Source: Flocculibacter collagenilyticus (GTDB lineage Bacteria > Pseudomonadota > Gammaproteobacteria > Enterobacterales > Alteromonadaceae). From it: 64,000 bases of DNA. Of the stretch, positions 1 to 64,000 are shown one piece after another (position 1 is the stretch's first letter; every line of letters starts with the position of its first letter). Below the pieces are notes generated by a model. The model worked only from the letters and a program-made list of their open reading frames with translations, had not been told where the DNA came from and searched no databases. The stretch is from NCBI RefSeq assembly GCF_016469335.1, contig NZ_CP059888.1, positions 2,294,001 to 2,358,000 on the forward strand. Reading direction: 5' to 3'. The translations under genes were made by a program, and so were the position numbers.

Positions 1-96
1 AATAGCTAGATAAAGTGTTATAAAATTAGTCTACAAAAGCACAATACTGTTCAGTTAAATTTCAATTACTTATAAGAAAATTAATCAGTACTTAAC

Positions 97-106
97 GCTT
101 TAATAT
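97..106. repeat. IS target-site duplication, left copy
   Basis: GCTTTAATAT directly abuts the left inverted repeat of the ISAs1-family element. The identical 10 bp occurs at 1326-1335 on the other side, so one copy was made during transposition. Confidence 0.9.
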
Positions 107-1325
107 CAGGGCAAGAGCATTTTAATTTCCCCTTACAAGTAGTTCAGCTCTAAAATCATCATCTAATGCCGCCATTTTTAGCTTTCGCTTCATGCTGGCT
201 TTTTTCGTTGTATCTGTTTTCACAATATTCAACGCCAATTTTCTAAATGCGCTCATGACTTCGGCTGCATTGCCCCGCCTAATACGTGAATCGTCTTCAT
301 GGAATGTCATATCTAGCGTCCAGTGTAAGCAGTTTTCAACGCCCCAGTGATTGCGAATTATGCCATTTAATCGCTCTGCATTTAGCCCCAATGAGCTGAT
401 GTAATAACGCGTTTCGGAAGTCATTTTATCTCCAATATGACGCTTAGACTCTACACTGACGACCGTTTGAATACTGCTCCAGTTTTCATTATCGGTTATC
501 CAATTGTTATCAATTTCAAATTGGGTACACGTTCTTTCTTCTATTCGACCATGGTCGCTGTCAATGTGCTCATAAATACTATGAGCTGTGTTAACGAGTT
601 TTTCTCTGTGGCACTTATGAAACCATGCTTGAACCTCTTCATTGAGTGTACTTTGATTGCCTTTTAGTGCAATGACGTAATCAGCACCTTTGGATTGAAT
701 TTTCTTTGTAATTGCGTGCTGACATCCCATGGCGTCTAACGTAACGGTTGCACCTTTTACATCAAGTAAATCCAGCAGCTTGGGGATAGCTGTTATCTCA
801 TTGGATTTATCATCTACTTTTTGTTGTCCTAGTACCAGACCATTGCCACAACTCCATGCACTGACCATATGCAACGGGTTCTTTCTGTCTTTGGTTGTGA
901 AGCTTCTACGAGCGGTTTTTCCATCAATGGCGATAACTTCGCCATTCACTTGCTCGGCGATTTCATTTACCCAATTGATAAAGCTGGTTTGAATGGCTAC
1001 AGGGTCTAAACGGCTCATTACTCGGGCTATGGTGTCATGCTTGGGAATACCATTTGCAAAGGGGAGATAACGCTTTAACCAGTCAACTTTTACATGTCCG
1101 AAATCTTCGATATCTTCCCAGCCTTCTGCGCCTGATAGCACGGCACAGATAGATAAAAATAAAATATCTATCAACTCATGCTTTTTACAACGGTCTATTC
1201 GCGGGTCTTCTATGATGGAAAAGTAAGTGATGAAGTTGTTGGTCATGCTAGGAAACCTGTAGTTATTATTTCCTGCTCTGATCATGAAAATATCATTTAG
1301 TTCAATTTATAATGATCTTGCCCTG
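107..1325 (-). mobile_element. Complete ISAs1-family insertion sequence
   Basis: A 1,219-bp element with one transposase gene. The ends are inverted repeats: 107-120 reads CAGGGCAAGAGCAT and the reverse complement of 1312-1325 reads CAGGGCAAGATCAT, so 13 of 14 match, and similarity continues a few bases further inward. The element is flanked by a perfect 10-bp direct repeat, GCTTTAATAT, at 97-106 and 1326-1335. That length fits the 8-10 bp target duplications known for ISAs1 elements. Intact ends, an intact duplication and an uninterrupted transposase suggest recent insertion and possible current activity. The insertion lies upstream of the lipoprotein/protease pair and breaks no recognisable gene. 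Confidence 0.93.
122..1285 (-). CDS. ISAs1-family transposase (H-repeat/RhsE-associated type)
   Basis: DDE transposase of the ISAs1 family, 387 residues, close to the usual length of about 370-380. Readable family blocks are the N-terminal SGAEGWEDIEDFG motif (51-63), the first catalytic Asp in IAIDGKT (D121), the second in TLDAMGCQ (D184), and the Glu of the RNHWGVEN block (E317), followed by the basic IRRGNAAE segment. The ATG at 1285 gives about 13 residues before an internal Met that would be a more typical start. No frameshift or stop is present, so the enzyme should be functional. It fills almost all of the IS between the inverted repeats. Confidence 0.95.
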   Translation of the reverse strand: MIRAGNNNYRFPSMTNNFITYFSIIEDPRIDRCKKHELIDILFLSICAVLSGAEGWEDIEDFGHVKVDWLKRYLPFANGIPKHDTIARVMSRLDPVAIQTSFINWVNEIAEQVNGEVIAIDGKTARRSFTTKDRKNPLHMVSAWSCGNGLVLGQQKVDDKSNEITAIPKLLDLLDVKGATVTLDAMGCQHAITKKIQSKGADYVIALKGNQSTLNEEVQAWFHKCHREKLVNTAHSIYEHIDSDHGRIEERTCTQFEIDNNWITDNENWSSIQTVVSVESKRHIGDKMTSETRYYISSLGLNAERLNGIIRNHWGVENCLHWTLDMTFHEDDSRIRRGNAAEVMSAFRKLALNIVKTDTTKKASMKRKLKMAALDDDFRAELLVRGN

Positions 1326-1335
1326 GCTTTAATAT
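1326..1335. repeat. IS target-site duplication, right copy
   Basis: GCTTTAATAT directly follows the right inverted repeat and is identical to 97-106. Joining the flanks through one copy reconstructs the empty site. Confidence 0.9.
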
Positions 1336-1439
1336 TTAATACTTAGCAAAAATGAGCATATGGGCGAGCGTATTTATGTACACAAATGCCATAAAAAAGT
1401 TAAAATTAGTATTTACGAATTAAAGAAAGTGAACAATTA

Positions 1440-1973
1440 ATGAGAAAACTTATTCTTATTTTAGTTTTTGCTCTATCTGCATGTGCGACCAAAGTTACCT
1501 CATTGAACAGTGACGCTGATAAAGCACTAACCGAGGACATGGGCTTTTTACTCATTGGCGTACAAACAAACCAAGACCTTAAAAGTATTCTAATTTCTGG
1601 CCCGCAAAATATAGAGTTAAGCTCTCAAGACATTAAAAAAGGTACAAACTATATTCTAATTGATTTAGAAGTGGGTCAATACACTATAGATAAGCTTCAA
1701 CTTGATAACTACTGGCGGCTATTTTTAGATGATGAAGAACATTGGCAATTCTCTGTTAAATCCGGTCAAATTAACTATGTCGGCCACCTAGAAGTCGTTA
1801 AGCATGGCTTTTGGAATCCAATAACTGCAGTTGAATTAGTCAACCGCTCTTCTGAGTCATTGGAGTTTTTAGAAAGTAGTTTCCCTACTATTTTAGCTAA
1901 CAGGGAATTGATTTATGGTGGGCCTGGCCAAGACCGTTTCTTTAACTTTCTAAAGTCACAAAAGAAGGACTAA
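1440..1973 (+). CDS. Small predicted lipoprotein of unknown function
   Basis: A 177-residue protein with a type II signal peptide: a basic start, a hydrophobic stretch, then a lipobox ending LSAC with the lipidated Cys at position 15. The rest is a compact soluble domain of mixed strand and helix that I do not recognise. Its stop is 3 bp before the ATG of the downstream peptidase, so the two are almost certainly co-transcribed and may act together at the envelope. The residue after the Cys is Ala, so outer-membrane sorting is expected. It lies about 100 bp after the IS, which may supply or displace its promoter. Confidence 0.75.
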   Translation: MRKLILILVFALSACATKVTSLNSDADKALTEDMGFLLIGVQTNQDLKSILISGPQNIELSSQDIKKGTNYILIDLEVGQYTIDKLQLDNYWRLFLDDEEHWQFSVKSGQINYVGHLEVVKHGFWNPITAVELVNRSSESLEFLESSFPTILANRELIYGGPGQDRFFNFLKSQKKD

Positions 1974-1976
1974 AGA

Positions 1977-4880
1977 ATGAAGTTTTTTAAACCAATTTTT
2001 GTATTTATATACTTTATCAGTGCAAGTATATATGCAGCACAGCCAATTTCAGCCGAAAAAGTATTTACTTCACCAGATTATGGAATGTTAAAAATATCAC
2101 CTAACGGTGAGCTTGTGTCATTCTATGGTGTCGGAGAAAAAGATCATTACTTAAGTATATATGATGCTGATACCAGTGCTCTTATTTCAAATGTACTTAT
2201 TGGTAATGACAATACCTTAAAAGACTATCACTGGCTTAATAATTCGCAATTATTTCTAAGTGTTGTGGTAGATGAAAGTAATAGAAATTTAAGCATTATT
2301 GGTAAATTAACTGAAAAAACATTTGAAATGAGGATAGTTAAAACCAACGGCTATTTAGTTGACACATTACCAGAGCAACCCAATAAAGTGATGTTTGCCA
2401 AAAAAAGGCGGCGACATTCTAAATTTCATGATCTCTACATTATTGATATTGCAAAACTTGCTGACGATGATTTCAGTGATGCGCAAGAAATTGAACACGA
2501 CTCTAACTATGTTCAAAGCTATTTTTATGATCAACACTTTCAACGTGTCCTGACCGCTGAATTTGATAAAGATGATAGTAGTATCTCAGTTAAATTCATC
2601 CCTATACAAGGTGGTGAGTGGAAAACAGCTTTTATATTAAAAGATATTGATTTTTATTTAGAGCCACTAGGTTTCATTTCAGAACAAAAAATAGCAATAC
2701 TTACTAACCAAAATACAGATAAAATAGTGCTTCGCGAGTTCGATATTCAAACTCAAAAAATTGGCGAAATTATCTACCAACATCCAGATTATGATCTTGT
2801 TTCTGCTGGCTTCACCTCAAAAGGAAAGCTAGATTATGTTAGCTATCGCCAACATGGACTATATCAGAAAACATATTTTGACAAAGGCAAAGCAAGCTTC
2901 GTAAAACGTTTGGCAAAAACATTCCCTAATATGGAAGCATATTCCCTTGGTTCTTCAGCCAATAAGAAAAAAACCTTGCTTTACGTTAATGGAGCAGATG
3001 AGCCTGGAGAATTTTTATTATTTGATGAAAATAAAAATAATGCCCGCAGGCTATTAAACTCATATCCAGAATTAAGTGACAACGTCTTCTCGCCTTCGGA
3101 GCGTATTGAAGTAACAACTAGCGATGATGTTAAACTTGAAGCATTCTTAACCTTACCACAAGGGGTTAATCACTCAACATTACTAGTTATGCCTCATGGT
3201 GGTCCAATAGGAGTACAGGAAAGTGATCGCTTTAATAAAGAAGTGCAGTATTTTGCTAGTCGTGGGTTCGCTGTATTACGAGTTAATTTCAGAGGTTCAG
3301 CTGGATTTGGTAAAGCATTTCTAGAACGCGGTGTTGGTGAGTTTGGGCAATTAATAGAGCAAGACATAACCACAGCGGTTGAACAAGTAACTAAGCACAA
3401 TAAATTTGATCATATGTGTGCAATTGGCGCTAGTTATGGTGGGTATTCAGCAACAATGCTTGCTATCAAGCATCCAACAAAATATGACTGTGTAATTGCT
3501 ACCTTTGGAATATATGACTTACCCCTTCTGTTTAATGCCAGTAATTATCGCTCAGGCAAAGAATATCGAGAATTCATAGCAAAAACTGTTGGTGAAAATT
3601 CAGACAAGTTGATAGATGTATCTCCTGTTTATATTGCTCATCAACTAAAAGCTCCAATTTTACTAATAGCAGGTCGAGATGATCGCATTGCGGACTTTGA
3701 ACACTCTAACCGCTTTAAATATATACTAAACAATCTGGGCCATCCCGTGGAAACAATATTTTACCAAAAAACAGGGCATGGACACAGTAAATGGTCAGGC
3801 GATAGGCATGAAGCTGCCATCACTTATGACTACCTTATACGCACATTAAATCTTTCCTATCCGGAACCAAAAACGCTTGATGAAAACGGAAAACATGCGA
3901 TCGCAAATGACTTTGCTACGATTGCAGACGGTTATCATTTTGATGACTTGGTCGACAATGATGAAAAACAAGCATTTTTATACTACCAAAAAGCTGCTAG
4001 CTATGATCATGGCAGAGCAAGCTTTAACATTGCGGCTCACTACCATAGAGGAGATCAAGTTACAAAAGACATGGACAAAGCCATCTCTATTTATCGTAAA
4101 AGTGCAGAATTAGACTATGCAGGTGCACATGCACGATTAGGACGTATGTATATGGAAGGTGAGCACGTTAACCAAGATTGGAGCAAAGCTTATACACATC
4201 TTAAAAAAGCTCAGTCACTCGACGATACTCCGAGAAATAATATAAGATTAGCTCGTTTCTATTGTATTGCTCCACCCCAGTATCAAAACATATCTCGCTG
4301 CTTAGAATTGATGGAGCTGAATCAATATAAGAAGCACTCCAAGCACCTTTTACGTAAGGCACAATATCGTGTAGAAGAAACATTAAGCTGGGTGTTTGCA
4401 GAAGCAAAGTTGACTCCTGAAGAGCTAGAAAAAATCAAACAGTTTACTATCAAGTCGTTTAACATTACCCACACAGAAGTAACCTTAGAAAACACTCGTT
4501 CAGGACTTTTCCACTTTAAAGAAAGCGAAAGATTTGGCACACCAGGGGAGTATCAATTAATTGACTCTAGCCACCATATAACAGCGACTGAGAATGAAAA
4601 AGCTCGATTTGGATTGAAATTTGAAGTGGATACCCCTGGCATTGACAGACATAAATACTTTACAGCTATGGCCATTCGTTGGATTAAAACAACGCCAGAC
4701 GGCAAACGTGAATTTGATCGCAGCACGTTACTATATGGTTCACCCAAAAGAGATTGGAGCACTAGCTATAAACTAGCGAATATTAAAGAGTCTGCTACTT
4801 GGACGTTAGAAATATATAATATGGATCAAAAGCTTATTCATACAAAGGATTATCATTTAACTGTAAAAGCTCCAAGGTAA
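1977..4880 (+). CDS. Secreted prolyl-oligopeptidase (S9) protease fused to Sel1-like repeats
   Basis: 967 residues. The N-terminal signal peptide is about 20 residues (ending IYAAQP). A beta-propeller-like region covers about 30-370, followed by an S9 alpha/beta-hydrolase domain. The nucleophile motif is GASYGG with Ser486, the acid is in AGRDDR (Asp569), and the histidine is in TGHGHS (His601). A Sel1-like repeat block covers about 660-750 (three repeats of the YYQKAA / IYRKSAEL / AYTHLKKA type). The last 200 residues are an unassigned tail with beta-rich character. The propeller normally gates access to short peptides. The added Sel1 block suggests a protein partner, possibly the lipoprotein encoded 3 bp upstream. 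The activity is probably periplasmic. Substrate unknown. Confidence 0.87.
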   Translation: MKFFKPIFVFIYFISASIYAAQPISAEKVFTSPDYGMLKISPNGELVSFYGVGEKDHYLSIYDADTSALISNVLIGNDNTLKDYHWLNNSQLFLSVVVDESNRNLSIIGKLTEKTFEMRIVKTNGYLVDTLPEQPNKVMFAKKRRRHSKFHDLYIIDIAKLADDDFSDAQEIEHDSNYVQSYFYDQHFQRVLTAEFDKDDSSISVKFIPIQGGEWKTAFILKDIDFYLEPLGFISEQKIAILTNQNTDKIVLREFDIQTQKIGEIIYQHPDYDLVSAGFTSKGKLDYVSYRQHGLYQKTYFDKGKASFVKRLAKTFPNMEAYSLGSSANKKKTLLYVNGADEPGEFLLFDENKNNARRLLNSYPELSDNVFSPSERIEVTTSDDVKLEAFLTLPQGVNHSTLLVMPHGGPIGVQESDRFNKEVQYFASRGFAVLRVNFRGSAGFGKAFLERGVGEFGQLIEQDITTAVEQVTKHNKFDHMCAIGASYGGYSATMLAIKHPTKYDCVIATFGIYDLPLLFNASNYRSGKEYREFIAKTVGENSDKLIDVSPVYIAHQLKAPILLIAGRDDRIADFEHSNRFKYILNNLGHPVETIFYQKTGHGHSKWSGDRHEAAITYDYLIRTLNLSYPEPKTLDENGKHAIANDFATIADGYHFDDLVDNDEKQAFLYYQKAASYDHGRASFNIAAHYHRGDQVTKDMDKAISIYRKSAELDYAGAHARLGRMYMEGEHVNQDWSKAYTHLKKAQSLDDTPRNNIRLARFYCIAPPQYQNISRCLELMELNQYKKHSKHLLRKAQYRVEETLSWVFAEAKLTPEELEKIKQFTIKSFNITHTEVTLENTRSGLFHFKESERFGTPGEYQLIDSSHHITATENEKARFGLKFEVDTPGIDRHKYFTAMAIRWIKTTPDGKREFDRSTLLYGSPKRDWSTSYKLANIKESATWTLEIYNMDQKLIHTKDYHLTVKAPR

Positions 4881-4923
4881 CTATAACAATGCGAATTTTG
4901 AACGTCCTCCACTCAGGTTAAAT

Positions 4924-4971
4924 GGTGTAGTAGAAAGTGTTAAATACTGACAGAACAGTTACACCTTTTTT
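4924..4971 (+). terminator. Probable terminator after the lipoprotein/S9 operon
   Basis: A two-part hairpin: GGTGTA (4924-4929) pairs with TACACC (4960-4965), and an inner ACTG (4946-4949) pairs with CAGT (4956-4959). A run of six T follows. It sits 43 bp after the protease stop codon. The long outer loop makes this less certain than the other terminators in the window. Confidence 0.4.
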
Positions 4972-5167
4972 ATAACACTTTACGAATGAGATTGACTTTC
5001 AATGTATATGATAGCTAGAATCCGACCTTTTTGATTTTTAGTAGCTCAGTACGAAAACTCTCAGATCAGGGGCAGTTTATTTCGCCCCATTCTTGTGCGT
5101 GTTCATTAACTTTATTTATGACGCTATTGACCCGAACATAACTTTTTTCAATTAAACAGGCTGTAAA

Positions 5168-6193
5168 TTGTTTCTTAAATCTTTACTAAAAGATGCTTCA
5201 AAGCATGGTAAATCAGAGTTAAATAGAATTGACTATCTAGACGGTTGGAGAGGCTTAGCTATTCTCTTTGTGTTAATTAGTCATTTTATGCAGCCACAAA
5301 TCGGCGAATTTGGAAGATTAGGTGTCGATATATTTTTCGTCTTATCTGGTATGTTGATGTCAAATATATTATTTGTAAAAAGAGTCCCTCTAAATACTTT
5401 CTATAAAAGGCGAATCAGTAGAATCCTCCCAGTATTTGTTATATTTGTTTCATCAATATATTTATCAGCATTCTTATTCGATTTATCTAATGAATATGAT
5501 AATTACTTTTATACCTTAGCTTTCTTAAGAAGCTATCTTCCTACTGATGTAAGTTTGTGGGAAACCGGCTTGCCTATCGGTCATTTATGGTCGCTTAATG
5601 TTGAAGAACATTGCTATGTACTACTTAGTTTATTAACGTTAATTTCTGTATTACGTTCTCGAGAATATATTGCCATTCTCATGATAGGTATGGGATGTAT
5701 TGTCCTACACATTATTTATGTAAAATATCCAACCATTGCACCGACTAACTATGAGTTAAAAACAGAAGTTGCAGCCAGTCACTTAATGCTTTCAGCGGGG
5801 TACTTTTTGATACGAGACCGCTTCGCAGCCTATGTACCTTCTTGGCTACCATTACTTACTTTTTTTGCCGCAATGGCTTGTTACGAAGTTGATGCTCCTT
5901 GGTTCGCATACTGGTTAATATCTCCTTTTTTATTAGCATTCACTGTCAATCATTTAGATAAAATACCTGCTTTGGCAAAAAAGGCACTTGAAATAAATGC
6001 TTTGCGTCTGCTAGGTATGTGGTCATACTCCATCTATTTATGGCAGCAAGTATTTTATTTCTACGGAATTAAAAATGGCAATCCATCAACCTTTCTCGCC
6101 ATTACCCTATTTGCAGTAAGTATATTTGTAGGCGCTTTATCCTTCCACATAATAGAAAATCCAATAAGAAAGTATTTGAACAATAAGTGGTAA
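5168..6193 (+). CDS. Acyltransferase-3 family membrane O-acyltransferase
   Basis: 341 residues with about ten hydrophobic segments. The opening block YLDGWRGLAILFVLISHF is the typical start of the acyltransferase-3 family, with the conserved His in SHF, followed by GRLGVDIFFVLSGML. These inner-membrane enzymes move acetyl or similar acyl groups onto extracytoplasmic sugars such as LPS, exopolysaccharide or peptidoglycan. The substrate here is unknown. The start is TTG at 5168, preceded by CAGG at a 7-bp spacing. The next in-frame ATG would cut into the conserved block, so TTG is preferred. The gene stands alone between non-polysaccharide genes, which gives no hint of its acceptor. Confidence 0.87.
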   Translation: MFLKSLLKDASKHGKSELNRIDYLDGWRGLAILFVLISHFMQPQIGEFGRLGVDIFFVLSGMLMSNILFVKRVPLNTFYKRRISRILPVFVIFVSSIYLSAFLFDLSNEYDNYFYTLAFLRSYLPTDVSLWETGLPIGHLWSLNVEEHCYVLLSLLTLISVLRSREYIAILMIGMGCIVLHIIYVKYPTIAPTNYELKTEVAASHLMLSAGYFLIRDRFAAYVPSWLPLLTFFAAMACYEVDAPWFAYWLISPFLLAFTVNHLDKIPALAKKALEINALRLLGMWSYSIYLWQQVFYFYGIKNGNPSTFLAITLFAVSIFVGALSFHIIENPIRKYLNNKW

Positions 6194-6421
6194 ATATATA
6201 ATACTCTTTTAGTGAGCATTTTGTAGTGAAATAAGCTTTACCTCATTGACACATTTTTATATTTCTCTCGCCCAATAGTAAGATGGTTGCAATGATAGCA
6301 GCCCTAGTAGGTGGCCAAATTAACTATGCCACTACACTTATAGTTTATGTTACAATTAAAAAGGTAGCACCTATGTTGCAAATTAATTAAAGAAGTACAT
6401 TACGCAGTAAGGAAAACTCTA
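6194..6421. other. Intergenic stretch with a 35-codon micro-ORF
   Basis: The only coding-like signal in these 228 bp is an ATG-started 35-codon frame on the plus strand, 6283-6390. Its product has a hydrophobic middle (GGQINYATTLIVYVTI) and a basic tail. It has no clear ribosome site and could be a relic of a membrane protein or chance. No terminator is evident after the acyltransferase. Confidence 0.2.
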
Positions 6422-9160
6422 ATGCCCACTAGAATGACGACGATTGGAATACTTTTTTTACTTTTCATTAGTCTTCAAACATCAGCTTTAACAATTGAAA
6501 CCTATTATCAAACTCAGTTAAACATTAATTACTCACCAAACATCAAAATTTCCAAGATTTTAAAAGATGTAAGCTTAAGAGAGAACCTCATTCAAGCCGA
6601 CTTGAAGCTACACTATAATCGGGAAGATTTAGAACCAACATCAACATTATCTGATTATAATATCAGCAATAATAGCACTGTTAATCTATATATAAAGCCA
6701 CGAACAATCATAAACCCAAATGGAGAGCCGCACCGTTTCTATAATATAAATCAACAAATTAGCATAGAAGAATTTAATGGTTCAGATGTTACTTTATTAT
6801 TTTCATTAGAGGACTATTACCTTTTTACAGCAAATGATGGAGTTCATGGTAAACAACTTTGGTCACTCGAAAAAGAAACTGAAAACCTTTCGATGCTAAC
6901 CAAAATACAAACTAATTCAGAGTATGGAAGCTGGTGGCCACCTACCCGCACTAGTACTAACACAGATACCATAGCCAAACCATCCGCTTATGCATATATA
7001 GATGGTTACTTTTTATTTTCAATAAGAAATACTGACGGAAATAGAGAGCCATGGTATTTTGATTCTTCTTTAGGCACTATAAAGCGGCTGGCCGATGAAT
7101 TTTCAGGGGAGGTTGGTATTAACCCTATATTTGTTGTGTATGATAACAAGCTCTATTACTTTTCTGACGAATATAGCCCATCCAATGTAGAAGAAGACTA
7201 TTTTCAAATAAATTTAGAACAAAAAACGATTACTTCTGCTGCACGCCCCTTCTTAGAAACTCTTTCTTTTGGTTTAAGTAAAGGGTCTGACCTTATCACC
7301 CCGCTTTACTTAGATAAAGAATCAGAACTATATGGGGCAATAGACGCGCCTATTTATACAGGATACGCTACGTTTGGTGAAGAAACCCTATTTGGTGAGA
7401 ATATGATCATTGATTATTACAAGTCGATGATGGGGTATGTTGGGTCGTGGCTGAACCGTAGAGTATTTAACCTTTTGACGTGGGAATGGACTTACTTATA
7501 CTTACCTGAAGATAATGAAGATATTTTTGCGAATTATAATAATATGATTGTATCAATTTCAGATACTTCCAATAGCACTCTAACTGCTTGGAATACCGCT
7601 CTAGAAAACGTAATAGAGTTTGACATATCGCACAGAACTCAAATCCGTCATGTTATTCATAATGGGTTGATGTATCTAAGTTACAATAAATCACTTAAAT
7701 ATTTCAACTCGCTAAATAGTGAGTTAAAAACAGTTGAATTTTCAGATGACTTTCAAGTTTACCGCATTGAACATATCGATAGTAACAATATAGCATTTAT
7801 TCAAGGATTGCTCCCTAATGAGGGAAACGAATTAATGTTGTTGCAACTCTCTATAGAGAACAGTGTACCAACTATAACGAGTGACAATCCAACTCGTCAC
7901 TTCATTAATACTGATGAAACCTACACTTTTGAGCCGAATAGTTTTGATATAGACGGTGATAATTTGGCTTTTACCGTGGCCAATCAACCTCAATGGTTAG
8001 AATTCAACAAACAAACAGGAACGCTAATTGGGACTCCTAAAACAGAAGATAACGGTATCTATTCAGATATTAGTATTTGTGTTAATGATGGCCAATTAGA
8101 ATCATGTCTACCTCCTTTTTCAATCATCGTAGGAAATTTACCACCTCAAATTATGTATAACATACATAGCAGCATTTCTTATGGAGACACCGTAAAGATA
8201 TACACTGCTAATGAGCCAATCTCAATTAAGTTTGTAATTAGAGATCTAAATGCTGAAGATACACATACTTTTGAAGTGAGTGATGATAAACCAGTGTGGT
8301 TGAAGTTTAATAAAGTCACGGGTGAGCTTTACGGACAATCACCAAGCCATAATGTAGACCCCGTGCATGTTTCGGTTGGTGTGAATGATGGATACAATGA
8401 AACAGTTTACAAAAATATTAAGATTATTTCTGAACATAAAACAACTCCGTTTAGTATATCAGTTCCTCCTCTGCTAGAAGTTAATCTAACCCCTGATGGT
8501 GAGTCAAATACATTTAGACAAAAAGTTAGCATTATTGGTGAGTTGCCTGATGACGAAGAGTTGAGATTCAGCATATTGAACAAGCCAAGCTGGCTTATCT
8601 TTGATGAGAGCACTGGTGAGATGTACGGAGAACCAACAATAAATGATGTAGGCTCTTATCAAGATATAATCATTAGCCTACAATCCCACAACTATAAGGT
8701 TTACGCTGAATCTTTTTTAATTAACATTAACAGTTATAATCAGTTGCCGATTGCAAAAAGTGATTTCATTTCTATGCAAGTTAATAGCTCAATCATTATC
8801 GATGTGCTAGAAAATGATATTGATCCAGAGGGAGCTCAATTAACAATAGAGCAGGCATCATCTGATATTGGCACTGTAAAAATAATTGATAATAAAATCG
8901 AGTATACTTCTGTAGACACTGCTTCGACAGCAAGCATTAATTATCAAGTATCTGATATTTTGGGTGGAACCGCATACGGTACTGTTACGGTTCAAATCGA
9001 AGATACAGAAACTGATACTGATACTAACAACGGTATCAAAGAGAAAGCTAATAAAGCACAGGCTCGTTCTGGTGGTGGCGTTGGTTATATCTTAATAATG
9101 TTTGCAATGCTAGTATCTATACTTAGAAAGTTTAAGCTTTCAGCACTGGCTAATAAATAA
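6422..9160 (+). CDS. Large secreted Ig-like/cadherin-like protein with GlyGly-CTERM anchor
   Basis: 912 residues. A signal peptide (about residues 1-23, ending TSALT) is followed by a roughly 450-residue region that reads like a beta-propeller of display-type repeats (YYLFTANDGVHGKQLWSL, GNREPWYFD). Three putative-Ig (He_PIG-like) modules follow, with the motif PQWLEFNKQTGTLIGTP and its variants. Next is a cadherin-like/tandem-95 module (VLENDIDPEGAQLTIEQ). The C terminus is SGGGVGYILIMFAMLVS followed by RKFK, the layout of a GlyGly-CTERM sorting signal: a Gly-rich motif, a membrane segment and basic residues. By family knowledge such proteins leave by type II secretion and are processed by rhombosortase; neither is encoded here. 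Likely a surface or adhesion protein. Confidence 0.8.
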   Translation: MPTRMTTIGILFLLFISLQTSALTIETYYQTQLNINYSPNIKISKILKDVSLRENLIQADLKLHYNREDLEPTSTLSDYNISNNSTVNLYIKPRTIINPNGEPHRFYNINQQISIEEFNGSDVTLLFSLEDYYLFTANDGVHGKQLWSLEKETENLSMLTKIQTNSEYGSWWPPTRTSTNTDTIAKPSAYAYIDGYFLFSIRNTDGNREPWYFDSSLGTIKRLADEFSGEVGINPIFVVYDNKLYYFSDEYSPSNVEEDYFQINLEQKTITSAARPFLETLSFGLSKGSDLITPLYLDKESELYGAIDAPIYTGYATFGEETLFGENMIIDYYKSMMGYVGSWLNRRVFNLLTWEWTYLYLPEDNEDIFANYNNMIVSISDTSNSTLTAWNTALENVIEFDISHRTQIRHVIHNGLMYLSYNKSLKYFNSLNSELKTVEFSDDFQVYRIEHIDSNNIAFIQGLLPNEGNELMLLQLSIENSVPTITSDNPTRHFINTDETYTFEPNSFDIDGDNLAFTVANQPQWLEFNKQTGTLIGTPKTEDNGIYSDISICVNDGQLESCLPPFSIIVGNLPPQIMYNIHSSISYGDTVKIYTANEPISIKFVIRDLNAEDTHTFEVSDDKPVWLKFNKVTGELYGQSPSHNVDPVHVSVGVNDGYNETVYKNIKIISEHKTTPFSISVPPLLEVNLTPDGESNTFRQKVSIIGELPDDEELRFSILNKPSWLIFDESTGEMYGEPTINDVGSYQDIIISLQSHNYKVYAESFLININSYNQLPIAKSDFISMQVNSSIIIDVLENDIDPEGAQLTIEQASSDIGTVKIIDNKIEYTSVDTASTASINYQVSDILGGTAYGTVTVQIEDTETDTDTNNGIKEKANKAQARSGGGVGYILIMFAMLVSILRKFKLSALANK

Positions 9161-9170
9161 CTGCTAATCA

Positions 9171-9212
9171 TTTTACTCTCGGTTTTTTAAAAACTCCAAA
9201 CCGAGAGTAAAA
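9171..9212. terminator. Bidirectional terminator
   Basis: A 15-bp perfect stem, TTTTACTCTCGGTTT (9171-9185) with AAACCGAGAGTAAAA (9198-9212), lies between the converging Ig-domain gene and the chemoreceptor gene. It carries T runs on both strands, so it can end both transcripts. Confidence 0.85.
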
Positions 9213-9305
9213 TAAATATTTTATTAACTTTATCTAATTGGACTCATAATTAATTATAAAAGCCTAGATAAATTCATTTAATAAAAAGGCAACACTGTAC
9301 TAAAA

Positions 9306-10400
9306 TTACAACTTATGCTTATCTCGCCAAATATTGTCTAAATAATTAAACACTTCATTACTGGCATTTTCCATTTGCTGGAGGGAGGTCATTGCATGCT
9401 GCTTGTAATCTGTTTGTTGTGAGTTAATGATATCGAGTATATCTTTTGTGGCTTTGTGAAAGCGTTGATGAGGTTGCTCTAGCTTGCCAAAATTAGGGGA
9501 TTTGGCAAAAAATCGTCCGCCCTCACCGTTGTAATACCACTGGCCTAATTCACATTGATGATGATCAATATATTGCATCTCTGTTTGTCCAACACCGACT
9601 GATAAGTAAGCGTCAACTTTGATTTGCAAATGATCAACCTTAATCGATGTCATAAAGTCGTTATCTGTTAATACTTTTATATTTTTAAACGAGGACTTTA
9701 CAGTGCTATTCATACCTGACAATTCATCCTCTAAGGATTGAATTTGCCCTGCATTGTTGGTGATGTTTTCAATTAGTTGCTCTGAATTACTTGCTACTTG
9801 CTTAACATTCGCCACCATTGCTTGAATCGATTTATGCGTATCGTTTATCGCTGCTTGAGTTTTTGTGGCTAAGCTTCTTACTTCATCCGCAACAACTGCG
9901 AATCCACGCCCTTGTTCGCCTGCGCGTGCAGCTTCAATGGCTGCGTTTAATGCAAGTAAATTAGTTTGTTCAGCTATGCCTTCAATTAAGGTGAGTACAG
10001 AGCTTATTTCTTCGGCACGCTCTGTCATTTCAGATACGGTTGCGCCAGAGCTTTTAGCAAGCTCTTCTAGCGCCATAGATTCAGACGCGATTCGATGGAT
10101 ATTATCAGTGATGTTACCAAAGTTATTAAGTACCGTTGATGTTGAATCGAGCGTATCTGCGCCACGCTCTACCGAACGGTCTAAACTTGATTTAACATCA
10201 TGAAGGCTGTCTCTTAAATACTGATTTTCAAATCGCATTAATTCGGACGAATCATCAGAGACTTCTGGAGCTTCAGACAATAGCTCAATATCTTCATCTT
10301 TTTGCGCTATTGTACGCTCTAAAGCTTCGTTCTGTTTACGAAGTTCAGCAACTTCTACTTTAAGTGCTTCTAACTCTGCTTTGTTTCCAAATAATCCCAT
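9306..10400 (-). CDS. Soluble methyl-accepting chemotaxis protein with C-terminal CZB zinc-binding domain
   Basis: 364 residues with no signal peptide, membrane segment or HAMP domain, so it is a cytoplasmic chemoreceptor. An N-terminal coiled coil (about 8-45) leads into a receptor signalling hairpin with the highly conserved tip at 141-180 ([20 protein letters not shown], then [15 protein letters not shown]). The C-terminal third is a CZB (chemoreceptor zinc-binding) domain, recognised by [11 protein letters not shown]. Likely metal ligands are His257, Cys283 and His311/His315. In characterised CZB receptors such as TlpD the site responds to oxidants such as HOCl or to zinc. No che or flagellar genes are nearby, so it must act with a kinase encoded elsewhere. 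Confidence 0.9.
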
Positions 10401-10716
10401 CTGAAATTCACTCTTAATTTATGATGTTTAGCTTTAGTATTATTCTTTACTAACAATCGGGCTTTTCTTCGCTAAAGAAAGCTGAAACAACAGCCCAATT
10501 ATTGCTACTAATGTGCTAATTTGAAATAAGTCCAATGAACGGATTCAAGCGAAATAATTATTTTTTATGTGCTTATTCATAATAATAGAATTAAATACTT
10601 AGTTGTCTACTTTAGTTGTTCAATTAATGGCGACAAACTCGATAAAACTCAAACCAATCTCAGACTTTAAAATATTCAAAACGGAGTTCTGTGAAGCGTA
10701 TTTGCCTAAACTTACG
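10401..10716. other. Intergenic region without a recognised gene
   Basis: 316 bp between two minus-strand genes, with stop codons in all frames at short intervals. It should contain the promoter of the chemoreceptor gene. A weak hairpin, TTCTT / AAGAA, lies near 10469-10483. Nothing else stands out. Confidence 0.4.
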
Positions 10717-11433
10717 CTATGCTAGTTGGCATTTTCTATTGTTATAAAAGTTAACCATGCTATCTATTGCTTCTTGTTGATATGCTCGCAAACCACTCAA
10801 TACCATGTGCTTTTCTCCAGTACCAACTATTTGTTCAACGCCTTCAATTGTGTCAGTAATGGTGAATTGTAAAATAGCATTTCCGCGTTTACCCTCAACG
10901 ACTAGCTCAGTATTACTCAACGTTAACTTAGGATTCGTTAACTTCATGTTGTTTAAATTAATGAGCATTTTTTCATAAATAACCAATGGACGTTCTGGAT
11001 TTATCATTACGTCTTTTTGTTTCATCAGCGGGACTAAAATATGCGGAAAATTCTCGCCAGAAAAAGCGACGTACTCTCTAATTAGGGCATTAAGTGCAGC
11101 TTCATCTTTACATATTTCACCCGAGCGCTTTACAACAAGGTAAGTTTTATCGCTTTGATCTTTAATCGATAACTCTTTTGCGGAAAAGTCATCAACAATA
11201 AGATTAACGCCACCACCAACCAGCCCGGCAAAAATAAATTCCATATTCTGGCTTAACCCGCCTTGCGCCACTGTTACAGAAAACAGTAAATCACCCGGCA
11301 CACAAAAGCGCTTAGCATCTACATCGTGAATAGGGTTAAAGTCATTCGCTATATCTTTGGCAAACGAACTCGCTTGTTCTTTGGTAAAGCTGAGGGTTCT
11401 ATCAGTGTATGTATAAAAATTATCTACAAACAT
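10717..11433 (-). CDS. DUF3581 family protein
   Basis: 238 residues with no signal peptide or membrane segment, so cytoplasmic. The sequence matches what I know of DUF3581, a family restricted to gammaproteobacteria of the Alteromonadales/Vibrio group. The N-terminal segment FAKDIANDFNPIHD resembles the substrate-entry loop of MaoC-like hot-dog hydratases, which suggests a hot-dog fold and possibly acyl-thioester chemistry; that is inference only. It is monocistronic and separated from its neighbours by about 250-300 bp on each side. Confidence 0.7.
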   Translation of the reverse strand: MFVDNFYTYTDRTLSFTKEQASSFAKDIANDFNPIHDVDAKRFCVPGDLLFSVTVAQGGLSQNMEFIFAGLVGGGVNLIVDDFSAKELSIKDQSDKTYLVVKRSGEICKDEAALNALIREYVAFSGENFPHILVPLMKQKDVMINPERPLVIYEKMLINLNNMKLTNPKLTLSNTELVVEGKRGNAILQFTITDTIEGVEQIVGTGEKHMVLSGLRAYQQEAIDSMVNFYNNRKCQLA

Positions 11434-11682
11434 ATTTCAATTACTATCATTAATTTGGAAGGCTTATTCTACTTGTTTTTTTTAGCTAGGTGGTCAAGCC
11501 AGCTTGGAAGGGAAATAGCGTTAGCCAGCTTACAGCACTTCTTTACCACTTAATGCGGATAATTTTTTCTTCACATGTCTTCCAATATTATTGCATCCAT
11601 TTATAATCAGAAGTTATTAGATATTCTTTTGTGGAATATAAGTTTTTATTATATTAACTGATTTTTTAGGCGTTTTTATACT

Positions 11683-13206
11683 ATGTCATTGGAAAACTAC
11701 TTTGCACCTTACCGAAAAAATATCATTGGCATTGACCTTACACATGAGCTAAATGGTGCAATTCGTCCAATCATTTATGCTGACTGGACAGCAAGTGGCA
11801 GGTTATACCGCCCTGTAGAAGAATTTATCAGTTATCAACTTGGCCCCTACGTCGCCAATACGCATACAGAAACAAACCTTCTTGGTTGCACCATGACCAA
11901 CACTTATCATCAAGCGCAACAAACCATAAAAGAGCACGTAAATGCGTGTGAAAATGATGTGCTAATTTGTGCTGGTGCAGGTATGACGGCTGTTATTAAT
12001 AAATTCCAGCGGATTTTGGGATTGCGTATTCCAGAGCGAATGAAAGATCAGATAACGTTTGAAGACAATGAAAAACCGGTCGTTTTTATTACTCACATGG
12101 AGCACCATTCCAATCAAACTACGTGGTCAGAATGTGATGTAACACTCGAGATAGTGAAAGCTAATGACAAAGGGCTGCCTTGTCTTAATCATTTAGATGA
12201 ATTATTACAACAATATAGCGATCGCAGGTTTAAGATTGGGTCGTTTACCGCTTGTTCAAATGTAACGGGTATAAAAACGCCCTACCATCAACTTGCAGAA
12301 ATAATGCACGAACATGGTGGCGTATGCTTTGTGGATTTTGCAGCATCCGCTCCGTACGTTGATATAAACATGCATCCTGCAAACCCAAAGCAACAATTAG
12401 ACGCTATTTTCTTTTCACCTCATAAGTTTTTAGGTGGGCCTGCTAGTTCTGGTGTACTGATTTTTAATCGCGCTTTATATAAGAATAAGGTGCCCGATCA
12501 TCCTGGTGGTGGCACTGTTAGTTGGACTAATCCGTGGGGCGAACATAAATTTTTCGATAATATTCAAGTACGAGAAGACGGCGGCACTCCCGGATTTTTA
12601 CAATGTATTCGCACTGCATTGGCAATCAAAGTAAAAGAATCAATGGGAACAGATAAAATAGCGGCCAGAGAGCATGAACTTACTCAATATCTTATGGGTG
12701 AACTTACTAAAAATGAGCGGGTGCTAATGCTAGAAGATAAAGCACAAGAGCGTTTATGTATTGTCTCATTTTATGTGTTGGGCATGCATCATAACCTTAT
12801 TGTTAAAATTTTAAACGACCGTTTTGGCATTCAAACACGCGGTGGCTGTTCATGCGCGGGCACTTATGGTCATATTTTGCTGCAAGTAGATCCCAGTATG
12901 TCCAAAAAAATTACTGAACAGATTGATTCTGGTGATTTAACAGAAAAGCCTGGCTGGGTACGAGTTTCATTGCACCCAACAACAAGCGACCAAGAAGCGC
13001 GCGCTATTGTGAGCGCAATTAATCAAACTATCGAAAATGCAGACTTATGGGCGCAGGACTACTTCTTTAATCCTTCTTCAGGTGAGTTTAAGCACAGAAA
13101 TGAGCAAACGAGTTATCCAAGCTTAGATGGGTTTGAAGCAACAACCTGTCACAAGCCGAAACCTAAAAGCAGTATATTAAATAAACTATTCAAACAAACC
13201 AGTTAA
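11683..13206 (+). CDS. Class V aminotransferase / cysteine desulfurase-like PLP enzyme
   Basis: 507 residues, fold-type I PLP enzyme of the class V aminotransferase group. The N-terminal block is YADWTASGRLYRPVEEFI. The cofactor lysine is K248 in FFSPHKFLGGP, preceded by the Asp/His environment VDFAASAPYVDI. A Cys-rich loop, TRGGCSCAGTYGH, sits where group II cysteine desulfurases carry their catalytic Cys, so sulfur or selenium transfer from a cysteine-like substrate is possible. It is about 100 residues longer than SufS and has no suf, isc or csd genes beside it. The reaction is therefore uncertain. A strong terminator follows. Confidence 0.83.
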   Translation: MSLENYFAPYRKNIIGIDLTHELNGAIRPIIYADWTASGRLYRPVEEFISYQLGPYVANTHTETNLLGCTMTNTYHQAQQTIKEHVNACENDVLICAGAGMTAVINKFQRILGLRIPERMKDQITFEDNEKPVVFITHMEHHSNQTTWSECDVTLEIVKANDKGLPCLNHLDELLQQYSDRRFKIGSFTACSNVTGIKTPYHQLAEIMHEHGGVCFVDFAASAPYVDINMHPANPKQQLDAIFFSPHKFLGGPASSGVLIFNRALYKNKVPDHPGGGTVSWTNPWGEHKFFDNIQVREDGGTPGFLQCIRTALAIKVKESMGTDKIAAREHELTQYLMGELTKNERVLMLEDKAQERLCIVSFYVLGMHHNLIVKILNDRFGIQTRGGCSCAGTYGHILLQVDPSMSKKITEQIDSGDLTEKPGWVRVSLHPTTSDQEARAIVSAINQTIENADLWAQDYFFNPSSGEFKHRNEQTSYPSLDGFEATTCHKPKPKSSILNKLFKQTS

Positions 13207-13217
13207 TAAATACAATC

Positions 13218-13246
13218 GAGCACACTGCATTTTGTGTGCTCTTTTT
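13218..13246 (+). terminator. Rho-independent terminator after the class V aminotransferase
   Basis: The stem GAGCACAC (13218-13225) pairs with GTGTGCTC (13234-13241) across an 8-nt loop and is followed by TTTTTAT. It lies 12 bp after the stop codon. Confidence 0.88.
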
Positions 13247-13375
13247 ATATCAATCCTCATAGCGTTTAATTGCTGCCTCACTTCCACCAATATAGCTTAG
13301 CCTTACCTAAGAATGGCATGATATCTGCTTTAATAAATCTGAATTGAAATTGTCAAAAGTCTGTCAGGAGGAACC

Positions 13376-13786
13376 ATGGCGTTTTCATCAGAACTAATCA
13401 CTAATGTAAGTGCAAGCGACGAAACCAATAACGATATCCTACAAATGTTGGGTATTGATCACGATGGTGAAGTGCAATATCACGTATATAAAACGCAACT
13501 TGATGATAAAAGTGTGTTTTGTTGTTTGTCTGGCGGTGTTATTGAAGATAATGAAATTGTATTCACACCAGTAGGCCTAGGTGCTTTTGAGGCATTGACG
13601 AATGTAAACAGCAATAATCAAGATTATTTTGCGGAAGAGTTGCACGTTGATAATGGCCCAATAAAAGAACAAGTTGAAGAGATTTTACAGCGTGTTCCGG
13701 AAAACGCAAAAGTATGCTTTTTAGGCGATATTACTGGCGAACTAAAAGAAGATATTGGGAAGATTTTCAACTTAGCATTAAGTTAA
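13376..13786 (+). CDS. Hypothetical acidic cytoplasmic protein
   Basis: 136 residues, acidic, no signal peptide or membrane segment. I do not recognise a family. It has an alpha/beta pattern and ends with the conserved-looking stretch AKVCFLGDITGELKEDIGKIF. A very strong ribosome site (AGGAGGA, 5 bp before the ATG) suggests good expression, and the codon use looks like its neighbours, so I treat it as real. It converges with the STAS-like gene downstream, with only 38 bp between them. Confidence 0.65.
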   Translation: MAFSSELITNVSASDETNNDILQMLGIDHDGEVQYHVYKTQLDDKSVFCCLSGGVIEDNEIVFTPVGLGAFEALTNVNSNNQDYFAEELHVDNGPIKEQVEEILQRVPENAKVCFLGDITGELKEDIGKIFNLALS

Positions 13787-13824
13787 TGTTGAGCATTTAC
13801 CCTGCACCTTATTTTAGGCAACAC

Positions 13825-14241
13825 CTAGCTGGCAACGTTTAACGAGTCTATTGTAAAACCTTTGCTAGCTAGCCATTCTAAAGCTTCCGCTTTGCTAATA
13901 AAGGTTTTTGTATAAGCTTTTTGCACTTTCAAGGCATCCGACATAACAACAGCTACATCAAACTGAAAATTAGTAGTGACTAATACCGCCTTGTTAACCA
14001 AACCAGCATTGTTTAATAATTGATTAACTTGATTATTAATAAGGTGCGCTTCGGGCGTCGCACCTTGAAATTCGGTTAGATCTACAAAGTAGGCAAAAGC
14101 TTGCCCCTTCAATTGCGGCAATAAGTTGTGCTGAACATCGTTATATAATTGTTTGGCGATACGCTCGTTAAACGAACCAATTAATTTTGCATAAACAACA
14201 GAGTGTTTGATTTCACACTCATAAGAACAATTATTACGCAT
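13825..14241 (-). CDS. SpoIIAA/STAS-like protein
   Basis: 138 residues with the alternating strand/helix pattern of SpoIIAA-like/STAS proteins: VVYAKLIGSFNERIAKQLYND, then AYFVDLTEFQGATPEAH, then a second helix and KAVLVTTNFQFDVAVVMSDALK. These domains usually act as lipid- or protein-binding switches in regulation. The Ser or Thr that is phosphorylated in anti-sigma antagonists cannot be placed confidently. It lies downstream of the nucleoside kinase on the same strand with a 95-bp gap, so co-transcription is possible. Function unknown. Confidence 0.6.
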   Translation of the reverse strand: MRNNCSYECEIKHSVVYAKLIGSFNERIAKQLYNDVQHNLLPQLKGQAFAYFVDLTEFQGATPEAHLINNQVNQLLNNAGLVNKAVLVTTNFQFDVAVVMSDALKVQKAYTKTFISKAEALEWLASKGFTIDSLNVAS

Positions 14242-14336
14242 AAATACTACCTACTGCTACCACTAACAGCTGCCAAGGCACATGCTAACTTCCTAAGCGC
14301 CCTAAGCAACTTTAGTTATCGATACTTATGAAACAA

Positions 14337-15638
14337 TTATTCCCAATATGTTTCTTCTAAACTGTCTTCTCTTTCAGGAAGTCCTTTAGATAGCCTCGGC
14401 GAATGTTGCGCCAAAACCTCATAACTCACCCTGTTTGCATATTTACATATTTGCGAGAAAGAAGAATAACACAATGCACCTGCATGATGTTTAGTTGAGC
14501 TTGGCACATTAACGCTATGATATACGTTTGCGGTTAGATCATGCAATAGCGCTGATAACGCTGCATCGCCAGCACCATTAGTGTTCTTAATCGAGTCTGG
14601 TCCACCCATATATGGTGCAACATGTGAATACACCTTAATTGGCTTAACACACTTTACTTTAAGCATCGGACGCGAGTATTCATAACGGTTAAATTCTGCA
14701 ATTGCTCCCGGTAAAAGTGCTTTTTCCGTTTCACGCTTATACTGCTCATCAGTATAGCCAGCCATATATAATCCTAACGGGCCAGCTGTGCATAATACTA
14801 AGTCCACCCAATCCAGTGCCTTATCAGCAGCTTGAAGTGGATTAGATAGCCCTGTAAGTGCCTCTCCCTCTTCTTCATTCATTGCTAACACTTGAACATG
14901 ATTAGCAACAAAATTTTGCCACCATGTTGGGTTTTCATCAATCATAAAGCGCGTGCCCATGGTCAATACCACAGGTACATTGTGACGATTAGCATATTCA
15001 ACCGCTTGGATTGTAGCTTCTTTTAGCCCATCTGACTCTTCACTTCTGGTGAAGTAAGCGCTTATTACTAATGCCGACGATTCTTTAATTAATGCCTCAT
15101 CAATAAAGCTAGGTTTAAGCTTGTTCATTGAACCAGCATTAATGGCGAAGGTGCGCTCGCCATCATCCGTAATCAGCGTATAACCACGCCCTATTGGCCC
15201 TGCTACCGGCTGTAAATAATTCAAGTCAACTCGTGACGATGTATTGCACAAGTATTGGTATGCGTAGCTGCCAATTCGAATATTTTCGCTCATTACGCCA
15301 TACAGAATTGATCGATCATCAGCAAGTACCGAGTAATTGTGCATAGTATTACCAATCGTACCACCAGCATGCTGACCCGTAATCAATTGACTGTTTTCAA
15401 GCTCAGCATATAGCGATTCCGCCACTTCTGTTTCTACAACTTGCGAAAGGCCTTTTTTTAAATTGAACCTTTCTAGTAGTTCGTCACTTACTTTTGCTTC
15501 AATATCTACAATAGTTTGATCAATCCCAACAATGTACGGATGTTTAAGCTGCACCGTTTCGGTTAACTTATTCGTTAAAGGGTGTTTTTGATCAACAGGA
15601 AAGTAATGTTTGTGTTTACGACTACCAGGAAAGCGCAT
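14337..15638 (-). CDS. gsk: Inosine-guanosine kinase
   Basis: 433 residues, the same length as E. coli Gsk (434). PfkB/ribokinase-family enzyme that phosphorylates inosine and guanosine to IMP and GMP in cytoplasmic purine salvage. Family marks are the start MRFPGSRKHKHYFPV, the substrate-side glycine motif GGTIGNTMHNY, and the ATP/anion-hole motif NTNGAGDAALSALLHD with the catalytic Asp. The start at 15638 is supported by the conserved N terminus. The gene diverges from the GNAT gene across an 80-bp gap that must hold both promoters. Confidence 0.95.
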   Translation of the reverse strand: MRFPGSRKHKHYFPVDQKHPLTNKLTETVQLKHPYIVGIDQTIVDIEAKVSDELLERFNLKKGLSQVVETEVAESLYAELENSQLITGQHAGGTIGNTMHNYSVLADDRSILYGVMSENIRIGSYAYQYLCNTSSRVDLNYLQPVAGPIGRGYTLITDDGERTFAINAGSMNKLKPSFIDEALIKESSALVISAYFTRSEESDGLKEATIQAVEYANRHNVPVVLTMGTRFMIDENPTWWQNFVANHVQVLAMNEEEGEALTGLSNPLQAADKALDWVDLVLCTAGPLGLYMAGYTDEQYKRETEKALLPGAIAEFNRYEYSRPMLKVKCVKPIKVYSHVAPYMGGPDSIKNTNGAGDAALSALLHDLTANVYHSVNVPSSTKHHAGALCYSSFSQICKYANRVSYEVLAQHSPRLSKGLPEREDSLEETYWE

Positions 15639-15718
15639 ATTTCATTAACTACAAAATAAAAAGGGGCGTTATTATAACACCCTCTGAATATTCATTGCAC
15701 CCGTAACTTAGTACAAAT

Positions 15719-16174
15719 ATGAAGCAAATAATGAAGAAACATCATTCCTTATCATACAAAATAGAATGCTTATCGCCGCTCTCGGCTACATTAGTGAATA
15801 AATTTTATAAAAAACATGGCGCTAGAGGCACAGCTAAAAGAAATGACAATATTTGGGTGGCAAGAAACAATGATCATGAAGTTATCGCTGCTGCGCGTAT
15901 TACTCGTATTTTTGAATATTCTCTACTAGTTGGTGTATATGTGGACGATAAATACCGCGGAAATGGAGTAGCTAATTCGTTACTAACTGAACTGATGGTT
16001 AGTACGAGCCAAGTGTTCTACACATTTCCCTACACTTCGCTAGTAACCTTTTATAGCGCGCTTGGGTTCAAATTAATAGAGGTTGCTCAGCTCCCCCAAC
16101 CTATTTTGAATAAATTAGAGGTATATCAAAACCAAGGCAGAAACATTGTGGCAATGGCTGCCCATATAGAATGA
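15719..16174 (+). CDS. GNAT-family N-acetyltransferase
   Basis: 151 residues. The GNAT core is visible: HEVIAAARITRIFEYSLLVGVYVDDKYRGNGVANSLLTELM, where VDDKYRGNGVA is the acetyl-CoA pyrophosphate-binding motif A (R/Q-x-x-G-x-G/A). A C-terminal motif B-like strand, FYSALGFKLIEV, follows. The substrate cannot be told from sequence. The ATG at 15719 and one at 15731 are both possible; neither has a clear ribosome site. It diverges from gsk and converges on the YggN-like gene with only 37 bp between the stop codons. Confidence 0.82.
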   Translation: MKQIMKKHHSLSYKIECLSPLSATLVNKFYKKHGARGTAKRNDNIWVARNNDHEVIAAARITRIFEYSLLVGVYVDDKYRGNGVANSLLTELMVSTSQVFYTFPYTSLVTFYSALGFKLIEVAQLPQPILNKLEVYQNQGRNIVAMAAHIE

Positions 16175-16211
16175 GAACGTCCAGAATTCTGAGTGCCCTT
16201 AAGTGATAACA

Positions 16212-17099
16212 TTAATACATTTTGTCGAGTTCTACGCCGACAATATCAAACGACTTTAAATTTGGCACATGATCTTGCAGCTTGGTTTCGTATTTATCCA
16301 ACTCTTTTAATCGCCAACAAAATTGTTCTGCTTTCTTCTCCAGCAACCTCGACTTTGCTTGTAATGAACGTGCAATATCGTCATTGATTCTGTCCATATT
16401 TTCACTTAAATCAGTTGTTCTAGATTCAAGGCTGTTTCTATCCGCTTTAACCGCTTCTCCTACTGCCACCATGATGGAACCTAACGAGCGCGTCACAATA
16501 TTTTTTATTTCTTCACCAAGCTCATCTTCAAAAAAGTCTGCAACTTCATCTAATCCTTGAGGTGCAATATAAAAATGCTCACCCGTGCGGTTAAATTTCT
16601 TTTTTAATTTAAATTTAATTTCTTTAAAGTGCTCATCTATGCCAGCTCCGCTCTGGCCACCAGATAACCCTTTTACTACATAGTCAATTGCTCTAAGTCC
16701 AATATCAACTCCCTCCATTGCAATGTTGACTATTTCTGGTACTTCGCGGCGTAAGCCCAAACTAAACTGCTTAAGTACCTCAGTGTCTTCTTCATTAAGG
16801 TGAATCCATTCCCCTTTAATAAATAACTGCTTGTCATTATTTATTTGTAATTGCGTGCGATCTTTTACCATTACTCGAATGTGATCATTATTGATTAATA
16901 ATCCATAATTCAATCTAACATCGCACTTTCCTGCTAATGCCATTGAAGGGAAAAAAGTCAATAAAATGAATAGAGAAAGTGATAGTTTCGAAAAGCATGT
17001 AATAAAAGCTGCTTGCATAACTGCCTTGTTTAAAGTCAAAAAAGTATTATTCGCTGAATAATGCGAGCTGGAATCACGCATATTAAGCGACCTTAACAT
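16212..17099 (-). CDS. YggN family protein (DUF2884), exported
   Basis: 295 residues as opened from 17099. The true start may be an internal Met (MQAAFITCFSK, residue 28), which begins a normal signal peptide ending SMALAG. The mature protein starts KCDVRLNYGLLINNDHIRV, the YggN/DUF2884 opening, and has two amphipathic helical regions, the last (about 215-275) probably coiled coil. It is a periplasmic protein of unknown role widespread in gammaproteobacteria. It lies about 100 bp downstream of the DUF1566 pair on the same strand. Confidence 0.78.
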   Translation of the reverse strand: MLRSLNMRDSSSHYSANNTFLTLNKAVMQAAFITCFSKLSLSLFILLTFFPSMALAGKCDVRLNYGLLINNDHIRVMVKDRTQLQINNDKQLFIKGEWIHLNEEDTEVLKQFSLGLRREVPEIVNIAMEGVDIGLRAIDYVVKGLSGGQSGAGIDEHFKEIKFKLKKKFNRTGEHFYIAPQGLDEVADFFEDELGEEIKNIVTRSLGSIMVAVGEAVKADRNSLESRTTDLSENMDRINDDIARSLQAKSRLLEKKAEQFCWRLKELDKYETKLQDHVPNLKSFDIVGVELDKMY

Positions 17100-17202
17100 T
17101 TTAAGTAAATATCAAATTGCAGAATAAGTACGCTAATTTGAGATGAACGGATGATTTGGCACGATAATAGGGATAACTTAACCAGGGCGTGATGAAAGAT
17201 AC

Positions 17203-17754
17203 TTATTTTTCAAACCTAACAAAACGCAAAAATAGGTCAACGCTCTTATCTTTCGAGTTATTTTTACCGTTATAGAAAGCAAAACTCCATGCTCTGGTCG
17301 GTTCATTCGTTAATGTTGTTGACGTCCAAAAGTTTTCTGAAGGCGTGTTCGGAAAAAGTGACAAGTTGATGGAGGGCTCAACGCACATTCGCTCAACAAT
17401 TGAGCTTAACTCTTTAATGTTAGGCAGTCGCCAGTCTGTATAACCTGCAAACGTGGTTGTATTAGCTAGTGTTAGTGCAGCAACCCAAGTGACTTGATTA
17501 GCAATGCCTGTGCAACTTTGGTTTGATTCATCCCAAGTTTGCCCGCTCGCGCAACGCGCCCACATCAAGCCCGTTGTATTATGCGTTACAGTGCCATCGG
17601 TATTAACCGTAAAAGAGTCACCTGGGGTATTTTCGGGCACACTATCACAGTGCTGCTCTGCCTGTGCGCCCCTACAAGCGATGAACAAAACAGAGAAAAA
17701 ACACATGCGAAGCACATTTAACCAAGCTGAATCAGTGGAAGTTCTCGAGATCAT
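17203..17754 (-). CDS. Secreted DUF1566 (Lcl C-terminal-like) domain protein
   Basis: 183 residues with an N-terminal signal peptide (hydrophobic stretch ending CRGAQAEQ; an internal Met at residue 17 is an alternative start). The rest is one DUF1566 domain: TVTHNTTGLMWARCASGQTW, YTDWRLPNIKELSSIVER, FWTSTTLTNEPTRAWSFAF and a final FLRFVR strand. Four Cys in the domain suggest disulfides. DUF1566 resembles the C-terminal domain of Legionella Lcl, which binds host polysaccharides; carbohydrate binding here is inference. Its ATG overlaps the stop of the upstream lipoprotein gene by 4 bp, so the two are translationally coupled. Confidence 0.8.
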   Translation of the reverse strand: MISRTSTDSAWLNVLRMCFFSVLFIACRGAQAEQHCDSVPENTPGDSFTVNTDGTVTHNTTGLMWARCASGQTWDESNQSCTGIANQVTWVAALTLANTTTFAGYTDWRLPNIKELSSIVERMCVEPSINLSLFPNTPSENFWTSTTLTNEPTRAWSFAFYNGKNNSKDKSVDLFLRFVRFEK

Positions 17755-19436
17755 GGTGCTTCTCCGGCTGGTGTTCTTACCAATCTTATGTAGGCTTTAT
17801 CAGATTTATTAATAGCGGTATCGTGCCCTGTTGCCATATCAATAACCCAAGCAGTAATATTTGCGCCACCATCGACGTTTGTTTGATCACTCCAATAATA
17901 CAAATGCCCTAACGAGCCTGCCTGTGGCATGTTTCTAAAGAAATTACCATCTAATAAATGCGGTTGTCCTAAACGTGAATAATCCATCAAGCCTCTTAAC
18001 TCATCCAGCGTAGCTAAACGCCAATTGGCTCCACCACAATAATTAGTTGTATTAACTTCTGCTAGGTAGTTTTCAATACCGCAATTTACGGTACTTGGGC
18101 AAGTTGTTTGTGGATCGCTCTGCGCGCCGTCTACCCCGCCATTATCGCCACCGTATTGCCATGTGTAGGTATTGTTACCAGCACGCAGCTTTGTAGACGG
18201 CGGGGTGCCAGTTGGAGGATCTTTAACTTCCCAAATGAGTCCTGTTACATTGTCACGCACACATGCATACTCGGATGACGTTTCAACCACCTCTTTGCCG
18301 TTTTCGTCTAGCTTGATAAAGTCAAAAGCGCGAGTTCCTGCGCCTACCTTATCTAACTTGTCGGCATATACATCTCTTCCTACCGCGCCATCTTGCTTTT
18401 TACCTAATTCTTCATTGCAATCAATTGTGGTTTGCCCGTTGTAACATGTTACAACACCCGAATCATTAATCAGTCCAAGCGCCAGTTTCCGTACAGTAAT
18501 GGTTATGCTATCTGTTGCTTGACGATTGTCGTTATCACTTACTAGAAGCTCAAACGTTAGCTTTTCACTATCGTCAACATTTGGTGCTTCAAAATGTGTA
18601 ACGCACTCTGTTGTCGACTCTATAGTGACGGCTTCTCCTTCTGTTTGCCGCCAGAAACAAGAGAATTCATCAATAGCTTGGCTAAAAGAGGCATCAAGGC
18701 TTACCAAATCAAACTCTTCAACTGTTTTATCTTGCCCTGCATTGGCACTAATACGAGTTGTATTAGGTAATACATTAAGATTTATACTATTCGTTGACTG
18801 CGCCCCTTCATCGTCGATGACCGTAACCGAAAAGCTGTAAATTGCCGTTTGTGCTTCAACAGGAGCCAAAAAAGATAACTGAGGCTCGTTAAGTACAGAA
18901 GTTGTGATTACATTTTTAGCGCCAGCTATTTGTTGCCATTCATAACTGACAATCACGCCGTCTTCGTCAGGATCAACAGAGCCACTGGCGTCAAGGGTCA
19001 CAGCATCACCCGCTACTACATTTCTATTTGTATGACTGGTTATCACTATTAACGCAGAAGGTGGCTGATTGAGCGGTGTAACAATAACCGAAATCTGATC
19101 TTTGGCAGGAATACCAGTACCAGAACTATACTCAACTTCAAACGTTAGCGTTGTTTCGGTTTTCACTGAAGGGGCTGTAAACGTCACTGACTGTGTTGTT
19201 GCAGGAAATTCACTGAGTACATCACCAGATACTTGTCGCCATGAAAAACTACCTTCTGCATCTGATGCAGCAGCACTTAATGTGACAGATTGTGACTCAA
19301 TGACCGTCTTGTCTGCCCCTGCATTTACTGACACTAGTGGCGTATTCACATTGGTATTATCATTATCACCACCCGCTAAGCACCCGCCAAGTAACAAACA
19401 CAGTAAAATAGTAACGAGCCTCTCTTTTAAAACCAT
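17751..19436 (-). CDS. Lipoprotein with PKD-like domains and a DUF1566 domain
   Basis: 561 residues from the preferred ATG at 19436. An earlier in-frame start at 19502 would put 22 hydrophilic residues ahead of the signal peptide. The lipobox is LLLGGC, with lipidated Cys19 in this numbering. Three PKD/K319L-like beta-sandwich modules follow (NAGADKTVIESQSVTLSA; ASGSVDPDEDGVIVSYEW; NAGQDKTVEEFDLVSLDA), then a DUF1566 domain with GLIWEVKD, NWRLATLDELRGLMDYS and YIRLVR. The PKD modules act as spacers that present the C-terminal domain away from the membrane. It forms a two-gene unit with the smaller DUF1566 protein. Confidence 0.85.
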   Translation of the reverse strand: MVLKERLVTILLCLLLGGCLAGGDNDNTNVNTPLVSVNAGADKTVIESQSVTLSAAASDAEGSFSWRQVSGDVLSEFPATTQSVTFTAPSVKTETTLTFEVEYSSGTGIPAKDQISVIVTPLNQPPSALIVITSHTNRNVVAGDAVTLDASGSVDPDEDGVIVSYEWQQIAGAKNVITTSVLNEPQLSFLAPVEAQTAIYSFSVTVIDDEGAQSTNSINLNVLPNTTRISANAGQDKTVEEFDLVSLDASFSQAIDEFSCFWRQTEGEAVTIESTTECVTHFEAPNVDDSEKLTFELLVSDNDNRQATDSITITVRKLALGLINDSGVVTCYNGQTTIDCNEELGKKQDGAVGRDVYADKLDKVGAGTRAFDFIKLDENGKEVVETSSEYACVRDNVTGLIWEVKDPPTGTPPSTKLRAGNNTYTWQYGGDNGGVDGAQSDPQTTCPSTVNCGIENYLAEVNTTNYCGGANWRLATLDELRGLMDYSRLGQPHLLDGNFFRNMPQAGSLGHLYYWSDQTNVDGGANITAWVIDMATGHDTAINKSDKAYIRLVRTPAGEAP

Positions 19437-19525
19437 GACATAGCGCTCGTATTTAGTTGTACATATCAAAGTATCAGTCACATAAAGCCTTAATTCTTTC
19501 ACCTGTATCTAACTAACTATAATCG

Positions 19526-21205
19526 TTAATGTTTAATTTGCAGTTCTTTTGATCGATATTCTATTCGACACGGGCCAGTTTCGTTGTCAGTTTTTAATCG
19601 CGCGTCAGCACAACTCACATGAATACCTGGATATAACTTTTGGTTTATTGTCACGGATAAATAATTAGGAATGTTTTCTATTTTGGCAAGATTAGATTTC
19701 CGCTTTCTAACCAGTTGCTTTAATGTTGCAAAATGATGTTCAAAGCTATCTACTGCATCTTTTAAAAGCACTGATTTATCTGAAGAAGGTGGTAAATTTT
19801 CACTGAGGTACTTAATCGCCGTTTTCACATCTAAAATCACTAACTGATGAAATTCAATTTTGTCATCTATAAGTACTTGTTGATTAATTAGCCAATCAAT
19901 GTGTCTATCTAGTGAAATGTCAATTCGACTTCCAGATTCAGCACCAAGCACACCAACAGTAAGACTTTTACCTAATATTAATCGCCCTCCAATTAACTTA
20001 CCTTGAGGTTTGTCTCCTTGGCCTATCGTTACCACATTGCCTTTTACCAGACTATGCAATAGCTGTTTTTCAACCAGAATATCTTTACCTGCGAATAATG
20101 CGACATATTGCCCATGCCCAATTTTAATACTTCCTTTCGCAATTAACTTGGTAGAATACTCGGGTTCCACGGCACCTTTTAATTCAACTTGACGGCCAAT
20201 TGTGGCGTTATTCACTATAATATCGCCCTGTGCTTCTAAATAAGCTGACTCAACTAATCCCATTACATGAATGTCACCCGTAGAGATAACTCGCATTCCT
20301 TCATGTACGTCTTTGTTAATGATTACGCTTCCATCAAACTCGATATGCCCAGTTGAAACATCAACATCTTCAATTTGAAAAATCTTATCAACCGCTATAC
20401 CGCCTTCTATTTTTTTCGGTAATCCCGCAATTGTTGAAAATATTTTGTTTGGATTATCAGGTAATATTTCAGCCCCTTCACCAGCTACAAAATTAAAATC
20501 TTCACCATCGGTAGGTTCTATCGTTTCACCAAGTACTGTTATTCCTGGTTTACCGGGCTGTATAAGCTGTTTTTCCGCAAGTAAAGCGCCTTCTTTTACG
20601 CTCTCAATAGTCCCCAAATCTCGCATATCTACTCTATATTTGCTTACAGCCTGAGGCTTAAGTTCGCGCTCATCGGCACTTTTTACATGGTAAATAATGC
20701 GTGCATCTCTACCGTTTTTTACCGGCTTACCTTTTGCGATTACCTGCTCAATTTTACTTCCCGGGCTTGCCTTTGCGGCTTGCTCAGCAATAACTTTGAT
20801 ACGGTCTTTATCTATCCCAAACGCTATTTTTTTCTCTAGTGCCGCCTTTACGATTTTTTTTGCTGTAATATTTTTACCGCCATAAGCAGTAATAATATGT
20901 GCTTTGGCAAACATATTATCTTCACTACAAATAATCTCTAGCTGGGCATCATGCTGGGTGGCCACAACTTGTTCGAAGCGCTTACTTTTGAATTCTTGCT
21001 CGGCTTCTCGCAATTGTGATAAATAATGGCTACATGCTTCAACAAGCGTAGCAATACCATCTTGGTGAATACGGCAACGTTTGAAGTCAGACTGTTTTAA
21101 TGCATTGGTAATAGAAGCAGACGTTACCGAAGCATCCATATCATGAAGTGTAACAGAGGCAACAATATCATTATCTTTCTGATAAAACTTAACAGCAGTG
21201 GCCAT
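19526..21205 (-). CDS. FapA family protein (DUF342, flagellar assembly protein A-like)
   Basis: 559 residues from the ATG at 21205; the longer reading from 21217 would need a TTG. An N-terminal alpha/beta region (1-150) is followed by the DUF342 signature, with right-handed beta-helix repeats at about 270-420 (FDGSVIINKDVHEGMRVISTGDIHVMGLVESAYLEAQGDIIVNN), and a helical, coiled-coil-like tail. By family knowledge these resemble bactofilin/MinC-type beta helices, and one member (Vibrio FapA) affects flagellar assembly. No flagellar genes are in view. It is cytoplasmic, with no signal peptide. Confidence 0.82.
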   Translation of the reverse strand: MATAVKFYQKDNDIVASVTLHDMDASVTSASITNALKQSDFKRCRIHQDGIATLVEACSHYLSQLREAEQEFKSKRFEQVVATQHDAQLEIICSEDNMFAKAHIITAYGGKNITAKKIVKAALEKKIAFGIDKDRIKVIAEQAAKASPGSKIEQVIAKGKPVKNGRDARIIYHVKSADERELKPQAVSKYRVDMRDLGTIESVKEGALLAEKQLIQPGKPGITVLGETIEPTDGEDFNFVAGEGAEILPDNPNKIFSTIAGLPKKIEGGIAVDKIFQIEDVDVSTGHIEFDGSVIINKDVHEGMRVISTGDIHVMGLVESAYLEAQGDIIVNNATIGRQVELKGAVEPEYSTKLIAKGSIKIGHGQYVALFAGKDILVEKQLLHSLVKGNVVTIGQGDKPQGKLIGGRLILGKSLTVGVLGAESGSRIDISLDRHIDWLINQQVLIDDKIEFHQLVILDVKTAIKYLSENLPPSSDKSVLLKDAVDSFEHHFATLKQLVRKRKSNLAKIENIPNYLSVTINQKLYPGIHVSCADARLKTDNETGPCRIEYRSKELQIKH

Positions 21206-21387
21206 ATTAATTTTCAAACTAACTCGTTGTTTAATTAAAGTATACGTAGTTATCGGCGAAAATGGCTAAAAATCAAGCAGCAAATTTTTAAGCAATACTA
21301 AGGTAAGTAAACCTAGTTTCTCAATTTATATACCTAAATCAACACGATTAATTTGATATGACGAATAAGTGGTGGTGGGATAAGGAA

Positions 21388-21411
21388 AAAACGGAGCTTA
21401 TCGCTCCGTCA
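21388..21411 (-). terminator. Terminator after the 110-residue hypothetical gene
   Basis: The stem ACGGAGC (21391-21397) pairs with GCTCCGT (21403-21409) across a 5-nt loop. On the minus strand it is followed by a run of T. It starts only a few bases past the stop codon of the gene above it. Confidence 0.8.
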
Positions 21412-21414
21412 TAA

Positions 21415-21747
21415 CTATAGGAAACTGTCCTGATGTACAGCTATAAATAAGGGGGTTCCTACCTTGGAATAATCAATTTTATATTCTTTACCATCTAGCG
21501 CTTGAATAAACACTAACGTTTTTCTGTCGCCAAATATTTCAGGAGTGGTTAACTGTACTACTTCTAAATATTGTTCTTTCGCTTCACGTCTGTTTTTTGG
21601 GATAGGCTTATCAAATTTGGTTAAGCCGTTGTGGCTTACTAAAACCGGTGGATCACCATCATCATTCACTAGAACAAGATCAATTTTTTTTACTTTATGA
21701 ATAAGCGTATTACGCCCACTAACCAAATAATTTTTTTCTAGACTCAT
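21415..21747 (-). CDS. Hypothetical protein
   Basis: 110 residues, no signal peptide or membrane segment, basic N-terminal half. I do not recognise it. The beta-rich pattern (KKIDLVLVNDDGDPPVLVSHNG, then KTLVFIQALDGKEYKIDYSKVG) suggests a small single-domain protein. An ATG start and a strong terminator directly after the stop support a real gene. It lies 92 bp downstream of DUF2982, possibly in the same transcript. Confidence 0.6.
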   Translation of the reverse strand: MSLEKNYLVSGRNTLIHKVKKIDLVLVNDDGDPPVLVSHNGLTKFDKPIPKNRREAKEQYLEVVQLTTPEIFGDRKTLVFIQALDGKEYKIDYSKVGTPLFIAVHQDSFL

Positions 21748-21839
21748 AATGTTACCGATTTATTTTTTTAAAATTCGCTTTGTTTAATTAAATATCATGC
21801 TGCCAGTAATTTCAATGCTTTAAACAGGATAAATTCCAA

Positions 21840-22511
21840 TTAGACTCTATTTGCATCACGAATTTCTGTAATCAGCTGAATGAATTTCATTTCTTCTCTA
21901 TCTAATGCAGTTGTGGGTATGTAAAGATCATATCCAAGTAAGGATTTTAAACGCGTCATTCTATTAGCAAACATGGCAATTAAACCGGAATATTGATGCC
22001 CACACGAGGTAGTATAGTTTTCATCATCAAATATTAATTCACTAGGGCAAGTACCATCGGGACACTCACTTACCAATGCCGTTTGAATTAGGTTCTTTTG
22101 TTCCATTAAAAGTTTAACAGCCAGCCTAGGGTGTAATTGCTGTAAAAAGCTTTGATAATTAATAATATTAATTCCCACATACGATAGCGCAACATACTCT
22201 CCTTGACGATGCACACGGGGTATACCCAATCGACGAATATTATTATAAGCTAATTGCCACGTTCCAAATCGATGCTGGTATGACATATCGTGCTCATCAA
22301 GCTTAATAGAATAAGCAGGCTCTAACGTTTTAACATACCCTATTAATATTCCAATACAACATGCAAGCAATATAAAAATATCTATTGTGTTAAATGGGCT
22401 ACTTTTTAGTTTTAGATATAGAATAAATATAATAAGGGCAACGCCAGAAACCAGCATTGTTGTTATACTATTTTTAGTGCTATTTGCACTAATATAAATC
22501 GGTAATTTCAC
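21840..22511 (-). CDS. DUF2982 family membrane protein
   Basis: 223 residues beginning at a GTG codon (22511); AGGG lies about 9 bp upstream. Two membrane segments (about 18-33 and 45-61) form an N-terminal hairpin. A cytoplasmic domain follows, containing GTWQLAYNNIRRLGIPRV, a PH-like reading of bacterial membrane proteins, and a short Cys-bearing loop SECPDGTCPSE. The family is known from Alteromonadales without an assigned function. The 32-codon CPYC miniprotein gene ends 38 bp upstream on the same strand, so the two probably share a transcript. Confidence 0.72.
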   Translation of the reverse strand: MKLPIYISANSTKNSITTMLVSGVALIIFILYLKLKSSPFNTIDIFILLACCIGILIGYVKTLEPAYSIKLDEHDMSYQHRFGTWQLAYNNIRRLGIPRVHRQGEYVALSYVGINIINYQSFLQQLHPRLAVKLLMEQKNLIQTALVSECPDGTCPSELIFDDENYTTSCGHQYSGLIAMFANRMTRLKSLLGYDLYIPTTALDREEMKFIQLITEIRDANRV

Positions 22512-22549
22512 GCCTTAAACCCTATATCAACTACTTAGGTTGCCCTAAG

Positions 22550-22648
22550 TTAATTAAAATACACAAAATATAATAGCATCATTAATATTGCCCAAATGAC
22601 AATTGCACGAAGACGTTTACAATAAGGACATCCACTTTTTTCTTTCAT
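22550..22648 (-). CDS. 32-residue CPYC membrane miniprotein
   Basis: A very short gene below usual gene-calling limits. ATG at 22648, stop at 22550. The product opens MKEKSGCPYCKRLR, a CxxC thiol/metal motif in a basic head, and continues with one hydrophobic segment of about 15 residues (AIVIWAILMMLLYFVYF) to the end. The layout, a basic cytosolic CxxC head plus a membrane anchor, is what a real small membrane protein looks like and is unlikely by chance in a frame of this size. The ribosome site is weak (AGGTAAG, about 9-10 bp upstream). It sits directly before DUF2982 on the same strand. Function unknown. Confidence 0.55.
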   Translation of the reverse strand: MKEKSGCPYCKRLRAIVIWAILMMLLYFVYFN

Positions 22649-22750
22649 TTATCGATAACTTACCTAAAATCTAAGACCATCTACCATATAATTACGTAGA
22701 AATAGACTATCATAGTGCACCGTGTTGTTGATCAAGAGTAGGAACTCATA

Positions 22751-23818
22751 ATGCAAAAAAAAAATAGAGGTCGCGCCAGTGCTTTTGCACTCATTCTTAT
22801 ATCTGTATTAATCGCACTTGCGATATATATTTTCGGACCTTTTCATACTCAAGAAAGCCAACAACGACCAAGTCAAGCAACCCCTGTTTCTATCACCATC
22901 ATCGAAAAAGCGCCCTACACCGATGTAATCAAAGGATTAGGCACAGCAATTGCCAACGAAGCGGTAGAAATAAAAGCTGCAAATTCAGATTACATTGATT
23001 CTGTTCACTTTCAAGACGGACAGCTAATTAAAAAAGACGACACTCTAGTGCAACTAAAAAGCGATGAAGAACAAGCTAACGTGAAAGAGCTTCAAATTAA
23101 CCTTGCTGAAGCAAAACGCCAATTAAAACGGCTGTCTGGTTTGGCTAAAAATAATGCCACGTCAGAATCATTATTAGATGAACAAGAAGCAAAAGTTAAG
23201 GCATTAAAAGCACAACTTAGTGTTGCCAAAACAAAGCTTAAAGAAAATACCATCACAGCACCTTTCAATGGTGTACTTGGCTTCCGTCGAGTGTCACCTG
23301 GCACGTATGTAACCTCTGGAACCATCATCACTACATTAGATGACATTGATATTATTCATGTAGATTTTAATTTACCGGAAAAATATATCCCTGACTTACA
23401 ACTCAATCAGGTTATTGCAGCCGAAACGAGAGCTTATCAACACACACGCTTTAAGGGCATTATCTCTGGCATTGACTCTCGGGTTGACCCTATCACTCGC
23501 TCAATACAGGTTCGTGCTGAAATAAACAATACCGAGTACAAACTTCGCCCGGGCATGCTCGTCACTATTAATGTAGAAAAAAGCGTTGAAGAAACAATAC
23601 TTGTCAAAGAAAGTGCACTTATCCCCCAACAAGACAAGCAATATGTTTTTATCATCGATACCGACAATAAAGCCAAAAAAGTACCTGTTGAAATTGGCCG
23701 AAGGCTACCGGGACTAGTTGAGATCCTATCGGGTGTTAGCATAGGTGACAAAGTTGTCACAAAAGGTGGTTTGCGGTTACGTAACGGTAGCGACGTTAAT
23801 ATTCTAGGGACAATTTAA
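22751..23818 (+). CDS. RND efflux membrane-fusion (adaptor) protein
   Basis: 355 residues, HlyD/AcrA-type periplasmic adaptor. An N-terminal membrane anchor (about 10-29) is not followed by a lipobox, so it is held by the uncleaved segment. The lipoyl half-motifs flank a short alpha-hairpin (about 108-160, coiled coil QLKRLSGLAKNN...LDEQEAKVKALKAQL), then beta-barrel and membrane-proximal domains (ITAPFNGVLGFRRVSPGTYV). It links the inner-membrane pump to an outer-membrane channel. AGGAA precedes the ATG by 6 bp. The stop is 2 bp before the pump gene, so this is a two-gene operon. Confidence 0.92.
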   Translation: MQKKNRGRASAFALILISVLIALAIYIFGPFHTQESQQRPSQATPVSITIIEKAPYTDVIKGLGTAIANEAVEIKAANSDYIDSVHFQDGQLIKKDDTLVQLKSDEEQANVKELQINLAEAKRQLKRLSGLAKNNATSESLLDEQEAKVKALKAQLSVAKTKLKENTITAPFNGVLGFRRVSPGTYVTSGTIITTLDDIDIIHVDFNLPEKYIPDLQLNQVIAAETRAYQHTRFKGIISGIDSRVDPITRSIQVRAEINNTEYKLRPGMLVTINVEKSVEETILVKESALIPQQDKQYVFIIDTDNKAKKVPVEIGRRLPGLVEILSGVSIGDKVVTKGGLRLRNGSDVNILGTI

Positions 23819-23820
23819 TC

Positions 23821-26800
23821 ATGATTTTATCCGATCTTTCTGTTAAGCGTCCCGTCTTTGCTACCGTAGTTAATTTATTGCTTGTTGTATTTGGTATTGT
23901 TGCGTTTTCAATGCTGCCATTACGTGAATATCCGGATATAGATCCCCCTATCGTTAGCATTAATACTTCATACCCTGGAGCATCATCAGAAATAGTAGAA
24001 AGTAAAATAACGCAATTGCTGGAAGACCGTATCAGTGGTATTGAAGGCATTAAGAACATTAATTCACAAAGTCGTAACGGTCGTTCTTCAATTTCTATCG
24101 AATTTAACGTTGATAGAAACATTGATGCCGCAGCTAACGATGTACGTGAACGTGTTTCAAGAGCACTAAACAACCTTCCCGAGCAAGCTGATCCACCCGA
24201 GGTATTTAAAGCCGACAGTGATGAAGACGTTATTGCTTGGTTTGTATTAAACAGCCAAACCATGAGCACGCTTGAGCTAACCGATTATGCTCAGCGCTAC
24301 ATCGTTGATCGCTTCTCGGTTGTTGACGGTATTGCCCGAGTTAGAGTTGGTGGAGGCCGTGATTATGCAATGAAAATATGGTTAGACCGCACTGCAATGG
24401 CAGCCCGAGGCGTGACAGTAAATGACATTGAGCAAGTATTAAGAAAAGAAAATGTTGAATTACCTGCAGGTGATGTTAAATCAATCGATCGTGATTTTTC
24501 TGTAAGGGTGGAGCGCAGCTATAAAACAGAATTCGACTTCCAACGCTTAGTTATAAAACGTGGTGAAAATGGTTACCTCGTTCGTTTAGGTGAAGTGGCT
24601 GATGTTGAACTCACTTCAGAAGACGAAGAAACCACCTTCAGAGGTAACGGAAAAAACATGGTAGGTATTGGCATTATCAAGCAATCTAAAGCCAACACCC
24701 TTGAAGTCGTGCAAAATGCACGTGCTGAGTTAGAAAAAATTAAACTAACCCTTCCATCAGGTACCACTATTGAGCCCAGTTATGACTCTTCAATTTTTAT
24801 AGCAAAATCCATTGAAGAAGTGTATCAAACACTCGCCATTGCTATGGCGCTGGTTATTTTAGTGATATATATTTTTCTAGGTAATATTCGCGCTACATTT
24901 ATTCCTGCTATTACAGTGCCTGTGGCGCTAATCTCAGCCTCTACACTGCTTTATGCATTAGGGTTCTCAATTAATTTATTAACCTTACTCGCTATGGTGC
25001 TAGCCATAGGACTAGTGGTAGACGATTCTATTGTAGTACTCGAAAACATTTACAGGCGCATAGAGAAAGGCGAACCACCGCTATTAGCAGCCTACAAGGG
25101 CGCAAGGGAAGTAGGATTTGCTGTCGTTGCAACAACGCTTGTGCTGATTTCTGTGTTTGTACCGTTAGTTTTCTTACAAGGTACTATTGGCAGTTTATTT
25201 ACTGAATTTGCTATCGCTGTAGCTGCTGCCGTCGCCTTTTCAAGTATTACTGCTCTTACACTCTCTCCTATGTTGTGCTCAAAAATTCTGGTTTATAGAA
25301 AACGAGAAAGCAAAATTGGCCACTGGTTAGATAATACTTTTGATAAATTAGAAAATAGCTACCAACGTAGTCTAGACAAGAATATTCATGCTGGTGTAAC
25401 CATGTTTATCGTCATGGCATTATGCGCAACCGTCGCATACGGGTTATTTAACTTACTACCAAGTGAGTTAGCCCCTAAAGAGGACCGAGGCAACTTCTTT
25501 ATCATAATGAACACCGCCCAAGGAGCAAGCTACAAAAGTAACATAGAAAATATGGAGCTTATGGAAGACGTATTACTGCCCTACGTTGACAGCGGCGAAT
25601 TTAACCGAGTAATCGTGCGCGTTCCTGGTTTTGGTGGAAGTGGCGGTATAGCTATCATAGGCATGGATGACTGGGAAAATAGAACACGCCCTACCACAGA
25701 AGCCATGATGGAAGTGAGCCAAAAGCTCAGTGACATTTCAGATATTCGTGCCTTTGCCATAATGAGAAGTGGTATAGGTGGTAGAGGCTTAGGTCGCCCA
25801 GTTCAATTTGTTATACAAGGCAATACTTATGAAGAGCTTGCTAACTGGCGCGACATTATTATCGCCAAAGCTAGAGCTAACCCTGGATTAATTCGTATTG
25901 ATCATGACTATAAAGAAACATTGCCTCAGCTTTCTCTAAACATTGATAAAGAAAGAGCCGCTGACTTAGGCATAAGTAACACCAACGTAGGCCGTACCCT
26001 TGAATCTATGCTTGGCCAACGCCGTGCAACAACATTTTTAGACCGTGGTGAAGAATACAATGTAATTCTTGAAGGCCGAGACGAATTATTCCGTAGCCCT
26101 CAAGATATTAGCGATATTTATTTGCGCTCCGACACCAGCGGTCAACTAGTACCATTAGATAGCATTGTATCAATTTCAGAGAAAGCCACTGCATCAAGTC
26201 TAAATCGTTATAATCGTATGCGAAGTATCACTATTTCAGCAAACTTAGCAGACAATTACGCGCTGAGTGATGCCCTCGCCTTTTTGAATAAAGTTGTGGC
26301 TGAAGAAATTCAAGGAAATATATCGATAGATTTCAAAGGGCAATCACAAATCTATAGTGAAACTGGTGCTGCTATGGCAGGCGTTTTTGCTCTAGCATTA
26401 CTAGTCACATTTTTAGTATTAGCAGCGCAATTTGAAAGCTTCGTTCATCCTCTTGTGATAATGCTGACGGTGCCTTTAGGGCTTGTTGGTGCATTGGCTG
26501 GTTTATACTTTATGGGCATGACTATTAATATTTACAGTCAAATCGGCATCGTGATGTTAATAGGTTTAGCCTCAAAGAATGGTATTTTAATTGTTGAATT
26601 TGCTAACCAGCTTAGAGATGCAGGTTATGAGTTTAAAGATGCGCTAAGACAAGCCGCATCTCAACGACTACGCCCTATTATTATGACGGCTTTTACAACA
26701 ATAATGAGTGCTGTCCCCCTAATGTTAGCAACAGGCCCTGGCTCTGAAAGCAGAATGGTTATTGGTGTAGTAATATTCTGTGGTGTCGCTTTTGCTACAA

Positions 26801-26910
26801 TTTTAACTTTATACGTGATCCCTACCGCTTACTTTTATTTAGCAAAGAATACGGGATCACCTAAAGCAGTATCGAATAAAATCAAACAGTTGGAACAAGC
26901 TGAGAGTTAG
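23821..26910 (+). CDS. RND multidrug efflux pump, HAE1 family
   Basis: 1,029 residues, full AcrB-like length. Twelve membrane segments and two large periplasmic loops. Proton-relay residues are present: the Asp pair D401/D402 in GLVVDDSIVVLENIYRRIE of TM4, and Lys919 in GLASKNGILIVEFANQ of TM10. The start MILSDLSVKRPVFATVVN is typical of the MexF/VexB-type subgroup. It exports hydrophobic or amphiphilic compounds using the proton gradient. No outer-membrane channel gene and no regulator is adjacent, so it probably uses a TolC-type channel encoded elsewhere. Confidence 0.94.
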   Translation: MILSDLSVKRPVFATVVNLLLVVFGIVAFSMLPLREYPDIDPPIVSINTSYPGASSEIVESKITQLLEDRISGIEGIKNINSQSRNGRSSISIEFNVDRNIDAAANDVRERVSRALNNLPEQADPPEVFKADSDEDVIAWFVLNSQTMSTLELTDYAQRYIVDRFSVVDGIARVRVGGGRDYAMKIWLDRTAMAARGVTVNDIEQVLRKENVELPAGDVKSIDRDFSVRVERSYKTEFDFQRLVIKRGENGYLVRLGEVADVELTSEDEETTFRGNGKNMVGIGIIKQSKANTLEVVQNARAELEKIKLTLPSGTTIEPSYDSSIFIAKSIEEVYQTLAIAMALVILVIYIFLGNIRATFIPAITVPVALISASTLLYALGFSINLLTLLAMVLAIGLVVDDSIVVLENIYRRIEKGEPPLLAAYKGAREVGFAVVATTLVLISVFVPLVFLQGTIGSLFTEFAIAVAAAVAFSSITALTLSPMLCSKILVYRKRESKIGHWLDNTFDKLENSYQRSLDKNIHAGVTMFIVMALCATVAYGLFNLLPSELAPKEDRGNFFIIMNTAQGASYKSNIENMELMEDVLLPYVDSGEFNRVIVRVPGFGGSGGIAIIGMDDWENRTRPTTEAMMEVSQKLSDISDIRAFAIMRSGIGGRGLGRPVQFVIQGNTYEELANWRDIIIAKARANPGLIRIDHDYKETLPQLSLNIDKERAADLGISNTNVGRTLESMLGQRRATTFLDRGEEYNVILEGRDELFRSPQDISDIYLRSDTSGQLVPLDSIVSISEKATASSLNRYNRMRSITISANLADNYALSDALAFLNKVVAEEIQGNISIDFKGQSQIYSETGAAMAGVFALALLVTFLVLAAQFESFVHPLVIMLTVPLGLVGALAGLYFMGMTINIYSQIGIVMLIGLASKNGILIVEFANQLRDAGYEFKDALRQAASQRLRPIIMTAFTTIMSAVPLMLATGPGSESRMVIGVVIFCGVAFATILTLYVIPTAYFYLAKNTGSPKAVSNKIKQLEQAES

Positions 26911-26951
26911 TACAACTCACTTTAAGTTTCAAACCACGTAAATATTTATAT

Positions 26952-26983
26952 AAAGGCTCGCTATGCTAGTATAACGAGCCTTT
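26952..26983. terminator. Terminator after the RND operon
   Basis: AAAGGCTCG (26952-26960) pairs with CGAGCCTTT (26975-26983). It can serve both the pump operon on the plus strand and a possible small gene ending at 26998 on the minus strand. Confidence 0.8.
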
Positions 26984-26997
26984 CACTCTTAATTTGG

Positions 26998-27168
26998 CTA
27001 ATAAGCCCCTACATAATCGCTATTTAAATTTAAGCACTCCACATTAAGTGTGCCTCTATTTATTTCACGCAAATCGTTATGACAACCTAATTCAGCACCG
27101 ATATATTCAGCATTGAATAGCACAATTAGCAAAAAGCTGTTACCTCGTTGATACTGAGCCACATTCAA
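26998..27168 (-). CDS. Possible 56-residue protein, function unknown
   Basis: A minus-strand frame from TTG (27168; a GTG at 27162 is the alternative) to TAG at 26998. The residue mix is protein-like: a short hydrophobic stretch SFLLIVLFNAEYIG, then a polar half with two Cys (LGCHNDLREINRGTLNVECL) and the ending NSDYVGAY. It fills a gap that otherwise has no gene and ends just before a hairpin that can act as its terminator. There is no strong ribosome site and the start is not ATG, so it may instead be the C-terminal relic of a larger gene. Confidence 0.3.
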   Translation of the reverse strand: MNVAQYQRGNSFLLIVLFNAEYIGAELGCHNDLREINRGTLNVECLNLNSDYVGAY

Positions 27169-27289
27169 GAACCAAACTCAGATTAAGGGCTTTATTATCA
27201 GCACACACATATTAAACAACGAAAATATCAGCAATACAGAATATCAGCTCTGCACCGCGACCAATGAAGACTTAGCACAAATTATCTTA

Positions 27290-27703
27290 ATGCTAAGTGA
27301 TGATGAGTTAGGAAGCCGAAGAGAAGATGTATCTGTCCCACTTAACGAGAATTATGTTAAGGCATTCAACGCCATCGCCAAGGATGAAAATAACGTATTA
27401 GTGGTTGCTAAATGTACCGTAAGTAAACCCAACAACGTCTTAGGTGTTGTTCAACTCACTTTTATTCCTAACTTAACGTACGTTGGTGCTTGGCGTGCCC
27501 AAATAGAAGGAGTAAGAGTTCATAAGCTATTAAGAAATAGCGACATAGGAAAAGCATTAATAAATCACTGTATTCAGTTAGCACAGCAGAGATCGTGCTG
27601 TCTCGTTCAACTCACGTGCGATAAGCTCCGTCCGAAAGCACATAACTTCTATGAAAAACTTGGATTTGAAGCTAGCCATGTAGGGTTTAAATTAAAGCTT
27701 TAA
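27290..27703 (+). CDS. GNAT-family N-acetyltransferase with atypical 5' end
   Basis: 137 residues from the first ATG. The core is clear: VVQLTFIPNLTYVGAWRAQIEGVRVHKLLRNSDIGKALINHCIQLA (motif A, with the G-x-G/A loop changed to SDIGKA) and FYEKLGFEASHVGFK. The ATG at 27290 falls inside the first conserved helix. The frame is open upstream to a TGA at 27155-27157, and the codons before the ATG read YQLCTATNEDLAQIIL, which matches the usual GNAT N terminus. That stretch has no ATG, GTG or TTG, so the true start is either a rare codon (ATT/ATA/ATC) or has been lost. Function in the cell unknown. Confidence 0.7.
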   Translation: MLSDDELGSRREDVSVPLNENYVKAFNAIAKDENNVLVVAKCTVSKPNNVLGVVQLTFIPNLTYVGAWRAQIEGVRVHKLLRNSDIGKALINHCIQLAQQRSCCLVQLTCDKLRPKAHNFYEKLGFEASHVGFKLKL

Positions 27704-27814
27704 CTGTTAAGGGTATCTAAGAAAGGAGAAACAAAGCAGTTATCCATTAAGAGTCGCGGGCAAAGAAGTCACATTCGCAGTATATAAAGCTCAGTGTAAA
27801 TACCCCAAATACAA

Positions 27815-27843
27815 AAAAGGCTCCTAACGGAGCCTTTTATTCA
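27815..27843 (-). terminator. Terminator of the TonB2 operon
   Basis: The stem AAAAGGCTCC (27815-27824) with GGAGCCTTTT (27829-27838) and a TAAC loop lies 18 bp past the stop of the TPR gene. T runs are present on both strands. Confidence 0.9.
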
Positions 27844-27855
27844 TGGAAAAACAAT

Positions 27856-29127
27856 TTAAATCGACTGACCTTTACGCTTAGCCGTATCCTTAATATAAGA
27901 CGCCCAGCTTCTTGCTGTACGCTTAGTAGAAGGATCTTTCATTGCATTCTTAATAGCTTCATGAGCTTCTTTATATTTTTCTTGGTAGAAATATGCTTCT
28001 GCCATGCTTAAATATATGCGCCCGCGCTTTTTAGAGCCATGCTTCAACGCTTTTTCGAAGACAGGAATTGCTTCTGCATAACGCTCAGACTCGTTTAATA
28101 AACTACCTTGCTTACGATAAAGCTCAGCATCGTTATCAAACTTCGCAGCTTCACCATAATAGTGAGCAGCTTTTCTAGTCTCTTTTGCAGCATGCCAGCT
28201 ATTCGCTAACGTCGACACCGACTGCTTAGTACGCTTGATTAAAGCAGAATCACCGTTGTTCATGAATTTTTCTTGAAGAACAGCTGCTTTATAAGGAATA
28301 CTATTTGTCGCATATAACTGTGACAACACTTTTATATGTGACTCTTTATCTAAGTGTCCCTGCTTATAAGCCAATTCCATCGTTGAAAGTGCTTTTTGGT
28401 AATCTTCAATCAACAAGTAAAATTGACCTAGCTGAGGCCACCAACGCTTGTCTTCAGGAAATAGCTTAACCAACATTTCAACGACTTTTACAGCCTCATT
28501 ATACTTTTTACGCTCATAGAACGAAGCCATTTTAAGTACATAAGGTGTTTCATTAGGCTTAGTTTGCAGCTTAATCGCTTTGTCAGCCGGGCCTATTACT
28601 TTAGAAAGTTCTTTAAGCTCATAATGAGCATTAGCAATTCGGATATAGACTTTTTCATCTTCCTTGCCAGTAAAGTTCATCCAATCGTAATAGGCTTTTA
28701 TCGCTTCTTTATACTGCTTTTCTTGTGAGTGTAAATCAGCTAACAAGCGAACTGATTGAGCATGCTCAGTAAAGTTAAGTAAATCTGGCGCAACCGCTTT
28801 TTTCAAATGCTTAATTGCTAATTTACCTTTACCTTCTTGACCTGCATACATATTGCCTAAAAATCTAGAAATATATGCAGCATCAAATGGCTTGCTCGCA
28901 TCAACTTCAAGTAATAAAGCAATTGCTTCATCAATTTGGTCGGCAGAATAAAGCTCAAATGCTTTTGCAACTTTACGACCAACTGACTGACTTAATACTT
29001 GAGATTTACGCTTTTTTCGCTCTTCAATTTTTTGCTGATCAGCAGCTTGAGCATAAGAAACAACTGACATATTCACAGTTGTCGCCAATGCCAAAGCCAA
29101 GGCAGACGCTTTAAAAATTTGTTTCAT
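27856..29127 (-). CDS. TPR protein of the TonB2 operon, periplasmic
   Basis: 423 residues. Signal peptide ending VVSYAQAAD (about 1-29). The rest is a solenoid of about ten tetratricopeptide repeats (for example DEAIALLLEVDASKPFDAAY, YAEAIPVFEKALKHGSKKRG). It is the last gene of the DUF3450-ttpC-exbB-exbD-tonB operon, 13 bp after tonB. A TPR protein in this position is a recurrent feature of these operons in marine gammaproteobacteria. A role as periplasmic partner of TonB or of receptors is inferred. Confidence 0.85.
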   Translation of the reverse strand: MKQIFKASALALALATTVNMSVVSYAQAADQQKIEERKKRKSQVLSQSVGRKVAKAFELYSADQIDEAIALLLEVDASKPFDAAYISRFLGNMYAGQEGKGKLAIKHLKKAVAPDLLNFTEHAQSVRLLADLHSQEKQYKEAIKAYYDWMNFTGKEDEKVYIRIANAHYELKELSKVIGPADKAIKLQTKPNETPYVLKMASFYERKKYNEAVKVVEMLVKLFPEDKRWWPQLGQFYLLIEDYQKALSTMELAYKQGHLDKESHIKVLSQLYATNSIPYKAAVLQEKFMNNGDSALIKRTKQSVSTLANSWHAAKETRKAAHYYGEAAKFDNDAELYRKQGSLLNESERYAEAIPVFEKALKHGSKKRGRIYLSMAEAYFYQEKYKEAHEAIKNAMKDPSTKRTARSWASYIKDTAKRKGQSI

Positions 29128-29140
29128 TCGTCTCTCCTTC

Positions 29141-29758
29141 TTAGCCTTTGTTCAGTTTAAATTCAAGCTGTACTGTCATTCCAGGCTGCTTTTCAGCTTT
29201 GCCATCAACAATTTTCGGCTTGTATTTCCACTTTTTCAGCGCACGTCTAGCTTCACGGTCAAAGATACGCTTAGGTTCTGCTTCAATCACCTCAACGTCT
29301 TCTACACCACCAAGCTCGTTAATAGTAAAGCGAAGTTTAACCCAACCTTCTTTACCATCACGCGCTGCTTGAATTGGGTATTTAGGCTCAATTCGAACAA
29401 TTGGTGTTGCATCACCATCACGACCAAGTGCACCACCAGGGCCTGAAAGACCAGCACTAGTACCACCAACATTTACCGAAGGCATATTAAATTGCATTGC
29501 ATTCGGGTTGGCATCCTGAGTTTCTGGCTCTGGTTGCTCTGGTTTAGGCGGCTGCTTAGGTGGCGGTGGCGGTGGTGGTGGAACACGCCTACGCTCTTGA
29601 ACCGCCGACTTAGGAGGCGCAGTCAAGATTTCTACTCGAATGTCTTCTACTTTTTCCTGGAAGCGTTTATCGCCTCCAGAAATTAAGTATGCCATAAAGA
29701 CAAACAGTACATAGGTGACCGCAGCTCCGATTATTATTGATAATAAAAAACGGACCAT
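29141..29758 (-). CDS. tonB2: TonB2-type energy transducer
   Basis: 205 residues from the ATG at 29758. Longer starts at 29767 and 29794 lie inside exbD. AAAGGA stands 8 bp before 29758 but directly against the 29767 ATG, which decides the start. It has an N-terminal membrane anchor (about 2-24), a Pro-rich spacer with a run of eight Pro (about 60-75), a Gly-rich linker, and a TonB C-terminal domain (VRIEPKYPIQAARDGKEGWV, then DREARRALKKWKYKPKIVDG). It passes proton-motive energy from ExbBD/TtpC to outer-membrane receptors. It is short, like Vibrio TonB2. Confidence 0.93.
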   Translation of the reverse strand: MVRFLLSIIIGAAVTYVLFVFMAYLISGGDKRFQEKVEDIRVEILTAPPKSAVQERRRVPPPPPPPPKQPPKPEQPEPETQDANPNAMQFNMPSVNVGGTSAGLSGPGGALGRDGDATPIVRIEPKYPIQAARDGKEGWVKLRFTINELGGVEDVEVIEAEPKRIFDREARRALKKWKYKPKIVDGKAEKQPGMTVQLEFKLNKG

Positions 29759-29759
29759 A

Positions 29760-30161
29760 TTAATCATCCTTTGCTGCGATCGAAATCCTGTCAATTCCTG
29801 CTGCTTTTATTGCGTCCATGACTTTTACAACAATGCCATGTTTCGCTTCTTTATCAGCTTGAATAACTACAACTTCTGTTGGCGTTTCAGCTAACATTTT
29901 TTCTAAGTTTGCACCCACACGCTCAATATCAACCATGCGTTTGTCCATCCAAATCTGACCATTTTCATGGATTGCAATAAATATATTTGCAGATTTAGCT
30001 TTAGATGCTTGTGCAGCCTTAGGTTTGTTTACTTCTATACCAGCTTCTTTCAAGAACGAAGTTGATACTATAAAGAAGATCAACATGATAAATACGATGT
30101 CAAGCATCGGCGTCATGTCAATGCCAGCTTCTTCTTCTTCACGTCTATGTTTACGAGCCAT
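29760..30161 (-). CDS. exbD: Biopolymer transport protein ExbD (TonB2 system)
   Basis: 133 residues. A short cytoplasmic start (MARKHRREEEEAGIDMTPMLD) is followed by one membrane segment, IVFIMLIFFIVSTSF, whose start carries the conserved proton-carrying Asp of the family (in PMLDIVF). A periplasmic domain with VVVIQADKEAKHG follows. ExbD works with ExbB as a proton-driven motor for TonB. The gap to exbB is 12 bp, and the stop is adjacent to the tonB start, so the genes are tightly coupled. Confidence 0.93.
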   Translation of the reverse strand: MARKHRREEEEAGIDMTPMLDIVFIMLIFFIVSTSFLKEAGIEVNKPKAAQASKAKSANIFIAIHENGQIWMDKRMVDIERVGANLEKMLAETPTEVVVIQADKEAKHGIVVKVMDAIKAAGIDRISIAAKDD

Positions 30162-30173
30162 TATAATCTCTCT

Positions 30174-30698
30174 TTAATGATGTGGCAGACTATCAACTAA
30201 ATGTTCTTTAGCTAGTTTTGCTTTAGCTTCAAGGCGTGTACTAAAAAATACACCCGACAATGCCGCTACCATTCCAGCCATAGTTGGAATAGTTGCCATT
30301 GATATACCTTCAGCCATCAAGCGTGGGTTACCTGTACCTTGGTTAGCCATGATTTCAAAAACTTGAATCATACCTGTTACCGTACCTAGTAATCCTACTA
30401 GAGGACAGATAGCAACTAGTGTCTTAATTGACAGCATGCGCTCGTTTATCTTTTCAGATGCTTCGGAAATCCAAAACTCTCGAATTTTATGTGCGTACCA
30501 TGAGGTGGTGTCCTCACGTGCATCCCACTTGGCAATAATGTCTTTTTTAATGCCTGGAAATACACCTGTTATAAACCAGTATTTCTCAATCATCATTACC
30601 CACATGATAAGCAATACTGCGGCAACGATATAAAGTACGTCACCCCCAGTCGCAATAAAATCCCTGACAGATTCCCATATTTCTATCAGGAATAACAT
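30174..30698 (-). CDS. exbB: Biopolymer transport protein ExbB (TonB2 system)
   Basis: 174 residues with three membrane segments and the MotA/TolQ/ExbB channel signature KTLVAICPLVGLLGTVTGMIQVF and MATIPTMAGMVAALSGVFFS. Forms the pentameric proton channel with ExbD. The short N terminus and small size fit the ExbB2 type of Vibrio TonB2 systems. Its ATG overlaps the stop of ttpC (30698), showing translational coupling. Confidence 0.93.
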   Translation of the reverse strand: MLFLIEIWESVRDFIATGGDVLYIVAAVLLIMWVMMIEKYWFITGVFPGIKKDIIAKWDAREDTTSWYAHKIREFWISEASEKINERMLSIKTLVAICPLVGLLGTVTGMIQVFEIMANQGTGNPRLMAEGISMATIPTMAGMVAALSGVFFSTRLEAKAKLAKEHLVDSLPHH

Positions 30699-32062
30699 TA
30701 TGCTTGCTCCTTCTCCGCGTGAGACGCGATGATTCCAGCACTTTGCTCATCCAAGATATGCATAATTGACTTGCTTTTAGCAGCAACAATACTGTGAACG
30801 AAAATCAATGGTAGTGCTGCAATTAGACCTTGAGCAGTTGTAACAAGTGCCATTGAAATTGAACCAGCCATGATTCTTGGGTCACCTGTACCGAATAATG
30901 TGATTTGTTGGAACGTTTCGATCATACCAACAACCGTACCTAGTAGACCAAGTAGTGGAGCAATTGCTGCCAAAATCTTGATTACTGTAACGCCACGTTC
31001 AACTTTAGGGATCTCTTTAAGAATTGCTTCATCAAGTTTCAACTCTAAGTTTTCAACGTCTGCGTTCTTGTTGTTGTGGTAAACCTTAAGAATACGTCCA
31101 AGTGGGTTATTGTCGCTTGGGTTAGCAGTGTTCTTAAGCTGAGAACGCATTTTGCTGCCCATAAGTGATAACGTAATTAAACGCTCTAAAGCAATTAATA
31201 GACCTAATGCAAGTACACCAGTAATGATGTAACCAACAATACCACCAGCGTGATAGCGATCTTCAAGTGTTGCTTTTTGTGTATTTAGTCTTAACAAGTT
31301 ACCCATTGATGGATCAATGAATAATGGAGCCATTTCACCAGAAGCAGAGCTAGTGAAGTTTTCGATCGCAGCAAGATAGTGACCATCTGCTTCACGACCT
31401 AAAGGCTGAACCTGTTTAGTATCAATGTTATAGATTAGGTAGTTAGTGTCATTCATTAAGTTGAAGTTACCAACACGAGTAACACGTTGAACAGATGTTT
31501 CACCGTCTAAACCAACAACTTCAGTATCAAAAGATACCACTTTAGCTGATTCAGTCATTTCTGTTTGTAGTGCAATCCATAACTCTTCTAGCTCTTTAGT
31601 AGTAGGAAGCTCTTTTGCTTCAGCTAACTTAACTAATAAGTCATCACGGCCAGGGTATTGAGCACTGATAATTGAGCCAGAAATTGAACCCATAGTGTCA
31701 GTTGCTGCACGACGTACAACACCAAACATTTCACCCAAAGTACCCTTTGCATTTTCAAGCTCTGTTGCTTTTTTAGCAAGTGTTACTTCGTTTTGTGCAA
31801 ATTGATTTTTAAGACGCTCGCCACGTGCTTGTTCAGCAGCTAACTCGCTTTTCGCCTTTTTAAGCAATGCTTGCTTGTCTGCACGAGCGGCCATGAACTC
31901 TTGTTCACGCTTCTTATTGATCTTACCTTCAGAGATACGATCTTTTTTAACTTGCTCTAATAATTTGTCCAATGTTGCTGTATTTGCGTTTGCATTTAAT
32001 GCAACACCAGCAGAAAGTGTCATTGTTGCTGCAAGAGCGATACTTTTAAATACCTTTTTCAT
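30698..32062 (-). CDS. ttpC: TtpC-like MotA/TolQ/ExbB proton channel protein
   Basis: 454 residues, matching Vibrio TtpC (about 450). A signal peptide (ending ANANT) is followed by a long periplasmic coiled-coil region (about 30-110, KKREQEFMAARADKQALLKK and on) and a periplasmic domain. Next come a membrane segment GGIVGYIITGVLALGLLIALERLI and the ExbB-type signature KILAAIAPLLGLLGTVVGMIETFQ with MALVTTAQGLIAALPLIFVHS. In Vibrio, TtpC is an extra protein needed by the TonB2 system for iron-siderophore uptake. That role is likely here. Confidence 0.9.
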   Translation of the reverse strand: MKKVFKSIALAATMTLSAGVALNANANTATLDKLLEQVKKDRISEGKINKKREQEFMAARADKQALLKKAKSELAAEQARGERLKNQFAQNEVTLAKKATELENAKGTLGEMFGVVRRAATDTMGSISGSIISAQYPGRDDLLVKLAEAKELPTTKELEELWIALQTEMTESAKVVSFDTEVVGLDGETSVQRVTRVGNFNLMNDTNYLIYNIDTKQVQPLGREADGHYLAAIENFTSSASGEMAPLFIDPSMGNLLRLNTQKATLEDRYHAGGIVGYIITGVLALGLLIALERLITLSLMGSKMRSQLKNTANPSDNNPLGRILKVYHNNKNADVENLELKLDEAILKEIPKVERGVTVIKILAAIAPLLGLLGTVVGMIETFQQITLFGTGDPRIMAGSISMALVTTAQGLIAALPLIFVHSIVAAKSKSIMHILDEQSAGIIASHAEKEQA

Positions 32063-32068
32063 TATTGA

Positions 32069-32839
32069 TTACTCCGCCGCTAAAATTGGTAGTTTAATAA
32101 GTGTAGCTGCAGCTTGCTTACGAGCGACCTTAATCGCTTGTGTCACTGAACGGTTATATTCTTCATCTAATTTCTCCCAGCTACGAGAATTATTATTCCA
32201 TACCCAAGAGTTCTTTTGATCTAGAGACTGAGCTACAAACGCGACACGACCGTAATGAACGAAGTCTACTGTGATGTCTGTGCCTTCGTAGTTTAGTGTA
32301 CCCTGCCATGCACGAAGCATAGAACCGTAATCTTTTTCGATTTGGTAAGCTTCAAGAACTTGACGGTATTTTTCAGAAGTGGTTACTTTAGCGCGAGACA
32401 TTGTTTCACGTAGTAACTCGATGCGGCTTGCACGTTCTTCTTGAAGAATTGGAATATCAGCTTCCACAAATTCCTCTAATGTATCAATCATTTTATACAT
32501 CATAGGAATTACTGTTTTCTTCGTAGTTTCGATTTCAGTAATTTGAGAGTTTAACGAGTCAATTTCTGATTGTTGATCAGCAACTAAGCGTGCTACATGG
32601 TCGTTATAAACCTTTAGGTTTTCCATTTCATCAACAACAGCACGATACTCAGCAACGATTTCCTGAGTTTGCTCGTATATTCCGTTAATTTTAGACTGCG
32701 ATTTTGCAGCTGCTTTATGAATTTTTATTTCTGCTTTATGCAGTTCGTTCAGGGGATCTGCAACGGCGTTGCCTCCCACAAGTGCAAATGCACCAACTAG
32801 TGCAGTTGCAACTAGACTTTTTCTGATTCTAACAGACAT
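32069..32839 (-). CDS. DUF3450 periplasmic coiled-coil protein of the TonB2 operon
   Basis: 256 residues from the ATG at 32839; the longer reading from 32848 would start at TTG. The signal peptide ends GNAVADP (about 26). Most of the mature protein is helical and coiled coil (about 30-150), matching DUF3450, which typically precedes ttpC/exbB genes. It ends 6 bp before ttpC. A periplasmic partner of the TtpC coiled coil is a reasonable inference. The gene is first in the operon, behind the promoter at 32939-32968. Confidence 0.87.
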   Translation of the reverse strand: MSVRIRKSLVATALVGAFALVGGNAVADPLNELHKAEIKIHKAAAKSQSKINGIYEQTQEIVAEYRAVVDEMENLKVYNDHVARLVADQQSEIDSLNSQITEIETTKKTVIPMMYKMIDTLEEFVEADIPILQEERASRIELLRETMSRAKVTTSEKYRQVLEAYQIEKDYGSMLRAWQGTLNYEGTDITVDFVHYGRVAFVAQSLDQKNSWVWNNNSRSWEKLDEEYNRSVTQAIKVARKQAAATLIKLPILAAE

Positions 32840-32938
32840 AGTTCCCAACCAATTTAATGTTTAATGTTCTCGCCAATCACGAGTATTACACTTTTTCTTA
32901 GCTAATGTTTTAAGCCAAACTTCGGCATAATCCCCCGG

Positions 32939-32968
32939 ATAATCACACAAAAGTAACTTTCCTGTCAA
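32939..32968 (-). promoter_or_regulatory. Predicted sigma-70 promoter of the TonB2 operon
   Basis: On the minus strand, TTGACA (-35, 32963-32968) and GATTAT (-10, 32939-32944) are separated by 18 bp. TGT just before the -10 gives an extended -10. Transcription would start near 32930, about 90 nt before the DUF3450 ATG. No clear Fur box is visible in this leader. Confidence 0.55.
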
Positions 32969-33231
32969 CACAAGGAATCACGCTCTGTTTATAATTCAAA
33001 CGAAATTTGTCCCTTAATTTTTTTATTTTATTTCCAACCCACAAAATTAAACATTTATGTAACATATACATTAAATTTTAAATATTACAGATTTAGTACT
33101 GGCAATCACATGTATATGAGCTACACGCTTGCCTTGTAGGCATTCATCACTCACGATACGATGTAAAAGAAAGAACTCCAATAAGTAACGTTTGAAGCGA
33201 TAAGAAAGGGTTAAATAATTTAATAGGACAT

Positions 33232-33266
33232 AAAAAAGGCCGATATAGCATGATACTAAATCGGCC
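33232..33266 (-). terminator. Terminator after azoR
   Basis: GGCCGAT (33238-33244) pairs with ATCGGCC (33260-33266). On the minus strand the stem is followed by TTTTTTA. It lies about 60 bp after the azoR stop. The 33.0-33.2 kb sequence beyond it has no convincing gene. Confidence 0.75.
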
Positions 33267-33324
33267 AAGATGATGACACTAGCAATGTAAATTCAATAAA
33301 TATCTATTTCATTGAACTTAAAGC

Positions 33325-33942
33325 TCAGACCGCAACTTGCAAAACTAGTTCATCTATTTTTTGTTTTGCCTGCTCAAAAGCGTCGTTATAAACACTCTCC
33401 CCCATTGCCAATCCTTCAGCATAAACAAATTCGATATCAGTTAGCCCTATAAACGCAAAAACATCTGATAAGAATTTGGTTTGCGTGTCTTTATCAGTTC
33501 CCTGATATATTCCGCCTCTTGCAGCCATCACAATGACTTTTTTGTTTTTTAATAAACCTACTGGCCCCTGCTCGGTATATTTAAACGTTTTTCCGGCACG
33601 CGCTATTCGGTCAATATAACTTTTGAATGTTGATGGAACACCAAAATTATACATAGGCATACCAACTACGATTAAATCTGAAAGCTCTACCTCTTTCAAT
33701 AATTCATCTGACAAACTCGCAAGCTTTTCTTGCTCAATTGTGCGCTCACTATGTGGTGTCATCCAGGCTCGCATTTCTGCTTGGCTAAGATGAGGAATGG
33801 GATGCTGTGTCAAATCTCTATTTATGACGGTGAGATCTTCTACTATCTCTTCTTGAATTTTTGTTCGTAATAGTTGAGTTAGTTTACTTGAGTTACCTAA
33901 CTCACCATTTATTGATGCATCTAAAAATAAAACAGTTTTCAT
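33325..33942 (-). CDS. azoR: FMN-dependent NADH:quinone oxidoreductase / azoreductase
   Basis: 205 residues, the length of E. coli AzoR (201). Flavodoxin-like fold. The FMN phosphate site is SINGELGNSSKL near the start. The flavin-ring motif is PMYNFGVPSTFKSYIDRIAR (about 97-116), and AARGGIY contacts the isoalloxazine. It reduces quinones and azo compounds by two electrons at the expense of NADH, protecting against thiol and quinone stress. Monocistronic, with its own terminator. No LysR regulator is adjacent. Confidence 0.93.
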   Translation of the reverse strand: MKTVLFLDASINGELGNSSKLTQLLRTKIQEEIVEDLTVINRDLTQHPIPHLSQAEMRAWMTPHSERTIEQEKLASLSDELLKEVELSDLIVVGMPMYNFGVPSTFKSYIDRIARAGKTFKYTEQGPVGLLKNKKVIVMAARGGIYQGTDKDTQTKFLSDVFAFIGLTDIEFVYAEGLAMGESVYNDAFEQAKQKIDELVLQVAV

Positions 33943-34046
33943 ATTTCAGTTCCTAATCATTTAATATGGGATAACTATAAACTCATTAAATAGAAAATAA
34001 ATTGAATTAAATTGACCATATAATTCTATAAAATCGAATATTTAAA

Positions 34047-35285
34047 TTAATGAGTAGCAACCGATTTATTCGTTCGACGTTTTGATACTGGATAACTATG
34101 TACAAAAAGCGCCACTGACGCTAAAAGTAACAATAATGCCCCTACATATAATGGTGCAGCACTATCGATGAATAGTAACAAACTACCGAAAATAGATATC
34201 AACATACTAGAAAGGCAGAATGTAGATGTTAATAACCCCATCATCGCCCCATTTCGCGACTCTTCTTCACCTTCCGTGATATACACAGGAAAGATGCCGT
34301 TATAAAGCGCGATAAAAATGCCAGTAACCGCAAAGAAAACATACATTTCGTTTCCGTTGGTTAATGGAATAATGAATAACATTATTGATAGAGAAATAAG
34401 CGCGAGCATCATAGTTTTAACTTGCCCGAACCTTTTACTGATAAGCGTAACGAAAAATAAGCTAGAAACTATCATAAAAATGTTCATGCTAACGGTGATT
34501 AAAGCTATATCAATTGGCAAGAATTGCTTTTCACTGACTAACCAAGCCGGATAAAACTCATAGAAGGCATTAATGCCTAGTGTCACGATAAACTGTACAA
34601 TAAATATTCTTCGAATAGATTTAGTTTTTAACAAAGATAGTGAACCGCTTTTTTTTAATTTTCCCCACGTAAACGGTGTAGATGGTTTGAAGCGTTGCTG
34701 AGTTGTATCCTTAATGCATATCACAACAACTAATAAACAAAAGCCAACAACCATCGCTGCAACACTAAACACTGTCATATTGCTGTAAGTAGCTAACCAA
34801 CCACCTGCAAGCGGACCAAGCAACCAACCAGAAAATACTGACGCATTTACTAATGACATTAAGCGTGTTTTATCAAAATAATTTGCTAGATCTAATGCCA
34901 TAGCTCTCGCTATTGCGATATTACCTTCGCAAAACCCGGTTACTAATCTAGCAAATATAAACAGCGGATAATGTTCACTCCAAATTGCGTATGCTGTGAG
35001 CATGTAACCTAAACTGGCGAAAAGCAGTGAATAACTTAATACTTTTTTTCGGCCATAATGGTCTGACATCCCTCCCAGAATACTGCTTCCTATAAGCATC
35101 CCTAGCGGATATACCGCTAGTGCCAGCCCCAATAAGAGTTCAGGACTAATCCCTAAAAATAAGTTTAGCGCGCTGGAGGATTCACTTAAAAACATGGGAG
35201 CAAGAATAGGATACGGTAGCGCTATTCCTGCACAACTTAGAAAGCTAACGAATAATAATAAAGTGACTTGCATATACTTATTCAT
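34047..35285 (-). CDS. MFS transporter (12 TM)
   Basis: 412 residues from the ATG at 35285, which has AAGGG 6 bp upstream. The longer reading from 35333 adds a polar 16-residue leader without support. Twelve hydrophobic segments. The loop 2-3 motif A, SILGGMSDHYGRKKVLSYS, is intact, and ARLVTGFCEGNIAIARAMALD (TM4/5) fits drug-efflux type MFS proteins. Substrate unknown. It lies divergently from another MFS gene (35451) across 165 AT-rich bases. Confidence 0.85.
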   Translation of the reverse strand: MNKYMQVTLLLFVSFLSCAGIALPYPILAPMFLSESSSALNLFLGISPELLLGLALAVYPLGMLIGSSILGGMSDHYGRKKVLSYSLLFASLGYMLTAYAIWSEHYPLFIFARLVTGFCEGNIAIARAMALDLANYFDKTRLMSLVNASVFSGWLLGPLAGGWLATYSNMTVFSVAAMVVGFCLLVVVICIKDTTQQRFKPSTPFTWGKLKKSGSLSLLKTKSIRRIFIVQFIVTLGINAFYEFYPAWLVSEKQFLPIDIALITVSMNIFMIVSSLFFVTLISKRFGQVKTMMLALISLSIMLFIIPLTNGNEMYVFFAVTGIFIALYNGIFPVYITEGEEESRNGAMMGLLTSTFCLSSMLISIFGSLLLFIDSAAPLYVGALLLLLASVALFVHSYPVSKRRTNKSVATH

Positions 35286-35450
35286 GTAAAAACCCTTATA
35301 TAAACTTTTATGTTTATATATTAGAGTAAACAATAAATATGTAAACCTTTTACTTTATTTAAATTCAATTTTAATTCTATACGTTTCATAACTTGATACT
35401 GCTATATAATAAACCTTTCATAATGAGCTTTTTTAAACACTTGGATAAAT

Positions 35451-36686
35451 ATGAGAAGTATTTTAGTAAGTTGCTGGACGCTATTAGTTGGCATGTGTAT
35501 TGTCGGCATCTGCGTAGGTGTACAAAGTAGCCTTATTGCTATTAGAGCCGAACATGAAGGCTTCTCTACTGCTACAATTGGCTGGGTTATGTCGGGGTAT
35601 TTTCTTGGATTTTTACTTGGCTCTATTCGCGCACCAATTGTTATTAAGCGCGTTGGACATATAAGAGCCTTCGGGGCGCTTGCGTCGCTCGCTTCTATCT
35701 CAATATTAATTCATGCGTTATTTATTGATCACTTTGTGTGGTTTTTAATGCGCTTTATTTCTGGTTTCGCTTTTTCAGCCATCTATGTAGTAGCTGAAAG
35801 CTGGCTAAACGATAAAGCAGATAATAAGAACAGAGGCACATTACTATCTATCTACATGGTGACCATGTTTACAGGTGTTGGCGCCGGTCAGTTTTTATTA
35901 AACGTGGGATCTCCACAAAGTTTTGAGCAATTTACGTTAGTCTCCATTCTTATCAGTGCTGCCCTAATCCCAATGTTAGTGACAGCAACAGATGCACCTA
36001 AGATTAGTTCAGGTCAAAAAGTCGCATTTTCAGCTTTAACCAAAACAGCACCATTAGGAATATTAATCGCTTTTTTATCACAGTGTAGTTATGCATCTAT
36101 TTTCGGGATGGGACCCGTTTATGCCACTCGGCTTGGTATGGACGTCAATCAAATAGCGATTTTTATCGCCGCATTTGTTACAGGTGGCGTATTACTTCAA
36201 TGGCCTATTGGCCGTATTTCAGATAAGTTGGATCGACGAGTGATCATAGCAATACTCGCTGCGTTAGCGTCTGTAACAATGTATTACCTAGCAAATTTAA
36301 ATTCAGAAAACTTAATGCATTTGTATTTAATGATGGCATTACTCGGGGCGTGCATCCTGCCGCTATATTCATTGGGAATGGCTCATACAAACGATTACTT
36401 AGAACGCGAACAAATGATTGGAGCTAGCAGCGCGTTAGTTAGAGTGGGTGGTACTGGTGCGGTAGTTGGAGCTCCTACAGTGGCAATGGTAATGAGCTAC
36501 TTTGGTAATGAATATTACTTTTACACGATATCGGTATTTCCCGCTTTAATATGTTTATATGCACTTTGGCGAATAACTCGTCGTAAACAACAACATCATG
36601 ACGGAAGTTTGTTAGTCATCGCACCAACAACCACCTCAGATGCAGCGCTTTCTGAATTAGTAAAAGATAATAGTAAAGAGAAATAG
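35451..36686 (+). CDS. YcaD-like MFS transporter
   Basis: 411 residues, 12 hydrophobic segments. The sequence resembles the YcaD branch of the major facilitator superfamily: GVQSSLIAIRAEHEGFST near TM1, GYFLGFLLGSIRAP in TM2, FRSGFAFSAI-type TM4 (here MRFISGFAFSAIYVVAESWLND) and a C-terminal WPIGRISDKLDRR motif. The cytoplasmic tail of about 30 residues is polar. Substrate unknown for the family. A strong terminator follows. Confidence 0.85.
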   Translation: MRSILVSCWTLLVGMCIVGICVGVQSSLIAIRAEHEGFSTATIGWVMSGYFLGFLLGSIRAPIVIKRVGHIRAFGALASLASISILIHALFIDHFVWFLMRFISGFAFSAIYVVAESWLNDKADNKNRGTLLSIYMVTMFTGVGAGQFLLNVGSPQSFEQFTLVSILISAALIPMLVTATDAPKISSGQKVAFSALTKTAPLGILIAFLSQCSYASIFGMGPVYATRLGMDVNQIAIFIAAFVTGGVLLQWPIGRISDKLDRRVIIAILAALASVTMYYLANLNSENLMHLYLMMALLGACILPLYSLGMAHTNDYLEREQMIGASSALVRVGGTGAVVGAPTVAMVMSYFGNEYYFYTISVFPALICLYALWRITRRKQQHHDGSLLVIAPTTTSDAALSELVKDNSKEK

Positions 36687-36720
36687 CGCCGTAAATAACA
36701 GTAAAGTATTTGGTGAATTA

Positions 36721-36759
36721 AAAAAGCGCTTAGCCAAAAGAAAAGGTAAGCGCTTTTTA
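36721..36759. terminator. Bidirectional terminator between YcaD-like MFS and the ABC permease
   Basis: AAAAAGCGCTTA (36721-36732) pairs perfectly with TAAGCGCTTTTT (36748-36759). T runs on both strands let it end both converging transcripts. Confidence 0.88.
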
Positions 36760-36793
36760 TTAACCATCAATATGTAGTGGCTGCTTAATTTTT

Positions 36794-37993
36794 CTAGCGA
36801 AACAGCACTGACTCTTTTTGGAACCAGTGCACGCAAAACGCAAGTAGTGCGCCTGCAACAGCAACTGTTGAAGCTAAAATCATACCGAATAAAGTATAGT
36901 CTAGCGTTCCTTTCAATAGCTCTTTCATTGCAAGTGCAATATTAGTGATCGGAATAGACGCCGTTAAAAATGTAAGTTCCATATTAGGCATCATTGCAGC
37001 CACTAGCGGCACAAAAACTAAAAAGCTAAGCGGAGCCATATAGTTTTGTCCCTCTTTGAATGTTTTCGCGTATATTGATAATGCGATCGCAATACTCGCA
37101 AAAATTGCTGAAACAGGGATCAGCAAAATAAACATAAGCAAGAGTTCCAACACACCAATTGAACCAACAATCTCTGTTACGATTTCATTACTACCCGCAC
37201 CTAAAACATATCCCCAAAAGCCCATACTGAATATTGTGATTAGGGCGCATAATATTGCCGTAGTTAATACAGTTAAAAACTTACCAAGTACTAACGAAGT
37301 TCTTGGAATTGGTGTGATAAGTAACGTTTCTAATGTACCGCGCTCTTTCTCACCTGCACCTAAGTCTACCGCAGGATATGTAGCTCCCATCAGGCATAAT
37401 GGAATAAGTAGATAAGGAATGAATGCACCTAACTTTTCGCCTAAGTTTTCACGTAAGTCTGCCGTATCAATCTTTTCAAGCTCAAGTGGCTTAAGGAGTG
37501 CTAATTTTGCTTCCCCTGTAATCCCTAAGGATTCTAGTTTTGCATTTTTTAAGCCCTCAGAAAGTTCGTCCGTAATTTCTTGTATATTCTTGTATAAAAA
37601 ATTGACTGAAGACGAATCATTATAAATCACTTTCCATTTAGCTTGTTTTCCTGCCTCAAAAGACTCAGACAGATTATCCTGAAGGATGATGACCACATCT
37701 ACTTTTTCGCTTTTTACAGCCTCAATAGCTTCCGCTTCTGTTGCCAACACTAATTCTGCTTTTTTAAAGCTTTTATGGTAAAAAATCTTCTCCACAAATT
37801 CTTGAGAATTCGCTTCACTGATAATGGCATAAGTGTTTACTTTTTGCTCTGCATCTAATTGTGCTTTGCCTAATAAAAAACTCATTAGGCCGAACAAAAT
37901 TGGAAAAATTATCATTGGTAATGCAATAACAAAAAATAACGTCTTTCTGTCTCTGGTTATTTCAAGTAACTCTTTTTTGAATACTTCAAACAT
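36794..37993 (-). CDS. natB: ABC-2 type permease, NatB-like
   Basis: 399 residues. The first membrane segment follows the N-terminal motif FKKELLEITRDRKTLFFVIALPMIIFP. A large extracytoplasmic domain (about 55-180) precedes five more segments, and the family motif GAGEKERGTLETLLITPIPRTSLVLGKF is present. NatAB of Bacillus exports sodium; in gammaproteobacteria the substrate of this type is unproven. The start codon overlaps the stop of the ATPase gene (TAATG), so the two subunits are made in step. Confidence 0.85.
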   Translation of the reverse strand: MFEVFKKELLEITRDRKTLFFVIALPMIIFPILFGLMSFLLGKAQLDAEQKVNTYAIISEANSQEFVEKIFYHKSFKKAELVLATEAEAIEAVKSEKVDVVIILQDNLSESFEAGKQAKWKVIYNDSSSVNFLYKNIQEITDELSEGLKNAKLESLGITGEAKLALLKPLELEKIDTADLRENLGEKLGAFIPYLLIPLCLMGATYPAVDLGAGEKERGTLETLLITPIPRTSLVLGKFLTVLTTAILCALITIFSMGFWGYVLGAGSNEIVTEIVGSIGVLELLLMFILLIPVSAIFASIAIALSIYAKTFKEGQNYMAPLSFLVFVPLVAAMMPNMELTFLTASIPITNIALAMKELLKGTLDYTLFGMILASTVAVAGALLAFCVHWFQKESVLFR

Positions 37994-38838
37994 TACGCAT
38001 TCTCTCCTACTACTGCTTTTTCCATCTCGATATTTTGTTCAGATGAGCTGATTTCATCACTTATATTATGAGCCTTATCATGGATCAGAGACATAAATGC
38101 TTCACTGATGACATGATTTTCACTTAACGCTTTAAATTCAGCTAACGTGCCTGAGAAACAGCTTTCACCTTCATTAATCACAGCAACCCTGTCGCAAAGG
38201 CGCTCTACTTCACCTAAATGATGAGTTGAGAAAATGACAGGGATATTTAGCGCTTTCAATGACTCAATAAAACTAAGCAATGTTTCTGTCGTCATAATAT
38301 CTAAACCCGTTGTAGGTTCATCTAAAATAACCACTTCGGGTTCATGAATAACAGCACGCGCAATAGATGCTTTTTGCGTCATACCAGTGGATAATTGCTC
38401 TGCTTTTCTATTGGCAAATGAGTGCATTTCAAGCAAGTCATAAAGTGCTTTAATACGCTCATTGATTTTTTCTTTTTTCATACCATGCAACTTTGCAAAG
38501 TATCGAATATTTTCATCAACAGTTAATTTACCGTATAGCCCTGTTGAACCTGATAAAAAGCCGATTTTTTTTCTTGCTAATATTGGTTTAGATACAACAT
38601 CTACCCCATTAATTTCGATACTACCTTCATGTGGTTGAAGTGCAGTGGATAGCATTCTCAGGGTTGTTGTTTTACCGGCTCCATTTGGCCCCAACAGCCC
38701 AAGCACTTCACCTTTATTACATTCAAAACTGACGTTTTTCACAGACCAAAACATGTCCCCTTCCATTCTTGGATCCATATTATTTTCTTTGTCTGACGAT
38801 TTTTTAAAGCCTTTTTTTAAGGCTTTGACTGCAATCAT
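37993..38838 (-). CDS. natA: ABC transporter ATP-binding protein, NatA-like
   Basis: 281 residues. Walker A GLLGPNGAGKTTT, Q-loop region, signature LSTGMTQKASIARAV (a variant of LSGGQ), Walker B VVILDEPTTGLD, and the switch His in STHHLGEV. The C-terminal extension of about 50 residues is typical of NatA-type exporters. It pairs with the permease directly downstream. The DUF3025 gene ends 9 bp upstream on the same strand, so all three may be one transcript. Confidence 0.92.
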   Translation of the reverse strand: MIAVKALKKGFKKSSDKENNMDPRMEGDMFWSVKNVSFECNKGEVLGLLGPNGAGKTTTLRMLSTALQPHEGSIEINGVDVVSKPILARKKIGFLSGSTGLYGKLTVDENIRYFAKLHGMKKEKINERIKALYDLLEMHSFANRKAEQLSTGMTQKASIARAVIHEPEVVILDEPTTGLDIMTTETLLSFIESLKALNIPVIFSTHHLGEVERLCDRVAVINEGESCFSGTLAEFKALSENHVISEAFMSLIHDKAHNISDEISSSEQNIEMEKAVVGENA

Positions 38839-38847
38839 ATTACTTCC

Positions 38848-39666
38848 TTAAAGAGATTTTTTAGGTCGAAAATAGTTCGTGTTTTTATAAAAATGTTCAT
38901 CTTGTACTTCGCTATGCCAGCCAGGGATCCCTAACAGCGGCATGGGTGAGAAAGAGCTATTGCTGGCAAGAATATCTTTTTCATTAATTAATGTCATTAA
39001 GTGATTATCAAGTATTTGATACTGAATATTTCGGGAGTGTTGCCAAAAGGTATCTTCTACTGAAACAAACAAAACCTTTCCTGTTAGCCCAATAAATGGT
39101 TTAGTGCCCATTTCATAATTAGCATGCCCGAACATAAATGGCTGGATTGTGCTTCCCCACTCTGACTTATTACCATAAAACCCTTCAAGCCACCGATGCT
39201 GTTGTAAATGTTGTTTAACTTTATGCTGATCGCTAGATACAGCACAGATAACACCACATTCATCCAGTAAAGTAATAGCATTACGCTTAGCGGTACGTGC
39301 TTTCATGCCATACGTATCAATATCCTCTACATGTAGCTTATTAATTAGCGCTTTGGTATTAGGAAATAAACACCAAATCAACGCGCCAAATATATCGTGC
39401 CAGTTTTCTGGCCGTGTTGGCACATTTCCAGTCTCGTAAATGTATTTTTCGTAATAACGAGAGTCTGTCCAAACCTCGGGTTGCGGCTCAAATTGAATGT
39501 GATGCTCACTTAGCGTTTTTGTATTAGGTTGTAATAACTCAGTGAGTTGTTTGGGCGTTAGCCAGTCGTTATATTGATCAAGAAAAAAAAGCGCATTCAG
39601 GTCTAAAAACAGCTTAGATTGATGAAATAGCGCTGTAGACCAATAGTTCGGAGCAATAAACTTCAT
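38848..39666 (-). CDS. DUF3025 family protein
   Basis: 272 residues, no signal peptide or membrane segment. Recognisable as DUF3025 by WHDIFGALIWCLFPNTKALIN and the C-terminal PMPLLGIPGWH motif with several conserved His and Asp. The family is found in beta- and gammaproteobacteria without an assigned role. The His/Asp content hints at a metal or hydrolase-like site; that is inference. It is first in a probable operon with natA and natB. Confidence 0.75.
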   Translation of the reverse strand: MKFIAPNYWSTALFHQSKLFLDLNALFFLDQYNDWLTPKQLTELLQPNTKTLSEHHIQFEPQPEVWTDSRYYEKYIYETGNVPTRPENWHDIFGALIWCLFPNTKALINKLHVEDIDTYGMKARTAKRNAITLLDECGVICAVSSDQHKVKQHLQQHRWLEGFYGNKSEWGSTIQPFMFGHANYEMGTKPFIGLTGKVLFVSVEDTFWQHSRNIQYQILDNHLMTLINEKDILASNSSFSPMPLLGIPGWHSEVQDEHFYKNTNYFRPKKSL

Positions 39667-39817
39667 ATTTAGTCAAATAATTGATATAACATTGCCTGCT
39701 ATTGTAAATGACTGTGATAATGCGTTGTACTTTTATCTTTAGCGAAGATTTAAGGGCATTGCCATTCAAAAATCACAGCAAAGTCCCCGCTTAACAAAAT
39801 AATAAATAGATATAACT

Positions 39818-41437
39818 ATGAAATTAAAAAAAATTGCATGTGCTAGCCTCAGTGCTACCACACTATTATTAACAGGGTGCATCGACAAGTCGTACGACGA
39901 AGCATATCAATCAATTACCGCTGAAGAGTTGGCAGAACACATCAAATTTATTAGTTCTGATGAACTTGAAGGCCGCTTACCAACAGGTAAAGGAGAGAAA
40001 ATACTTCTTGACTATCTTACTAAAGAATTCAAAGCGTTAGGATTTAAACCAGGTAATGGCGATAGCTTTTTACAGCCTGTTAGTTTGGTAGAGATAACTG
40101 CTGACCCAAATATGACGCTTAAAGTTGGCGATAAAGAATACACCTACAAGCAAGATATGGTAATGGGCACAAGCCGAGTATCTGAGTTAGCCGCAATCGA
40201 AAACTCAGAACTCGTTTTTGTTGGCTACGGCATTGTTGCACCAGAATATAACTGGAATGATTACGAAAACGCCAATATTAAAGGCAAAACAGCTGTAATT
40301 CTGGTTAATGACCCTGGTTATGCAACAGGTGATGCAAATCTATTTACTGGTGAAGCGATGACTTATTACGGTCGCTGGAACTACAAATATGAAGAAGCAA
40401 GCCGCCAAGGTGCTGCTGGCGCAATAATTATTCACGAAACTGCACCCGCTTCATACGGCTGGAATGTAGTAGAGAATAGTTGGTCTGGACCTCAATACGG
40501 TTTAGAAACGCCAAACAATAATATGGATCGTGTTGCTGTTGAGGGCTGGGTTAAAAAAGCAATCGCACAAGATATTTTCAGTACAGCAGGCTTTGACCTA
40601 GAAAAACTCAAAGAAAAAGCAAAAGCAGGCAGCTTTAGTCAACCGCTTGGTGTATCTGCAAGCGTAACTGTAAATAGTAAAATTAAACGCTCAACGAGTA
40701 ACAACTTTATTGCGACCCTTCCTGGTAGTAAGAAGCCTGAAGAGCACCTAATTTACACTGCGCATTGGGACCATATTGGTAAAGACGAAACTAAAAAAGG
40801 CGATCAAATTTATAACGGCGCACATGACAACGCAACGGGTATTGGCGGCATGTTGGAAATGGCGGAAGCCTATAGCAAGTTGAGCAACCGCCCTGAGCGT
40901 TCTGTAACGTTTCTTGCCGTTACGGCTGAAGAGCAAGGTCTATTAGGCTCGCGCTTTTATAGCAATAACCCAATTGTGCCACTAGATAAAACAGTAGCCA
41001 ATATCAATATGGACAGCTTAAATATTCTTGGTAAAACAAAGGATATTTCTGTTACTGGTAAAGGACAGTCTAATCTAGATGACTTATTAGCTCATGCTGC
41101 TGCTAAACAAAACAGAACGTTATCTCAAGGTAAAAATCCATCTGCAGGTTACTACTATCGCTCTGATCACTTTAACTTCGCTAAGAAAGGCATTCCGGCG
41201 TTATATGCTGGTGGTGGTCATGAAGCATTAGATGAAGAAACGGCAAAATACCGTAAGAAAATGGCGTTAATACAGCGTGGTTGCTATCACCAACCTTGCG
41301 ACCATTATCGTGAAAGCTGGGATTTATCAGGAGCAGTTCAAGATCTTCAATTATTTTTTGATGTTGGCAACGCAGTAGCAAATTCTTCAGAGTGGCCAAA
41401 GTGGTCTGAAAGAAGCGAATTTAGCCGTCAAAAATAA
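39818..41437 (+). CDS. M28 family zinc aminopeptidase lipoprotein
   Basis: 539 residues. Lipobox LLLTGC with lipidated Cys21, followed by Ile, suggesting the outer membrane. A protease-associated (PA) insertion covers about 135-260. The M28 metal site is readable: His316 in TAHWDHIG, Asp337 in GAHDNATG, Glu371/Glu372 in VTAEEQGLLG, an Asp in NMDSLNI and a His in RSDHFNF. Two co-catalytic zinc ions release N-terminal residues from peptides. Two Cys near the end (RGCYHQPCDHY) probably form a disulfide. Peptide scavenging at the cell surface is the likely role. Confidence 0.93.
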   Translation: MKLKKIACASLSATTLLLTGCIDKSYDEAYQSITAEELAEHIKFISSDELEGRLPTGKGEKILLDYLTKEFKALGFKPGNGDSFLQPVSLVEITADPNMTLKVGDKEYTYKQDMVMGTSRVSELAAIENSELVFVGYGIVAPEYNWNDYENANIKGKTAVILVNDPGYATGDANLFTGEAMTYYGRWNYKYEEASRQGAAGAIIIHETAPASYGWNVVENSWSGPQYGLETPNNNMDRVAVEGWVKKAIAQDIFSTAGFDLEKLKEKAKAGSFSQPLGVSASVTVNSKIKRSTSNNFIATLPGSKKPEEHLIYTAHWDHIGKDETKKGDQIYNGAHDNATGIGGMLEMAEAYSKLSNRPERSVTFLAVTAEEQGLLGSRFYSNNPIVPLDKTVANINMDSLNILGKTKDISVTGKGQSNLDDLLAHAAAKQNRTLSQGKNPSAGYYYRSDHFNFAKKGIPALYAGGGHEALDEETAKYRKKMALIQRGCYHQPCDHYRESWDLSGAVQDLQLFFDVGNAVANSSEWPKWSERSEFSRQK

Positions 41438-41474
41438 TTTCCAAACTTAATACCATCTCAGTTTATACCTATCT

Positions 41475-41507
41475 AAGCCGTTAACATGTTGAGTTAACGG
41501 CTTATTA
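41475..41507 (+). terminator. Terminator after the M28 peptidase
   Basis: The 11-bp stem AAGCCGTTAAC (41475-41485) with GTTAACGGCTT (41493-41503) is followed by an AT-rich tail. It lies 38 bp past the stop codon. Confidence 0.78.
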
Positions 41508-41548
41508 TTTATCCGCACAAAAAGTAATATAAGTATTCCAATTTAATT

Positions 41549-41577
41549 TTGCTTCATGCCTGTGTATTTTTTATACT
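41549..41577 (+). promoter_or_regulatory. Predicted promoter with no gene behind it
   Basis: TTGCTT (-35, 41549-41554) and TATACT (-10, 41572-41577) are 17 bp apart, a good sigma-70 match. The first downstream gene, asnB, starts about 490 bp later and behind a terminator, so the promoter most likely drives the candidate small RNA described in the next entry. Confidence 0.5.
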
Positions 41578-41583
41578 GAATGT

Positions 41584-41770
41584 GGCTTTGAGGTTATTGT
41601 GCGCAAAAAGGCATAATAATAAGGTTAGGAAACAATCTTTGAATTAAGAAAAGTGCATTCTTTTCACCATTAGCCTGTATATGCAGTAGTGTCAGGGACA
41701 GCAAGCACATGTATATTACATTCCTCGTTTCATGAAAAAATAAAAGGCTCCATAACTATGGAGCCTTTTT
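41584..41770 (+). ncRNA. Candidate small RNA, about 185 nt
   Basis: A unit bounded by the promoter at 41549-41577 and a strong hairpin terminator at 41742-41770 (AAAAGGCTCCATA against TATGGAGCCTTTT, then TTTT). Inside is a second hairpin, GAAAAG...CTTTTC, near 41647-41664. The only frame over 60 codons crosses the terminator and looks like noise. I do not recognise the sequence as 6S, GcvB, Spot 42 or tmRNA. The orphan terminator is the main argument, since the M28 gene already has its own at 41475. Confidence 0.42.
41742..41770 (+). terminator. Orphan terminator ending the candidate small RNA
   Basis: The stem AAAAGGCTCCATA (41742-41754) with TATGGAGCCTTTT (41757-41769) and a T tract form a textbook intrinsic terminator with no protein-coding gene upstream other than the already-terminated M28 gene. 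The last bases of the stem probably open to form the loop. Confidence 0.8.
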
Positions 41771-42063
41771 ACGTTCGGGACTTACTCATATCATTTATCG
41801 GCCAGCAAGCAAAAAACCTTAATATTTATAGTCTGCATCAACGAAAGCACATCAAATGCTTATCAACACAAAATTTTACTTGCAATTTTATTCAATCATG
41901 GCAGATTCAATAGCAGAAATAGAGTAATTACTCACAATCTAGTGCGTAACGCCTCACTGGACTGATTATTACTTTATATCGCTTTGTTGAAATAACGTGT
42001 CGCCAACAGGTTATTTCGAACGTGATTTCGAATTAATAAAACAAAAATAGGATTAAAATTACC
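41771..42063 (+). promoter_or_regulatory. asnB upstream region with a leader hairpin
   Basis: No gene is seen. Near the asnB end lies GAAATAAC (41989-41996) against GTTATTTC (42010-42017), an 8-bp stem with a 13-nt loop, followed by the repeated TTTCGAA-type stretch. It could be a leader structure or a regulator site. The asnB promoter must lie in this region but I cannot place it confidently. Confidence 0.3.
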
Positions 42064-43731
42064 ATGTGTTCAATTTTCGCAATTCTTGACATCAAGTCAG
42101 ATGTCAAAGCGCTTAGAAAGCAAGCGCTCGAGCTCTCCAAAAAACTTAGACATCGAGGCCCTGATTGGTCTGGTGTGTGGAATAATGACAAGGCTATCCT
42201 TGTTCATGAGCGCTTGGCGATCGTTGACATAAATAACGGAGCTCAACCACTAATTAATAATAATCGAAATCATGTATTAGCCGTAAATGGTGAAATTTAT
42301 AATCATAAAAATTTAGAACAAGCACTGACTACCGACTATCAATTTAAAACAGCGTCTGACTGTGAAGTTATTTTGCCACTATACGAGCAAGAAGGAGCAA
42401 AATTCATTGATAGACTACACGGTATGTTTGCCTTTGTTCTGTATGATGCGGAAAAAGATAAATATTTAGTTGCACGCGATCACATCGGAATTATACCGCT
42501 TTACTATGGTCATGATGAGCATGGTAACACCTATGTTGCCTCAGAAATGAAAGCATTGACGCCAGTGTGTACACAAATCCAAGAATTCCCACCTGGCCAT
42601 TATCTTGACAGTGAAGTAGGAGAAATAGTCGCTTATTATCAAAGAGACTGGATGGATTACGAAAATGTAAAACAAAACCCTGCATCACCAAAGTTGATAA
42701 AAGACGCGTTAGAAAAAGCCGTGAAAAGTCATCTTATGTCAGATGTGCCTTATGGTGTTTTACTTTCTGGAGGATTAGATTCCTCAGTAATTTCAGCTAT
42801 TGCCCAAAAGTTTTCAGCCAAAAGAGTGGAAGACGAAGATCAGAGCAAAGCTTGGTGGCCACAACTGCACTCCTTTGCTGTCGGTTTAGCAGGCTCACCC
42901 GACTTAATTAATGCTAAAAAAGTAGCCGAAGACATTGGCACTATTCATCATGAGGTGCATTACACCGTTCAAGAAGGAATAGATGCCATCAAAGATGTTA
43001 TTTATTACCTTGAAACTTATGATGTAACGACCATTAGAGCATCAACCCCTATGTACCTTATGGCTCGACATATTAAAGCGATGGGCATAAAAATGGTTTT
43101 ATCCGGTGAAGGCGCTGATGAGATTTTTGGCGGATATCTGTATTTTCATAAAGCACCTAATGCAAAGGAGTTTCATGAAGAAACGTTGCGGAAATTAAAT
43201 CGCTTGCATATGTTTGATTGCTTACGTGCAAATAAGTCGATGTCTGCGTGGGGCGTTGAAGCAAGAGTCCCCTTTTTAGATAAAGCATTCCTAGATACAG
43301 CGATGAGCATCAACCCCGAAGCCAAAATGTGTGGTAATGGTAAGCCTGAGAAAGCTATTTTACGTGAGGCATTTGATGGCTACATTCCTGACGAAGTGTT
43401 ATGGCGTCAAAAAGAGCAATTTTCAGATGGTGTCGGTTACAGCTGGATTGACAACTTAGTCGAACTTGCCGAACAAGAAGTTAGTGATCAAATGCTAGCA
43501 TCCGCACAGTTTAAATTTCCCCATAATACTCCTCAAACCAAGGAAGCATATTATTACCGTCAGCTTTTTGAAGAGCACTTCCCTACTACAGCAGCAGCTC
43601 ATTGTGTTCCTGGGGGGAAATCTGTTGCGTGTAGCACACCTGAAGCGCTAGCTTGGGATGAAAAGTTAAACAGCGTGATCGACCCTTCTGGGCGTGCTGT
43701 GCTTGATATTCATGAAAGCAGTTACGAGTAA
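42064..43731 (+). CDS. asnB: Asparagine synthetase B, glutamine-hydrolysing
   Basis: 555 residues, the same as E. coli AsnB (554). N-terminal Ntn glutaminase domain (1-200) with the catalytic Cys2 in MCSIFAI. Motifs are LRHRGPDWSG, NGEIYNH and a synthetase domain with the ATP pyrophosphatase loop SGGLDSS (about 233-239) and LSGEGADEIFGGY. It makes asparagine from aspartate, glutamine and ATP. The gene is monocistronic with a leader of unusual length and a terminator behind. Confidence 0.96.
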   Translation: MCSIFAILDIKSDVKALRKQALELSKKLRHRGPDWSGVWNNDKAILVHERLAIVDINNGAQPLINNNRNHVLAVNGEIYNHKNLEQALTTDYQFKTASDCEVILPLYEQEGAKFIDRLHGMFAFVLYDAEKDKYLVARDHIGIIPLYYGHDEHGNTYVASEMKALTPVCTQIQEFPPGHYLDSEVGEIVAYYQRDWMDYENVKQNPASPKLIKDALEKAVKSHLMSDVPYGVLLSGGLDSSVISAIAQKFSAKRVEDEDQSKAWWPQLHSFAVGLAGSPDLINAKKVAEDIGTIHHEVHYTVQEGIDAIKDVIYYLETYDVTTIRASTPMYLMARHIKAMGIKMVLSGEGADEIFGGYLYFHKAPNAKEFHEETLRKLNRLHMFDCLRANKSMSAWGVEARVPFLDKAFLDTAMSINPEAKMCGNGKPEKAILREAFDGYIPDEVLWRQKEQFSDGVGYSWIDNLVELAEQEVSDQMLASAQFKFPHNTPQTKEAYYYRQLFEEHFPTTAAAHCVPGGKSVACSTPEALAWDEKLNSVIDPSGRAVLDIHESSYE

Positions 43732-43756
43732 TTAACCAACTATTCATGAGTGATAT

Positions 43757-43779
43757 GGGTGATTGAACAACAATCACCC
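43757..43779 (+). terminator. Terminator after asnB
   Basis: GGGTGATTG (43757-43765) pairs with CAATCACCC (43771-43779) across a 5-nt loop and is followed by TTTCACATTTTTT. It lies 25 bp after the stop. Confidence 0.82.
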
Positions 43780-43907
43780 TTTCACATTTTTTATATCACC
43801 TCATAGCTTCAATCAATTGCCACACCTTATAAGTTAAAAATACACTACAAATCAGCAAAGTGGTTCGGTATCATACAGCACATTCATTTTATTAACGTAA
43901 GAAGCGT

Positions 43908-44324
43908 ATGAACTTTCCACAAGATCAGAATGGTGAAGTATTACAAGAAATGGCTGATAGCAATTTCAACTTTGATGACGATCACTTAGTTGATTTCTTT
44001 TCAGTATTTCATAATGAGAAAGATGCAGACAAAGTTGCCCAAATTTTCTTGAAACGACTTGAAGCTGGCGAACCCTACTTAAAAATTGAAACGCGCCCTT
44101 ATACTCAAGGCGAAGAAAAAAGCGAGGGTATTGAATTACAAATATCCAAAGTTATGCGTGTAAGTTACGAGTCTATTGTAGAGTTTGAAAAAGAATATCG
44201 AAAATTAGTAGAAGCTAATCGCGGCTATCTTGATGGATGGGGTGTATTACAAGACGACGAAGATGACTTTGATGATGAACACGAATACGAAGACAATTTA
44301 GATTTAGACGATGAAGCACATTAA
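43908..44324 (+). CDS. rraB: Ribonuclease E inhibitor RraB
   Basis: 138 residues, the same length as E. coli RraB. Recognised by VDFFSVFHNEKDADKVAQIFL and GWGVLQDDEDDFDDEHE, with the strongly acidic C terminus. RraB binds the C-terminal scaffold of RNase E and changes which transcripts the degradosome cuts. Cytoplasmic. It is convergent with the cold-shock gene, the two sharing a terminator. Confidence 0.93.
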   Translation: MNFPQDQNGEVLQEMADSNFNFDDDHLVDFFSVFHNEKDADKVAQIFLKRLEAGEPYLKIETRPYTQGEEKSEGIELQISKVMRVSYESIVEFEKEYRKLVEANRGYLDGWGVLQDDEDDFDDEHEYEDNLDLDDEAH

Positions 44325-44380
44325 CGATTTATCATGCCGTTAGTGTAATCGAATCACTAAGGTGACTAAATCACAGGCAT

Positions 44381-44413
44381 AAAAAAAGCATTCATAAGAA
44401 TGCTTTTTTTTAT
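44381..44413. terminator. Bidirectional terminator between rraB and csp
   Basis: The stem AAAAAAAGCATTC (44381-44393) with GAATGCTTTTTTT (44398-44410) and an ATAA loop ends both converging genes. Confidence 0.92.
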
Positions 44414-44426
44414 TATAAATTTTAGC

Positions 44427-44636
44427 TTATAGCGGAGTTACGTTCTCAGCTTGAGGGCCTTTTTGACCTTGAGTCACTTCAAAAGATACGCTTTGACCAT
44501 CTTTTAAAGACTTACGACCAGTACCGTTAATAGCGCGGAAATGAACGAAAACGTCAGGGCCGTTTTCTTGCTCGATGAAACCAAAACCTTTTTCGTCGTT
44601 AAACCACTTAACTGTACCGCTTACTGTGTTAGACAT
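44427..44636 (-). CDS. Cold-shock domain protein, CspA family
   Basis: 69 residues, a single OB-fold cold-shock domain. RNA-binding motif RNP1 is KGFGFIE and RNP2 is DVFVHF, preceded by TVKWFNDE. It acts as an RNA chaperone or transcription antiterminator. A 138-nt leader lies between its predicted start site and the ATG, as in cold-induced csp genes. Which E. coli paralogue it matches cannot be said from one copy. Confidence 0.95.
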
Positions 44637-44809
44637 TGTGCATTCCTATAACATTACAAATATATCTGTTCTTTTTGAACCTTCTTCAAGAACCGCAGCC
44701 AATTTATAAAACCAAAACGAATAACACAGCAGGTAAATCGTATAGCGAAAATATAAAGCAGTGCTGACTCTTGATAAAGTTATTATATGAGGATAAATAA
44801 CTTATGCAA
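44637..44809 (-). promoter_or_regulatory. csp promoter and long 5' leader
   Basis: On the minus strand, TTGCAT (-35, 44804-44809) and TATAAT (-10, 44782-44787) are 16 bp apart. Transcription would start near 44775, giving a leader of about 138 nt. Long structured leaders are a known thermosensor feature of cspA-type messages. I have not folded this one. Confidence 0.6.
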
Positions 44810-44825
44810 GCACTATTTTGAACAA

Positions 44826-44858
44826 GAAGAAGTAAAGATTACAACGCTTTACTTCTTC
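44826..44858 (-). terminator. Probable terminator of dapA-bamC
   Basis: A 12-bp stem, GAAGAAGTAAAG (44826-44837) with CTTTACTTCTTC (44847-44858), lies about 50 bp after the bamC stop. The T tract on the minus strand is weak. Confidence 0.5.
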
Positions 44859-44905
44859 TCCCAGCCCTTAGCAAATATAGCCATCTAGCTATGTTTATGT
44901 ATTTA

Positions 44906-45991
44906 TTATAATTCCAAATTTAGGTCGCGAATGACTTTAATAAAGGCATTATGTCCATCAACAAGTACTTGCTCATTAACTGGCTTTTCATTTTCATCAA
45001 ATATAGTGATGCTAGTGCCGTCATCTATTGCTGCAACCTTAATAATATATTTTGCAGGCAATAACTTTAACGTTATATCTTCGCGGTCTTCCCACAAATT
45101 ATCCCAGAAGCTCTCTTCAGGTTCTTCGTAGTCTACATAATAAACACGTTTTGAAACGTTAAGGTCTGTAACGGTAAAGCCTAACTCTTCAATAACGGGT
45201 AATACTTGAGACCATACCGATGCTTCGTTGTACTTAGAGATATAAGCGGCATTTCCGTCTTTATCAAAACCTAAATTTAATGTAACGCGGCTACCATCAG
45301 CAGCGGCTTCACTTTGCAGCTTTCTATATTTGTAATCAAAATAAATTAAGAAGCTATTAAGTGCATTTGCTTCCGCGCGTTTTTGCGCAATTGCAGACAC
45401 ATCAGCGGTTAAATCGTCGCCATCATTCACTAAGTACTCATGTAGTTTAGCGGTAACAGAACCCGTTCTACCATGTGGAAGCATCTCAACGGTAAATTCG
45501 AAGCGTTTGCCTTCAGAAGTGTCAAGCGACTTCCATAACCAGTAGCCTGACTCTTCCTGTTTTAATACCCAGCCAGAAATTAGCGATTTTTGATCTTCTA
45601 GTATTCTATCAACACCAATATTTTCAGCTTCTAAATACTCATGTAACGTATTCCAAATGAAGCTCTGTAGGTTTTTAATTTCTTTTTTCTTATCAATCCA
45701 AACTTTTGCTGCAGTTTCGCCTTCATCTACACGAGAGGCTTCTGCTACTGGAATAATTTGAACTGGAGTTAAAAGCTCAAGCGACTCGCCTATTTCACCT
45801 TCAAATTGATTTTTTGGTAACTGGTACTCTTCACGAATAATCGGCGAATCTAATCCTTCTGGAGTTTTAATACCTTCTCTTGTTTCTGCCTTGGTGTATG
45901 CGTATTCATCATCATGCGTTGTAAAGATGCTACATCCATAAAGTACACTTAATGTGGTTACTAACACACTGATTTTTAAGTACTGCTGCAC
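44906..45991 (-). CDS. bamC: Outer membrane assembly lipoprotein BamC
   Basis: 361 residues (E. coli 344). It starts at GTG (45991), preceded by AGGAG about 7 bp upstream. Lipobox VLYGC with lipidated Cys20. The unstructured N-terminal segment that wraps BamD is about 21-95, followed by two helix-grip domains (about 100-215 and 235-355; for example GYWLWKSLDTSEGKRFEFTVE). It is part of the BAM complex that inserts beta-barrel proteins. It follows dapA with a 15-bp gap, the conserved gammaproteobacterial order dapA-bamC. Confidence 0.92.
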   Translation of the reverse strand: MQQYLKISVLVTTLSVLYGCSIFTTHDDEYAYTKAETREGIKTPEGLDSPIIREEYQLPKNQFEGEIGESLELLTPVQIIPVAEASRVDEGETAAKVWIDKKKEIKNLQSFIWNTLHEYLEAENIGVDRILEDQKSLISGWVLKQEESGYWLWKSLDTSEGKRFEFTVEMLPHGRTGSVTAKLHEYLVNDGDDLTADVSAIAQKRAEANALNSFLIYFDYKYRKLQSEAAADGSRVTLNLGFDKDGNAAYISKYNEASVWSQVLPVIEELGFTVTDLNVSKRVYYVDYEEPEESFWDNLWEDREDITLKLLPAKYIIKVAAIDDGTSITIFDENEKPVNEQVLVDGHNAFIKVIRDLNLEL

Positions 45992-46006
45992 AAAATTCTC
46001 CTGTTA

Positions 46007-46885
46007 TTATATGACTTGAGCAGATTCCATTGCCTCTATGACAATAGTTTGATGAGAAGATTCCATTTTGAGTAACGGTAATCTCACTTGATCGCTGGGG
46101 ATTCTGTTCAATTTTTTTAGTGCCCATTTAACAGGCACTGGATTTGGTTCAATAAATAAAGCGTTGTGTAATCGTTCTAGTTTTTCATTTAACGCTTCAG
46201 CTTGGCTAAAGTCACCGTTTAAAGCAGATTGATAAATAGCTGCCATTTCTGCTGGCATTACATTGGCAGTAACCGATATAACACCGTGTCCACCTAACTT
46301 TGTGAATTCAAGTGCTGTTTCGTCGTCACCGCTTAATAATGTAAAAGGTGTATTTATTAATGACTGTAACTGGCTTACTCGTGACTTGTCACCCGTTGCT
46401 TCTTTAATTCCAACAATATTATCAATATGTGAAAGTGCAGCCACTGTTTCAGGTAATAAATCACATGCCGTTCTTCCCGGCACATTATACAGAAGAATGG
46501 GTTTTACAGTGCTATTTGCAATCGCTTCGAAATGTAATTGTAACCCTTTTTGAGTGGGTTTATTGTAATAAGGCGTTACCGTTAAAAAGCCATCAATTGG
46601 TAATTGATCTAACGCTTGAGTTAACTCAATACTTTGCTGGGTGCTATTTAAGCCATTACCCGCAATAACAGGCACTTTACCCGCCACCTGCTCAGCTATC
46701 GTTTTTACTACACTAATATGCTCTGACTGCGTTAGCGTACACGACTCCGCGGTTGTTCCCATTGCCACAATAGCATTAGTACCACATTCAAGATGCCAGT
46801 CTACAAGAGACTTCAATGTTTCATAGTCAATTTGACCATGCTCATTCATGGGAGTAATTAATGCTACTATGCTGCCTGTAAACAA
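46007..46885 (-). CDS. dapA: 4-hydroxy-tetrahydrodipicolinate synthase
   Basis: 292 residues, matching E. coli DapA in length and in its first residues (MFTGSIVALITPM). The start is TTG at 46885, with GAGG about 6 bp upstream; no ATG or GTG would give the conserved N terminus. Schiff-base Lys161 (VGIKEATGD), Tyr133 (LLYNVPGRTACD) and the GTTAES motif (43-48) are in place. It condenses pyruvate with aspartate semialdehyde, the first committed step to diaminopimelate and lysine. Transcribed with bamC and divergent from gcvR. Confidence 0.95.
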   Translation of the reverse strand: MFTGSIVALITPMNEHGQIDYETLKSLVDWHLECGTNAIVAMGTTAESCTLTQSEHISVVKTIAEQVAGKVPVIAGNGLNSTQQSIELTQALDQLPIDGFLTVTPYYNKPTQKGLQLHFEAIANSTVKPILLYNVPGRTACDLLPETVAALSHIDNIVGIKEATGDKSRVSQLQSLINTPFTLLSGDDETALEFTKLGGHGVISVTANVMPAEMAAIYQSALNGDFSQAEALNEKLERLHNALFIEPNPVPVKWALKKLNRIPSDQVRLPLLKMESSHQTIVIEAMESAQVI

Positions 46886-47197
46886 TCCGAACCTCGTTCA
46901 ATATTAGGAACTGCCTAAATTTTATGGCGGATCATACTACTGCCTGCACTATTTAAAAACAAGAAAAGCAAATAAATGCAATTCATCTGATGTCGAAGGT
47001 TATATTGGCGGCATTTTTACACAAACCACTCTAATCGCCATTAAAAATTACAAGTTAAAAACATTCAAAATCATTATATTTACAGCGCTTTTAACTATTT
47101 TTTTCAGTTAATTATTAGCCTTTTGAACCGCGTGATTTTTAAACATGATGTGCTACAATCGAATGCTTTATTTATGTTTTAAACTTACGTTGAGCTA
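46886..47197. promoter_or_regulatory. Divergent dapA / gcvR intergenic region
   Basis: 312 AT-rich bases with no convincing gene. The promoters of dapA (leftward) and gcvR (rightward) should lie here. TACAAT at 47154-47159 is a possible -10 for gcvR but lacks a well-spaced -35. No operator could be identified. Confidence 0.35.
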
Positions 47198-47734
47198 ATG
47201 ATAATTCAAACAAATCAACAACTCGTTATTACTGCGGTAGGAACAGACCGCTCAGGAATAGTAAACCAACTTACTTCTTTAGTAAGTGAATGCAGCTGTA
47301 ACATTTTAGATAGCAGAATGGCAATTTTTGGGGCAGAGTTTACCCTAATTATGTTTGTGGCAGGTGATATGTCGGCAGTCAGTCGACTTGAAAGTATGAT
47401 ACCCGCACTAGGAGTAGAACTTGAATTACTTACTGTAACTAAGCGTACTTCTAGCCAGTTAATGGTTAAAAGTGGGTTTCGTTATGAAATAGAGTTTTCT
47501 GGAAAAGACAAGCCTGGCACATTGAGCGCGGTAACTGCTTTTCTTGCGGAGAATAGCATTAACATCATGGCGTTAAAGTCAAATACGCAAAACACCATTT
47601 CAGAAAACGAAAGCTTTTCTACTACGAATATTGAAATTAACTCACAAGAAGATATCGCTCAATCAACGATTGAAGATGAATTTGATGCATTATGCGATTC
47701 GTTAAACGTTGCAGGTAAAATTACATCACTTTAA
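47198..47734 (+). CDS. gcvR: Glycine cleavage system regulator GcvR
   Basis: 178 residues with two ACT domains (about 8-80 and 93-170): VITAVGTDRSGIVNQLTSLVSECSCNI and FSGKDKPGTLSAVTAFLAENSINIMAL. It binds glycine and holds GcvA in repressing form, controlling gcvTHP. Cytoplasmic. It is followed after about 100 bp by bcp, the usual neighbour in gammaproteobacteria. Confidence 0.9.
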   Translation: MIIQTNQQLVITAVGTDRSGIVNQLTSLVSECSCNILDSRMAIFGAEFTLIMFVAGDMSAVSRLESMIPALGVELELLTVTKRTSSQLMVKSGFRYEIEFSGKDKPGTLSAVTAFLAENSINIMALKSNTQNTISENESFSTTNIEINSQEDIAQSTIEDEFDALCDSLNVAGKITSL

Positions 47735-47837
47735 TTTTTTGCTATTAAAATGGTTTAGTTACGCTCAGGCATTTTAATAGCGAAATATGCACCAAGTATG
47801 ATTGACGATGCACAAGTGCAAAAATAAGAGGAATGAG

Positions 47838-48311
47838 ATGAATACACTTCAAGCCGGTGACAATGCACCTTTATTTTCATTAAAAAATCAGAATGACGAA
47901 TTAGTAAACCTAAGTGACTTAATAAATAATCATCAAGTATTAGTGTACTTTTATCCAAAAGCGATGACACCAGGTTGTACGGTTCAAGCTCAAAATTTAA
48001 GAGACTTTAAAAAAGAACTGTCTGAATTAAACACGATTGCTGTCGGCATTAGTCCTGACGCGGTGAAACGCTTAACAAAGTTTACTGAAAGAGATGAGTT
48101 AAACTTTGATTTGTTGTCAGATGAAGATCACGCTGTTGCAGATGAATTTGGTGTATGGGGTTTAAAAAAGTTTATGGGTAAAGAATACGATGGTATTCAT
48201 CGCTTAAGCTTTTTAGTGGGCCAAGATGGCAAAATTAAGCATGTATTTAATAAATTCAAAACGAAAAACCATCATGATGTTGTGCTTGACTATTTAAAAG
48301 AGAATGCATAA
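47838..48311 (+). CDS. bcp: Thioredoxin-dependent thiol peroxidase, Bcp/PrxQ type
   Basis: 157 residues from the ATG at 47838, which has AGAGG 6 bp upstream; the longer frame from 47802 adds an unsupported leader. Peroxiredoxin fold with the peroxidatic Cys47 in MTPGCTVQAQ. E. coli Bcp has a resolving Cys five residues later, but here that position is Gln52 and there is no other Cys in the protein, so this is a one-Cys form. It reduces peroxides and probably depends on an external thiol for recycling. Confidence 0.92.
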   Translation: MNTLQAGDNAPLFSLKNQNDELVNLSDLINNHQVLVYFYPKAMTPGCTVQAQNLRDFKKELSELNTIAVGISPDAVKRLTKFTERDELNFDLLSDEDHAVADEFGVWGLKKFMGKEYDGIHRLSFLVGQDGKIKHVFNKFKTKNHHDVVLDYLKENA

Positions 48312-48348
48312 TTCCAACTACAACTAAACATAATATGACTCAGTTAAT

Positions 48349-48374
48349 AAAACAGCTGGCTTGCCAGCTGTTTT
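48349..48374. terminator. Bidirectional terminator between bcp and perM
   Basis: AAAACAGCTGG (48349-48359) pairs with CCAGCTGTTTT (48364-48374) around a CTTG loop; T and A runs serve both strands. Confidence 0.9.
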
Positions 48375-48383
48375 ATTTTGCAT

Positions 48384-49472
48384 TTACTTATTCACTACCG
48401 CCGCATCTTCCAGCTCGTTAATACGACTTCTATTCGACCAAGCGTTAAGTATTGCCTTAACTAACGAGGCTAATGGAATGGCAAAGAACACGCCCCAGAA
48501 TCCCCAAAGGCCGCCAAAAAACAGCACCGCAACAATAATGTACACTGGATGTAGGTTTACAGCTTCTGAAAATAAGATAGGCACTAATAAGTTTCCATCT
48601 AATGCCTGAATTATTCCGTAGGCCAACATGATATATCCGAATTCAGCCGACAGACCAAATTGAAACAATGCCACCATCGCAACAGGAATGGTAACCAATG
48701 CAGCACCAATATAAGGAATGAGTACCGACAAACCGACTAGGACACCTAACAAGGCTGCATATCGCAAGTCAAATAATATAAACACAACATAAGTGGTTAC
48801 ACCAATAATCAGTATCTCTATCACCTTCCCACGAATATAGTTGATGATTTGCTCGTTCATTTCATGCCAAACTTGAGTAATTAAAATTCTGTCTCTTGGC
48901 AGCAGTCCAGTAAACCCGTGCACTAAGTCTTCTTTATCTTTAAGCATAAAAAACACTAATAATGGCACTAACACCAAATAAATCGCGAGCGCTACAATAT
49001 CAATTAGAGAAGCAAATGAAGCTTGTAAAATTGTTTCACCGAACGTCAATATTCTATTATCAAGGGTATCTAACAAGCTGTACACTTGTTCGGTTGTAAT
49101 TAAATTAGGAAACTGTTCAGGTAATGATTTTAAGAAATCTTTACCTTGTTCGAGCATCTTCGGCGCTTCTTTTAAAAAGTTAGTACCTTGATTCCAAACT
49201 AATGGTAAAAACGCAACTGTTACGGTCGATAACACGCCTATAAATATGGCTAATACTGAACACGTGGCAATACTTCTGGAAACACCTAATTTGGCTACTT
49301 TTGAAACTGGCCATTCAAGCAAAAATGCAATAGAAATAGCCACCAGCACAGGCACTATTAATTCACCTACAAAATAAAAGCTCAATCCAACAATTAAAAT
49401 AACAAAAAAAAGTGTTACTGCATGTGGGTCTGAAAATTTTTCTTTATACCAATTTTTCAGAAGGTGTATCAT
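48384..49472 (-). CDS. perM: AI-2E family transporter, PerM-like
   Basis: 362 residues with about eight membrane segments in the 2-plus-5-plus layout of the family, and the conserved core LSVLIPYIGAALVTIPVAMVALFQFG with the C-terminal GDLLVPILF-type motif (here GNLLVPILFSEAVNLHP). Members act as permeases for AI-2, sodium/protons or unknown substrates. In E. coli PerM lies beside bepA (yfgC), as here. Its ATG lies inside the 3' end of the TusA-like gene, a 29-bp overlap. Confidence 0.87.
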   Translation of the reverse strand: MIHLLKNWYKEKFSDPHAVTLFFVILIVGLSFYFVGELIVPVLVAISIAFLLEWPVSKVAKLGVSRSIATCSVLAIFIGVLSTVTVAFLPLVWNQGTNFLKEAPKMLEQGKDFLKSLPEQFPNLITTEQVYSLLDTLDNRILTFGETILQASFASLIDIVALAIYLVLVPLLVFFMLKDKEDLVHGFTGLLPRDRILITQVWHEMNEQIINYIRGKVIEILIIGVTTYVVFILFDLRYAALLGVLVGLSVLIPYIGAALVTIPVAMVALFQFGLSAEFGYIMLAYGIIQALDGNLLVPILFSEAVNLHPVYIIVAVLFFGGLWGFWGVFFAIPLASLVKAILNAWSNRSRINELEDAAVVNK

Positions 49473-49695
49473 TAATGCTTCCTACTATTATTTTTAATTG
49501 CCAATACCTTTCGGTCTTCATTGACTCAGTTTGCCAACTATTTTTGTTCGCATAGCGCAAAATGTCACGCATGCTTACTTCGTCGTTCAGTTTAATTAAT
49601 ATCGTATCGTCGATATTTGCTTTGTTAACTAACTGCTTAAACTTCACAAATAGCAACGGACAAGACAAAGTGGTTCCATCTAATTCTACTTGCAT
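49444..49695 (-). CDS. TusA-like sulfurtransferase-fold protein with degenerate CPxP motif
   Basis: 83 residues. The N terminus VELDGTTLSCPLLFVKFKQLV follows the TusA/SirA family (L-D-x-x-x-L-x-C-P). The family motif CPxP is CPLL here: Cys12 is kept, but the second Pro is Leu. The beta-alpha-beta-alpha core continues to SWQTESMKTERYWQLKIIVG. TusA relays persulfide sulfur to tRNA thiolation or cofactor synthesis; whether this variant still does is open. It lies upstream of perM and overlaps it by 29 bp. Confidence 0.7.
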   Translation of the reverse strand: MQVELDGTTLSCPLLFVKFKQLVNKANIDDTILIKLNDEVSMRDILRYANKNSWQTESMKTERYWQLKIIVGSINDTPSEKLV

Positions 49696-50041
49696 ATAAC
49701 TAATTATTCGAAACTAATTGTTAAATTCGATTACATTTATTTTCAAAAGTAATCATGTGCCACAACGCTAAAAAGGCATGCCCTAATCCAGTGACAATGA
49801 TTAGTTGGCAAACAATTGTAAGCTATTTAACATCTCATGTCCGCATCTCATTGTTTCTAAACTTTTTAAGTCATTTTCATTATTGGCGTAAATGTTTAAC
49901 ATACACGATGCTGTTATTGCGCAAATATATAAAACGTGATGCTCACATTCGCTAATAAATCACTGCAAAAACAGTCCGAAAAGATCAACACGCCTCAGTC
50001 AAAGATGTTATATTTTAGCTAGAACCGTATTGAATAGGTAA
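49696..50041. other. Intergenic region between tusA-like and the BepA operon
   Basis: 346 AT-rich bases with no convincing gene; a 66-codon plus-strand frame (49755-49955) lacks a ribosome site and a family. TCAACACGCC at 49985-49994 resembles the end of the MITE at 62.3 kb but lacks its partner. Divergent promoters must lie here. Confidence 0.3.
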
Positions 50042-50713
50042 ATGTATTTTATGAGTAGCAATCGAGCGTCTTTACCCGCCGATCCCAAGTTAAAAGATAT
50101 TAATTGGTATAAAAAACAAATTACATGGGGTGAGCTACCGCCCTTTTACCACATGGTTGCATCGTCTGTTGCGGAATCTGAAGGACTGTTTACACACGGA
50201 TTTGATAATGCCGTGAAACGCATACTGGATAAACGCAATTGGAATATAAATAAACTTGGCGGACACATTAATAATCAAGGCAACATTGTTTGTGAAACGC
50301 CACCTCGCATTGCGCTTGAACAAACCTTTACTGAACGCGGCTTTGAAATGTATGCCTACCCATACGCAAAAGACAAAAAAATTGACCAATACGTAAAAAA
50401 TAACCGCCTAATGGAGTTCTCTGTTTGGGAACCCTACTCCATGAAGCTGATTATCCGCGTTAATCAATTACATAAATTTATCGATTACTACTTTAAATGT
50501 GGAGACGATGCGGACCTTGCTCTTATTCAGTATGCGCAAAAAATGGTAGACGACATTATTAACTTCCTCAAAAATAAAGTGAACGTTGTAGAGGTAACTG
50601 GGGTCACAATAGACAAAATGTATCAACTTAGAGAGCAACAGTTCGCAAATGATGATGAAGCGTTACTATCAACACTTCAAGGTAGCCAGCAAACTTCTAA
50701 TAAAGATAAGTAG
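50042..50713 (+). CDS. Hypothetical protein preceding bepA
   Basis: 223 residues, no signal peptide or membrane segment. I do not recognise a domain. The N-terminal half has LKDINWYKKQITWGELPPFYHMVAS and the core KLIIRVNQLHKFIDYYF; it is helical overall. Two ATG codons are possible (50042 and 50051). AGG at 50036-50038 is very close to the first and 12 bp from the second, so neither is clearly better. It is 3 bp upstream of bepA, so co-transcribed. Its presence next to an outer-membrane quality-control protease may be meaningful. Confidence 0.6.
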   Translation: MYFMSSNRASLPADPKLKDINWYKKQITWGELPPFYHMVASSVAESEGLFTHGFDNAVKRILDKRNWNINKLGGHINNQGNIVCETPPRIALEQTFTERGFEMYAYPYAKDKKIDQYVKNNRLMEFSVWEPYSMKLIIRVNQLHKFIDYYFKCGDDADLALIQYAQKMVDDIINFLKNKVNVVEVTGVTIDKMYQLREQQFANDDEALLSTLQGSQQTSNKDK

Positions 50714-50716
50714 TCT

Positions 50717-52165
50717 ATGAAAAAAATAACATATTTAGCACTTGCAGCCTGTATTACCTTTTTTTCTCAAGCACCATTCGTTAATGCACAGTCTGCCGGA
50801 ACAGAATTACCCGACTTAGGCGCAAGTGGCGTAAGCGCCCTAACCATCGAAAAAGAAAAAAACCTTGGTAAGCTTTTTATGCGCCAAGCACGCGCGCAAT
50901 TACCGATTACACATGATCCTGTGTTAACTGAATACATCAATGAATTAGGGAATCGATTAGTTGCTCATTCGGATGGCGTCAACTTCCCTTTCACATTTTT
51001 TATTGTCAATGACGGCTCTGTTAATGCATTTGCATTCTTTGGCGGCCACATTGGCATACATACCGGCTTAATCGAATTAACCGAAACTGAAAGTGAATTA
51101 GCTTCAGTATTAGGGCATGAAATTGCTCACGTTACACAACGTCACTTAGCGCGAAGTATTGAAGCCCGAAATAATAATACGCCATTAACACTTGCTGGCA
51201 TGATTGGCGGTATTTTACTTGCCGCAGTTAACCCTCAGGCTGGTATTGCGGCTATTTCTGCTTCTCAGGCGGGAGGCCAGCAAGCATCCATTAATTTCAC
51301 TCGCTCAAATGAAAAAGAAGCCGACCGAATTGGTATGCAAATTCTTTATCAGTCTGGTTATGATCCTCATGCTACACCTTCGTTTATGTCTAAAATGGCA
51401 AATAAGTTCCGTCATGTATCTAAACCTCCTGCATTTTTGTTAACGCATCCATTACCCGACTCTCGTTTATCAGACAGCCGTTTAAGGGCTGAGCAATTTG
51501 GTAAAAAAGATTTCGCTTCAAGTGCCAACTTTGGTTTTGCCAAAGCACGAGTCTTAGTTCGTTATGGAATGTCTGCAGACGATGCTGTTAGGCACTTTAA
51601 GCAACAATTAAACACATCAGAAAACATCGTTAATTATTACGGATTAGCCTTAGCCCTTTCAGATGCCAAAAAGAATGAAGATGCCGAGAAAATCATCAGA
51701 AAACTCTTAGAGAAAAGCCCAAAAAACTTATTTTTCTTAGACACATATACCGATATTTTAGTACAACAAAAAAAGTATGATGAAGTACTCGCTAGGCTAG
51801 AAGCTGAATACCAGTTACGTCCGAACAACCAAGTGATCACATTAAACTATGCAAGCGCGGCGTTAAAAGCAGGCAAACCAGAATTATCGGCCCGTTTATT
51901 GAAGTATTTTTTAATTCGTTTTCCCGATCACTTTCTCGCGACCAGCTTATTAGCTGATACCTATGCGGAAACAAAAGATCTTGCAAAATACCATGAATAC
52001 AAAGCGAATGTACTGGCATTGGTCTCGGCCTACCCAGACGCAATTGCTCAGCTGAATATAGCGCTGAATTATCTTAATGAGAAAAAAGATGAGTTAGAAA
52101 TAAAACGCATTGAAGCAACCATTAAGCAAATGCGACATCGGCTTAACGAATTAAAGCGGCAATAG
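50717..52165 (+). CDS. bepA: Periplasmic metalloprotease/chaperone BepA (YfgC)
   Basis: 482 residues (E. coli 487). Signal peptide ending FVNAQSA (about 26). M48 protease domain with HEIAHVTQRH at 134-143, where His134 and His138 bind zinc and Glu135 is catalytic, and a third ligand Glu in NEKEADRIG. The C-terminal half is TPR (about 290-480). BepA degrades or helps assemble stalled outer-membrane proteins such as LptD, working with BamA. Its neighbours (yfgD-type and the upstream gene) follow the gammaproteobacterial order. Confidence 0.93.
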   Translation: MKKITYLALAACITFFSQAPFVNAQSAGTELPDLGASGVSALTIEKEKNLGKLFMRQARAQLPITHDPVLTEYINELGNRLVAHSDGVNFPFTFFIVNDGSVNAFAFFGGHIGIHTGLIELTETESELASVLGHEIAHVTQRHLARSIEARNNNTPLTLAGMIGGILLAAVNPQAGIAAISASQAGGQQASINFTRSNEKEADRIGMQILYQSGYDPHATPSFMSKMANKFRHVSKPPAFLLTHPLPDSRLSDSRLRAEQFGKKDFASSANFGFAKARVLVRYGMSADDAVRHFKQQLNTSENIVNYYGLALALSDAKKNEDAEKIIRKLLEKSPKNLFFLDTYTDILVQQKKYDEVLARLEAEYQLRPNNQVITLNYASAALKAGKPELSARLLKYFLIRFPDHFLATSLLADTYAETKDLAKYHEYKANVLALVSAYPDAIAQLNIALNYLNEKKDELEIKRIEATIKQMRHRLNELKRQ

Positions 52166-52251
52166 CTTTCTAAGTCGACAAATTTTACTTAAAATACGCC
52201 AAACATTTTAAATAACCTATTTAAAAAATAATTATCTATATAGAGCGCACT

Positions 52252-52599
52252 ATGACTATTAAGATTTATCACAACCCTCGTTGTTCAAAAAGTCGTCAAA
52301 CATTACAACTGCTTGAAGATAAAAATATCACTCCAGAAATTATCAAGTATCTTGATACACCACCAAGTGAAGAAGAAATAAAAGCCCTATTAACCAAACT
52401 TGGGTTAACGGCACGTCAAGCAATGCGCACCAAGGAAGATATATATAAAGCGCTGAATCTTGGCGATGACAGCGTAACAGAAGCACAGCTTATTAACGCC
52501 ATGCACAATAACCCTAAGCTAATTGAGCGCCCTATTGTTGTTAATGGCGATAAGGCAAAATTAGGACGTCCACCTGAGCAAGTGCTAGAAATACTATAA
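52252..52599 (+). CDS. yfgD: ArsC-family reductase, YfgD type
   Basis: 115 residues, thioredoxin-like ArsC/Spx fold. Active-site Cys11 in HNPRCSKSRQT. The C-terminal ERPIVVNGDKAKLGRP loop carries the Arg residues that bind the oxyanion in arsenate reductases. The family member next to bepA in E. coli is YfgD, whose substrate is not settled. It overlaps the wrbA-like gene closely (stop at 52599, start at 52601), so the two are coupled. Confidence 0.9.
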   Translation: MTIKIYHNPRCSKSRQTLQLLEDKNITPEIIKYLDTPPSEEEIKALLTKLGLTARQAMRTKEDIYKALNLGDDSVTEAQLINAMHNNPKLIERPIVVNGDKAKLGRPPEQVLEIL

Positions 52600-52600
52600 A

Positions 52601-53206
52601 ATGACCACAAAAATACTGGTACTTTATTATTCAAGAACGGGCTCTATTGCCAATATGGCAGATGCGATTGCATTAGGCGTTGAGTCTACAGGTTCAGCAG
52701 CACACATTAGAGCAGTCCCGTCACTCAATCAGTCATCTTCAAGCAGTGCGGTTTATTCCGAACAACAGAATGACTTTGGTCACCTGTACGTAACTAAACA
52801 AGACCTTGATGAATGCCACGGAATTGTTTTGGGTACACCGTCACGTTTTGGCACCATGGCCGCGCCAATGAAAGCTTTTTGGGAGACAACGTCTACTGAG
52901 TGGCTCAAAGGGCAATTAATTGATAAACCCGCCAGTGTTTTTACTTCATCATCTAGTATGCATGGTGGCAATGAGGTCACTTTGCTCACGCTAAGCTTAC
53001 CGTTGATTCATCACGGTATGGTGCTACTTGGTTTACCCTATTCAGAGCCTGCACTTAGCTCAACCAATAGTGGTGGTACACCTTATGGTGCAAGCCATGT
53101 ATCTGGACTAAGCAATTCAACGTCACTTTCACCAGAAGAACATAGCTTATGTAAAGCTCAAGGTGAACGTATTGCTACTATCGCGCAAAAATTATCCGTA
53201 GTGTAA
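52601..53206 (+). CDS. wrbA: WrbA-type NAD(P)H:quinone oxidoreductase
   Basis: 201 residues, flavodoxin-like fold. FMN motif YYSRTGSIANMADAIALGVE at the start, and the WrbA-type GTPSRFGTMAAPMKAFWETT and SSSSMHGGNE segments. Two-electron quinone reduction that avoids semiquinone radicals. Tightly linked to the ArsC-like gene (1 bp gap). The DUF2069 gene follows 40 bp later. Confidence 0.87.
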   Translation: MTTKILVLYYSRTGSIANMADAIALGVESTGSAAHIRAVPSLNQSSSSSAVYSEQQNDFGHLYVTKQDLDECHGIVLGTPSRFGTMAAPMKAFWETTSTEWLKGQLIDKPASVFTSSSSMHGGNEVTLLTLSLPLIHHGMVLLGLPYSEPALSSTNSGGTPYGASHVSGLSNSTSLSPEEHSLCKAQGERIATIAQKLSVV

Positions 53207-53246
53207 CTACGCAACATTACTTTTATCGAGAATATTTCAAGAAATT

Positions 53247-53681
53247 ATGCAACACACATCACCAGAAATACTACAAACTATGCGCAATGTGCCAATGCAC
53301 CCAATTACAAAAAAGCTGCAATTATTAACAGCAGTAGGCTATATAGGTTTATTTATACTTATTCCTCTATGGTATATCTATTTATTTCCGACAAAAGATA
53401 TTAGCCTAACACTGTCTTTGGCCATGTTCTGGTTACCATTATTTTTCCCATTAAAAGGCCTAATTAAGGGAAATCCATACACCTATGCGTGGGCAAACTT
53501 CGTGGTAATGATTTACTTTATGCATGGTTTAACTGGTATTTGGTTATCACCAGAAGAACGCCACCTTTATATTATCGAAATATTCTTTGCGACCTGTATG
53601 TTTATTGGCGCCACCTATTATGCACGTTACAGAGGTCGAGAATTAGGTTTAAAGTTACCTAAATTAAAAGATCAAAAATAA
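53247..53681 (+). CDS. DUF2069 membrane protein
   Basis: 144 residues with four membrane segments (about 30-47, 55-72, 80-100 and 108-125). DUF2069 is known to sit downstream of wrbA in gammaproteobacteria, and the segment PLFFPLKGLIKGNPYTYAWANF is typical. Function unknown. It is the last gene of the yfgD-wrbA-DUF2069 set; tag follows 54 bp later. Confidence 0.85.
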   Translation: MQHTSPEILQTMRNVPMHPITKKLQLLTAVGYIGLFILIPLWYIYLFPTKDISLTLSLAMFWLPLFFPLKGLIKGNPYTYAWANFVVMIYFMHGLTGIWLSPEERHLYIIEIFFATCMFIGATYYARYRGRELGLKLPKLKDQK

Positions 53682-53735
53682 CCTAGCAAGATTAACAGTA
53701 TCTCATTTTCGCACTTATCACTTAGGAAGATCATT

Positions 53736-54332
53736 ATGTCAGATAACGCTTCATCAACTTGCCGATGCCCATGGTTAGATACCAGCAAGCCCGATTATGT
53801 TGCGTATCACGACGAAGAATGGGGCGTGCCTATTTATGATGATAATAAGATTTTTGAGTTTTTAACGCTTGAGTCTGCTCAAGCTGGGCTGAGTTGGTAC
53901 ACCATACTTAAAAAACGCGATGGCTACCGCAAAGCCTTTGCTAATTTTGATCCAAACATTGTTAAAACTTTTGACCAAGATAAAGTTGAGTTACTTTTGC
54001 AAGATGCAGGGATTGTTAGAAATAGAAAAAAGATTGAAGCAGCCATCAATAACGCAGCATGCTTTCTAGAGGTTCAAAAAGAGTTTGGATCATTTAGCAA
54101 CTATATTTGGGGCTTCGTTGAACACAAACCCATTGTCACTACCTTTGATGCGTTAGAAGATTTTCCAGCTAAAATCGAAATTTCTGACGCTCTTGCGAAA
54201 GACTTAAAGAAGCGTGGCTTTAAGTTCTTAGGGTCTACAACCGTGTACGCGCATATGCAAGCAATGGGCATGGTAAATGACCATTCGATAAGCTGCTTTC
54301 GACACGAAGAAGTTAAGGCACTAGCAAAATAG
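53736..54332 (+). CDS. tag: DNA-3-methyladenine glycosylase I
   Basis: 198 residues (E. coli 187). Tag family: CPWLDTSKPDYVAYHDEEWG at the N terminus supplies a zinc Cys and His, and MVNDHSISCFRH at the C terminus supplies the second pair. ESAQAGLSWYTILKKRDGYRKAF forms the alkylbase pocket. It removes 3-methyladenine from DNA in base-excision repair. AGGAAG lies 6 bp before the ATG. Confidence 0.95.
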   Translation: MSDNASSTCRCPWLDTSKPDYVAYHDEEWGVPIYDDNKIFEFLTLESAQAGLSWYTILKKRDGYRKAFANFDPNIVKTFDQDKVELLLQDAGIVRNRKKIEAAINNAACFLEVQKEFGSFSNYIWGFVEHKPIVTTFDALEDFPAKIEISDALAKDLKKRGFKFLGSTTVYAHMQAMGMVNDHSISCFRHEEVKALAK

Positions 54333-54409
54333 CTAACTCTTACCAAGCGAATAAACATGGGTTGAATCCAACATTGTTTATAGAAGAAATTGAAAGGTAG
54401 ATAAGAGGT

Positions 54410-54450
54410 AAAAAGTTAGCTGAATAATGAAAGTATTCAACTAACTTTTT
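54410..54450. terminator. Bidirectional terminator between tag and the exporter operon
   Basis: AAAAAGTTAG-C-TGAATA (54410-54426) pairs with TATTCA-A-CTAACTTTTT (54434-54450), with one mismatch in the stem. It can end tag on one strand and the four-gene exporter operon on the other. Confidence 0.8.
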
Positions 54451-54463
54451 ATTTGATAGCGAT

Positions 54464-55687
54464 TTAAAAATAAAACTCTAAACTAAGTTGCACATAATCG
54501 TCTTGTCGTACCATATAAGATACTTCTTTAGGGCTTGAAGGTGATAGTATCCACGCGTCTGCACGCCACTTCCAATTATCACTAATTCTACTTGACGCTT
54601 CAACGAAAAGTGACTGGCTGTCACTGTAGTCTAGATCTTGCACAAATCCGACTAACACTTCTGTACCTTCTGCGTCGTTAAACACAAAGCGTGCGCCTAG
54701 CATGATATCGTTTTGACCCGTTGTAGTCGCATTATCACCTCGCTCGTCATACTGATATTCCATTAACCAGCCAATATCAATAATACTGTCAAACACACCA
54801 ACACGGGTGTATTCAAACCCTCCAGTCATGGCAAAGTAATTATCACCACCCGTTAAGGTATTGCCAACCAAGCTAGTGTTAACATCGCGATAAATACCTT
54901 CAAACTTAAACAACCACGAATCAACTACCGACAGTAAGTCAACGCCTGTCTGCTGCATTTGCGCATAATAAGGGGTGAAAACCAACTCATTATTGACAGT
55001 TTGAAGCAAAAGTTCCGGTTCACGAGCAGTACCGTTAAAATAAGAAAGACCCACTTCCCAATCACCAATAGAGTGACTCCAACGTGCCGCAAAATCGATA
55101 TGTTCTTGTTCGGCACCAGACTCATAAATGGGATCATCTTGCTGAACAGGATAAGGCATACGAAAACGCCCTTCCATGCCACTAAAGGTGCGCTCTCTGA
55201 AGCCAGGTAAAATGAATAAATCTAGCAGTCCCCAATCTTTAACAAGGGTAAGATTAATCATTGGCTGACCTAATTTGTCCTCACCATCTATCGCTTCAAC
55301 TGCGTCTGTTTGATTGATAATATCCACCAAGTGTTGTGATTCGGTTTGCCCCCAAAACACAGCACCGATACCGGTGCGCAGCTCCCAACCTTCACCAACA
55401 TGTAGCCACATTAACTCCCTTATATCACCATGACTACGCTCATCATCCTGTTCATCCCAGCGATAAAATGGTTTAAACGTGATGCTGTCATTTTCGTTAT
55501 TCCAGCTGTGATAAATTTCTGGTTCAAACACAACTGATCCATGATTCTGAGACTGTTGCGGATACAATCCTTCATGTAAGAAATAACGGTATTCAGTAGA
55601 AATTTGCCCATTAAACTGAGTATCGGCAACGGCAGAAAATGCCGTTGCTGACAGCACAGCCGAGGCTATAGCTGTATACTTGATCAT
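54464..55687 (-). CDS. Outer-membrane beta-barrel protein of the RND exporter operon
   Basis: 407 residues. Signal peptide ending FSAVADTQ (about 22). The mature protein is a series of alternating amphipathic beta strands (for example DWEVGLSYFNG, WKWRADAWILS) and ends LSLEFYF with a terminal Phe, the classic outer-membrane insertion signal for the BAM complex. The exact family is not clear to me; it looks DUF1302/porin-like. Its start overlaps the LolA-like gene by 4 bp. It is the outer-membrane part of the exporter unit. Confidence 0.8.
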   Translation of the reverse strand: MIKYTAIASAVLSATAFSAVADTQFNGQISTEYRYFLHEGLYPQQSQNHGSVVFEPEIYHSWNNENDSITFKPFYRWDEQDDERSHGDIRELMWLHVGEGWELRTGIGAVFWGQTESQHLVDIINQTDAVEAIDGEDKLGQPMINLTLVKDWGLLDLFILPGFRERTFSGMEGRFRMPYPVQQDDPIYESGAEQEHIDFAARWSHSIGDWEVGLSYFNGTAREPELLLQTVNNELVFTPYYAQMQQTGVDLLSVVDSWLFKFEGIYRDVNTSLVGNTLTGGDNYFAMTGGFEYTRVGVFDSIIDIGWLMEYQYDERGDNATTTGQNDIMLGARFVFNDAEGTEVLVGFVQDLDYSDSQSLFVEASSRISDNWKWRADAWILSPSSPKEVSYMVRQDDYVQLSLEFYF

Positions 55688-56493
55688 TTTGCTCGCTTCA
55701 ACGTCGCTTTATTAAAGTCTTTATCGTCTAAACCCGTTTTAAACTGAAGGTTTTTAGTTAGATAAACCGTGCTTTTTCCACTCTGATTATTGGTCATAGT
55801 CATTTTCAATGGACGCCAATACTTATCAAGATAAAGCTGGTAATCATCAAAAGATAACGTTTTTAATAGCGTATTTTTTCTATCGTAAAATTCAATGCGT
55901 TGTGCACGATAGTGGTCTTTTCCAATCCATGAAACTATCTTGCTGTAACCTGAATATTTATCAACAGGATCGCTTTCAACCACATACGTGTCCAATCCGT
56001 TAATTTTTTCGTCTCTTAAATATTTATAGGTATATTTCTCAACTTCAAATGAGCTTAAATCTTCAAAAGCAAATTCACTTCCCATAAAAGGGCCTGATTT
56101 ATTGCGAGAAGAAATACGCTTAACACGCTTTAATGCGGGTAAATACATCCATTGCTCGTCAGGCTCTAAGGCGTGTGAAAAGCTTAAAAATGCCGTTCCT
56201 TTTACATCTCTGGGCTGGTCGAATATTGTCAGCGCTTTATCACCGTCATTTGCAACTTCAAGCGACTTAATACGCATTTTTCGTACTGTTTCGTCACCTT
56301 GTGCATTACGTAGAATCATTTCAGATTCAGCAATTGAATCTCCCCAGCCAATGTCTCGAGCTTTACGCTCTTTTGCAATCGCTAAGCCCTTTTCTTCTGC
56401 GGTTTCTGCATAACTGGGTAAAGCTATAGTAATTGTGCTCAGTGCCATTGCACCCATTAATGCAGCACTAGGCAACGCTTTCATAAACTTCAT
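55684..56493 (-). CDS. LolA-like outer-membrane lipoprotein-sorting domain protein
   Basis: 269 residues. Signal peptide ending ALPSYAETA (about 29). The mature part matches the LolA-like family: EQWMYLPALKRVKRISSRNKSGPFMGSEFAFEDLS and TYVVESDPVDKYSGYSKIVSWI. This fold is a half-barrel that carries a lipid chain through the periplasm. It lies between the RND pump gene (26-bp overlap) and the outer-membrane barrel gene (4-bp overlap), which suggests that it carries the pump cargo across the periplasm. Confidence 0.85.
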   Translation of the reverse strand: MKFMKALPSAALMGAMALSTITIALPSYAETAEEKGLAIAKERKARDIGWGDSIAESEMILRNAQGDETVRKMRIKSLEVANDGDKALTIFDQPRDVKGTAFLSFSHALEPDEQWMYLPALKRVKRISSRNKSGPFMGSEFAFEDLSSFEVEKYTYKYLRDEKINGLDTYVVESDPVDKYSGYSKIVSWIGKDHYRAQRIEFYDRKNTLLKTLSFDDYQLYLDKYWRPLKMTMTNNQSGKSTVYLTKNLQFKTGLDDKDFNKATLKRAK

Positions 56494-58810
56494 TCTTTTT
56501 CCTCTGCTTACTTTGTTTTTTATCTAATAGCATTAAGAACGCTGGTAAAAATAGAAAATCAACTACCAGTGCTGCCACTATAATTATTGCTGTTAACAGC
56601 CCCATATCTGAGTTTAGCTTAAATGCAGACATGGCTAATATCATAAAACCAACGGTAAGGACTAATGTAGTAATCCAAAGTGCGCGCCCTACGCTTGCAA
56701 ATGCATACCTAATGCCTTCTTCAGCTGTTTTACCTTCAACTCGAGCGTAACGATACTTACTTAAAAAGTGAACCGTATCATCCACAATAATCCCAAGCGC
56801 CATGCTTAATACAACCGACAAGCCCATATTTATCTGCCCCGAGTAAATGCCCCAGATACCAAAGCCGATACCAGCAGGTAGTAAATTTGGAATTAAGCTA
56901 ATGGCTCCCATTCGCCAAGAACGGAGTGCAAAAACTAATAGCCCAGAGATCAATACAAGCGCGAATAACGTTCCTTTCAGCATGCTTGACATATTTGCTT
57001 CACCAATATGAGCAAACATCAAATTTGGACTTGCTGCAGTCATTTTTATACTTGGTGCATTATCTTCAAACCACTTGAAAGCTCTGCGTTCAAATTCTGT
57101 AAACTCTTTACTTCCTTGATTCTGCATTGTTACTGTTAAGCGTGTTGCTGACTTATCAATATTAATCTGGTTATTTAAATCTAAACCATAAGGCAACGAC
57201 ATTTCGTACAGTAGTAAATACTGCGCCGCCAATTCTTGCTCTTGAGGTAACCGATGATATGTCTGATCATCACCGTGCATATTTTTATTTAATCGTTTAA
57301 ATGTATCACTGATGGTGCTCACGTGGTCTACTTCAGGTTGCGTACGTAACCATTCGCTAAAGCCGTCAACTGTCTTTAAGAATGCAGGGCGATTTAGACC
57401 AGACGCATCACCACTATACAATGCAAAATCAACCGTAGACATACCACTGATGTTATTCTGCTGGAAGTCGGTTGACTGCCTAAACGCTGTACTTTCATCA
57501 AAGTACTCTGTCGCAATATCGTTGATCTGATTATTGAAGGTAAAACTAATTGTGATCACCATCACTACAATTGAAATAGGCAATAAGCGTTTGTGATTAT
57601 TAATTACCCAATTACCAAAGCGTTCAAAGTTATCTGCTTTAGTTTGCACGCGTGTTTTTGTGCGCATTGGTAATACTTTTAATAGCGCAGGCAGTAAGGT
57701 AACTGAAAACACAAAGGCGAGCATAACACCCAGAGCCGTTAAATTACCTAAATCGGCAAGTACTGGTACATTGGCAAAATTTAAGGTTAAAAAGCCAATA
57801 GATGTAGTCGCACTGGTAATAAAGATAGGCATTAAATTTAGCTGCATACTGTAACGTAATGCTTCATCTTTGGATTTACCTTGGCGCAGCGCATAAAGCA
57901 TTGAAGAAATGACATGCACACAGTCTGCCACTGCAAGTGTCATCACCATGGTTGGTACGTTAACCGTTGCAGTACTTAGGAAATATCCCATCCAACCTGA
58001 TATTCCCATGGTAGAAACAATAGTACCGATGATGACGATAACGGTTGATAGTGTTCCCGTAAATGAACGTAGCAATATCCACAAAATAACAATAATGGCA
58101 AGAAACATTAGTGGAACGAGTGTTGATGAATCCTTCTTTGCTTCGGTGGCAAAGGAGTTATTCATAAAGACAATACCGGTATGATAAAACGCATGGCCTG
58201 GATATTTTTCTGCGTAACCATCAGTTAACTCTGTTAAGTAAGCCGAAATATCCGTTACTGCTTTGGTTGCATCTTCTGCACCATCTGCAGTACCAGCATC
58301 AGGTAATTGTACAGTCACATTGATGACTGCCACATGGCCTTTTTCTGACACCATTCTATGAAGAAGGTTAGGCTCAGATAACGCTACCGCTTTTACCCTC
58401 TCAATACTTTCATCATCCAACATCTCTGACTCAAGAATTAAGTCTTCAACAATTAAGTCGTCGTCTTCTGCCCATGTGTGTTGATAATTTGCGATTGAAT
58501 CGACTCGCGATGAATGTGGCGTTTGCCATGCGTCATCTGTCATCTCTTTAATCATGGTTAGGGTTTCTTTATTAAAAATATTGCCAGACTTTTGTTCAAT
58601 AACAATGCTAGCATTTTCATTTTTATTAAATATGCGCTGCATTTGCTCAAATGCCATTAGCTGCGGATTTTCTTCCCCAAAAAATATTTTATAATCTCCG
58701 CGGAAATACAGCTGACCACCACCGTACCCGGCAGCCATGATGAAGATAATCCCAAGCAACAACGTTACCCAAGGTCGAAGCAAAATTGCATCTAACCAGA
58801 ACCTTTTCAT
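56468..58810 (-). CDS. MMPL-type RND superfamily exporter
   Basis: 780 residues from the ATG at 58810, which has GGA a few bases upstream; the frame opens at 58825. Twelve membrane segments in two halves, each with a large periplasmic domain. Proton-relay Asp residues are in VADCVHVISSMLYAL (TM4) and LGIIVDDTVHFLSKYR (TM10). The MMPL group moves lipids and hydrophobic compounds (for example HpnN and MmpL) rather than drugs. The LolA-like protein and barrel downstream fit export of a lipid-like cargo; the cargo is unknown. Confidence 0.88.
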   Translation of the reverse strand: MKRFWLDAILLRPWVTLLLGIIFIMAAGYGGGQLYFRGDYKIFFGEENPQLMAFEQMQRIFNKNENASIVIEQKSGNIFNKETLTMIKEMTDDAWQTPHSSRVDSIANYQHTWAEDDDLIVEDLILESEMLDDESIERVKAVALSEPNLLHRMVSEKGHVAVINVTVQLPDAGTADGAEDATKAVTDISAYLTELTDGYAEKYPGHAFYHTGIVFMNNSFATEAKKDSSTLVPLMFLAIIVILWILLRSFTGTLSTVIVIIGTIVSTMGISGWMGYFLSTATVNVPTMVMTLAVADCVHVISSMLYALRQGKSKDEALRYSMQLNLMPIFITSATTSIGFLTLNFANVPVLADLGNLTALGVMLAFVFSVTLLPALLKVLPMRTKTRVQTKADNFERFGNWVINNHKRLLPISIVVMVITISFTFNNQINDIATEYFDESTAFRQSTDFQQNNISGMSTVDFALYSGDASGLNRPAFLKTVDGFSEWLRTQPEVDHVSTISDTFKRLNKNMHGDDQTYHRLPQEQELAAQYLLLYEMSLPYGLDLNNQINIDKSATRLTVTMQNQGSKEFTEFERRAFKWFEDNAPSIKMTAASPNLMFAHIGEANMSSMLKGTLFALVLISGLLVFALRSWRMGAISLIPNLLPAGIGFGIWGIYSGQINMGLSVVLSMALGIIVDDTVHFLSKYRYARVEGKTAEEGIRYAFASVGRALWITTLVLTVGFMILAMSAFKLNSDMGLLTAIIIVAALVVDFLFLPAFLMLLDKKQSKQRKKNEVYESVA

Positions 58811-58826
58811 GATTCCATCCCACATT

Positions 58827-58843
58827 AATGACGAATCGTCATT
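58827..58843. promoter_or_regulatory. Predicted TetR operator upstream of the exporter genes
   Basis: AATGACGAATCGTCATT is a perfect 17-bp palindrome (8-bp arms around one central base) between the tetR stop (58870) and the exporter start (58810). Its core, TGACGAATCGTCA, recurs in front of tetR at 59713-59725 and 59731-59743 with one or two changes. Confidence 0.65.
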
Positions 58844-58869
58844 TTAAGTTAAAATTTTTACAGCACTAA

Positions 58870-59646
58870 CTACCTACTTAGTGCTGCAACCTCTTCTGCG
58901 AATACTTCGTCTTTAATACGTTGCCAAGTATTCAAATAGTCCCATTCGCTTGATAAAGGACGCCATCCCATACCATCCATCAACAAACTTAGGTTATGTA
59001 ATATAGCCATATCATGATCTAACGTGCGAAGCGTTTCAGTTTCATTCGCCACCATTAATAGTGCATTACTACCAAAAGACATTGCCCAATTAGCAAAATT
59101 ATAGCTGTTAAAGCCCATTCCCATAGAAATATTTAGCTCTTTCTTTTCAACGGCTTCTTTAAAGCTACCTTCGCAAAACTGCGCCATTTCTTTCTCAAGT
59201 AACTCTTGCTGCTTTAAATGATGTTCACTCGCTTTTTCACGAACCGCAGGTGTTTTTGCAGTAAGAATGCAAAAAAACAGCGTTGGATGAGTAATACTGT
59301 GCAGCCGATAAGCATAATGAACCGCTAAACTGCGCTCACGACTACTACCTTCAAATGCCAATGTTTTTTTGCATAACTGCAAAGAAAGCTTCAAACCTTT
59401 GATGCACAGTGCACACAGCAAATCTTCTTTGCTATTAAAGTGATTGTAAACCGTACCTTTTGAGTAATCGCATGCTGCAACAAGTTTATCCATTGTTAAA
59501 CCAGCAAACCCTTCGCGTTCCATAACAGCTTCAGCAATTTTGAGCAATTCCTGTTCACGATCAGCAATCGTCTGTTGACGTTTGCTTGTTAACTTTCCTA
59601 TCAGACATTTTTCGTCTTGGTTTTTTTCTCGCTTACAGAAGTTCAT
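58870..59646 (-). CDS. TetR family regulator of the RND exporter operon
   Basis: 258 residues. TetR helix-turn-helix near the N terminus (about 45-70, LTMDKLVAACDYSKGTVYNHFNSKEDLL). An unusually long ligand-binding half with several Cys (CALC, CILTAK). The first about 25 residues are polar and may be a non-homologous tail. It lies directly upstream of the exporter genes on the same strand. Three matching palindromes around it (58827, 59713, 59731) suggest that it represses itself and the operon until a hydrophobic ligand binds. Confidence 0.87.
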   Translation of the reverse strand: MNFCKREKNQDEKCLIGKLTSKRQQTIADREQELLKIAEAVMEREGFAGLTMDKLVAACDYSKGTVYNHFNSKEDLLCALCIKGLKLSLQLCKKTLAFEGSSRERSLAVHYAYRLHSITHPTLFFCILTAKTPAVREKASEHHLKQQELLEKEMAQFCEGSFKEAVEKKELNISMGMGFNSYNFANWAMSFGSNALLMVANETETLRTLDHDMAILHNLSLLMDGMGWRPLSSEWDYLNTWQRIKDEVFAEEVAALSR

Positions 59647-59712
59647 TCCACTTGTTTCATCAATCTAAACACTTGCCACATTATTGCCTACTTATGGCTA
59701 CTAATCAAAATA

Positions 59713-59743
59713 TGACTAATCGTCAAAGTTTGACGCTTCGTCA
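59713..59743. promoter_or_regulatory. Predicted double TetR operator upstream of tetR
   Basis: Two copies of the palindrome seen at 58827: TGACTAATCGTCA (59713-59725) and TGACGCTTCGTCA (59731-59743), 18 bp apart centre to centre, on the same face of the helix within about two turns. Between them CGTCAAAGTTTGACG (59721-59735) is itself a perfect palindrome. They overlap the likely promoter of tetR. Confidence 0.62.
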
Positions 59744-59921
59744 TTTTAGTTATTAAAAAACATTTTTCAATAGCTAGGCCAAAAAAAGTGCATAAGTTTT
59801 GTCCAACCAACTTACTGGTACTTAGGAGTGATTTGCATTGTTTAGCCTAAATCTGTCTGTTAAAATTGCGCGCGCTTATCAAACAAATCTCTATAATGAC
59901 TACCCTACAGGAAATATAGCA

Positions 59922-61025
59922 ATGAGTCTTAGTGATAAAGTGTTAGCCGTTAATGATAATCTTCCTATTCGTACCGACCTACCTGTACATAGCGGCAAAG
60001 TTCGCTCTGTATATTGGTTAACCGATGCCGATAGCCGTCGTTTAATAAAAGAAAAAAATTATGACGTGTCGGAAGATTCACCACTGGCAATTATGGTGAT
60101 CAGTGACCGTATTTCGGCTTTTGATTGTATTTGGCAAGGCGAAGGCGGTTTAAATGGCGTACCTGGCAAAGGCGCTTCGTTAAACGCCATTTCAAATCAT
60201 TGGTTTAAACTATTCCGTGAACAAGGCTTAGCCGACAGCCATATCCTTGATATTCCCCACCCTTTTGTTTGGATTGTACAAAAAGCAAAACCCGTAATGA
60301 TTGAGGCAATATGCCGACAATACATTACAGGTTCAATGTGGCGAGCGTACACCAAAGGAGAGCGTGACTTTTGTGGTATACAATTACCTGAAGGACTTGA
60401 AAAAGATAGCAAGTTGCCAGAGTTATTAATTACTCCATCTACAAAAGGCATTTTAACAGGTATTCCAGGTGTACCAGAAGCGGATGATGTAAACATCACG
60501 CGCCAAAATATTGAAGATAACTACGAAGCGTTTAACTTCAAACAAAAATCAGACATCAACCTTTATGAAAAGTTACTTCAGGAAGGCTTCGATGTGATTA
60601 GTAACGCACTCGCCAGCATCGATCAAATTTTCGTAGATACTAAGTTTGAATTTGGCTATGTAAAAGACGCGCAAGGTAACGACAAACTTATTTACATGGA
60701 TGAAGTGGGCACGCCAGATTCATCACGTATTTGGGATGGCCCAGCCTACCGCGATGGCAAAGTAGTTGAAAACTCTAAGGAAGGTTTCCGCCAAATGCTA
60801 CTTAACCACTTCCCAGATCCAGATATTTTGTTGAACAAAAATCGCATGGATGAGCGTTTAGCACTGGCTAGAGATAACGAGTTACCTCAAGAAGTGCTGA
60901 TGGAAGTGTCAAAAACATATATGGACATCGCAGAAAAAATTACAGGTGAAAAAATTCAACTGTCTGAAAATCCAAAAGCTGAGATTATCGAAATTTTAGC
61001 GGACCAATACGGTTTAGTAGATTAA
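59922..61025 (+). CDS. purC: Phosphoribosylaminoimidazole-succinocarboxamide synthase
   Basis: 367 residues from the ATG at 59922, with AGGA about 9 bp upstream. A longer frame from a TTG at 59838 adds 28 residues that read as leader sequence. The long SAICAR synthetase form (about 365 residues, as in Vibrio and Shewanella) rather than the 237-residue E. coli form. Markers are [45 protein letters not shown] and [13 protein letters not shown]. It joins aspartate to CAIR with ATP in purine synthesis. No PurR box was found upstream. Confidence 0.95.
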
Positions 61026-61035
61026 CAATTAATCC

Positions 61036-61069
61036 GCTCGTAAAAACGATAGTCATCGTTTTTACGAGC
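61036..61069. terminator. Hairpin after purC
   Basis: The 15-bp stem GCTCGTAAAAACGAT (61036-61050) with ATCGTTTTTACGAGC (61055-61069) and an AGTC loop starts 10 bp past the purC stop. A T tract after it is missing, so it may be a terminator within the stem's own T run or an RNA-stability hairpin. Confidence 0.65.
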
Positions 61070-61093
61070 AATCAAGCTAACACTAGTTAATCA

Positions 61094-61192
61094 TTAATAA
61101 TTTGCACAATGGTGATTTATCTCTCTAGTATGATTCAACTCTTCTTCAGTGTTAAAAGAAACCCAATCCGCAAAAAGAAAAACATAAAGCAT
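61094..61192 (-). CDS. Possible 32-residue small protein
   Basis: ATG at 61192 to TAA at 61094 on the minus strand. The product MLYVFLFADWVSFNTEEELN continues HTREINHHCANY: a short hydrophobic start and a polar, acidic/His-rich second half, a composition more like a protein than chance. TATAAT on the minus strand at 61241-61246 could give a transcript with a leader of about 40 nt; a good -35 is missing and the ribosome site is weak. It would end near the purC hairpin, which could terminate it. Confidence 0.3.
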   Translation of the reverse strand: MLYVFLFADWVSFNTEEELNHTREINHHCANY

Positions 61193-61317
61193 TCATTTAA
61201 TTCATCCGCATCATCCGAACGGCTGGCACCAAAAAGTAAAATTATAGCTTCTCTATCAGCTTAATTTAGCAGTACAATCTCAAACCATATATATCAAAAT
61301 TACTAGAAATAATATTC

Positions 61318-62124
61318 ATGAAAGTCATTTCCTTCAATATTAACGGGCTACGTGCTCGACTACACCAGTTAAAAGCCGTTATTGATAAACATCAACCCGA
61401 CGTCATCGGCTTACAAGAAATTAAAGTGCACGATGAGATGTTCCCTTTAGAAGACGTGGAAGCCATGGGTTATCACGTTTATTTCCATGGCCAAAAAGCA
61501 CATTACGGTGTAGCCATGCTGTGTAAAAAAGAGCCATTAGCAGTGCAGCGAGGTTTTGCAACCGACACGGAAGAGTCGCAGCGCCGTATGATTATGGTGA
61601 CTTATGAAGATGATAATGGCAAACCAGTAAGAATATTAAATGGCTACTTCCCGCAAGGGGAAAATATCAGCCATGAAACCAAATTCCCATATAAACGACA
61701 GTTTTATGCTGATTTAATGCAGCACTTGAATGACAACCACACCAACGATGAAAGTCTAATTGTTATGGGCGACATTAATATATCCCCTATCGATTTAGAC
61801 ATTGGTATAGGTGAAGTAAACCGTAAGCGCTGGCTAAAAACAGGAAAGTGTAGCTTTCAGCCTGAAGAGAGACAATGGCTTGCCACATTAATGGATTGGG
61901 GCTTTAAAGATACGTTTAGAGAAACTCACCCAAATGTGAACGACAAATTTTCGTGGTTCGATTACCGCTCAAAAGGCTTTGATGACAACCGAGGCTTACG
62001 TATAGACGTTATTTTGGCAACCCCATCACTTGCCGCACAATGTAACGATGTAGGTATTGATTACGAATTACGCGGTATTGAAAAACCATCTGATCACGCC
62101 CCAATTTGGGCAACATTTGGGTAA
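61318..62124 (+). CDS. xthA: Exonuclease III
   Basis: 268 residues, exactly the E. coli length. AP endonuclease/exonuclease fold. Metal and catalytic residues are visible: Asn7 in [11 protein letters not shown], Glu34 in IGLQEIKV, Asp/Asn in [14 protein letters not shown], the W-containing [23 protein letters not shown] block, and the active-site His in PSDHAPIW. It cleaves DNA at abasic sites and removes 3' blocks. Stands alone, 290 bp after purC. Confidence 0.96.
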
Positions 62125-62167
62125 AAGCTATCAGGGGGGCGTTTAGTTGTCCCCCTAAAATGCTGAT

Positions 62168-62897
62168 TCAAGGCTTGTTGCTGGCAGAAACACTAACAAT
62201 CTTCCAAGACCCATTCTGTTTTGACCAAACTTGGGCACCACCACCCGCGCTATTAACAATCCTTCCATCGTGCAACTTCATGGATTGAATATATTCATTG
62301 ACTAGGGCGTGTTGACCTTTCGAGGTCATTTTTGCAGCAGTTTGTTTGTCATTTATACAAGACAGAGCAGGTAAAGTGTGGTTATTCCACACGCAACTGC
62401 GATAACGCAGTATAAATGGCAAACAAGCGCTGCCTTTGGGTTCATCTAAACGTTTCTTGCTCTTTGTTGTGACGCGCTTACCTGGAATAACCAAGCGACA
62501 CTTGTCACGCCGCGATCAAAAAACGTTTAGATTGAACAAAATTCGACCTAGAAAGGTCAACACGCCCTAATATGGCTGTATTTTGATCTATGACAGATAT
62601 TTTCACATTAGTAAATTTGAGAAGCGTGACTTCCTTTATAGATGAGAAGCCATTATTGATTATTGGCGATAAGTCTTCGATAGAGTTCCAGTTTGTTCCA
62701 TCACTGTTTAAGCCAACAAATTTGTGAGTATTGAAGTGTTCAAAGTAATGCGTTGCATCCAAGTCCTTAGATGCTTGAACAAGGCTTTGAAATGAAGCTA
62801 GCACCTCTTTTTTGATTTCTGTGTTATCTGAATTGGCGTGGGTGAGAAGTGAAAATAAAAGAGCACACAAGCTAATTATAAATTTGAGTTTTAACAA
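62168..62897 (-). pseudogene. SnoaL/NTF2-like secreted protein gene broken by a MITE
   Basis: The 5' part (62897 to 62570) encodes a signal peptide from a TTG start with AAGGAA just upstream (62897; product begins LLKLKFIISLCALLFSLLTHANS), then a SnoaL/NTF2-like fold (ASFQSLVQASKDLDATHYFEHF). The 3' part (62302 to 62168) encodes the rest, from VNEYIQSMKLHDGRIVN to GSWKIVSVSASNKP. The MITE at 62305-62567 separates them. Removing it with one TA copy joins DQNTAIL to VNEYIQ in frame. As it stands, translation runs into the MITE and stops, so the fold is incomplete. The family is periplasmic; role unknown. Confidence 0.87.
62305..62567. mobile_element. MITE with 25-bp inverted ends and TA duplication
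   Basis: A 263-bp non-coding element. The ends are near-perfect inverted repeats: GGGCGTGTTGACCTTTCGAG at 62305 against its complement ending at 62567, with 17 bp exact, then one mismatch and further matches to about 25 bp. It is flanked by TA on both sides (62303-62304 and 62568-62569), a target duplication typical of IS630/Tc1-type and some IS5-type transposases. It has no intact transposase and must be moved in trans. Removing it restores the host frame, which fixes the boundaries. Confidence 0.9.
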
Positions 62898-63036
62898 ATA
62901 AATTTCCTTTTCATGTGATATATAGCCGATAACTGCAGCAGACCTGTTGTTAATGACGTTGTGCAATGATGGCAGAGCCATTAAGAAATCAGTTAAAGTA
63001 ATTCCTTCCTATTGACGAGTAAGTCGTTCATATGTG

Positions 63037-63348
63037 CTATACGCTACCCTCTGCTTCCACGACTAAGATTCTTGCTGCACCTACTGGATGAGCGACATGT
63101 TCAGTTCCAACTGAAGCATAAAAAATATCACCTGTATTTAAAGTTGTAGATTGCTCGACCCCGTTTTCTTTATAAAACATTTTAACAACGCCATCTAGTA
63201 CAGCAAAAACCTCTTCGCCATCGTTAATGTGCCACTGGTATGGCTTATCAGTCCAATGCAAGCGAGTTGTAATTCCATTCATATTGGCGATGTTTTTAGC
63301 ACCCCATGCACGTGTTGCTGTAAACTCTTTACTTCTAATGATTTCCAT
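63037..63348 (-). CDS. Small cupin-domain protein
   Basis: 103 residues, a single cupin beta-barrel. Motif 1 is seen as WHINDGEEVFAVLDGVVKMFYKENG (with His and Glu as possible metal ligands) and motif 2 as GDIFYASVGTEHVAHPVG (final His). The family binds metal and does many things, so the reaction is unknown. It has a gap of about 140 bp to the broken SnoaL-like gene and about 110 bp to DUF2919, so it is probably its own unit. Confidence 0.85.
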   Translation of the reverse strand: MEIIRSKEFTATRAWGAKNIANMNGITTRLHWTDKPYQWHINDGEEVFAVLDGVVKMFYKENGVEQSTTLNTGDIFYASVGTEHVAHPVGAARILVVEAEGSV

Positions 63349-63458
63349 AATAAATCCAAATTAACTGCACCGCCTGAGCAGCTTATAACATCCCGTTAAA
63401 CGACAAGTAATAGCGGGTTAAAATAATGAAAAACGCACTCCGCCAGCTGTTAATTGTC

Positions 63459-63935
63459 TTAACTTGAACTGTCATCTTGCGGCCAGTCTTTGAAACTGTC
63501 TCTTACCTGCCTGCTACGAAGTAGGTATAACCAGCACCATAAGTTTGCTACTAAGAATATAGCAATATCAATTTGATAAGATAAATTTGATTGCCATGCT
63601 TTATATCCTAGTACGACCAAGTCGAGTGTTAAAGAGGTGATAAGTAACACCTTGCCACGACGCCAAATTGCCCCTAAAAACGCTGGACTGCTTTTTCGTC
63701 TTAAGACCATCACCACAAAAACAATCAAGGCAAAAAAACCACTGATAAGCGATAAAAAAAAGCTTTCTTGATTGGGATAAACCCAATCAATCACTTTTTG
63801 TTGCGTATTAAACTGGGTCAGTGACACTAACCACACCACATACGCTCTGAGTAATAAAATAAGTAGTAAATAAACGCCGACTGGTACTTTTAACGCGCCT
63901 TGGCTGTCAAAATCATCTGGTGTGTACAACTTCAT
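63459..63935 (-). CDS. DUF2919 (YfeZ-like) membrane protein
   Basis: 158 residues with four membrane segments (about 19-37, 55-75, 92-112 and 120-138). The start LYTPDDFDSQGALKVPVGVYLLLILLLRAYVVW is typical of DUF2919, called YfeZ in E. coli. Function unknown. Opens near the right edge of the window; the 65 bp beyond it contain no gene start that can be seen. Confidence 0.83.
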   Translation of the reverse strand: MKLYTPDDFDSQGALKVPVGVYLLLILLLRAYVVWLVSLTQFNTQQKVIDWVYPNQESFFLSLISGFFALIVFVVMVLRRKSSPAFLGAIWRRGKVLLITSLTLDLVVLGYKAWQSNLSYQIDIAIFLVANLWCWLYLLRSRQVRDSFKDWPQDDSSS

Positions 63936-64000
63936 TAGCCGTGCTCTTTTGGTTATTAGTTCGCTGTTAAAGGTGTTTCTTTCGTTCAGCTAGTATACCT

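Follow-up and report, generated by a model that had tools for sequence, protein, structure and literature searches.

The window analysed here, a 64,000-nt stretch of Flocculibacter collagenilyticus DNA (NZ_CP059888.1, positions 2,294,001 to 2,358,000), carries a minus-strand gene at 62168-62897 that is split by a 263-bp insert (62305-62567) lying between two TA dinucleotides. The gene is of the SnoaL_3/NTF2-like type, and the insert has the build of a non-autonomous DNA transposon (MITE) with a folded core. The features at the locus are as follows.

62168-62302, minus strand: C-terminal half and stop codon of the split SnoaL_3/NTF2-like gene, from the reading frame and homologue alignment.
62303-62327, plus strand: left terminal inverted repeat, beginning with the target-site TA (62303-62304), from end comparison.
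62305-62567, no strand: MITE body, 263 bp (267 bp with both TAs, 62303-62569).
62334-62433, plus strand: hairpin unit 1 (HP1), its wobble pattern favouring a plus-strand fold.
62440-62537, minus strand: hairpin unit 2 (HP2), a diverged inverted copy of unit 1, its wobble pattern favouring a minus-strand fold.
62505-62567, minus strand: element-encoded tail, 20 codons and a stop, in frame with the N-terminal half, from open-frame translation.
62545-62569, minus strand: right terminal inverted repeat, ending with the duplicated TA (62568-62569), from end comparison.
62570-62897, minus strand: N-terminal half of the split gene, with a signal-peptide-like start; the frame is also open to an ATG at 62981.

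The first-pass annotation of this stretch had proposed that a MITE splits the gene and that removing it repairs the frame exactly. In-silico removal of 62305-62567 plus one TA (265 bp) does leave one uninterrupted frame, of 154 codons, that ends at 62168, while the remaining two frames of the repaired gene contain many stops. The start codon is TTG at 62897 or, further upstream, ATG at 62981, and the frame is open from both. When both halves were aligned to three intact homologues of 136 to 154 residues from three other genera (L090, L091 and L092), the junction fell between residues 110 and 111, 91 and 92, and 99 and 100, respectively, with no gap or overlap between the N half and the C half. 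The intact homologues score above the Pfam cut-off for SnoaL_3. By themselves, the broken frames gave a weak CaMKII_AD match for the C half (E 0.038) and, in the domain search, no domain match for the N half; both fall below the SnoaL_3 cut-off, so the domain name depends on the homologues. Relatives that have the gene carry it unsplit, as shown by alignment for L090, L091 and L092 and by search for L093 and L094. Two different genes joined by chance are ruled out as the origin of the split, since both halves align end to end on the same three proteins. Together with an assembly error, which is at odds with a single contig from a genome 99.98% complete and with an insert belonging to a multicopy family with TA duplication, this explanation has a negligible chance of being correct. 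The truncated N half acquires a 20-residue tail from the element, with its stop codon at 62505-62507, as had been noted. We also observed a TTG-started open frame (62168-62494 of the window, minus strand) that runs from within the element into the C half, so that a fused C-terminal fragment is conceivable.

The stretch 62303-62569 reads TA, then GGGCGTGTTGACC...GGTCAACACGCCC, then TA. Its terminal inverted repeats are 25 nt long and 96% complementary, and at up to two mismatches the end motif occurs twice in the window against 0.08 occurrences expected by chance. The proposed TA duplication is upheld by the need to remove one TA for the repair and by the wider family, in which 105 of 129 full-length copies with both flanks are bordered by TA on each side. 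The base outside the TA is a pyrimidine on the left in 96 of these 105 and a purine on the right in 93, which gives the target YTAR. With terminal inverted repeats, a target-site duplication, multiple copies, no long frame of its own and ends in common with insertion sequences (IS), the element has the features of a MITE.

The first-pass annotation had suggested a search of the genome for further copies of the ends and for a full-length IS sharing them, and both searches succeeded. In this genome of 3.97 Mb (a single contig, 99.98% complete) there are eight full-length copies, the window copy included, seven of which are 94 to 100% identical; the remaining one is 326 bp long at 75% identity. 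The rest of the 33 genome matches listed are fragments, single ends or reverse matches of a near-palindromic element. The three copies nearest to the window copy are 99.6, 98.9 and 98.5% identical to it, which indicates that the family was recently active; the particular hop into the SnoaL_3-like gene would likewise be recent. When open frames were simply listed, the window copy was the only one with a clear gene split. Of the eight copies, four have no overlapping frame of at least 80 aa, two lie across short frames (129 aa and 86 aa), and another overlaps a frame by just 3 bp. Remnants consisting of ends alone also exist. One of them, a 36-bp end-to-end copy without a core (L034, C1:1120859-1120894), is flanked directly by the two arms of a terminator-like palindrome, GCCCTAC/GTAGGGC. 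Single element ends at C1:3392096 (L035) and C1:3448214 (L036) lie directly at apparent 3' gene ends, the end sequence coming after a stop codon, with no partner end nearby.

Scanning the genome for the end sequence uncovered two intact 881-bp IS with inverted ends TAGAGCGTGTTGATC, each encoding a 253-aa IS5-family transposase. The transposase carries DUF4096 and DDE_Tnp_1 domains, and one of the two scored 249.8 bits against the IS5 model NF033580 (cut-off 110). The left end of the MITE equals the right end of the resident IS at 26 of 32 bases, and the resident end TAGAGCGTGTTGATCTTT differs from the ISSod6 end TAGGGTCTGTTGATCTTT at three bases. Relatives of the resident transposase occur in 1,835 plasmid records; in the best 40 of these they are named IS5 family, ISSod6 or ISSpu10 wherever the feature is named. 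We inspected the IS ends in eight of the 1,835 records, ISSod6 included. All eight IS have ends with TGTTGATCTTT, one right end reading TGTTTATCTTT; the two bases that precede it are mostly variants also seen in the repeat, such as GGGTC(T), GGGCG(T), GGGGC(T) and AGGCC(T); and the distance from the left end to the transposase start is only about 83 to 95 nt. Repeat and IS occur together on two Pseudoalteromonas megaplasmids. YTAR is the typical target of the IS5 family. The trans-acting transposase had been recorded as unknown; an IS5-family transposase of the ISSod6/ISSpu10 kind, present here in two intact copies, is now a strong candidate for the mobilizer on sequence grounds, because ends and target are common to MITE and IS.

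The partner is usually absent from element-bearing genomes today, as judged from the model searches. NF033580 matched at E ≤ 0.001 in 9 of 28 such genomes and above the cut-off in only one, and PF01609 transposases were absent from three of five repeat-bearing genomes searched. A close relative of the transposase was found in 3 of 20 element-bearing genomes, F. collagenilyticus included, and is partial or interrupted in the other two. Across 1.54 Mb of scanned loci, end pairs 450 to 3,500 bp apart occurred only in the loci with the two resident IS; in repeat-bearing genomes, paired ends lie about 145 to 320 bp apart among the matches listed. The partner IS thus appears to come and go between genomes. 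A second kind of IS, with a PF01609 transposase (394-aa frame), lies at 224-940 of the window and has four copies in the genome.

The family extends well beyond Flocculibacter. The window element matched 20 of 59 genomes searched, its own included, spanning many genera of the family and order, its own being the sole genome of the genus in that set. L069, a copy found in a different family within the order, matched 91 of 295 genomes and 26 of 100 genera, again counting its own, although some of the weakest of these genome matches cover the ends only. The exact core pattern was found in at least 120 stretches, from Vibrio, Enterovibrio, Grimontia, Shewanella, Pseudoalteromonas, Psychromonas, Algicola, Colwellia, Thalassotalea, Alishewanella and Rheinheimera; searches of phages gave no match to the element. 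Of the 15 best plasmid places, 14 had no annotated feature beneath them. Six plasmid records were opened, three of them almost without a gene table, and the element was intergenic in all three with informative tables. Copy lengths peak at 266 to 269 bp, with minor classes at 279 to 283, 295 and 315 to 330 bp, and there are genome-specific end variants (for instance, GGGCCT in one genome, GGGCGT and GGGGCT in another). In genome G045, a length class of about 294 to 308 bp (L258-L261, L264 and L268) has an extra stem-like segment in unit 1, and some of these copies have one in unit 2 too, as if by template switching. In all, 143 copies were located and 129 unique ones with flanks were kept, of which 122 were clustered to 43 at less than 90% identity (mean identity among the 43, 0.70). 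Our 42-copy alignment consists of 41 of these 43 (two of 279 to 280 bp being omitted) and of the window copy, itself about 95% identical to one of the other members; a 27-copy alignment was picked from the copies first fetched. Four long copies (L191, L115, L103 and L181) were assigned the wrong strand by the profile model.

The core between the ends folds on its own. Without the ends, the window core has z -8.3 as RNA on the plus strand and z -6.4 as DNA on the minus strand. RNAalifold predicted 84 pairs from the 27 copies, 60 of them with double changes. The 64 internal pairs that appear in the fold of either strand alike, with the ends excluded, were tested on the 42 copies: 92.4% of cells were paired, against 35.5 to 41.7% in slid controls, and 52 of the 64 pairs had a double change. 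The covariation score was 0.442, compared with 0.136 for a shuffle control that ignores relatedness and 0.076 to 0.102 for slid controls that keep it. The tested structure was derived from the same 42 sequences, which is somewhat in its favour, but we judge the gap in covariation too large to be accounted for in that way. Conservation in the unpaired internal-loop columns is similar to that in the paired columns. On inspection by eye, core-site letters were not seen at the hairpin bases, and an integron attC site was rejected as a candidate.

The two halves of the core are related in inverted orientation. A profile of the right half, reversed, finds 41 of 42 left halves, and a profile of the left half detects 32 of the 42 right halves when these are reversed and none of the 42 when they are not, so the element consists of an end, a unit, a reversed unit and an end. 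Total fold energy, nearly equal on the two strands (-187.2 and -186.7), was dropped as a means of choosing between them. The wobble pairs carry an asymmetry: on the plus strand, unit 1 has 38 G-U against 14 A-C, and unit 2 has 8 G-U against 59 A-C, in counts that span related copies. Scored by pairs with ties omitted and relatedness ignored, the ratios are 15:5 in unit 1 (p 0.04) and 2:20 in unit 2 (p 0.0001). The simplest reading of this pattern is that unit 1 is kept foldable on the plus strand and unit 2 on the minus strand, in both cases the strand that is read inward from the unit's own side. A C-to-T mutation bias between strands could produce a similar asymmetry.

A subset of copies has further structure. 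Copies of about 300 to 330 bp, and one of 228 bp, contain two additional adjacent hairpins inside one unit, with the loops CA(U/A/C)GGAUG and GCAGGAGC on stems that vary. This insert has 18 occurrences, 11 of them distinct, and for four of these 18, located at contig edges or worn at their ends, our script did not detect both element ends. Long variants with the loop pair include L253 (about 460 to 510 of the locus), L222, L191, L103, L252-L257 and L269. The CsrA SELEX consensus is RUACARGGAUGU, with ACA and GGA invariant, according to the available text of PMC7652899. In sequence, loop 1 resembles this consensus and lies in paired stems, with ACA in 16 of the 18 occurrences and GCA in two. 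Read as CsrA-like, the hairpins would be on one strand and the favoured fold of their host unit on the other, an arrangement that a straightforward RNA model does not easily accommodate. Outside the element, the loop pair is found in 107 of 295 genomes (a reversed-pattern control matches in few), at some coding places and at others that resemble other repeats. Many genomes within the order have the pair as multicopy sequence beyond the element, G276, G131, G294 and G265 among them.

Our results are best explained by insertion of a MITE at YTAR through an IS5 transposase of the ISSod6/ISSpu10 kind, with a core that is not IS derived and is kept foldable, probably as RNA; we give this reading a probability of roughly 0.78. 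The MITE entered a YTAR target in the SnoaL_3-like gene, duplicating the TA and breaking the gene, and the transposase would act in trans by recognizing ends of the form TAGGGnnTGTTGAnCTTT. The core consists of two diverged inverted copies of one hairpin unit of about 110 nt, kept foldable by compensatory change across marine Vibrionales and Alteromonadales. Each unit may act as a folded RNA when transcription enters from its side; with such a unit on either side, the element would work alike in both orientations. A bolder version, in which the repeat is a mobile structured RNA family, two inverted copies of one device spread by ISSod6-type transposases and in some lineages armed with CsrA/RsmA-type binding hairpins, is doubtful.

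The most serious competing account keeps the fold but places its role in DNA, as a hairpin or cruciform recognized by the transposase or by a host protein, or as the product of template switching that corrects the quasipalindrome; RNA would then play no part. That the element folds equally well on both strands, that its two ends are symmetrical, as they would be if a single protein recognized both, and that pairs are restored by double changes are all consistent with it. Palindrome correction alone, however, predicts neither the opposite tolerance of G-U and A-C in the two halves nor loop columns about as conserved as paired ones, and we regard a DNA-level fold as possible but unlikely, noting that a strand-specific role in single-stranded DNA may be compatible with the data. 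The remaining accounts concern where the element came from and what moves it. Internal deletion of an ISSod6-like IS, the usual source of prokaryotic MITEs in the available text of PMC10969869, would fit ends that match the IS over 26 of 32 bases and would make the fold a by-product of inverted ends. The unit models, however, found nothing better than E 0.1 in 10 IS loci, where the ends alone match; the sequence before the transposase start in the eight inspected IS is too short to supply a hairpin unit; and the core folds and covaries without the ends, which leaves this origin very improbable. An equally poor prospect is a transposase from a different family that targets TA (IS630/Tc1-mariner). 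A TA duplication is characteristic of IS630 too, as with RUP in pneumococcus in the accessible text of PMC2229807, and most element-bearing genomes lack the IS5 partner, but the YTAR preference and the terminal sequence common to all eight IS5-type IS and the resident IS point to IS5.

Structured, TA-flanked and mostly intergenic repeats that are probably moved in trans are already known, among them ERIC, Correia and RUP, as described in the available portions of PMC10969869 and PMC2229807. The closest relation lies with the ISSod6/ISSpu10 group (IS5 family, NF033580), whose terminal inverted repeat TAGGGnnTGTTGATCTTT is like that of the repeat down to the variable two bases; unlike these IS, the repeat has no transposase and has a folded core that they lack. 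ERIC/IRU (RU-1), from enterobacteria and Vibrionaceae, is described in the portions available as having TA termini, inverted ends, a mostly intergenic location, folded transcripts and many copies. Its described dimensions, 127 bp (PMC2759123) with 7-bp ends (PMC2229807) in the text available, set it apart from a repeat of 267 bp with 25-bp ends that match IS5. Correia/NEMIS of Neisseria are likewise MITEs with TA termini and ends of about 24 bp, and their RNA is processed at the ends, but their host group and length are different and a two-unit inverted core is absent from their description in the available parts of PMC10969869 and PMC2229807. RUP of Streptococcus pneumoniae is a MITE paired to an IS through its ends and TA target, but its partner is IS630 and its length 107 bp (PMC2229807, text available in part). 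Rfam gave no match to the window stretch at E ≤ 1 and none at the gathering cut-off to 13 loci with copies. In literature on the end sequence, MITEs of these hosts, structured RNAs and ISSod6, surveyed mostly at title level, we found no description of the family, and this large family of marine bacteria is apparently undescribed.

The insertion into the SnoaL_3-like gene is an ordinary MITE event; the MITE family is unusual, structured and widespread, and its deep conservation and structure go beyond what the window sequence alone could show. Annotation stands to gain as well, since Rfam gave no match to the family and split genes like the one described here can be accounted for by its insertions. 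The named group of partner transposases makes mobilization in trans directly testable. If the reading of the long variants were true, a repeat bearing CsrA hairpins would be a transposable post-transcriptional regulator or a CsrA sponge. With a core that is not IS derived, built as an inverted dimer and conserved in length and fold over many genera, the family offers a clean case for the question of why RNA structure persists in bacterial MITEs.
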